Shown: positions 1 through 33,816 of the stretch, piece after piece
Position numbering within the stretch: position 1 is the stretch's first letter
How the letters are laid out: every line of letters starts with the position of its first letter
NCBI GenBank assembly: GCA_002787815.1
Contig: PCUY01000026.1
Span: 1-33,816 of the forward strand
Direction: 5' to 3'
Length of the DNA stretch: 33,816 bases
Origin: Bacteroidetes bacterium CG12_big_fil_rev_8_21_14_0_65_60_17
GTDB lineage: Bacteria > Bacteroidota > Rhodothermia > Rhodothermales > UBA10348
Made by a program: the position numbers and the translations under genes
Notes under the pieces: model-generated
What the model saw: the letters and a program-made list of their open reading frames with translations, nothing else
Told to the model about the DNA's origin: nothing
Databases searched by the model: none

Positions 1-71
<71 letters not shown>

Positions 72-141
72 GTGTTGCTGTAGACCGGTAATATATCACC
101 GTCCGGGCAAATGGGGCAAATGAAGTTTGGATAGAAGCCGT

Positions 142-456
142 TCAAGCCGCATCCGCTTCCTGGCGAAGACGCCCACAGACCAGCATGCAGATGGACGAGA
201 GCGTGGGGTCGTTGATGGAATAGTAGGCATAGAGCCCTTGCTTGCGACGTTTGACGCAGTTCTCGGCCGCGAGATGCCCGAGGTGCTTGCTGATGTTGGC
301 CTGGTGCTGACCGGTCTCTTCGACGAGCTCCTGTACGCTCATTTCTCCGCGTTCGTGGAGCAGGCTGAGAATTTCAAGCCGAACCGGTTCACTCAGTATC
401 TTGAAGCGGCGCGCGGCGCGGTACATGATTTCACGCGGGACCAGGTGGCTGGACAT
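142..456 (-). CDS. ArsR-family winged-helix metalloregulator
   Basis: A 104-residue ArsR/SmtB-type repressor, a family that normally releases DNA when metal binds. Winged-helix features are visible: the AARRFKILSEPVRLEILSLL helix, the recognition helix TGQHQANISKHLGHL, and the wing around RRKQGLYAYYSI. The start is set at 456 because an upstream in-frame ATG at 507 lies inside a perfect 18-bp palindrome that looks like the operator, and because homologues usually begin close to this point. Starting at 507 would give 121 residues. Three cysteines are present: one before the wing (ENC) and a C-terminal CMLVC pair. The classic ELCVCDL arsenic motif is absent, so the inducer cannot be named. It is divergent from the TolC/HlyD/RND operon and probably represses it and itself. 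Confidence 0.9.
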   Translation of the reverse strand: MSSHLVPREIMYRAARRFKILSEPVRLEILSLLHERGEMSVQELVEETGQHQANISKHLGHLAAENCVKRRKQGLYAYYSINDPTLSSICMLVCGRLRQEADAA

Positions 457-494
457 GGGCACGGAGGGTTGGTCGATCAGGATTGATACATAAA

Positions 495-512
495 ACTGTA
501 TGCGCATACAGT
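495..512. promoter_or_regulatory. Probable ArsR operator, perfect 18-bp palindrome
   Basis: ACTGTATGCGCATACAGT is a perfect dyad in the AT-rich gap between the repressor and the divergent efflux operon. Its half-site GCATACAGT recurs at 567-575 within a weaker dyad (CACT 558-561, AGTG 573-576). Position and symmetry fit an autoregulated ArsR operator. The binding itself is inferred. Confidence 0.7.
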
Positions 513-598
513 AATATTACAATCCGGTTCCAATCACTCCTTCAATTCAAATTCACGCACTAATGAGCATACAGTGCAGTGTAAGCTACGGTCATGTC

Positions 599-627
599 TT
601 GGAACTATATAACGATAACGATATATT
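599..627 (+). promoter_or_regulatory. Candidate promoter of the RND efflux operon
   Basis: A −35-like TTGGAA (599-604) and a −10-like TATATT (622-627) are separated by exactly 17 bp. Transcription would start near 634, leaving a leader of about 37 nt before the ATG at 671. The repeated half-site GCATACAGT at 567-575 lies just upstream. The match is to the sigma70 consensus; Bacteroidota-type promoters often differ, so this is tentative. Confidence 0.45.
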
Positions 628-670
628 ATGGCATCCACATCATTCCTCCGGACAACACAGATCGGTACGC

Positions 671-2032
671 ATGACAAGAATACTTCTCATCAGCATGCTC
701 CTGTTCGCGTGTACGGCATCCGTCTCGCAGGGGCAGGATGAACGTGTGACGCCGAGTGCCCTGGAGACGCCGGAAGGTGCGCTGCTGCGCGAGATATCCC
801 TGGAAGAAGCCCTGGAACTGGCGCGTGAGGGGAATTTTGGCAACCGCACCGCTGCGTCAAGGCGCGCGGCGGCGCGCGGAGCCAGGACGCAGTCGCTGGC
901 TGCGTTCCTGCCGCAGGTGACCGTCACGGAGCAAGCCATGACCACGAACAATCCGGCAAACGCTTTTGCTTTCCAGCTGAAGCAGGAGCGCGCCGACATG
1001 TCCCTCTTCTCGCCTGATGTGCTGAACGACCCGGATCGTATCACCAACTGGGCGACCATCTTCCAGGTGCAGCAACCCCTGTTCAATCCGGAAGGGATCA
1101 TGCAGCGCCGGGCCGCAAGTGCGGCGGCCGATGCATCCAGCTTCATGCTGACACGGACGCGCCAGACGACGGAGCGGGATGTCAAAGAGGTCTATTTCGG
1201 CCTGGTCGTGGCCCGGCAGCGCGTTGCCGTCTTGGATTCCGCCCTCGCATCGGCCGAGGGCAACTTGGCGCTGGTCAGCGATTTTTTCAACCAGGGACTG
1301 GCTCCGCGGGCAGACGTACTCGAGGCGGAAGTCCGTCTGCTCGATCTTCAGACCCAGAGCGCCGAGGCGGTCGCCGCCCATGTGAATGCGGCGCACGCAC
1401 TTCGACTGCAGCTCGGAATGACGGACGATGTCCTGCTGGTGCCTACTACACCACTGACGAAGGCCGGGATCAACCTGGTGCACGTGGATCTGAAAGCCAT
1501 AAATTCACAGCGCGCTGACATGCAGGCCCTCTCCCGCATGGCATTGGGCGCGAAGCATCGCCTCCAGGCCGAGAAGTCAGGATACCTTCCGGTGATCCAT
1601 GCCATGGGTGCCTATGAACTGAACGACGATGAGGCCTTCGGAACGCGTGGGGACAACTGGATGGCGGGGGTGACCCTCTCGTGGAACCTGTTTTCCGGCA
1701 TGCAGCGGGCGGGAGCCGTTCAGCGCGCGCGGGCCGAGTACAGCCAAGCCGAAATTGCGGTGCAGGAACGCATGCTGCAGAACGAAGTCGCCGTGGAGAG
1801 GGCACTCCGGGAACTGGATGTGGCGCGCGAGCGCCTCGAGCGCGCGGAGCGCGGTGTGGCGCTCGCGCGCGAAATGCTGCGCATGCGGCGCGACCGCTAC
1901 GAACAGAATCTGGAAAAAGCCCAGGATGTACTGGCCGCCGAAGTGGAACTGGCCACGCAGCGCCTGGCGCTTCTCAACGCCCTTTATTCATGGAATACAA
2001 CCGTACAGAACATAGAATGGCTTACCCGATGA
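671..2032 (+). CDS. TolC-like outer-membrane efflux factor
   Basis: A 453-residue outer-membrane efflux protein, the exit duct of a tripartite RND pump. The start at 671 gives a normal signal peptide (MTRILLISMLLFACTASVSQ). The same frame runs upstream to 563 but adds only an unlikely hydrophilic stretch across the putative operator and promoter. Two OEP-type halves are recognisable: LEEALELAREGNFGNRTAASRR near residue 45, and the second half with WNLFSGMQRAGAVQRARAEY and a long alpha-hairpin rich in Ala, Arg and Glu. Its stop overlaps the adaptor start as ATGA (2029-2032), so the two are translationally coupled. It is the first gene of the ArsR-linked operon. Confidence 0.93.
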   Translation: MTRILLISMLLFACTASVSQGQDERVTPSALETPEGALLREISLEEALELAREGNFGNRTAASRRAAARGARTQSLAAFLPQVTVTEQAMTTNNPANAFAFQLKQERADMSLFSPDVLNDPDRITNWATIFQVQQPLFNPEGIMQRRAASAAADASSFMLTRTRQTTERDVKEVYFGLVVARQRVAVLDSALASAEGNLALVSDFFNQGLAPRADVLEAEVRLLDLQTQSAEAVAAHVNAAHALRLQLGMTDDVLLVPTTPLTKAGINLVHVDLKAINSQRADMQALSRMALGAKHRLQAEKSGYLPVIHAMGAYELNDDEAFGTRGDNWMAGVTLSWNLFSGMQRAGAVQRARAEYSQAEIAVQERMLQNEVAVERALRELDVARERLERAERGVALAREMLRMRRDRYEQNLEKAQDVLAAEVELATQRLALLNALYSWNTTVQNIEWLTR

Positions 2033-3186
2033 AAACCCGCCTGCCGCTCCTGCTCTTCACGGCCGTTCTCCTTCTCGCCTCGTGCGGCTCCGATTCCCCG
2101 TCTGAAGCGCTCGCTCCATCCGGGAGTCGGGGCACATCAGATGGGCAGCCCATCCCGGTGACGTCCATGACCGTGGAGACGTCCATGGGCACTGAAACGC
2201 GGACCTTTCCCGGGCAGGTCGAAGGAGATCGCCGGGTGGTCGTATCTACCATGCTTATGGCGCGGATTGACAAGATCGCGGCGCAGGAAGGCGACCGCGT
2301 AACCAAGGGCGATGTGCTTATTGAACTCGATGCGTCGGCCCTCAACGCGGAAAAAGCCCGCGCCGACGCCATGCGCAGCCAGGCACAGACGGCGCTCACC
2401 GGCGCCAGCAACCAGCTAAGTCGTTTTCGGGCGCTGCGGGAGCGGGGAAGTGCTACGGACCGCGAACTGGAAGAAGTGGAAACCATGCACGAGCAGGCCG
2501 AGGCGGCACTGGCGGCCGCGGAAAGTGCCGTGGCGGCCGTAAGCCAGCAGCTTACGCACGCCATGATCACATCACCCGTAACGGGACATGTGGTGGCGCG
2601 CTTCGCCGATCCTGGGGCCATGGCCCAGCCAGGACAGCCCATCATGGAGGTCGAGACGACGTCAGAGCTGCGCGTTGTGGCGTCGGTCCCCGAGCACCAG
2701 ATCAACGCCCTTGCTGAAGGGCAGGCCGTTTTCGTGGATGTAGACGCCATCCAGGGCCGGTTCCAGGGCCGCCTGCGGGCCATAAACGCATCTTCGGATG
2801 CGCCGGCCCGGCAGTACCGGGTTGAAGTGGACCGACTCGAAGCCACGTCGGGCGATGACCCGTCTGCCGCGCCCCACGACCCCTCCGGTGGCGGCATGGC
2901 CCGTCTCCGGCCGGGCATGTATGCCCGTGTCCATGCCGAGACCGCTCTGGCAACCCGCGGCGCACGCATCCACATTCCGGAAGATGCCCTCGTTACGCGT
3001 GGACAGCTCACGGGCGTGTGGGTCATCACGGAAAACAACCGCGCGCTCCTCCGCTGGATCCGTCCGGGAGCGCACCAGGCTTCCACCTCCACGGTCGAAG
3101 TCCTTTCCGGGCTCAGCGCCGGCGAAAAAATAATCCTCTCGGCCCGTGGTCGCGTGACGGGCGGCAGCAGGGTGGACGAGCAATGA
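2029..3186 (+). CDS. HlyD/AcrA-type periplasmic adaptor lipoprotein
   Basis: A 385-residue RND adaptor (membrane-fusion protein) that bridges pump and outer-membrane duct. A lipoprotein signal ends at C19 (LLLASC). The order is typical: first half-lipoyl strand (VVVSTMLMARIDKIAAQEGDRVTKGDVLIELD), alpha-hairpin (about residues 105-175), second lipoyl half (ITSPVTGHVVARFADPGAMAQPG), beta-barrel, and membrane-proximal domain (ALVTRGQLTGVWVI). The start at 2029 is chosen because it gives the lipobox and the ATGA overlap with the previous gene; the frame is open far upstream but inside that gene. The end again overlaps the pump start as ATGA. Confidence 0.94.
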   Translation: MKTRLPLLLFTAVLLLASCGSDSPSEALAPSGSRGTSDGQPIPVTSMTVETSMGTETRTFPGQVEGDRRVVVSTMLMARIDKIAAQEGDRVTKGDVLIELDASALNAEKARADAMRSQAQTALTGASNQLSRFRALRERGSATDRELEEVETMHEQAEAALAAAESAVAAVSQQLTHAMITSPVTGHVVARFADPGAMAQPGQPIMEVETTSELRVVASVPEHQINALAEGQAVFVDVDAIQGRFQGRLRAINASSDAPARQYRVEVDRLEATSGDDPSAAPHDPSGGGMARLRPGMYARVHAETALATRGARIHIPEDALVTRGQLTGVWVITENNRALLRWIRPGAHQASTSTVEVLSGLSAGEKIILSARGRVTGGSRVDEQ

Positions 3187-6100
3187 GCACGCATCCGCAT
3201 ATCAAGGGAGAAGGACTGGCTGGCCGCATTGCCGCCATCTTCATCCACTCCAAGCTGACGCCGCTCCTGATGGCCGTATTCATGGGCATCGGCATCTACA
3301 GCGCCGTGCTCACGCCCAAGGAAGAGGATCCCCAGATCGAAGTTCCCATGGTCGATATCGCGCTCGCCATGCCGGGAGCCAGCCCGGAGGAGATGGAGAG
3401 CGTGGTCATACAGCCCATTGAGCATCTGCTCGGCAATATCGAGGGCGTGGAGTACATTTTTTCAACAGCGCTGCCCGGCCAGGCGCTCATCAGTGCGACG
3501 TGGTATGTGGGCGAAAACGTGGAGGAAAGCCTTGTAGGGCTCTACGAAGAGCTGCTCAAGCGCATGGAGAGCATGCCGGAGGACGTGAGCATGCCGCTCA
3601 TCAAGACGCGCGACGTGGACGACGTTCCGGTCCTCGCACTCACACTGCACAGCACGTCATACGACGACCATGACCTGCGTCGCATGGGCGTGGAACTGGC
3701 TTCGGAGATCAAGAAACTGGACGGCGTGGCCCGCGTGGATGTGATCGGCGGCCGCACACGGGAAATCCGCATTACGCCCGATCCGGGGCAACTTGCCGCC
3801 TACGGGCTCGGCCTCGGGGACATATCGCAGGCCGTCGCATCTACCAATAGCCGCCTGCATGCGGGAACGTATTCGCAGGGCGACAGGGTGTTTACTGTCG
3901 AGACCGGACATTTTCTGGTAGATGCAGCGGACGCCGCCGGGATTGTCGTGGGCGTATATCGGGGGCAGCCTGTCCACCTCTTGGATGTGGCGCGCATTAC
4001 GGATGGACCCTCCGAACCCACGAGCTACGTGGGTTTCTCCTCGCGCGAGACGGGTGCGCGCCCGGCCGTGACACTGGCCGTTGCGAAGCGCCCGGGCCAG
4101 GACGCAATGTCGGTCGCCGAGCGCGTTCTTGGAGGGGTGGAGGAGCTCTCGCCCGTTCTGCTGCCGGGCGACGTCACCGTGACGACGACACGCAACTATG
4201 GGGCGAGTGCGCTCAGCAAGGTGATGGAACTGCTCCTGCACCTGGTCGTCGCCATCGGGGCGGTAACCCTTGTGGTGGGCCTTGCAATGGGCTGGCGAGG
4301 GGGGCTCGTGGTGTTTCTGTCCGTTCCCATCAGTTTCGCGCTCACGCTGTTCGTGTACTACATGTTCGGGTACACGCTCAACCGGATTACGCTTTTTGCA
4401 CTCATCTTTGTGACGGGTATTGTGGTGGATGACTCCATTATCGTGGCAGAGAACATGGAGCGCCACTTCAGAATGCGGAAGCGACCGTTTGCACAGGCTG
4501 CCATGGCGGCCATCAGTGAGGTCGGCAATCCCACCATTCTGGCTACGCTGACCGTGATTGCCGCCGTACTGCCCATGGCCTTCGTATCGGGGCTGATGGG
4601 ACCCTACATGAGCCCGATGCCGATCGGGGCGTCGATTGCCATGATGTTTTCGTTGCTCGTAGCGCTCATGGTGACGCCGTATTTGGCATTCCGCCTGCTC
4701 AAGAATCACGACGGCGATGACGACGATAAAGAGAGATACAGCCTCGAGGCATCCTGGTCGTGGCGCGTGTACCGCGCCGTGATGAATCCGCTCTTGGACC
4801 GGCGTGCGCTGCGGTGGGGGTTCCTCGGAGGACTCGGCGTATTGCTTCTGGCGTCGCTGTCGCTCTTCTATTTTCGGGCCGTGTCGATGAAGATGCTCCC
4901 GCACGACAACAAAAGTGAGTTCCAGGTCATGGTCGACATGCCGGAAGGCACGACGCTCGAACGCACGAATGCGGTCGTGCGCGAGCTCGAGGCGTGGCTG
5001 CGCGAGCAGCCCGAGGTCACCGACGTCCAGACCTATACGGGTACGTCCGGTCCGGTGAATCTGAATGGCCTGGTGCGGCACTACGACATGCGGCGTGCTC
5101 CGCACGAGGCGGACATCCAGGTGAATCTGCTCGCGAAAGACGAGCGCCGGGAGCAGAGCCACGCCATCGCGCGCCGCATGCGCACACCTCTGCAGGAAAT
5201 AGCCCGCCCACTCGGTGCCAACATCAAGCTGGCGGAGGTTCCACCCGGTCCGCCCGTACTCTCCACACTCGTAGCAGAAATCTACGGACCGGACCCGGCT
5301 GTGCAGGTGGATGTGGCGCGTCAGGTCATGGAAGCATTTTCCAGGAGCGAAGGCGTGGTGGATGTAGACTGGATGGTGGAGGCGGACTGGACGCGGTACG
5401 TGCTGAAGGTGAACCAGGACAAGGCGGCGCTGGCCGGAATATCTGTCAGCCGCATTGCAGACGACGTGAATGCAGCGCTCGGTGGACGGCAGATATCGCG
5501 CATGCGTCTTCCAAGTGAGAAAGAGCCTTTGCCCGTCATGCTTCGCCTGGCTGAGGAGACGCGCTCCGGCGTGGATCGCCTGTCGGGGCTGCATCTTCGC
5601 GCACCGTCGGGAGACATGATTCCCGTAGGGGACCTGGTCGAGATTGAGGAAACGCTTGCCGAGAAACGACTGGACCGCAAAAACCAGAAACGGGTCATCT
5701 ATGTGACGGGCGATGTGGCCGGTGTGGTCGAAAGTCCCGTCTACGCGATGTTCGAGATAGAGGAGCACCTGAAGGACATTCGCATCCCGGAAGGATATGG
5801 ATTCGAGACGCTCTATACGGCGCCGCCGGACTTCGGACTGGATTACGCCTTGAAATGGGATGGGGAGTGGCGCGTCACCTACAAAGTGTTCCGGGATCTG
5901 GGGATTGCGTTTGCTGTTGTGCTGGTGGTGATCTATCTGCTGATTGTTGGCTGGTTCCAGAACCTGCTCACGCCACTTGTGATGATGGTGGCCATTCCGC
6001 TTTCGCTTGTCGGCATTGTGCTCGGCCACTGGATGATGGGCGCATTCTTTACCGCCACTTCCATGATCGGCTTCATTGCGCTGGCCGGAATCATGGTGCG

Positions 6101-6368
6101 CAACTCCGTGCTGCTCATAGACTTCATTGAGCTTCGCGTGCGGGACGGGGAGACCCTGCGACAGGCTGTACTCGAAGCCGGCGCGGTCAGGACGCGGCCT
6201 ATCCTTCTCACGGCCGGGACGGTCGTGATTGGTGCGTTCATCATTCTTTTTGATCCCATTTTCCAGGGGCTGGCCATCTCGCTGATGGGCGGGGCCATTG
6301 CATCGACGGCCCTTACGCTCGTCACCGTACCTCTCATTTTTTTCATGGCCAAACGTAACGCATCATGA
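3183..6368 (+). CDS. RND-family efflux pump, AcrB-like inner-membrane permease
   Basis: A 1061-residue inner-membrane RND transporter, full length for the family. TM1 follows IHSKLTPLL. The first porter region starts at PQIEVPMVDIALAMPGASPEEME. TM4 carries an acidic pair in GIVVDDSIIVAEN (D416-D417), typical of proton relay in drug-type (HAE-like) RND pumps and unlike the single Asp of the CusA-type pump further along. The second half repeats the fold, with TM segments around FAVVLVVIYLLIVGW and a closing MVRNSVLLIDFIELR. The start at 3183 overlaps the adaptor stop. The substrate is not evident; the ArsR neighbour suggests a metal, metalloid or thiol-reactive inducer. The stop overlaps the next start as ATGA. 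Confidence 0.94.
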   Translation: MSTHPHIKGEGLAGRIAAIFIHSKLTPLLMAVFMGIGIYSAVLTPKEEDPQIEVPMVDIALAMPGASPEEMESVVIQPIEHLLGNIEGVEYIFSTALPGQALISATWYVGENVEESLVGLYEELLKRMESMPEDVSMPLIKTRDVDDVPVLALTLHSTSYDDHDLRRMGVELASEIKKLDGVARVDVIGGRTREIRITPDPGQLAAYGLGLGDISQAVASTNSRLHAGTYSQGDRVFTVETGHFLVDAADAAGIVVGVYRGQPVHLLDVARITDGPSEPTSYVGFSSRETGARPAVTLAVAKRPGQDAMSVAERVLGGVEELSPVLLPGDVTVTTTRNYGASALSKVMELLLHLVVAIGAVTLVVGLAMGWRGGLVVFLSVPISFALTLFVYYMFGYTLNRITLFALIFVTGIVVDDSIIVAENMERHFRMRKRPFAQAAMAAISEVGNPTILATLTVIAAVLPMAFVSGLMGPYMSPMPIGASIAMMFSLLVALMVTPYLAFRLLKNHDGDDDDKERYSLEASWSWRVYRAVMNPLLDRRALRWGFLGGLGVLLLASLSLFYFRAVSMKMLPHDNKSEFQVMVDMPEGTTLERTNAVVRELEAWLREQPEVTDVQTYTGTSGPVNLNGLVRHYDMRRAPHEADIQVNLLAKDERREQSHAIARRMRTPLQEIARPLGANIKLAEVPPGPPVLSTLVAEIYGPDPAVQVDVARQVMEAFSRSEGVVDVDWMVEADWTRYVLKVNQDKAALAGISVSRIADDVNAALGGRQISRMRLPSEKEPLPVMLRLAEETRSGVDRLSGLHLRAPSGDMIPVGDLVEIEETLAEKRLDRKNQKRVIYVTGDVAGVVESPVYAMFEIEEHLKDIRIPEGYGFETLYTAPPDFGLDYALKWDGEWRVTYKVFRDLGIAFAVVLVVIYLLIVGWFQNLLTPLVMMVAIPLSLVGIVLGHWMMGAFFTATSMIGFIALAGIMVRNSVLLIDFIELRVRDGETLRQAVLEAGAVRTRPILLTAGTVVIGAFIILFDPIFQGLAISLMGGAIASTALTLVTVPLIFFMAKRNAS

Positions 6369-6700
6369 AGCTGATAGCTGTACTCTCAATAGATGAATGC
6401 CACGAGGCGCTCCGGAAGCTGTTCTATGCGCACGGCGTCCGCATGCTGAGCGAGATCGATATCAAGGGATATCCCGTGCCCGATGCATCGGGCGAAAGGC
6501 CGGCGTGGTTTTCGGAACGGTTGTCCGCCGTCTACTCGACACTTTCCTTTGCCTTTACGGAGACGGACAAGGCCGACGCACTCATGGACGCACTGGCCAC
6601 GTTCGTCTGCGAAGGTGCCCCCCACAACCCGGTACATGCGTTTCTGCTTCCGGTGGAGCGGATGGTCACAGGACGCAGCGGGGCACAAGACGGGCGTTGA
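6365..6700 (+). CDS. Small PII-like protein coupled to the RND pump
   Basis: A soluble 111-residue protein without signal peptide or TM segment. Its ATG overlaps the RND stop (ATGA), so it is made together with the pump. The order of predicted segments is beta-alpha-beta-beta-alpha-beta: MKLIAVLSID, CHEALRKLFYAHG, VRMLSEIDIKGYPV, AVYSTLSFAFTE, DKADALMDALATFVCE, NPVHAFLLPVERM. This matches the ferredoxin-like PII/CutA fold, and small PII-like proteins are known next to metal RND pumps. The classic GlnB T-loop tyrosine and signature motifs are not seen, so a nitrogen role is unlikely. It may gate or sense the pump from the cytoplasm. The fold call is from sequence pattern, not a search. Confidence 0.7.
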   Translation: MKLIAVLSIDECHEALRKLFYAHGVRMLSEIDIKGYPVPDASGERPAWFSERLSAVYSTLSFAFTETDKADALMDALATFVCEGAPHNPVHAFLLPVERMVTGRSGAQDGR

Positions 6701-6759
6701 CGGCGTACAGGCTTGTAGCGTAACGACAACAGTTCCTTATCACAATATCCCCAGATTCC

Positions 6760-7233
6760 ATGCGCCCCACCACGCTCCTGTTGCCAATCCTGCTCCTGAT
6801 GGCCGGATGTACCGCCGCTGACGCTCCAAAGCCCGATACGGCTCCACCTCCGGCGCCGGTAGAGGATTCGCCTCCGCCCAATACGTCGCCCGAGGGTGCC
6901 ATGAGCTACATCATCAGCCCCGAGGATGGTGCTGTGGTCTCCGCTCCCGTGACTGTCCGGTTCGGACTCAAGGGCATGGGTGTGGCCCCGGCTGGCATCC
7001 AGACGGAGAACACAGGGCATCATCATCTCATGATTGATGTCGATGAACTACCGGATTTGACAGCCCCCCTGCCCGCGGATGACAACCACATCCACTTTGG
7101 ACTGGGTCAGACCGAAACGGTGCTCGAGCTCAGTCCGGGCACGCATACGCTACAGCTGATTCTTGGAAACTGGGCCCACACGCCCCACGCCCCACCGGTC
7201 GTCTCGGAAAAAGTCACGATCACGGTACAATAG
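6760..7233 (+). CDS. DUF4399 lipoprotein
   Basis: A 157-residue lipoprotein with a signal peptide ending at LLMAGC (C17), a Pro-rich linker (about 20-45), and a DUF4399 domain: SPEDGAVVSAPVTVRFGLKGMGVAPAG, then TGHHHLMID (H87-H89), DDNHIHFGLGQTET (H110, H112), and closing LSPGTHTLQLILGNW. The clustered histidines could bind metal, but no function is established for the domain. It lies 59 bp after the PII-like gene on the same strand and may be in the same transcript. It is convergent with the copper operon, and no clear terminator separates them. Confidence 0.88.
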   Translation: MRPTTLLLPILLLMAGCTAADAPKPDTAPPPAPVEDSPPPNTSPEGAMSYIISPEDGAVVSAPVTVRFGLKGMGVAPAGIQTENTGHHHLMIDVDELPDLTAPLPADDNHIHFGLGQTETVLELSPGTHTLQLILGNWAHTPHAPPVVSEKVTITVQ

Positions 7234-7511
7234 CGGTCCGGTAATGCGCTTTCCCTCCGGTCCGAGCTGAAACAGACGGTTTTTGCCCACCTGGAATGCG
7301 TTGGCGCCAATGGCATTCAGCGTGAGCGCTGTCCGGATGCCGGGGCAGTCCCGATGTCCTCGTACGTACCAGCCCAGTCCAGGCTGTTCCGGCTGTTGTG
7401 GGCCGGGTCCGGCGCCCTGCTGTCCCCACACGCGCCGAGCATCAGAACGGTTGGCAGCAGGGCCGTGGCCAAGAGGACGCGGGCCGACGAGCGTATGTCT
7501 GCCTGGCGCAT
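7234..7511 (-). pseudogene. Decayed NlpE-type copper-resistance lipoprotein
   Basis: From the internal ATG at 7511 the minus strand encodes a lipoprotein signal (LLPTVLMLGAC) followed by SLDWAGTYEDIG, the opening of an NlpE domain. That frame then runs into a premature stop at 7317-7319. Another frame continues the same domain at once: DCPGIRTALTLN, then NAFQVGKNRLFQLGPEGKRITG. One extra base in the GGG run near 7348-7351 would join the frames as IGDCPGIRT. Even so, roughly 40 residues normally found between TLTLN and the YQVGENRL-like strand appear to be missing, and the C-terminus is lost against the convergent DUF4399 gene. NlpE homologues are outer-membrane lipoproteins linked to copper and envelope stress. 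A sequencing error could explain the frameshift but not the missing middle. Confidence 0.72.
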
Positions 7512-8111
7512 ATCGTCCGAACGGCGGCGGACAAGGATCCAGCCGACAAGACTCACAATGCCTGCTCCGACCGTATTCAGGATCATGTCCCACATGGTAT
7601 CGGTCAGGCCGGACGGATCGTCGAACATAGCCTTCTGCATGTTCATCCCACCTATTTCGTCCACAGCGAATTCGAACAGCTCCCAGAGCGCACCGAGCGC
7701 GATGGCGAAGAGGAACGCAAAAAAGGCCACGAACCCCGGATGGAGCGTCATCGGGACGCGCTCTATGGTATTCAGCGCATAGACCAGGTAAAATCCGGCC
7801 GTACCGAGAAGGACGCCGGACATGCCATGAAGAAACAGGTCCCACCACCAGATCCGGACGTAATAGCCACGTACCTCCCCAAGCAGCAGCGCGGCCATCA
7901 CGAAAAGCACCACCGCCGCATGGAGACTCCTCGGGAGTCGAAGCGCCGTCTCCAACCGCCGGAGGGATGGCCACAGCGGAAGCGTCGTGACGGCAAGGAT
8001 GATGACGACCAGGAAGGCATTCAGATATTGCCCGCCCACGACCGCCACGACCAGTTCGGCGGTAAGCAGGACGACGACCATCAGGAGTATGCGGTGGTAG
8101 CTCAGGCGCAT
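7317..8111 (-). CDS. DUF2238 (YjdF-like) membrane protein, fused in frame to NlpE remnant
   Basis: A 264-residue open frame. Residues 1 to about 195 form a polytopic membrane protein with about six hydrophobic segments. It carries the DUF2238-type signatures WWWDLFLHGMSG and GALWELFEFAVDEI and a C-terminal WDMILNTVGAG. Its biochemical role is unknown. Instead of ending after WILVRRRSDD, the frame continues without a stop into a second signal peptide and lipobox (MRQADIRSS...LMLGAC), which is the head of the broken NlpE-like gene. Either the stop was lost or the second part is translated from its own ATG at 7511. It starts 28 bp after cusA ends and is probably the last gene of the copper efflux operon. 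Confidence 0.75.
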   Translation of the reverse strand: MRLSYHRILLMVVVLLTAELVVAVVGGQYLNAFLVVIILAVTTLPLWPSLRRLETALRLPRSLHAAVVLFVMAALLLGEVRGYYVRIWWWDLFLHGMSGVLLGTAGFYLVYALNTIERVPMTLHPGFVAFFAFLFAIALGALWELFEFAVDEIGGMNMQKAMFDDPSGLTDTMWDMILNTVGAGIVSLVGWILVRRRSDDMRQADIRSSARVLLATALLPTVLMLGACGDSRAPDPAHNSRNSLDWAGTYEDIGTAPASGQRSR

Positions 8112-8118
8112 GATTTAT

Positions 8119-8139
8119 ATGTAACAATGAAAGTTACAT
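8119..8139. repeat. Inverted repeat before the DUF2238 gene
   Basis: ATGTAAC (8119-8125) and GTTACAT (8133-8139) form a perfect 7-bp inverted repeat with a 7-nt spacer. It fills almost the whole gap between cusA (ends 8140) and the DUF2238 ATG (8111). It is AT-rich with no T-run, so an operator or a translation-affecting hairpin is more likely than a terminator. Confidence 0.6.
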
Positions 8140-11100
8140 TTATTCGAATGTGGTGTTCTCTCCGGGCGCCGATTCCGGTGGCCGGTTGAGCACAAGATAC
8201 AGGGCAGGCAGCACAAAGAGGGTCATGGCTGCGGCGGAGAACAGGCCACCGATCATGGGCGCCGCAATGCGCTTCATGACCTCCGACCCTGTTCCGGTAC
8301 CGACCATGATGGGCAGCAGCGCCAGCAGCGTCGTGATGACGGTCATCAGCAGCGGGCGGATGCGAAGCGCCGAGCCTTCCTCGACTGCCGCGCGCAGTGC
8401 CTGGCGGGACGTCAGCCGCCCTTCCCGGCGCCAGCGCCCAATGGCCTCACGGATGTAGACGAGCATCACGACCCCGGTTTCGGCCGCGAGACCGGCAACG
8501 GCAATGAATCCGACCGCCACGGCTATACTCATGTCGTAGTCGAGCACGGTGAGCAGCCAGACGGCGCCTACGGCCGAAAACGGCAGCGTAAGCATAATCA
8601 GAATCACATCGCGCAGCCGCCGCAGATGCACGAGCAGCAGCATGAATATGATGGCGAGCGTCAGCGGCACGACAACGCGGAGGCGCTCGGTGGCGCGCTG
8701 CATGAATTCGTACTGCCCGCTCCAGCGCAGTGAGTAGCCGGGTGGCAGCGTGAGCTCGTCATCGACCAGGCGACGGGCCTGCAGCACCCATGTACCCACG
8801 TCCACGCCCGGCTCGAGATCTACGAACACCCAGGCGTTCGGGCGGGCATTCTCGCTCTTGATCATGGTCGGCCCGTCCGTCATGCGGAGCGTGGCCACCT
8901 GTCCGAGAGGCACGGGTCCCCCGATGGGTGTCGGTATCAGAACGCGCGACAGCGCATCGACGTCGGAGCGCAGGCCGCGCTCGTAACGAATGTTGATCGG
9001 GTGCCGCTCCAGACCTTCTATCGTGGTGGCAACGTTCATGCCGCCGACGGCCAGGCTCACCACGTCCAGTACATCGCCCGTCGTAAGGCCATGCCGTCCG
9101 GCCTCGAAGCGATCCACGTCCACATCCAGGAACGTACCACCGACAGCACGCTCGGCGAGCACGCTCAGCGTGCCGCCGAGCGGGGGCAGCAGTTCCTCCA
9201 GCGCCACGCCGAGCCGCTCCAGCTCGGCCAGGTCAGGACCCGCTATTTTCACTCCCACGGCGGTCTTGATGCCGGTCGCCAGCATATCGGTCCGCGTCTT
9301 GATGGGCATGGTCCACATGTTGGTCAATCCCGGAATGTCGATGGCGGCGTTCATCTCGCGGATGAGACGCTCCTGCGTCATGCCCTCGCGCCACTCGGTT
9401 TCCGGTTTCAGAATGATCGTGGTTTCGAACATGGACAACGGCGCCGGGTCGGTGGCCGTGTTGGCGCGCCCGGCCTTGCCGAAAACCGACGCGACCTCGG
9501 GAAAGGACGCAATGATCCGATCCGTCTGCTGCAGCAGTTCGGCGGCTTTCCGGGGAGATACGCCGGGCAGCGTCGTTGGCATGTAGAGCAGGTCCCCCTC
9601 GTTGAGGGACGGCATGAATTCGGATCCCACCTGGGGGAAGGGCACCGTCGTTCGACCCGTCATGATCTGCTGCAGCGGAAGCAGACTGGCCAGCATGACC
9701 AGCGCGGCAACGAGCGAGACCACGCGTGGATACGACAGCACGGCGCGAATAAGTGGCCGGACGGTACCGATGAGCAGCCGTGCGAGGGGATTCCGCTTTT
9801 CTGCCCGTATGCGGCCGCGTATGAAGACCGACATCAGGGCCGGAACCAGGGTCACGGCCAGGAGCGCTGCCGCCGCCATGGAAAGCGTCTTGGTCCATGC
9901 GAGCGGCCCGAAGAGCCGCCCTTCCACGCTTTGCAGCGTGAAGACGGGCAGGAAGCTGACCGTGACGATGAGGAGCGAAAAAAACAGACTGGGTCCGACT
10001 TCCACGGCGGCGGCCCGGATGGCGCCCAGCCGATCATCCCGGGACGGATCGGGCGGGAGCCGTTCCAGATGTTTGTGGGCGTTCTCGACCATCACGAGGC
10101 TCGCATCCACCATGACTCCAATGGCTATGGCAATACCTCCGAGGCTCATGATATTGGCATTCATGCCCAACAGGTACATGGCAATGAGGGCCATGAGGAT
10201 GCCCACAGGGACGGACACGACGGCCACGAATGCGCTGCGTACATGCAGCAGGAAGAGCATGACGATGAGCGCCACGACGAGGAGCTCCTGCCAGAGCTTG
10301 GTTGTGAGCGTGGCGACGGCGCGGGAAATGAGCGCCGAGCGGTCGTATTCAACGTTGATTGTGACGCCTGGTGGCAGGCCCGGGCGGAGTTCGTCGAGGC
10401 GGGCTTTGACGCGGTCAATGACATCAAGTGCATTTTCGCCGTATCGCATGAGAACAATACCGCCCACCACTTCGCCCTCGCCGTCGCTCTCGGCAATGCC
10501 GCGCCGGATTTCAGGGCCGCGGCGAACGTCCGCGACGTCTCCGATGGTGATCATGCCGCCGCGCTCGGCGCGGAGCGGGATGGAACGGATGTCGTCGAGT
10601 CCGCGAAGGTAGCCCCGACCACGTACAATGAACTCGCGTTCGCCGAGCTCGACCAGGCGCCCACCCACGTCCCGATTGCTGCGACGGATCTGCATGGCCA
10701 TATGACTTGTGGTCACGCCAAAGGCGGCCAGGCGCTGCGGATCGGCCACGATCTGGTATTGCTCCTCGAAGCCGCCGACCGTGGCGACTTCGGCCACGCC
10801 CTCAAGCGCCTGCAGCTCATAGGCCAGGAAGAAGTCCTGCAGCGACCGGAGCTCGCCGAGATCGTGTGTGCCTGTCGTATCGGAGAGGCTGTACTGGAAC
10901 ACCCACCCGACACCTGTGGCATCGGGTCCGATGGCGGGCGTGACACCCTCGGGCAGGGATCCGGACACCTGGTTCAGGTATTCGAGCACACGGGAGCGCG
11001 CCCAGTACATGTCCGTGCCGTCCTCGAATATGACGTACACGAAGCTCGATCCGAACATGGAGTAGCCGCGCACGGTGTGCGCGAACGGGACCGACAGCAG

Positions 11101-11316
11101 GGCCGTTGCGAGCGGGTAGGTGATCTGCTCCTCCACGATCTGCGGTCCCTGTCCGGTGAAATCGGTTTTGATGATGACCTGGACGTCGGACAGGTCGGGG
11201 ATGGCATCGACCGGCGTATTCAGGGCCGCCCACGTTCCGACGGCGGCCAGTATTCCCGCCGCGAGCATGACGAGGGCACGGTTCCGGATGGATGCTTCAA
11301 TGATTGCCTGTATCAT
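8140..11316 (-). CDS. cusA: CusA-type Cu(I)/Ag(I) RND efflux pump
   Basis: A 1058-residue heavy-metal RND (HME) permease. The N-terminus MIQAIIEASIRNRALVMLAAG and DAIPDLSDVQVIIKT are hallmark CusA/CzcA sequence. TM4 has IAIAIGVMVDASLVMVEN with the proton-relay D404. All three periplasmic methionines that bind Cu(I)/Ag(I) in CusA are matched in context: M579 (GDLLYMP), M629 (APLSMFETT) and M678 (TRTDMLATG). Monovalent copper or silver is therefore the likely substrate rather than Co/Zn/Cd. The ATG at 11316 lies two bases after the cusB stop; the open frame extends upstream only through cusB. Confidence 0.96.
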   Translation of the reverse strand: MIQAIIEASIRNRALVMLAAGILAAVGTWAALNTPVDAIPDLSDVQVIIKTDFTGQGPQIVEEQITYPLATALLSVPFAHTVRGYSMFGSSFVYVIFEDGTDMYWARSRVLEYLNQVSGSLPEGVTPAIGPDATGVGWVFQYSLSDTTGTHDLGELRSLQDFFLAYELQALEGVAEVATVGGFEEQYQIVADPQRLAAFGVTTSHMAMQIRRSNRDVGGRLVELGEREFIVRGRGYLRGLDDIRSIPLRAERGGMITIGDVADVRRGPEIRRGIAESDGEGEVVGGIVLMRYGENALDVIDRVKARLDELRPGLPPGVTINVEYDRSALISRAVATLTTKLWQELLVVALIVMLFLLHVRSAFVAVVSVPVGILMALIAMYLLGMNANIMSLGGIAIAIGVMVDASLVMVENAHKHLERLPPDPSRDDRLGAIRAAAVEVGPSLFFSLLIVTVSFLPVFTLQSVEGRLFGPLAWTKTLSMAAAALLAVTLVPALMSVFIRGRIRAEKRNPLARLLIGTVRPLIRAVLSYPRVVSLVAALVMLASLLPLQQIMTGRTTVPFPQVGSEFMPSLNEGDLLYMPTTLPGVSPRKAAELLQQTDRIIASFPEVASVFGKAGRANTATDPAPLSMFETTIILKPETEWREGMTQERLIREMNAAIDIPGLTNMWTMPIKTRTDMLATGIKTAVGVKIAGPDLAELERLGVALEELLPPLGGTLSVLAERAVGGTFLDVDVDRFEAGRHGLTTGDVLDVVSLAVGGMNVATTIEGLERHPINIRYERGLRSDVDALSRVLIPTPIGGPVPLGQVATLRMTDGPTMIKSENARPNAWVFVDLEPGVDVGTWVLQARRLVDDELTLPPGYSLRWSGQYEFMQRATERLRVVVPLTLAIIFMLLLVHLRRLRDVILIMLTLPFSAVGAVWLLTVLDYDMSIAVAVGFIAVAGLAAETGVVMLVYIREAIGRWRREGRLTSRQALRAAVEEGSALRIRPLLMTVITTLLALLPIMVGTGTGSEVMKRIAAPMIGGLFSAAAMTLFVLPALYLVLNRPPESAPGENTTFE

Positions 11317-11318
11317 GG

Positions 11319-12455
11319 TTACTGCCCCATGTCCATCCCGGCCATCGCGGCCCCGAGGTTGGCTTCGGAGTCGATCAGGAACTGGGCGCTCGTCACGATG
11401 CGCTCGCCGCCCTCGAGACCTGTGAGAATTTGCGTGAAGCCGTCGGAGGATAGACCGGACGTGACCGGAACAGGCCGGAACCGGCCGCCTCCAAGGTCCA
11501 GTATAATGACTTCGCCACGACCGTTGCGGACGATGGAGCTTGTGGGAACGATGGGTGCGGCCGGTGCAGGACGGCCCTCCAGGTAGACGGTCGCGAACAT
11601 TCCGGGTTTGAAAGGGGTGTGGTGTCCACCTGCCATGTCTCCAAGGTTTTCGCTCGACAGTACAATACGTGCCCGAGCTGCCCGGAGCGGCTCGTTCAGC
11701 ATGTGGTAGATATAGTCCACCTCGCCTCCGAAATCCTTCCCCGGGTTCCAGGGCAGCTCGACATCCGCCTTGGTTCCCACACCGATCCACGCCAGATCCT
11801 GTTCATGAACATCGACAATGAGCCATGTGCGCGATATGTCCACGATATCCATAAGCCGGTCGCCGGCCGTCACGTGTGCCCCCTCCGTGACCTGTTTGCG
11901 CATGATTTCGCCTCCCGACGGGGCATGGAATGGAATGGTTCGCATGGGAATGCCCGTCTCTTCGACCCGTGAGATGATGCGCTCGGGAATGTCCCAGAGC
12001 CGGAGCCGACGACGGGCCGATTCCGCGAGGTCGTCGTCGAAGTCGCGCGCCGTCAGCAGTTCTTCCTGTGTGGAGAGTACTTCGGGGCTGTAGAGGTCGA
12101 AAAGGTGGTCGCCCGCCCGCACGCGCTTACCATCGAAATCGGCTTCCAGATGCTCCACCCAGCCCGATACCTTGGGCGAAATGGTGCGCTCGGCCTGCTC
12201 ATCCATGACGAAATGTCCGGTCGCGCGGATGGAGCGCGTCAGCGGCCGCACGTCCACGACCGTCGTCTGCACGCCGATGTTCTGACGCGTCACGGGCTCA
12301 ATGCGGACAATGGAGGCCTGGATCGTTGCGTCCTGGTCACCGTGTGCGTCGTGGTCCGAATCGGGCGCGCAGGCGGCCATCAGGAGGCTTGTGCCGAGCA
12401 GCAGGGTGGCCGCGAAACCGGTGCGGCGCCACGTGTTGTTCTTCTTGTTTTTCAT
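11319..12455 (-). CDS. cusB: CusB-type periplasmic adaptor lipoprotein
   Basis: A 378-residue metal-RND adaptor. The signal ends at LLMAAC (C29) and is followed by an acidic His-containing segment (DSDHDAHGDQD). The CusB order is visible: barrel strand IGVQTTVVDVRPLTRSIRATG, lipoyl half VSGWVEHLEADFDGKRVRAGDHLFDLYSPEV, alpha-hairpin, second lipoyl half FHAPSGGEIMRKQVTEGAHVTAGD, and barrel IVDVHEQDLAWIGVGTKADVEL. The C-terminus ends in AMAGMDMGQ, a possible Met-rich soft-metal site. The start at 12455 gives the best signal peptide. An ATG at 12488 that overlaps the cusC stop would add 11 residues. CusB collects Cu(I)/Ag(I) in the periplasm and passes it to CusA. Confidence 0.93.
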   Translation of the reverse strand: MKNKKNNTWRRTGFAATLLLGTSLLMAACAPDSDHDAHGDQDATIQASIVRIEPVTRQNIGVQTTVVDVRPLTRSIRATGHFVMDEQAERTISPKVSGWVEHLEADFDGKRVRAGDHLFDLYSPEVLSTQEELLTARDFDDDLAESARRRLRLWDIPERIISRVEETGIPMRTIPFHAPSGGEIMRKQVTEGAHVTAGDRLMDIVDISRTWLIVDVHEQDLAWIGVGTKADVELPWNPGKDFGGEVDYIYHMLNEPLRAARARIVLSSENLGDMAGGHHTPFKPGMFATVYLEGRPAPAAPIVPTSSIVRNGRGEVIILDLGGGRFRPVPVTSGLSSDGFTQILTGLEGGERIVTSAQFLIDSEANLGAAMAGMDMGQ

Positions 12456-12480
12456 GGATGGGTTTGTCCTGCTGATTGGT

Positions 12481-13860
12481 TCAGTCATGGTGGGAGTGGT
12501 TACGTGAGTCGGGAGGCGATCCGAGCGCGCGCTCAAGCAGAATATGCGTTTCCATGAGGCGTGCGGCGACGTCGATGTATTCGGTTTGAAGCCGGTAGAG
12601 CGTGCGCTCGGCGTCGAGGACCTGCAGTAGGCTGGTCTGGCCGGACCGGTAGGCCGTCAGCGCCGTATGTTGCGCTATCCCGGCGCGGGGAACAAGTACA
12701 TCGCTGAGCTGACGGAGCTGCTCTTCCTGCGATGTGAGCCGCGCTGAAAGCTCTTCCACTTCGGTCCGTATGGCGGTCTGGCGCGCGCGGATCTGCGCTT
12801 CGACTTCGGCAACCAGTAGCCGCGCGCGCTCCTTTGGGGCGCGGCGAGCCGCGCCCCAAAGGGGTACCGTTATACCCAGGCGCAGCCCGAGAGCGTCCCG
12901 TCCATCGCCATTCGGAAGAAATGCCTCCTCCGCCGTATCGACCCAGTTCAGGCCCACGATGAAGTCAGGTCGCGCCGACAGTCTGGCCACCTCCGCATCG
13001 TCCAGTCGACTTCGCCGGAGGGCTTCGAGCCCGCGGAGGTCGGGGCGGGCGGCCAGAGCAGTCTGGATCAGGTCCTGCGCTTGTCGGGCCGGCGGGTCGG
13101 CGAAAGGGCCCTTGGGGCCGCCGGGCGCGAGGTCGAAGCCGGGCATCAGGGAGTCGGGAAGCGCGAGGTCGTAGACCGGCGGGAGGGAGTCGGGAAGCGC
13201 GAGGTCGGGAATGTCGGCCAGGCGTGCCAGATCGCGGCGGGCCAGGAGCAGGTCCTCGGACAACCTCTCCATGGCCAGATCAAGCGCGGCACCCTCAAGC
13301 TGAATGGATATAAGGGGCGCCATGGCCTCTTCGCCCGTTTCATACCGGTTCGTGGCTGACGTCTCAAAGCGACTGAGGTTTACCTGGAATTGGCGGGCGA
13401 TGCGCGTCAGGGCGCCTGCGCGCCAGGCCCGGTTCCAGGCCAGGCGGGTATCGCGGGAGATATCGAGCGCCAGGCGGAGCGCATCCTGGTCGAGGCGTTC
13501 GGCATTCGAGCGGGCCACCTCGCTGCGCGCTGCCCGGAGTCCCGGCCAGGGGATGGTCTGCTCGACAGAGAGCCGGGACCGCTGGGAACCACGGGCTGTG
13601 AACACCCGGTAGGGGAACCATGCTACATCGAACCTGGGATCGGGAAGGGCCTTGAGCCAGGCTGCGTGCGCGCGCATGGCATCGGCATCGATGCCTGCAG
13701 CGGCGAGCTCAGGGTGGCGGTCAAGTGCGAGGTCGACAACCTCGCGACTGTGGTTGACGGCGGTCTGACCGGCAGCAGGCCGAATTGGCGGAAGGATGAG
13801 CGCCAGTAGTGTGGCAACCAGCAGTACCGCACACGGTGTGCGTGACGTGAAATGGGACAT
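12481..13860 (-). CDS. cusC: CusC-like outer-membrane efflux factor
   Basis: A 459-residue TolC-family outer-membrane duct for the copper pump. The signal peptide ends near RPAAGQ. OEP repeats include VVDLALDRHPELAAAGIDADAMRA, LSVEQTIPWPGLR, and, in the second half, IVGLNWVDTAEEAFLPNGDGRDALGLRLGITVPLW. An unusual 12-residue tandem duplication, DLALPDSLPPVY then DLALPDSLMPGF, precedes DLAPGGP. The C-terminus is His-rich (RNHSHHD). It lies 25 bp before the chosen cusB start and 52 bp after the small Met/Cys-rich gene, so all are likely one transcript. Confidence 0.92.
   Translation of the reverse strand: MSHFTSRTPCAVLLVATLLALILPPIRPAAGQTAVNHSREVVDLALDRHPELAAAGIDADAMRAHAAWLKALPDPRFDVAWFPYRVFTARGSQRSRLSVEQTIPWPGLRAARSEVARSNAERLDQDALRLALDISRDTRLAWNRAWRAGALTRIARQFQVNLSRFETSATNRYETGEEAMAPLISIQLEGAALDLAMERLSEDLLLARRDLARLADIPDLALPDSLPPVYDLALPDSLMPGFDLAPGGPKGPFADPPARQAQDLIQTALAARPDLRGLEALRRSRLDDAEVARLSARPDFIVGLNWVDTAEEAFLPNGDGRDALGLRLGITVPLWGAARRAPKERARLLVAEVEAQIRARQTAIRTEVEELSARLTSQEEQLRQLSDVLVPRAGIAQHTALTAYRSGQTSLLQVLDAERTLYRLQTEYIDVAARLMETHILLERALGSPPDSRNHSHHD
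13148..13207 (-). repeat. 36-bp-period tandem duplication inside cusC
   Basis: A 24-nt sequence is present identically at 13148-13171 and 13184-13207, a period of 36 bp. It encodes two copies of a 12-residue unit beginning DLALPDSL. The exact DNA identity suggests a recent duplication in a surface-exposed or loop part of the duct. Confidence 0.85.
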
Positions 13861-13912
13861 GATGTTTCTGCAGAGTGGAACAGGAGACAGGGTTCACGGA
13901 GGAACAGGTCTC

Positions 13913-14323
13913 TCAGAGCAGAAACGAGGCGTTCAGGATGTGGAGTGGGGGGAGGCTTGCGACCCGGTGCGGCTCGCGATCAAAAAATCCAGTGGGCTGG
14001 CACACCCCTGTCATGTATGCGACGGAAAACGCTCCCGTAGCCAGTCCATTGACCATTGAAACGATAAGCGCCTGCTGCCTGTGGGGGACGGCCGGGGTGG
14101 TCGTAACGAGCCCCGTCTGCATGCAGCAGGAGGATACTTCCTCCCCGCGTGGGGGACACGGCATGTCGCCGGTCATGTCCATGTCCATGCCACCGGCCGC
14201 ATGCTCCGATACAGACAGCGACGCCGCCGCGTGCGATACGAGCGGCAGGGCGAGTGGCGCCAGCAACAACAGCGCCATCAATGACGCTGCAATCCGGACA
14301 GATGGAGGCGGGACCCGATTCAT
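13913..14323 (-). CDS. Small exported Met/Cys-rich protein heading the copper operon
   Basis: A 136-residue protein that I do not recognise by family. A signal peptide ends around SHAAA (residues 31-35). The mature part has a soft-metal ligand cluster: GGMDMDMTGDMPCPP (M46, M48, M50, M54, C56), then SSCCMQTG (C66, C67, M68), and a distal C108. The C-terminus is moderately hydrophobic (PPLHILNASFLL). Met-x-Met and Cys-Cys arrangements like these favour Cu(I)/Ag(I). As first gene upstream of cusCBA on the same strand it could be a periplasmic metal scavenger or a leader-type sensor. Start 14323 is the ATG nearest the divergent regulator gene. Confidence 0.75.
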   Translation of the reverse strand: MNRVPPPSVRIAASLMALLLLAPLALPLVSHAAASLSVSEHAAGGMDMDMTGDMPCPPRGEEVSSCCMQTGLVTTTPAVPHRQQALIVSMVNGLATGAFSVAYMTGVCQPTGFFDREPHRVASLPPLHILNASFLL

Positions 14324-14372
14324 GGTGCTATTTTACCCGGCCGTATTTTTTAGTTCCTGACCGGTCCCCACC

Positions 14373-14990
14373 ATGCCAACTTCCATTGACGTCCTTTTTC
14401 CAGGTCTGTTTTCCGGACCTGCGCCCGAGATGACCCACGTACCGGCTGGGACCCATATCTGCATGGAGGGAGACCGGTGCGGTTTCATTCCGCTCGTGGT
14501 CGAAGGCACGGCGCGGGTCTACAAAATGGCGGAAAACGGCCGGGAAATAACGCTCTATCGCATTGAGCCGGGCGGAAGTTGCGTGGTTACGGCGTCGTGT
14601 ATCATTGGCGAGCGCGACTTTCCGGCATTCGCGGTCGCCGAAACCGACGTCACGGCAATTGTCATTGAAGCAGATCGATTCCAGCGCCTTACGCGGGAAA
14701 ATGCTGCCTGGCACGCCTATGTCTACGGCCTGCTTTCGCGTAAACTTGCCGATGTCATCGAACTCGTTGAGGAAGTGGCTTTTCGTCGGGTGGATGCGCG
14801 GCTCCTGGATTACCTGCGAGCAGAGGTGGTGAATGGACGACTGGACCGCACGCATGAAGCCATTGCAGCCGATCTGGGCACATCGCGGGAGGTGGTATCG
14901 CGACTGCTCAAGGACCTGGAGGAACAGGGCTTGGTGCACAGGGAGCGGGGCGGCGTGCTCCTTGCGCCGGCGGATTCACGGGGGAAATGA
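14373..14990 (+). CDS. CRP/FNR-family transcription regulator
   Basis: A 205-residue regulator with an N-terminal cyclic-nucleotide-binding-like beta-roll (PAGTHICMEGDRCGFIPLVVEGTARVYK), a dimerisation helix (AYVYGLLSRKLADVIELVEEV), and a C-terminal winged helix. The recognition helix TSREVVSRLLKDLEEQGLV carries R172, E173, S176 and R177; Arg-Glu at this place is the CRP pattern that reads TGTGA, not the FNR pattern that reads TTGAT. There is no FNR-type N-terminal Cys cluster, but four cysteines (C30, C36, C70, C76, the last two as SCVVTASC) could sense redox or sulfur species. The cAMP pocket motif RSAEV-type is absent. It lies immediately upstream of a DUF2892 gene and a perfect TGTGA box. 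Confidence 0.92.
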   Translation: MPTSIDVLFPGLFSGPAPEMTHVPAGTHICMEGDRCGFIPLVVEGTARVYKMAENGREITLYRIEPGGSCVVTASCIIGERDFPAFAVAETDVTAIVIEADRFQRLTRENAAWHAYVYGLLSRKLADVIELVEEVAFRRVDARLLDYLRAEVVNGRLDRTHEAIAADLGTSREVVSRLLKDLEEQGLVHRERGGVLLAPADSRGK

Positions 14991-15001
14991 CCTGCCCAGC
15001 G

Positions 15002-15045
15002 TGTGACCCAGGTCACAGACCAGCGTTGTGGCGTGAGCGTATACT
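15002..15045 (+). promoter_or_regulatory. CRP-type operator and class II promoter for DUF2892 gene
   Basis: TGTGAcccaggTCACA (15002-15017) is a perfect palindrome with 7-bp arms. A −10-like TATACT follows at 15040-15045. With a start site six bases later, near 15051, the operator centre (15009.5) is at about −41.5, the standard class II activator position. The box begins 11 bp after the regulator's stop codon. Confidence 0.75.
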
Positions 15046-15085
15046 GCCGTAGTTCGCATCTATCATAACATATCAGGGACGGATC

Positions 15086-15298
15086 ATGAAAAAGAACATG
15101 GGGTCAGTCGATCGTATTCTCCGAACGGTGGTGGCTGTCGTTGTTGCTGTGCTGATTGGCACGGGAACGCTTACTGGCATTGTTGCCATCATTGCAGGTG
15201 TTCTGGCGGGTGTTTTCCTCTTGACGAGCTTTGTGAGCTTCTGTCCGCTCTACGCGCCGTTCGGTTTCTCGACATGTAAGGTTTCCGGGTCGGAATAG
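15086..15298 (+). CDS. DUF2892 small inner-membrane protein
   Basis: A 70-residue protein with the DUF2892 (YgaP membrane-region) layout: MKKNMGSVDRILRT, two hydrophobic segments (about 15-30 and 33-50), then SFCPLYAPFGFSTCK. Two cysteines, C53 in FCPLY and C64 in FSTC, are at the family's usual places. DUF2892 domains are often joined to rhodaneses or found near sulfur-handling genes and Cys-containing CRP/FNR regulators. A role at the membrane in sulfide or sulfane sulfur handling is plausible but not shown here. It is preceded by the regulator's putative operator. Confidence 0.9.
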   Translation: MKKNMGSVDRILRTVVAVVVAVLIGTGTLTGIVAIIAGVLAGVFLLTSFVSFCPLYAPFGFSTCKVSGSE

Positions 15299-15391
15299 GC
15301 GGTACCATGCCACCCCTGGGTGCGCAATGGTTGCGGAAGCCGCGGTTTCAGGGTACCTTTCCGGGTACACCCGCAAACCTGTTTGACACCC

Positions 15392-16078
15392 ATGAATCGG
15401 ATCATGTTTCTGGTCCTGCTGGGGGCGCTCGTGTGGCCTCCCGGTACCAGCCAAGCGCGCCAGATCGGCCTGTCCGTAAGTGTAGGTACGCTTGGCCCGG
15501 GAGCCAGCATTGCCTACGCCGTATCGCCCAAATTCTCGGTTCGAGGAGGCGCGGCCCTGCTTACCACCAGCATAGACGAGAATTTCGACGAAGATGACCT
15601 GTCGATTCAGCTTGGCGGAGATGCACGCATTGGTGCCGTGTCGGCGCTGGCCGACTACCATCCGTTTCGAAGCAGCTTCCGCCTCACGGGTGGATTGCGA
15701 CTGAACCTGCTCGATGCCGACGTGTCCGGTAGGTCCAACGACCCGTTCTGTCTGGGTGACGAAGATGCCCAGGGAGTGTGCCAGACGAAGGAATTTGCGC
15801 CTGAAAAGGTAGGTTCTTTCGGCGTCAAAGTGACCTATGCCAATGCACTGCAGCCCTATGCCGGTCTCGGATTCGGAAATTTGGCGCATGGCAACAAGCG
15901 TATCACGTTCATGTTCGATGCCGGCGTGATCTATACCGGAAGCCCGGAGATCACGCTCGAGGCGACGGGTCTGCTTACGCCCACCGCCGAGCAGAACGAA
16001 GCCATCCTTAATGAGGGGTTTGAGTCCTTTGTGATTTATCCGGTTCTTTCCTTTGGTATCGGCGTTCGCTTTCGGTAA
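15392..16078 (+). CDS. Outer-membrane beta-barrel protein (hypothetical)
   Basis: A 228-residue protein with a signal peptide (MNRIMFLVLLGALVWPPGTSQA) and alternating polar/hydrophobic strands characteristic of an 8- to 10-strand barrel. Glycine-rich turns and strands such as FSVRGGAALLTTS, FRLTGGLRLNLLDADV and LQPYAGLGFGNLAHG are visible, and it ends in VLSFGIGVRFR, a beta-signal-like terminus. A loop with two cysteines (FCLGDEDAQGVC) may form a disulfide. The start at 15392 is chosen for the signal peptide. I do not recognise a specific family. It lies 93 bp after the DUF2892 gene. Confidence 0.8.
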   Translation: MNRIMFLVLLGALVWPPGTSQARQIGLSVSVGTLGPGASIAYAVSPKFSVRGGAALLTTSIDENFDEDDLSIQLGGDARIGAVSALADYHPFRSSFRLTGGLRLNLLDADVSGRSNDPFCLGDEDAQGVCQTKEFAPEKVGSFGVKVTYANALQPYAGLGFGNLAHGNKRITFMFDAGVIYTGSPEITLEATGLLTPTAEQNEAILNEGFESFVIYPVLSFGIGVRFR

Positions 16079-16116
16079 CAGCCTGCCACCGGTAACACCC
16101 AGCTCCGCATATTCCC

Positions 16117-17853
16117 ATGCAACGCTTTCTTTCAGTTTCCTACTTCGTCCTCGTCGCGGCTCTTGTACCCGGCTGTGATTTCCAGGCGGTCGAGGACGCC
16201 CTGGACGATTTCAACGTCGTAATTGGTCTCGAGTCCGTCAACACGGTCATCAACGGCACGGTCGTGGACGCGAGCACCGGTAACCTCGTGCCCGCCCGCC
16301 TCACATTTTCCGGAAACGATGCACCGGCCATCATCGATGCGTTCTCCGACCCGGTAAGTGAGATCGACGCCGATGCCGGTATTGTTACGTTCGGCATTGT
16401 GAATTCAGTGGTGCCTTCACCTGCTTCGCCCGTGGAGATTGTGGTGACGGCGGAGGCCGAGGGCTTCCATGAAACGTCCCGGACGCTGCGTATTACTGAG
16501 ACGGGGGACGCCAGCTTCAATATCACCCTGACGCCGGTTTCCGTGACAGCGCCCATACGCGGAACCCAGAGCAGTTTCAGTTCCGGATTGCAAACGACAG
16601 GTGGCACCGTCCAGCAGGACGCGCTCATCGAGACGCCCCTTGCGGCACAGTCCACGGCGCAGGCCAGTCTGGCGGTGCCGGCCGGTACGACACCACTCAC
16701 GCGTTCCGGAGCGCCGCTCTCAGGCGCGCTCACAACCGAACTGCGCGTGTTTGACTCTGCGTCCGGCACGCGGTCAATACCCTCCGGTGCCCGTGCGGCG
16801 GCAGGGGTTGCGAATGCGTCCATAGTGGGTGCCACCTATTTCCGGATGTCAGACGCATCCGGTTCCGTTGTCGCTTCGTTCAGGGGCCCACAGGGTAAAT
16901 CCGGCTCGGCATGTTCGGACGGGGGCGGAACGAGTCTCCGCATTCTGACGAGAGATGCAGCGCTCGTCGCTGCATTTCCATCCATGGCGAATCCGACAGC
17001 CACGGTCTCGGCATGGACCCCCGCCGACGGCCAGAATAATCAGGTGGCGAGCGGCATTCCCGTGACGCTTGACGGTGACGCCTTGGTTGCGGAATTGTGT
17101 TTCGGTGGCAGTGCGGCCAACGTTGACGCGTCCGCGCTCGGCGATGTGTCCCATGGGGTCTTCTACACGTATGCGCTCGTACCGGGAGGCGGGGCGACAT
17201 TGGAGACGGGACGCCTGAACCACCAGGTATCCATTTCGAATCCGTCGGCTTCCGCAGTCAACGCCGTCTTTACGCTTGTTGGACCGGGCCTCCAGGAAAC
17301 CAATGGGCGTCAGATCGGGCCGGGTACGACCGTGCTCAGCCTGGCGGATCTCTTTGATAACGCATCGGAATTCAGTGTCCTCTCCGGTGCCAGTTTCATC
17401 CTTACGGCCACGTCGCCTACCGGCGCGTCTGAATCGACGGTCGTTTCCCCTTCGCCACTGAGCGGCGCATCTACCCTGAATATGCCGTCGAATGCGGGGC
17501 TCGAAACGTATTCCGTCAGTGCCACGCTCCAGTGCCCCGATCCGGTGAACCAGAAGTTCGAGGTGCAGGTCACGACCGAGAGTCTGGACGCGGTGAGTGC
17601 TTTTTACCGGGTGGCCAGCAGCGACGACGCGTGGACGCTCGTCCGCAGAGCGGATATCTCCCGCAAGGAAGCCACATCCTCTTCCATTTCAATCGAAGCC
17701 AGTCTGTCCCTGCTTCCGAGCACGAATTATGCATTCCGCGGTGTGCTCGGCGATGACTCATCCGAAACAGTGCAGATGACACCCGCGACGGGCACGGCAT
17801 GGACGGTAACGCTGACGCCCGATGACGTTGGTCTCACATGCGAGGCCAGGTAG
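16117..17853 (+). CDS. Large hypothetical lipoprotein with carboxypeptidase-regulatory-like domain
   Basis: A 578-residue lipoprotein. The signal ends at LVPGC (C20). Residues about 42-140 look like a carboxypeptidase-regulatory/Ig-like domain (INGTVVDASTGNLVPARLTFSG, ending in a FNITLTPV strand). The middle is low-complexity, rich in Ser, Ala, Thr and Gly. The C-terminal part (EVQVTTESLDAVSAFYRVASSDDAWTLVRR) resembles a fibronectin-III-like domain. No catalytic motif is seen. It is probably a cell-surface structural or binding protein. It starts 38 bp after the beta-barrel gene. Confidence 0.8.
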   Translation: MQRFLSVSYFVLVAALVPGCDFQAVEDALDDFNVVIGLESVNTVINGTVVDASTGNLVPARLTFSGNDAPAIIDAFSDPVSEIDADAGIVTFGIVNSVVPSPASPVEIVVTAEAEGFHETSRTLRITETGDASFNITLTPVSVTAPIRGTQSSFSSGLQTTGGTVQQDALIETPLAAQSTAQASLAVPAGTTPLTRSGAPLSGALTTELRVFDSASGTRSIPSGARAAAGVANASIVGATYFRMSDASGSVVASFRGPQGKSGSACSDGGGTSLRILTRDAALVAAFPSMANPTATVSAWTPADGQNNQVASGIPVTLDGDALVAELCFGGSAANVDASALGDVSHGVFYTYALVPGGGATLETGRLNHQVSISNPSASAVNAVFTLVGPGLQETNGRQIGPGTTVLSLADLFDNASEFSVLSGASFILTATSPTGASESTVVSPSPLSGASTLNMPSNAGLETYSVSATLQCPDPVNQKFEVQVTTESLDAVSAFYRVASSDDAWTLVRRADISRKEATSSSISIEASLSLLPSTNYAFRGVLGDDSSETVQMTPATGTAWTVTLTPDDVGLTCEAR

Positions 17854-17890
17854 TGCACTTCTGACGCCGGCACGCAAAACATCATATTGA

Positions 17891-19135
17891 ATGTCCAGAT
17901 ACAAGCTCCGGTGTCTCGGTACGGAAGACCGGATTGAAGACGAATATACCGTCCGGTACCATGATACTGCGCTTCTTCGAACGGAGTATGAGGCTCGGAC
18001 ACTGATCCCCCGGGATCTGCCCGGTCTGTGGCGGTGGACCGACTGGTTGCCGGTGTCGGCTCCGGGTGAACAGGTAGCCGGGTCGGTATGTTACCGAAGT
18101 GAGGCGCTTGGAGAGAGGTTGGGCCTTTCCAATCTCTGGATTTCTTTTCAGGGATTTTGGCCGGAAAAAGGAGGGTATTGCCCGACCACCACGTTCAAGG
18201 ATATGGAGGCGGTGACGACGCTGCGCAGACTCCGGGATCATGATGTTCCGGGCCTGATTTGTGCATCGGCTGGGAATACCGCACGGGCATTTGCCCATTT
18301 CGGGGGTCTGGATGACTATCCGATCCTGCTGGTGGTGGCCGAAAAGCACATTGGTCGGATCTGGGTTCCCGAGGGTCACCCGACGGACTCGGTGACACTG
18401 ATTGGCATTGCCGGTGGTGATTACAACGATGCCATTGAAGTCACGGGTCGCATTCTTGAGTCCGGGGGATGGCGCCGGGAAGGCGGCGTGCATAACGTGG
18501 CGCGCAGGGACGGCATTGGCTCACTCATTTTGACCGCTGCAGAGGCCATTGGAGCGCTCCCGAAGCATTATTTCCAGGGCGTGGGTGGGGGACCCGGTCC
18601 GATAGGCGTGCACGAAATGGCACTCAGGGCCATTGACGCTGGTTTTGCAACGGGCCCCGTTCCGCAACTCCACCTGTCGCAGAATGACACGTTCTGTCCC
18701 GTCCACGATGCGTGGAACGAGCGCAGTCGAACGCTGACCGCCCTTGGCGGAACCATGCATCCCCGGGTCTACTCGGACTACCTGGTCAACCGCGCGCCGG
18801 CCTGGAGCGTAACGGGAGGACTGTTCGACGTGTTGACCGAGTCGGGGGGCGAGACGTACGCGGTATCCTACGCCGAGGCGGCCGCAGCCGATTCGCTCAT
18901 CCGAGAGGTGGAGGGTGTTGACCCGATGTCACCGGCGGCCGTGGCCCTGGCCTCGCTGCAACAGGCTGTGGCCAGCGGTCGTGTGGATGCGGACGATTGC
19001 ATTCTACTGAATATATCCGGAGGAGGGCAGGAGCGGTATCGGACAGAGGTCGAGACGAAGGCGATCGTCCCCCTGGCGATTGCGGACAAGGAAGAGGCTG
19101 TGTGTCTGGGGCGTTCGATCGTATCCGGGATGTGA
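17891..19135 (+). CDS. Cysteate synthase (threonine-synthase-like PLP enzyme)
   Basis: A 414-residue fold-type II PLP enzyme. Cysteate synthase makes L-cysteate from O-phospho-L-serine and sulfite. The N-terminus (YKLRCLGTEDRIEDEYTVRYHDTALLRTEYEAR) is characteristic of this branch of threonine-synthase homologues. The Schiff-base lysine is probably K103 in TTTFKDMEA. The substrate loop SAGNTARAF is at 126-134, and the PLP-phosphate glycine loop GVGGGPGPIG is at 230-239. Methanogens use this activity for coenzyme M; in Bacteroidota cysteate feeds sulfonolipid (capnine-type) synthesis, the likely role here. A threonine synthase of unusual type is the alternative. Its stop codon overlaps a CRP-like box for the next gene. 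Confidence 0.82.
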   Translation: MSRYKLRCLGTEDRIEDEYTVRYHDTALLRTEYEARTLIPRDLPGLWRWTDWLPVSAPGEQVAGSVCYRSEALGERLGLSNLWISFQGFWPEKGGYCPTTTFKDMEAVTTLRRLRDHDVPGLICASAGNTARAFAHFGGLDDYPILLVVAEKHIGRIWVPEGHPTDSVTLIGIAGGDYNDAIEVTGRILESGGWRREGGVHNVARRDGIGSLILTAAEAIGALPKHYFQGVGGGPGPIGVHEMALRAIDAGFATGPVPQLHLSQNDTFCPVHDAWNERSRTLTALGGTMHPRVYSDYLVNRAPAWSVTGGLFDVLTESGGETYAVSYAEAAAADSLIREVEGVDPMSPAAVALASLQQAVASGRVDADDCILLNISGGGQERYRTEVETKAIVPLAIADKEEAVCLGRSIVSGM

Positions 19136-19173
19136 TGCGGGTCACGTTTCTTTTCTGACGCAATTGGTATAGA
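19131..19173 (+). promoter_or_regulatory. Second CRP-type operator, before anchor-B/heptaheme genes
   Basis: TGTGAtgcgggTCACG (19131-19146) matches the 15002-15017 box, differing from perfect symmetry at its last base in the arms. A −10-like TATAGA is at 19168-19173. A start near 19180 would put the operator centre (19138.5) at about −41.5, the same geometry as the first box. The operator overlaps the stop codon (19133-19135) of the cysteate synthase gene. Confidence 0.62.
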
Positions 19174-19208
19174 TTGGGTCTCCTGCTTACCACAATCTTA
19201 CCCGCGTC

Positions 19209-21566
19209 ATGCACCGTTATCCGAGTATTTTCTCTCATTTTCGCGCCGTTTTCCTGCCCATTTTCCTGTTTCTGGTTGGCGCTGTCCTGACGTTGACTCC
19301 TGCCGTACACGCCCAGGAATTCGGTGCGGCCCTTGCCATCGCGGATGACCAGATCATAGCCTCCGATCTGGGCAGCGGTGCATCGGCCGGACAGGTATAT
19401 GTATTTTCCCGTGGCGTCGACGGCTCTTGGGCGTCGACGGACGTCCTTTCGCTCGCCGGTCCGGATGCGGATGCGGATGGTTATGGCCAGGCACTGGCAG
19501 CCGACGGTGCGACGCTCGTTGTCGGGGCCGGGCTGCGTGGCCTGGTCGATATCCACACCAGAGGCGCCGATGGATCATGGACACGCGTCCAGCGACTTGC
19601 CGAAGAGGCAGCTGGCTTTGGCCGCGCCGTGAGCCTTGACGACCATATGCTGATCGTGGGCGCTGAAAATGGCGCGTTCGGCTACCACCGGGGACAGGAT
19701 GGCGTGTGGGTGCCGGTTCCGGGACTGGATGCCGGTGTGTTCGCGGACAATGCAGACCATGGTGCAGCGGTCAGCGTGGAAGGAACGCGTGCGCTTGTGG
19801 GTGCTCCCGGCGCCAATGACGGAAACGGTGAAGTCCATGGGTACTACTTCCAGGATGGTGCATGGCATGCCAGTGGGCGCCTGGACCTGCCGGCTGCCGG
19901 AGAGGGAACGGCTTTCGGGACGTCTGTCCTGGTGCATCACGGATTCGCGCTGGCTGGTGCCCCGGGGTATGACCGGCGCATTGGCGCCGTGGGTGTGTAC
20001 GCGTGGGACGAGGAAACGACGTCCTACAGCTTCTCAACGAGACTCACGTTGCCAGCTGCGAGCGGCAATGAGAGACTGGGTGCATGGCTGGCCTACAGTG
20101 AGCATGTCGTCTACGTGGGAGCGCCCATGACGAACCGCGCGGAGGGTGCCGTGCATGCCTTCCGCGCCGAGAACCACATGCAGACGTGGATGGTACAGGT
20201 GCCGCTTCCCGTCGATCTGCAGGTGAGGAATGGTCTGGGCTCCCGCCTGGCGGTGCAGGGAGATCTGCTTGTGGCAAGTGCCCCCATGTATGACAATGGG
20301 GAAGGTGCCGTTGTGGTATATGAAAAAGGAGACGACGGCTCCTGGATGCAGTCCTCAGTCGTGTATCCTGACGAGGGCGCGGCCTACGCATCCATCACAG
20401 GCAGTGAAATGCCCTGCGAGGACGGTTCGGCAGGCGGATGGACCTGTCAGGACGTGGACATGATTTCGTTTTTGTCTGTTTCGGATATCGGAGGCGTGCG
20501 TGGAACACGTACGAACGACATCTGGGGTTGGACCGATCCGGAGACGGGACGTGAATACGCCCTCGTGGGCCGAACCGATGGTATGGCCTTCGTTGACGTT
20601 ACCGATCCCACCATGCCGGTCTATCTGGGCAATATGGACCGCACCCCGGGCGCACCACCGTCGGTGTGGCGCGACATGAAGGTGTACAGGGACCACGTGT
20701 TCGTCGTCGCTGATGGCGCCGGTGAACACGGCATGCAGGTCTTTGATCTGTCGCGACTGCGAAACGTGGAGAACGCGCCGGTTGAATTCGAGCCGGACGT
20801 GCTGTACGACGGAATTGCCAGCTCCCACAATATCGTAATCAATGAGGAAACGGGATTTGCCTACGCCGTGGGTAATCGCATGGGCGGAGAGACATGTGGT
20901 GGTGGCCTGCATATGATTGACATCAGTTCACCGAAAGTGCCCGTATTCGCCGGTTGTTTCGCGCATGAAGGCACGGGTCGCAGCGGAACAGGTACGACGC
21001 ATGATGCCCAGTGCGTCGTGTACCGCGGGCCGGACAGTGACCATGCTGGAAAGGAAATTTGCCTCGGATCGAACGAAACAGCCCTCTCCATCGCGGATGT
21101 CACCGACAAGAAAGACCCGACTGTCATCTCAATGGCTACGTATCCCGCGATTGCCTACACCCATCAAGGGTGGCTCACGGAAGATCAACGCTTCTTTTTC
21201 ATCAATGACGAAGGAGACGAGCCGCAGGGACTTGTGGATGGCACAAGAACACTCATTTTCGACCTCGTGGATCTTGATGACCCGGTTCTCGTGGGTGAGC
21301 ACATATCTACCGAGAAGAACACGGACCATAATCTGTACGTGCGCGGCAACACGATGTATCAGTCCAACTACCAGTCGGGCCTGCGTATTTTCGATATCAC
21401 GGACCCGGAAAGTCCCCAGGAAATTGCCTATTTCGATACCGTTCGCAACGACGCCACGGGAGGCGGCTCCTGGAGCAACTATCCGTATTTCGAAAGTGGC
21501 ACGATTGTCGTGACATCCGGCCGCGAGGGACTGTTCATGCTCAGGAAGAAGGAGGTGGATCTGTAA
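19209..21566 (+). CDS. Choice-of-anchor B family surface protein
   Basis: A 785-residue exported protein. The signal peptide ends near VHAQ (A35). Residues about 37-390 contain integrin/FG-GAP-like blades with repeated cores such as ALAADGATLVVGA, VEGTRALVGAPG and VLVHHGFALAGAPG. Residues about 400-780 are the 'choice-of-anchor B' region with LVIVD-type blades: GMAFVDVTDPTMPVYLG, GLHMIDISSPKVPVFAG, ALSIADVTDKKDPTV and GLRIFDITDPESPQEIA. Histidines at SSHNIV, THQGW and DHNLY are typical of the family. The C-terminus lacks an obvious type IX sorting domain. Such proteins are extracellular beta-propellers of unknown function. It probably shares a transcript with the heptaheme gene. Confidence 0.87.
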   Translation: MHRYPSIFSHFRAVFLPIFLFLVGAVLTLTPAVHAQEFGAALAIADDQIIASDLGSGASAGQVYVFSRGVDGSWASTDVLSLAGPDADADGYGQALAADGATLVVGAGLRGLVDIHTRGADGSWTRVQRLAEEAAGFGRAVSLDDHMLIVGAENGAFGYHRGQDGVWVPVPGLDAGVFADNADHGAAVSVEGTRALVGAPGANDGNGEVHGYYFQDGAWHASGRLDLPAAGEGTAFGTSVLVHHGFALAGAPGYDRRIGAVGVYAWDEETTSYSFSTRLTLPAASGNERLGAWLAYSEHVVYVGAPMTNRAEGAVHAFRAENHMQTWMVQVPLPVDLQVRNGLGSRLAVQGDLLVASAPMYDNGEGAVVVYEKGDDGSWMQSSVVYPDEGAAYASITGSEMPCEDGSAGGWTCQDVDMISFLSVSDIGGVRGTRTNDIWGWTDPETGREYALVGRTDGMAFVDVTDPTMPVYLGNMDRTPGAPPSVWRDMKVYRDHVFVVADGAGEHGMQVFDLSRLRNVENAPVEFEPDVLYDGIASSHNIVINEETGFAYAVGNRMGGETCGGGLHMIDISSPKVPVFAGCFAHEGTGRSGTGTTHDAQCVVYRGPDSDHAGKEICLGSNETALSIADVTDKKDPTVISMATYPAIAYTHQGWLTEDQRFFFINDEGDEPQGLVDGTRTLIFDLVDLDDPVLVGEHISTEKNTDHNLYVRGNTMYQSNYQSGLRIFDITDPESPQEIAYFDTVRNDATGGGSWSNYPYFESGTIVVTSGREGLFMLRKKEVDL

Positions 21567-21570
21567 AAGA

Positions 21571-21721
21571 GTGTTCAAGAACCAGCGTGCGCCAGGATGC
21601 GAGCGCCGGGATGCCAGATCCAAGGCGTCCCGACGCCGAATAGTTGCGCTATTCGAAGGAGGGACAACGCCGGAGATGGCATTCCGCCGCCGCACCAGGG
21701 TGTACGATGGTTCTTCAACAC
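21571..21721 (+). repeat. 151-bp near-complete imperfect palindrome (long hairpin)
   Basis: The element is self-complementary end to end around its exact midpoint at 21646. Its ends are GTGTTCAAGAACC (21571-21583) and GGTTCTTCAACAC (21709-21721), one mismatch in 13. The apex is CGAATAG-TTGCG-CTATTCG (21637-21655). Internal arms also pair, for example GGGATGCCA with TGGCATTCC and GTCCC with GGGAC. At least three non-Watson-Crick positions are G·U on the plus strand (they would be A·C on the other), which favours a structured RNA read in the direction of the genes. It begins 5 bp after the anchor-B stop. A MITE/ERIC-like intergenic repeat is the main alternative. Confidence 0.78.
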
Positions 21722-21735
21722 GCTTCTCAAGCGTG
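21719..21735 (+). repeat. Small perfect hairpin before the heptaheme gene
   Basis: CACGCTT (21719-21725) and AAGCGTG (21729-21735) form a perfect 7-bp stem with loop CTC, 30 nt before the ATG at 21766. Its first three bases are the last three of the 151-bp palindrome, so the two structures compete at their base. No T-run follows, so it is not a typical terminator. Confidence 0.65.
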
Positions 21736-21765
21736 CAGATTCGGCTCGTTGCTACGGTCAGGAAA

Positions 21766-23763
21766 ATGGCGACCGCTGTGCTCCTGGCCTGCGCGGTTGT
21801 TCTGGCTCTGTCAGGGTGTAGCAGGAACAGGGATGCCCTGCAAACAGCGACAGACGGACCCATTTACAGGAACTGGACGGGGGAAGCGACCTACGTGGGC
21901 CGTGAGACCTGTGCCCAGTGCCACCAGCCGCAGTATGATTCGTTTGTGCGCTCTCAGATGGGGCGTTCATGGAAACATGCGCAACGCTCCTTGTCCGATG
22001 CCGACTGGAATGATCCTCCCGCGCTCCGTGACGAATTCAACGATCTCTATTTTCAGCCTTTTGCTGTCGGGGAGGATCTGTTTGTGCGGGAGTTCCGCCT
22101 TGATGGTGCCGATACCACACACATGCGTGTGGAGCAGATCGATTTCATTGTTGGTTCCGGCCACCATACCAATAGCCACATTTACGAAGAAGGCGGATAT
22201 CTGTACCAGATTCCAGTCACGTGGTACGCGCAGGATGCCAAATGGGGATTGGCGCCAAAATTTCAGAAGCCGGGCAACAACTTCAGATTCAGTCGTGTCA
22301 TCACGGACGAATGCATGGCGTGTCACAACGCGCCACCGTCGTTTGTCCCAAGCTCTGAAAACCGCTTCAACGACGTTCCGTCAGGTATCGGATGTGAAAA
22401 TTGCCACGGGCCGGGATCCGTTCACGTGGAGGAAAAAGAGGCCGGAATCATTGTCAATGTGGCCGAGGAAATTGACGCTTCCATTGTAAACCCGGGAAAA
22501 CTCATTCCGGAACGGCAACTTGATGTATGCAAGCGATGCCATATGCAGGGGGTGGCCGTCTTTGCCGACGGAGAGCAGCCACTGGACTGGCGCCCGGGCA
22601 GGACTCTTGCTGCACATGAGCAGGTGTTCTGGCCGCGTCAGCCGGATTCGGTGTCGAATTTCATCATGGCATCGCACCCTGATCGTCTGGCCATGAGCGC
22701 TTGTTTCGAATCCACGTGGGAATCGTATCGGAATGCCGGAGGCGCGAAGGCCCTGAATGATTCCGGTGGCGCGTCCAGGCCGCTGACCTGTTTGACGTGT
22801 CACGATCCCCACATGCCTATTGAAGAGATGCCTGACGGGCACTACGATGCGATATGCCAGAACTGTCATGAAGGCCCGAAGGCATTGACTGGTCCGTGCA
22901 CGGAACCTTCAGTCGTCGCGGGAACCAACACAGCGTCCTGTGCATCGTGCCACATGCCGCCATCGGGTACATCGGACATTCCGAATGTGAAGGTGACGGA
23001 TCACTATATACGCGTCGTGGAACGAGACTCATTGCCTCCGGAGGGTGTCGAGGAGCAGCGTCGTTTTCTCAGGTTGGCGGCTCTGATCGGAAGCAATGCT
23101 TCACACCGCCAGGTGGCAGACGGTTTCCTGACGTATTTCGAGCAATTCACCGACAGGCCAGGTATGCTCGATTCAGCTGCCGCTCGTCTGCAAAAAGCAC
23201 GGCGTGTAGATCAAGACGAGAACTTGACGACATCCTGGATTAGATTGTGGCACCTGAAGCAGGACTATGCGGCTACAGTCCGGTTTGTGACGTCGGATGA
23301 CTTTTCCGAGCCTCACGACGCATGGACGCTGTATCGGATGGGGCAGGCATTTCGACAGACAGGACGACTGGATGAAGCCGTCGTCTACATGGAGCGGGCC
23401 GTGGCATTGGGAGAGGACCATCTTCGGTTTACGGATCAACTTGGCGCGGCGTATGTGGATGCAGGTCGTTACGAAGATGCCGTGCGAGTGCTGACACGTA
23501 ACGTGGAACGACAGGAACGATTCGTTGAGTCGTGGATCAACCGGGGATTTGCCCGGTTGCTGCTTGGAGATTTTGATGCCGCTGAGGCTGATTTCAAGCA
23601 GGCGCTGCGAATGGAACCTGACCAGGAGCAGGCATTGGCAAATCTTGCGTCGCTTTATGCGAACACGAATCGCGGGGATGCGGCCCGCCCGCTTGTGCGT
23701 CGACTGCTGAAGCTTTCACCCGGACATCCGGGATACCAACAACTCTGGAATGCCCTTCAATAA
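21766..23763 (+). CDS. Heptaheme c-type cytochrome lipoprotein with TPR domain
   Basis: A 665-residue lipoprotein: the signal ends at ALSGC (C18). Seven CXXCH heme sites are present: CAQCH 49-53, CMACH 183-187, CENCH 210-214, CKRCH 255-259, CLTCH 342-346, CQNCH 364-368 and CASCH 392-396. Residues about 440-665 are helical tetratricopeptide repeats (YRMGQAFRQTGRLDEAVVYMERAVALGED; INRGFARLLLGDFDAAEADFKQALRMEPD). Cytochrome-c554-like multihemes fused to TPRs are known, usually of undefined role in periplasmic or extracellular electron transfer. The start at 21766 is chosen for the lipoprotein signal; the frame is open back to 21571 but there it crosses the palindromic element. Confidence 0.9.
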   Translation: MATAVLLACAVVLALSGCSRNRDALQTATDGPIYRNWTGEATYVGRETCAQCHQPQYDSFVRSQMGRSWKHAQRSLSDADWNDPPALRDEFNDLYFQPFAVGEDLFVREFRLDGADTTHMRVEQIDFIVGSGHHTNSHIYEEGGYLYQIPVTWYAQDAKWGLAPKFQKPGNNFRFSRVITDECMACHNAPPSFVPSSENRFNDVPSGIGCENCHGPGSVHVEEKEAGIIVNVAEEIDASIVNPGKLIPERQLDVCKRCHMQGVAVFADGEQPLDWRPGRTLAAHEQVFWPRQPDSVSNFIMASHPDRLAMSACFESTWESYRNAGGAKALNDSGGASRPLTCLTCHDPHMPIEEMPDGHYDAICQNCHEGPKALTGPCTEPSVVAGTNTASCASCHMPPSGTSDIPNVKVTDHYIRVVERDSLPPEGVEEQRRFLRLAALIGSNASHRQVADGFLTYFEQFTDRPGMLDSAAARLQKARRVDQDENLTTSWIRLWHLKQDYAATVRFVTSDDFSEPHDAWTLYRMGQAFRQTGRLDEAVVYMERAVALGEDHLRFTDQLGAAYVDAGRYEDAVRVLTRNVERQERFVESWINRGFARLLLGDFDAAEADFKQALRMEPDQEQALANLASLYANTNRGDAARPLVRRLLKLSPGHPGYQQLWNALQ

Positions 23764-23766
23764 CCC

Positions 23767-25179
23767 ATGGATCGCAGAACCAAAATCGTGTGCACACTCG
23801 GACCGGCGTCAGACTCCGAAGAAACCATCCGTGCACTCATCCGGGCCGGTATGGATGTTGCCCGTCTGAACTTTTCGCACGGCACGCATGATTACCATCG
23901 ACAGATCATGGAGCGCGTTCGCTCGGCGTCCCGAGCCGAGGGGCGTGATGTTGCCATTCTGCAGGACCTGCAGGGTCCGAAAATCCGTATCGGAGAGGTG
24001 GAGGGTGGCGGCATTGATCTTGTAGCCGGTCACTCGATCAGGCTCACGTCCCAAGTGCTGGCTACCAGTACCTGTGACGTTCTCCACGTCAGTTATGATA
24101 CGCTGGCCGATGACCTGTCCGTGGGTGGCGAGATCCTTATTGACGATGGAAACATCGAGCTGAAGGTGGTCGGTTTTGATGGGAGGGATGTGCGTGCCGA
24201 AGTGGTGACGGGTGGACGGCTTTCCTCGCGAAAAGGTGTCAACCTTCCCAATATCCGCACGTCTACACCGGCCCTTACCGATAAGGACCTGGCTGATCTC
24301 GAGTTCGGTCTCTCCCAGGGGGTCGATATCATAGCACTTTCATTTGTTCGCGAGGCGTCCGATGTCAAACAGCTGGCCGATCGCGTGCGCTCGCAGGGAT
24401 CGAACGTTCTCATAATAGCCAAGATTGAAAAGCCGGAGGCCGTAGAGTGTATTGATGAGATCCTCGCGACGGCAGACGGCATCATGGTTGCCCGGGGTGA
24501 TCTGGGAATTGAGATGCGACTCTCGAAGGTACCGGGCGCGCAGAAATCAATTATAGCAAAATGTCTTGCGGCAGCCAAGCCTGCCATCACGGCCACCCAG
24601 ATGTTGGAAAGCATGATTGACAACCCGAGACCGACGCGGGCCGAGGTGTCTGACGTTGCAAATGCTGTACTGGATGGATCGGATGCAGTCATGTTGTCAG
24701 GAGAAACAGCCATGGGTTCATATCCCGTTCGGGCCGTTGAGGTCATGCGCAACATCATTGTGGAGACCGAGAAGACCTATCTGGCCCTGCACGCACTCGA
24801 TCCAACCGGCGATACGGTAGACGTTACCGAGGCCGTGTCGCGATCGGCGTACTGGATGGCGGCAAAAGTGGGCGCAAAAGCCATTACGTGTCTGACGGCG
24901 TCGGGCGCTACCGCCCGCGCCATCGCGCGGCATCGTCCACACGTTCCGGTCTACGCCTTCACCGACGATCACCGCGTGGTAGGGCAATTAGCGCTCTCCT
25001 GGGGAACAAAGGCATTTTTCATTCCTTTCCAGTGCGACACGGATGAGGGGATATCACTCGTCCACGACATGTTGATGGATATGGGTCTCGCACGTGAAGG
25101 GGACCGGATAGTTGTAACAGCGGGTATGCCCCTCCCTGCCAAAGACCGAACCAATATGGTTCATATCAGCACCCTGTAG
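23767..25179 (+). CDS. pyk: Pyruvate kinase
   Basis: A 470-residue pyruvate kinase, the last step of glycolysis: phosphoenolpyruvate + ADP to pyruvate + ATP. Motifs: VARLNFSHGTHDYH (R33, N35), DLQGPKIRIG, the catalytic lysine K219 with E221 in IIAKIEKPE, MVARGDLGIE (240-249) for Mg2+ binding, and ATQMLESMIDNPRPTRAEVSDVANAVLDGSDAVMLSGETA. The C-terminal regulatory domain is present (ITCLTASGATARAIARHRPHVPV). It begins 3 bp after the heptaheme gene's stop, so they may be cotranscribed despite unrelated functions. Confidence 0.97.
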   Translation: MDRRTKIVCTLGPASDSEETIRALIRAGMDVARLNFSHGTHDYHRQIMERVRSASRAEGRDVAILQDLQGPKIRIGEVEGGGIDLVAGHSIRLTSQVLATSTCDVLHVSYDTLADDLSVGGEILIDDGNIELKVVGFDGRDVRAEVVTGGRLSSRKGVNLPNIRTSTPALTDKDLADLEFGLSQGVDIIALSFVREASDVKQLADRVRSQGSNVLIIAKIEKPEAVECIDEILATADGIMVARGDLGIEMRLSKVPGAQKSIIAKCLAAAKPAITATQMLESMIDNPRPTRAEVSDVANAVLDGSDAVMLSGETAMGSYPVRAVEVMRNIIVETEKTYLALHALDPTGDTVDVTEAVSRSAYWMAAKVGAKAITCLTASGATARAIARHRPHVPVYAFTDDHRVVGQLALSWGTKAFFIPFQCDTDEGISLVHDMLMDMGLAREGDRIVVTAGMPLPAKDRTNMVHISTL

Positions 25180-25192
25180 CTTAACGTCCTGC

Positions 25193-28100
25193 ATGCCGCA
25201 TCGCAATCTGGGCTCCGCTTTCATCTGGTTTTTTCCGGCAGCGTCGCTTCTGTTTGTGACGGGGTGTGGCAGTATGGGCTTCCTCGGCCAACGCTACGAC
25301 AACTTCACGGCGTACTACAACGGGTTTTACAACGCCGAGCGAGTCTATGCCAAGGGCCGCGATGGATTGAACAGAACGTCCCAGCCTGTGGACAGGACCC
25401 GGTTCCAGTCCATATTCGAGCGTCAGACGGGCAACACGAGCAGCCGGGACTTTGAGAGTGCTGTCAAGAAAAGTGCCGATCTGCTCAGGGAGCACCCCGA
25501 TTCCAAATGGGTCGACGATGCGTTGCTGCTGATAGGAAAATCCTACTACTACCAGGAAAACTTTGTCGGTGCTGAGCAGAAATTCCGTGAGGTGATGCTG
25601 GTCTCGGAAGAGGAAGCGGAAGATGCCCGTTTCTGGCTGGCACGTACGCTTATTACATCGGGAGCCCTCGCAGAGGCACGCAACGTACTTACCGAAGGCG
25701 TGGCGTCGGAAAACGTGAGTAATCGCTGGAAGGCCATGTTTGAATTGGCTCTCGGAGAGGTTGCGGTCAAGGAGGGTTCCATGGAGGAAGCCGCTGCGTT
25801 TCTGGAAGCCGGTCTTCAGAAGGTGCGGGACAAGGAGGTCGGTGCCCGTGCACAATTCCTGTACGGTCAGGTGCTGGAAACGCTGGAGCGCCCCGAAGAG
25901 GCGGTCAGGGCCTACGACCGCGTGCTCAAATACCGCTACTCGTTCGAACTGGGATACGCGGCGAAGTACTCGGCGGCCCGCGTGCTGGGTATGCAGGTCA
26001 ACGCGGAAGAGGGCCTTGAGCGCGTGCGCAGGTTGGAGCGCGATGACAAGAACGTGGATTCAACGGGTGAGCTGCGTCTGCTGCGGGGAAAGATTCTGCA
26101 GGAAATGGGAAGAGTGGACGCAGCCTATGATGTCTATGATGCACTTCTGTACGAGCAGAATCCCGGTCAGTCGGTGACGCGTGTACGCAGTCGCGTCTAC
26201 CTGGCCATGGCCGAATTCCATCGTGAGGTTGAGGGTGATTTCGTAATGGCGTCAGCATACTACGACTCGGCGGCTACGGGACTGACTCCCCGTGCGGGTG
26301 CCAGGCCGGGAAATGCGCCCCGGGGGACGTCATCGCTGGCCGGACACAATGAGATACGCGCCCCGGAGGCCCTCGGAGAGATCAATGACATCAAGTCGTC
26401 ATTCGCGGCTTTTGCGGCAGCATACAACCGGATTGCCGAAATGGATTCGTTGCTCTATCTGGGGTCACTCCCGAAAGAAGAATTCGATGCGCGTGTACTC
26501 GCCATGCGCCAGGCCCGTGCCCGCGAGTTGGCTGAACAACAGCGCCGTCGGGAGGCAGAGCGCCGAAACAGCCAATTCCAGCAGCAGAGGGCTGGTCGGG
26601 AAGATGTCTTCCGGAACCAGGGTCTTCCGGAGGGCAAAATAGTGCCAGGCATAAACGATGGCGTTGGTAGCAACGCGGCGGGTTTTCTGTATCACCAGGA
26701 CCCTATCCGTGTCCAGGAAGGAGTGTCTACCTTCCGTAACAAATGGGGAGATCGACCGCTCGTGCCAAACTGGCGCCGCGAAGAAGCTGTCCGTTCGTCC
26801 GGTGGGGAGACAGCCGATGCATCGGGGCGCAACGGCGAAAAGGGCGACGGCGTGGATCTCGATGCCCTACTGGAGGCAGTTGCGGATGGGGACGCGGATT
26901 TTGGTCTGCCGCAGATAGACCTGAGTGGTATTCCCAGGGACTCGACATCACGTGCCGACGTGCGACGCCGCCGGGCTCTTGCCCGGTATGACGTTGGCAA
27001 TACGCTGTTTCTGAACATGAACATGCCGGATTCGGCCGCCGCATGGTATCGTCTGGTGGTGGATGAGGATGCAGATCAACCCGTAGCGCGACGCGCCCTG
27101 TACGCGCTTGCGGAGGTACAACGCGCTCTGGGTGACGAGGATACAGCCAACCGGTTGTATCGTGAGGTTCTGGATCGCTACCCGAAATCAGAGTTTTCGA
27201 CGATCGTCACCAGAAATCTAGGTCTTGAGACATTGGAAGTGGCAGCCGATTCGGCCCTTGAAGCTCGAATGGATTACGCTTCCGTACGTCAGCGCATGGA
27301 TAATTCTGATCGCATTGAGCAGTATGCGTATCATCTCAGGGAATTGCTTGGCGTGGCAGCCAGGTGGCCGGAGCAGGAGGTCGCTGCCCAATCCATGCTG
27401 GCTGCGGCGCGTACTCACCTTGAATGGGCTGATTCTGATTCTGCACGCGTCGTCGCGCCACTGCCCATCAACCCTGCAGACAGTACGGTACTGGCTCTAT
27501 GGCCGGATCGAGTCGTTTCAGAGGACACGACCACAACTGCAGGTTCGCCGGTCAAACGGGACGCGTTGACGCCGGCCACGACCGACTCGCTGGTGGCGGA
27601 ATCGATGGCACGGGACTCTTTGGCAGCGGACTCTTTGGCAGCGGTCTCTTTGGCAGCGGACTCTTTGGCAGCGGTCTCGCCACCACACGATGCACCGACG
27701 ATTGATGCCGAACCTGTTCAGGACAGCGTCCGTGTGGGTGATCTGTATTCGTGGGTCAAAGAGCATTTCACGGGTACACCCTATTTCACTGAAGCGGACC
27801 GGATGACACGCTTCCTTGATGAGTTCTCGGCACCCCCGGTCAATGAGGACGAGGTGAAACGTCAGCTTTCGGCCAACGATTCGCTGGTGCTCGCCATGTT
27901 GCGAGGTGAGAAACCGCTGACAAAAGCCGATTCAACAGTGTCCAGCGAGGAATCGGTCGAGGCTCGCGAGGTTGAGCAGGATGTCCCCGGAATACCGGCT
28001 GGCGCCACTCCTGACAGCTCGCAGGCAGTAATCAGGGACGACCTGTGGCCGATTTCCAATGATAATGAATCGGATGTCCAGGGAGAAGGATTCTGGCTGA

Positions 28101-28339
28101 TCGTGGGACCGGATCATTCGGACGAAGATATGGCAAGACAGAACACGTCGTTATTGAAGCGATTGCTTATGGGGGATGCTTCGCGCGTGCGTGTCCTGCA
28201 CTCGACAGAAACGGAGGACGGTATATTCGTATCTGCCATTGGACCCTTTGCAACCGCATCCGATGCGGTATCGTACCATGCGGACCGCGAGAATATTCTG
28301 CGCGACAGAATCAGGCTGTTTCAACTCCTTACGCCCTGA
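25193..28339 (+). CDS. SprE/PorW-like TPR lipoprotein with SPOR-like C-terminus
   Basis: A 1048-residue lipoprotein with a signal ending at FVTGC (C25). The segment right after it (RYDNFTAYYNGFYNAERVYAKG) resembles SprE/PorW, a TPR lipoprotein of the Bacteroidota type IX secretion and gliding systems. Several TPR arrays follow (about 85-330 and 610-700), then a coiled, charged region (ELAEQQRRREAERRNSQFQQQ near residue 445). A Ser/Ala/Asp linker carries the DSLAA repeats (about 808-830). The last about 80 residues (GFWLIVGPDHSDEDMARQ... VSAIGPFATASDAVSY) look like a SPOR-type domain. It is 13 bp after pyk. The SprE identity rests on the N-terminal pattern and should be held loosely. Confidence 0.78.
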   Translation: MPHRNLGSAFIWFFPAASLLFVTGCGSMGFLGQRYDNFTAYYNGFYNAERVYAKGRDGLNRTSQPVDRTRFQSIFERQTGNTSSRDFESAVKKSADLLREHPDSKWVDDALLLIGKSYYYQENFVGAEQKFREVMLVSEEEAEDARFWLARTLITSGALAEARNVLTEGVASENVSNRWKAMFELALGEVAVKEGSMEEAAAFLEAGLQKVRDKEVGARAQFLYGQVLETLERPEEAVRAYDRVLKYRYSFELGYAAKYSAARVLGMQVNAEEGLERVRRLERDDKNVDSTGELRLLRGKILQEMGRVDAAYDVYDALLYEQNPGQSVTRVRSRVYLAMAEFHREVEGDFVMASAYYDSAATGLTPRAGARPGNAPRGTSSLAGHNEIRAPEALGEINDIKSSFAAFAAAYNRIAEMDSLLYLGSLPKEEFDARVLAMRQARARELAEQQRRREAERRNSQFQQQRAGREDVFRNQGLPEGKIVPGINDGVGSNAAGFLYHQDPIRVQEGVSTFRNKWGDRPLVPNWRREEAVRSSGGETADASGRNGEKGDGVDLDALLEAVADGDADFGLPQIDLSGIPRDSTSRADVRRRRALARYDVGNTLFLNMNMPDSAAAWYRLVVDEDADQPVARRALYALAEVQRALGDEDTANRLYREVLDRYPKSEFSTIVTRNLGLETLEVAADSALEARMDYASVRQRMDNSDRIEQYAYHLRELLGVAARWPEQEVAAQSMLAAARTHLEWADSDSARVVAPLPINPADSTVLALWPDRVVSEDTTTTAGSPVKRDALTPATTDSLVAESMARDSLAADSLAAVSLAADSLAAVSPPHDAPTIDAEPVQDSVRVGDLYSWVKEHFTGTPYFTEADRMTRFLDEFSAPPVNEDEVKRQLSANDSLVLAMLRGEKPLTKADSTVSSEESVEAREVEQDVPGIPAGATPDSSQAVIRDDLWPISNDNESDVQGEGFWLIVGPDHSDEDMARQNTSLLKRLLMGDASRVRVLHSTETEDGIFVSAIGPFATASDAVSYHADRENILRDRIRLFQLLTP
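27614..27673 (+). repeat. 15-bp tandem repeat (DSLAA/VSLAA) in the SprE-like gene
   Basis: Four copies of a 15-nt unit, GACTCTTTGGCAGCG or GTCTCTTTGGCAGCG, lie back to back and a partial fifth follows. They encode DSLAA-DSLAA-VSLAA-DSLAA in a disordered linker. Near-identical units suggest slippage-prone length variation. Confidence 0.92.
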
Positions 28340-28422
28340 AATTTCGTGGAACCAAGGGTGCAGGCTATGGTAACTGCGCCCCTTGCGTCATCTGAAATCC
28401 AACTCCGCACAAGGATCGTTGC

Positions 28423-30555
28423 ATGGCTGAAAACGATCGACCGAATCCCCGAATGGACAAACCCCAGGGCAGAGGTCCGCGCTTGCCTGAAAAGCGTCCC
28501 CGGTTTGTACTCTGGATATACCTGGTTGCTTTCATGGCAATCATGGTACATATATTCCTGTTCGTGGGTGGCATGGAGCCCAACGAGGTGGAGTACTCCC
28601 AATTCCTGCAGGAAGTCGAAAAGGGATGGGTGGATGAAGTCGTACTGGTGAACAACGTCCGGGTGGAGGGGCTCTACAAGGACCGTGTTATCCGTGAGGG
28701 TCTCGTGGAGGTACCCGAGGTTCAGAACAATCTGTTCATGCCCCCCGATGAACTGGCTGCCAACCGGTTTTTTTCGACCAAGCCCGCCGATCATGAATTG
28801 ATCCAGTTCCTGCTGGATTACAACAGCACGCAACGTACGGAAGGTGCCGATGAGGTTCGCTTCGATGCGCGACAGGAAGAAAACTGGTTTGGTGGCATTC
28901 TCACGTGGGTTTTTCCGCTCCTGATCATCATTGGCCTGTGGATTTTCCTGATTCGCCGGATGAATCCTGGCTCACAGGTGCTCAACATCGGAAAAAACAA
29001 GGCAGTTTTGTTCGATGCAATGGACGAGCAGAAGCTCTCGTTCAAGGATGTGGCCGGTCTGGAGGAGGCCAAGGAAGAAGTCGTCGAAGTGGTGGATTTC
29101 CTCCAGAACCCGAAAAAATTTACCAAGCTTGGTGGGAAACTGCCCAAGGGTGTGTTGCTCGTCGGTCCGCCTGGCACGGGAAAGACCCTGTTGGCCCGAG
29201 CCGTTGCAGGTGAGGCGGGGGTGCCCTTCTTCTCGCTTTCGGGATCTGATTTCGTGGAGATGTTTGTTGGCGTTGGAGCGGCCCGCGTTCGGGATCTTTT
29301 TCGCCAGGCCAAGGAGAAAGCGCCCTGCATCATTTTCATAGATGAAATCGATGCCGTCGGCCGGTCTCGTGGGCGCGGCATGATGATGGGCGCCAACGAT
29401 GAGCGAGAAAACACACTCAACCAGTTGTTGGTTGAGATGGATGGATTCAATACGGACTCCGGTGTCATCATCATGGCGGCGACGAACCGTCCGGATGTAC
29501 TGGACACGGCGCTGTTGCGCCCGGGCCGTTTTGACCGGCAGATACTGGTCGATAAGCCAGACAAGAGCGAGCGTGCCGAGATTTTCAAGGTGCACACCAA
29601 GCCGCTGATTGTCGCCGATTCCGTTGATGAGCAGGTGCTTGCAGGTCAGACACCAGGCTTTGCAGGTGCGGAGATCGCGAACGTCTGCAACGAAGCGGCA
29701 CTGCTGGCGGCCAGGCAGGGGAAGGATGCCATTGAAATGATAGACTTCGAGAAGGCGATTGACCGGGTAATTGCCGGATTGGAGAAAAAGAACAAGATCA
29801 TTTCTCCTGAGGAGCGAGAGATCGTGGCGTTCCATGAAGCCGGTCACGCGATAGCCGGCTGGTTTCTCGAATACACGGATCCTGTTGTAAAAGTGTCGAT
29901 TGTACCGCGGGGTCTTGCCGCGCTTGGATACGCACAGTATCTCCCGGAAGAACGATACCTGTATACAAAGGAGGCACTCCTGGATCGCATGGTCATGGCC
30001 ATGGGTGGGCGCGTAGCGGAGGAAATTGTATTCAAGCGTATTTCCACCGGTGCTCAGAACGATCTGGAGCGCATTACAAAGATGGCATATGCCATGGTCG
30101 TCGACTATGGCATGTCTGAAAGAATCGGATACGTGTCATTCAATATGAGTCGGGAGGGCAATGATTCCCCTGTCTTTTCGAAGCCATTTTCGGACGAAAC
30201 GGCACGGATCATCGATGAAGAGGTCAAGTCCATCATTGACGACGTTCGGGCCGTGGCGCGGGAGCTCCTTGAAGAGCACCGGGAGCAGCTCGACGACATG
30301 GCACAGGCCCTGTTGAAGCAGGAGGTCCTTGGCCCGAAGGACCTTGTGGAAATCCTCGGAAAGCGGCCTCATGGTGATTATGTCCACTATGAAGGCAAAC
30401 CGGAGCCCGACGGAGAGAAGCACCAGGAAGCAGACGGGCACCAGGAAGCAGACGGGCACCAGGAAGCAGACGGGCACCAGGAAGCAGACGGGCACCAGGA
30501 AGCAGGCCGCAGTACAGTAGAGGGCGCTGACACTGCAGAAGACCACAAAAACTGA
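28423..30555 (+). CDS. ftsH: FtsH ATP-dependent membrane zinc protease
   Basis: A 710-residue hexameric AAA+ protease that extracts and degrades membrane and regulatory proteins. TM1 is about 28-48 and TM2 about 157-177, with the periplasmic domain between. AAA parts: Walker A GPPGTGKT (248-255), pore loop MFVG (280-283), Walker [10 protein letters not shown] (302-310), and second region of homology [20 protein letters not shown]. The zinc protease motif is HEAGH (471-475), with a probable third ligand D547 in QNDLER. The tail after residue about 655 is unusual: HQEADG repeated four times plus HQEAG, adding His and acidic residues. The start at 28423 gives a short basic cytoplasmic segment; M11 is an alternative. 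It stands alone before the str operon. Confidence 0.98.
30421..30506 (+). repeat. 18-bp tandem repeat (HQEADG) in the FtsH tail
   Basis: An 18-nt unit, CACCAGGAAGCAGACGGG, is present four times (30421-30492) and a 14-nt partial copy follows to 30506. It is in frame, so copy number can change by whole hexapeptides. The repeat gives a His-, Gln-, Glu- and Asp-rich disordered C-terminus outside the conserved enzyme. Confidence 0.95.
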
Positions 30556-30559
30556 TACA

Positions 30560-30622
30560 CTGTTATATAACAGCGAGCCAGTACGGTATCTTATTTTTTC
30601 ATTCCTTCGTCCATTACTGGCT
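30560..30622. repeat. Inverted repeats after ftsH
   Basis: CTGTTATATAACAG (30560-30573) is a perfect 14-bp palindrome. Just after it, AGCCAGTA (30576-30583) pairs with TACTGGCT (30615-30622) across 31 bases that include a T-rich run (30591-30599). Together they could end the ftsH transcript or mark a regulatory site. Neither is a textbook terminator. Confidence 0.5.
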
Positions 30623-30774
30623 GTACAAGCACCTTATCAATCTTTCTTCACGAAAGCTGTGGTGCAATAGTACTGATGGTTCTTATATTGACAGACTAAA
30701 GCTATTTCGCGCTGCTATTCCGGGCACCTGCCAGGTGCAGCCATTGATGTTAATCAGAACCATGGGTATTCGAA
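30623..30774 (+). promoter_or_regulatory. Leader region of the str operon
   Basis: A consensus −35-like TTGACA is at 30688-30693, but no good −10 follows at 16-18 bp; GCTATT at 30714-30719 is the nearest, at 20 bp. The leader contains GCACCTG-C-CAGGTGC (30724-30738), a 7-bp-arm dyad around a single base, about 37 nt before the rpsL start. A promoter must lie here, but its exact place is uncertain. Confidence 0.4.
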
Positions 30775-31149
30775 GTGCCTACGATACAGCAGTTGGTCCG
30801 TAAGGGCCGCCACGACAAGTACAAGAAGACGAAGTCACCTGCGCTTTCCAAGTGCCCACAGCGCCGTGGTGTCTGCACGCGTGTCTACACGACGACCCCG
30901 AAGAAGCCCAACTCGGCGCTTCGGAAGGTATCCAAGGTGCGACTTACGAACGGCATCGAGGTGATCGCCTATATCCCTGGTGAGGGCCACAATCTGCAGG
31001 AGCACTCCATTGTGCTGGTGCGTGGTGGTCGTGTCAAGGATCTCCCGGGTGTCAAGTACCACATAGTGCGTGGTGCGCTTGACACGTCAGGTGTCGAGGA
31101 TCGCCGTCAGAGTCGTTCCAAGTACGGCACGAAGAGGCCGCGTAGTTGA
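30775..31149 (+). CDS. rpsL: Ribosomal protein uS12
   Basis: A 124-residue 30S protein of the decoding centre. It starts with [26 protein letters not shown] follows directly and fits the family N-terminus, so no other start is sensible. The decoding loops are intact: [13 protein letters not shown], with K at the streptomycin-resistance position in PKKPNS, and [16 protein letters not shown] with the conserved PGV site. No resistance substitution is evident at these two lysines. It opens the str operon rpsL-rpsG-fusA-tuf. Confidence 0.98.
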
Positions 31150-31184
31150 TCCGACCTTAAGCTTTACACTGTTTCAAACAGATT

Positions 31185-31652
31185 ATGCGTAGAAAACGAG
31201 CAGAAACACGGCAAACGACAGCAGATCCCGTCTATGGGGATGTTCTCGTTTCCCAGTTCGTCAATGCTGTCATGCAGCATGGCAAGAAAAACGTAGCCCG
31301 CGGCCTCGTCTACCAGGCATTCGATGTGGTAGAGGAGCGTGCCAGTGAGTCTGGTGTCGATGTATTCCACAAGGCCATCAACAACGTAGCGCCACTTGTT
31401 GAGGTACGCAGTCGCCGTGTTGGTGGTGCTACGTACCAGGTGCCCGTGGAAGTACGCCCGGATCGCAGAACGGCTCTTGCCTTCCGCTGGCTCATCCAAT
31501 ATGCACGCGCACGAAATGACAAGAGCATGGCCAATCGCCTTGCTGCAGAAATTCTGGCCGCCGCCAAAGGAGAGGGTGGAGCCATCAAAAAGAAGGACGA
31601 CACGCACCGAATGGCGGAGTCCAACAAGGCCTTTGCCCACTTCCGATTCTAG
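31185..31652 (+). CDS. rpsG: Ribosomal protein uS7
   Basis: A 155-residue 30S assembly protein that binds the 3' major domain of 16S rRNA. The family pattern is clear: MRRKRAETRQTTADPVYGDVLVSQFVNAVMQHGKKNVA, VRSRRVGGATYQVPVEV, and the C-terminal GEGGAIKKKDDTHRMAESNKAFAHFRF. The length is normal. It follows rpsL by 35 bp and precedes fusA by 6 bp, the usual order in bacteria. Confidence 0.98.
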   Translation: MRRKRAETRQTTADPVYGDVLVSQFVNAVMQHGKKNVARGLVYQAFDVVEERASESGVDVFHKAINNVAPLVEVRSRRVGGATYQVPVEVRPDRRTALAFRWLIQYARARNDKSMANRLAAEILAAAKGEGGAIKKKDDTHRMAESNKAFAHFRF

Positions 31653-31658
31653 CAGAAC

Positions 31659-33761
31659 ATGAGCAAGACCAAACTGTTTCCCCTCGAGCGAACCCGCAAT
31701 ATTGGCATCATGGCCCATATCGATGCGGGTAAGACGACCACCACAGAACGGATTCTGTTTTACACGGGCCGTTTGCATCGCATGGGCGAAGTCCATGATG
31801 GCGGCGCCACGATGGACTGGATGGAGCAGGAGAAAGAGCGGGGGATCACTATTACATCGGCCGCTACGACCTGTGAATGGCACGACCATCGCATCAATAT
31901 TATTGACACACCGGGTCACGTTGATTTCACCGTAGAGGTGGAGCGGTCATTGCGCGTTCTTGACGGCGCTGTTGCACTCTTCTGCGCGGTGGGCGGCGTA
32001 GAGCCGCAGTCGGAGACGGTATGGCGCCAGGCGGACAAGTATCATGTTCCGCGGATAGCGTTCGTCAACAAGATGGACCGCACGGGTGCCAATTTTGAAG
32101 GAGCCGTCCAGGCCATGCGCGACCGGCTGAAGGCCAACCCGGTTCCTGTGCAGGTGCCGATCGGTGAAGGCGAAATGTTCAAGGGGGTCATTGATCTCAT
32201 ACGGAACAAGGCCATCATCTGGCATGATGAGACGCAGGGCTCCACGTTTGACGAAATAGATATTCCGGCAGACCTGGTCAAGGATGCCCGTCACTGGCGA
32301 ATCAATCTGTTGGAAGCTGTCGCAGAGCACAACGACGAGCTGTTGATCAAGTACCTGGAGGGCGAGGACATCACGGCCGAGGAGTTGAGGGATGTCGTAC
32401 GCACGGCAGCACTCAGCATGGACATCACGCCGGTTTTTTGTGGTTCCGCTTTCAAGAACAAGGGTGTACAGCGACTGCTGGATGGGATCATCGATTACCT
32501 TCCCAGCCCGCTTGATGTGCCTCCGATTTCCGGTATCGATCCAAAAACGGACAAAGAGGTAACGCGCGCGCCCGACCCGAAGGGCCCGTTCAGTGCGATC
32601 GCATTCAAGATCATGACAGACCCCTACGTTGGGAAAATCACATTCATCCGCGTCTATTCCGGCAAGCTGGAGAAAGGATCGGCTGTGCTGAATGCGACAT
32701 CGAGGGAACGTGAGCGCGTTGGACGCCTGCTGTTCATGCACTCGAACCACCGTGAAGATATTGAAGCGGTACAGGCGGGGGATATTGCGGCCGCTGTTGG
32801 ATTGAAAAATGTCCGAACGGGTGACACGTTGACGGATCCGGATTCCGAGGTCCTTCTGGAGAAAATGGATTTTCCCGAGCCTGTCATCCGGATTGCCATT
32901 GAGCCGAAATCGAAGGCAGACAGCGACAAACTGGGCCAAGGCCTGCAGAAGCTTGCCGAAGAAGACCCGACGTTCAAGGTGTCGGTTGACCATGAAACAG
33001 GCCAGACAATCATCGCCGGGATGGGCGAGTTGCACCTCGAGATCATTGTGGACCGCCTGAAGAGGGAGTTCAAGGTGGAAGCCAACGTTGGCAAGCCCCA
33101 GGTGTCCTATCGCGAGGCCATTACACAGACAGTTGACCACAAGTATACCCACAAGAAGCAGTCCGGGGGACGTGGTCAGTTTGCTGAGGTCTGGATGGAG
33201 GTCGGTCCTGCCGACGAAGGAGAAGTAGGACTGGAGTTCATTGACGATATCAAAGGTGGCTCCATTCCGCGGGAATTCATTCCTTCGGTCGGTAAAGGTG
33301 TACAGAGCGCCATGTTGCAGGGGCCGCTGGCTGGCTACCCTGTTGAGGGCATCAAGGTGCGCCTCTATGACGGAAAGTTCCACAACGTGGACTCGGATCA
33401 GCTTTCGTTCGAGATCGCAGGTCGCATGGGCTTCCGCGAGGCTGCCCGTAAGGCTGGACCCAAGCTGATGGAGCCCATCATGGCAGTCGAAGTCGTCACC
33501 CCCGAAGAATACATGGGAGATGTGATCGGTGACCTCAACAGTCGTCGCGGGCGCATTGAGAGCATGGGTCAGAGAAACGACGTACACGTCATCAAGGCGT
33601 TTGTACCGCTTTCTTCGATGTTCGGGTACTCGACCGACATGAGATCGATTACGCAGGGCCGGGCCCTGTACAGTATGCAGTTCGACCACTACGAGGAAGT
33701 TCCGAAGAGTGTTCGTGACGAAATCATTGCCTCGGCCGCTGGTGCGGTAACGGCAGAATAA
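31659..33761 (+). CDS. fusA: Elongation factor G
   Basis: A 700-residue translational GTPase that drives ribosomal translocation and, with RRF, recycling. G motifs: G1 [10 protein letters not shown]2 region [11 protein letters not shown]3 DTPGHVDFT, and G4 [12 protein letters not shown]. Domain IV and V sequences, including [28 protein letters not shown] and [14 protein letters not shown], are present, and the length is as usual for EF-G1. It lies between rpsG and tuf in the str operon. Confidence 0.98.
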
Positions 33762-33785
33762 TCCATAGACAAGCCGAACAAGGAC

Positions 33786-33816
33786 ATGGCTAAAGAACAA
33801 TTTCAGCGCACGAAGC
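33786..33816 (+). CDS. tuf: Elongation factor Tu, first 10 codons
   Basis: The ATG at 33786 opens MAKEQFQRTK, matching the EF-Tu N-terminus (MAKEKFERTK-type), and the window ends there. AAGG lies just upstream as a possible ribosome-binding site. The position directly after fusA is the standard one for tuf. Confidence 0.93.
   Translation, partial: MAKEQFQRTK

Follow-up and report, generated by a model that had tools for sequence, protein, structure and literature searches.

The window analyzed here, a stretch of 33,816 nt (contig PCUY01000026.1), comes from a Rhodothermales MAG (G000; 2.9 Mb, 90 contigs) and holds a long end-to-end hairpin between two co-directional genes. The upstream gene encodes a surface protein and the downstream gene a heptaheme cytochrome, an assignment borne out by 7 CxxCH motifs in the translation. 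The features of the interval, in window coordinates, are these:

19209-21566, plus strand: surface-protein gene upstream of the element (FG-GAP_2 and LVIVD repeats), with its stop codon inside the target site
21563-21566, plus strand: left 4-bp target site GTAA, which includes the surface-protein stop codon TAA (21564-21566)
21567-21725, plus strand (family-model orientation also plus): palindromic element of 159 bp, read here as a MITE copy; its ends are fixed by alignment with 34 other long copies and by the 4-bp target duplication
21567-21584, plus strand: left terminal inverted repeat AAGAGTGTTCAAGAACCA (family consensus AAGCGTGTTGAAGAACCA)
21618-21680, plus strand: conserved core around the apical hairpin (GATCCAAGGCGTCCCGACGCC, GAATAG-TTGCG-CTATTC, GAAGGAGGGACAACGCCGGAGATGG); edges approximate
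21708-21725, minus strand: right terminal inverted repeat, which reads AAGCGTGTTGAAGAACCA on the minus strand
21719-21735, plus strand: second, smaller hairpin CACGCTT CTC AAGCGTG, perfectly paired and formed by the element right end plus host flank
21726-21729, plus strand: right 4-bp target site CTCA, equal to the left site at 2/4 positions
21766-23763, plus strand: heptaheme cytochrome gene downstream of the element, lipoprotein-type, with TPR repeats at the C-terminus; likely start ATG 21766

From inside the element, an open frame (21571-23763) continues into the cytochrome gene; its passage through the element is incidental, the likely true start being ATG 21766, and gene callers may place the cytochrome start inside the element. 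Folded as RNA, positions 21560-21740 reach an MFE of -99.7 kcal/mol, against -59.8 +/- 4.1 for dinucleotide shuffles (z -9.8), which confirms that the hairpin proposed in a preliminary description of the locus is real and far beyond chance; the minus strand of the hairpin region also folds (-87.1, z -7.7). The 13-bp ends GTGTTCAAGAACC and GGTTCTTCAACAC pair with one mismatch and the GAATAG/CTATTC apical stem is present, both as first described, but the 151-bp extent does not hold: comparison with other copies shifts the edges to 21567 and 21725. The second hairpin at 21719-21735 is indeed perfect, with 7 pairs and -7.2 kcal/mol, but its right half lies outside the element, and it aligns to the host sequence that congeners have at the empty site. 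The terminal inverted repeats of the window copy are 18-bp ends with 2 mismatches, and other copies have matched ends. The element has a GC content of 59%, carries neither a transposase gene nor any other gene of its own, and scores 182.5 bits (E 1e-36) with covariance model R1. An integron attC site was dropped on inspection, because the GTT/AAC ends point the wrong way.

The preliminary description had left open a regulatory RNA, a processing site or an ERIC/MITE-like repeat, and had proposed a copy search of the genome and its relatives in which many copies at unrelated loci would mark a mobile palindromic repeat. This is the outcome that we obtained. The search of the own genome returned 14 matches at unrelated loci; five of them, on five contigs and with 80-100% identity, are nearly full length, and a covariance model built from these five recovered further shortened copies. 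The nearest congeners, MAGs OFTM240 (G002) and OFTM130 (G003), each hold roughly 20-25 copies, again at unrelated loci; since every genome of the genus appears to be a MAG, with contigs often ending inside the repeats, these numbers are lower bounds. In G001, the third congener, the sole representative is a longer relative of 271-287 bp with the ends and core in common. This second, longer family, also palindromic, shares its ends with the short element and has a core related to it. It was seen at L126, L127, L148, L149, L160, L161 and L162, and in three cases (L192, L194, L195) it is nested within the apical region of the short element, twice at an identical position.

At the window locus itself, the surface-protein gene is followed by the cytochrome gene after a short gap, without the element, in G001, G002 and G003. 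The cytochrome is 81-82% identical to that of the window in G002 and G003 and 68% identical in G001; in G002 and G003 pyruvate kinase comes next, as it does in the window. Model R1 had no match at 15 named cytochrome loci. The surface-protein stop codon is TAA in the window and TAG at the empty site of the three congeners. For a further eight copies, chimeric queries made by joining the two flanks located the orthologous site in other congeners, where the full element is missing. The clearest of these pairs displays the 4-bp duplication directly: the occupied site G000:C9 reads CCGCC-CTGG-[AAGTCC...GGACTT]-CTGG-AAGG, and the empty site in G002 reads CCGCC-CTGG-AAGG. Over 32 copies, the flanking 4-mers agree at 88/128 positions, against 68.1 +/- 3.9 when right flanks were dealt at random (0/5000 shuffles); neither the other lengths tried nor inverted matching gave a comparable signal. 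The target consensus is YTAR (CTAG, TTAG, CTAA, TTAA and variants such as CCAG). The target duplication of the window copy is decayed, GTAA on the left facing CTCA on the right. The family has these features of a MITE: it is short and lacks a transposase gene, it has terminal inverted repeats and duplicates its target, it is multicopy with empty sites, and an IS in a congener has the same ends, as would a related autonomous element. The mobile palindromic repeat named in the preliminary description thus stands, on its many unrelated loci, empty orthologous sites and target duplication.

The transposase of that IS is one of the PF01609 transposases of the genus. The IS lies in G002 (L207/L211), is about 1.46 kb long, and carries its transposase between TTAA-AAGCGTGTTGAAC... 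and ...TTCAACACGCTT-TTAA; it shares the 12-bp end AAGCGTGTTGAA with the MITE, and its YTAR-like 4-bp target is of the type that the MITE uses. The best NCBIfam match of the transposase is IS1182, at 262.8 bits just short of the cut-off of 270, and IS5_4 (176.8 bits) exceeds its cut-off of 140. Unlike this IS1182/IS5-group element, the MITE lacks a transposase gene, and no match to the conserved core of the MITE was found in the G002 IS. The ends and target in common suggest that this DDE element is likely the autonomous partner of the MITE, and we infer that its transposase could mobilize the MITE in trans. A second IS1182-type IS, in G003, reads CTAG-GAGTCCGTCGGACTT...-CTAG. The first, G002-type transposase is intact, in one copy, in G002 only; it is split with a stop in G000, reduced to a short fragment in G003 and absent from G001, and no clear matching ends were found around the broken G000 gene. 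The window copy has a decayed target duplication, and the one matching transposase found in its own genome is broken; it is probably now a fossil that no longer moves. For IS1272, of the IS1182 family, replacement of inverted repeats with no target duplication has been reported (PMC5678879), in contrast to the 4-bp duplication of the window family.

We posit that in the lineage of this genome the MITE would have inserted at the YTAR-like tetranucleotide formed by the surface-protein stop codon, duplicating 4 bp, and that a DDE transposase from the IS1182/IS5 group, whose element has ends and 4-bp target type in common with the MITE, most likely moved it in trans. To this reading, of the hairpin as a palindromic non-coding MITE copy inserted at a stop codon, we assign a probability of about 0.9. 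After insertion, the hairpin would belong to any read-through transcript of both genes, in which RNase III may cleave it or it may protect the end of the upstream mRNA. A target that coincides with a stop codon offers a harmless landing place and lets the element sit between operon genes. At 14/80 element ends, the window included, the TAR of the target is the exact stop codon of the upstream ORF. Active targeting of stop codons is not required for this: of the YTAR sites in the flanks, 14/210 close an ORF as it is, and that share would rise through selection against insertions within genes, so that the target motif and this selection together may suffice for the excess. In a simple codon-usage gene model, a gene 3' end lies within 20 nt of 19/54 copies and a 5' end within that distance of 3; 23 copies have codirectional, 11 convergent and 9 divergent gene neighbors. 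Copies that lie against the 3' end of a gene appeared by inspection to point in either direction relative to it, which argues against one sense RNA. In three genomes, a paralogue of the window surface-protein gene has a family copy or remnant at its 3' end (G003:C13 L109, G002:C75 L143, G000:C30 L051/L060). The OFTM240 cytochrome locus occurs twice, near both ends of contig JAJCYR010000091.1 (L015 and L016), probably through assembly duplication or overlap.

Could the hairpin be something other than a MITE? A chance palindrome or assembly artefact, for which all that speaks is that the genomes are MAGs, has practically no chance of being right: the z-score of the fold already refutes it, as do the homologous copies that several genomes of the genus carry at unrelated loci, and relatives occur in other families, among them in two genomes assembled into one and three contigs. 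A repeat of the REP/REPIN type, moved by a Y1 (RAYT) transposase, would likewise be intergenic, palindromic and multicopy. Y1 elements are not known to leave a target duplication, and the clear 4-bp duplication of this family, together with identical ends on an IS with a DDE transposase, makes such an origin very improbable. The reading that the locus most readily invites, an attenuator, riboswitch or processing hairpin acting as a conserved cis-regulatory RNA of the cytochrome gene, draws on the very stable fold of the transcribed strand, the position between two co-directional genes, the strong covariation of the arms and the better plus-strand fold of every copy compared (both described below). 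It is refuted, as a conserved regulator, by the empty sites, since none of the three congeners has the element at this locus, an absence that the preliminary description had listed in advance among its grounds for giving up the idea of a regulatory RNA, or of a processing site, linked to the cytochrome. Copies also adjoin unrelated genes in every arrangement; Rfam searches with the region (up to E 5) and with six related loci gave no match, and the region has no match resembling an intrinsic terminator or a promoter. We consider this explanation highly unlikely, and the tempting picture of an RNA switch for a heme gene gives way to a mobile repeat family.

A regulatory role of another kind would be compatible with the MITE as an added effect: an exapted hairpin could set the 3' end or processing of the surface-protein mRNA and lower cytochrome expression. 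The element begins at the stop codon and its RNA fold is very stable, and comparable effects are documented for other bacterial MITEs, with Correia elements cut by RNase III and ERIC located at 3' ends (review PMC10969869). An effect of the window copy on its own transcript, such as RNase III cleavage, is possible. Against exaptation stand the absence of a U-tract terminator and the copy-specific nature of the effect; we regard it as a tentative possibility, somewhat on the unlikely side.

The arms of the element covary. Across 22 genus copies, two-sided changes occur at 16/60 pairs, against 4.8 +/- 1.5 in shuffled and 3 to 5 in slid controls, and the outermost stem varies in matched pairs (CGTGTTG/CAACACG, CCCGTTG/CAACGGG, CGTTTTG/CAAAACG). 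Because the copies lie at unrelated loci, this covariation belongs to the mobile family as such. Either one arm is corrected against the other, as template switching within the palindrome would do, or a folded strand is under selection. Covariation among dispersed repeats is thus no evidence for a riboregulator, a caution for similar cases. The plus strand folds better than the minus strand in 22/22 copies; for the longer relatives the reverse holds. G.U pairs, which the preliminary description took as a sign of selection on the transcribed RNA, do not bear this out: a strand-neutral arm alignment of the window element gives 4 G.U vs 2 A.C pairs, which is not telling. For the family, a tally on the RNA-derived structure gives 6 consensus and 19 derived G.U pair types vs 10 A.C (p 0.017), and the strand-neutral arm alignment of the consensus 6 G.U vs 3 A.C (p 0.5). 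Given the latter value and the non-independence of the copies, we reject the G.U pairs as proof of plus-strand RNA selection.

The family extends well beyond the genus. A second model detects it in 16/114 genomes of the order, from 12/49 genera and seven families; among these 16 are the two genomes of one and three contigs, with 6-7 copies. The core (21618-21680 in the window) is the part best kept between genera and families of the order. Distant relatives retain it (CAAGGCG...apical hairpin...AACG) but have different ends (GGCTGTGTTTGA; TGCTGCGTCAAG; AGGCTGTTGAAA), and CTAG or TTAG borders many of them despite the changed ends. Genera with other element ends must use other transposases. It is conceivable, if rather doubtful, that the core marks an order-wide, perhaps wider, element in which the structured middle is kept and the ends are swapped to fit different transposases, with the folded single strand under selection and the hairpin a transposase-borrowing parasite. 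Were this so, then, taken with the compensatory changes from arm to arm between copies, selection would act on the folded strand, whether in the form of RNA or of an intermediate in transposition or replication; and the hairpin would borrow transposases instead of being a simple deletion product of one IS. Two IMG/VR viral contigs (L284, L285) contain palindromes with the same core, one of them with CTAG on both sides. A distant blastn search of plasmid and phage collections gave no match to the element.

Among known repeats, ERIC/IRU (127 bp, enterobacteria) resembles the window element as a palindromic intergenic repeat found at times at gene 3' ends and differs in host group, probably in sequence, and in its TA target. 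Bacterial MITEs such as Correia, Nezha, Chunjie, MITEAba12 and QMITE (PMC10969869) too are short and non-coding, with terminal inverted repeats and target duplication, and they are intergenic and multicopy, form a stable RNA hairpin and are likely moved in trans by IS elements. The window family is set apart by its near-perfect end-to-end palindrome, by a composition that is not AT-rich and by a target that is often a stop codon. A palindrome-centered family of Geobacter metallireducens, with a central GRCGTAGCGCTGCTACGCC and 24 copies, appears under the term predicted short RNA elements in PMC2700814; judged by eye from the central motif described there, its apical hairpin is similar in design, and its copies are intergenic. 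Titles and abstracts in the literature on IS1182 with MITEs, on MITEs at stop codons and on MITEs in Rhodotherm- taxa contained none that describes the window family. It is a new family of palindromic MITEs, of a kind that is itself known.

The genomes also contain many solo ends of the family. At the site of the G003:C55 copy, the sister genome G002 retains the left end only, which suggests that solo ends are likely deletion remnants. Some solo left ends, 20-40 bp in length, lie immediately 5' of ATG codons (L055, L064, L067). An IS-like end, GGCCTGTTMACACTA or a close variant, recurs beside copies (L007, L013, L068, L192), twice adjoining N runs (assembly gaps), and could perhaps belong to another abundant IS. 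Finally, in L120, L121, L122, L137, L138 and L140, another hairpin, GCGCCGGTAYCGGCGC, takes the place of the apical hairpin or is added to it, as if the hairpin tip were an exchangeable module.
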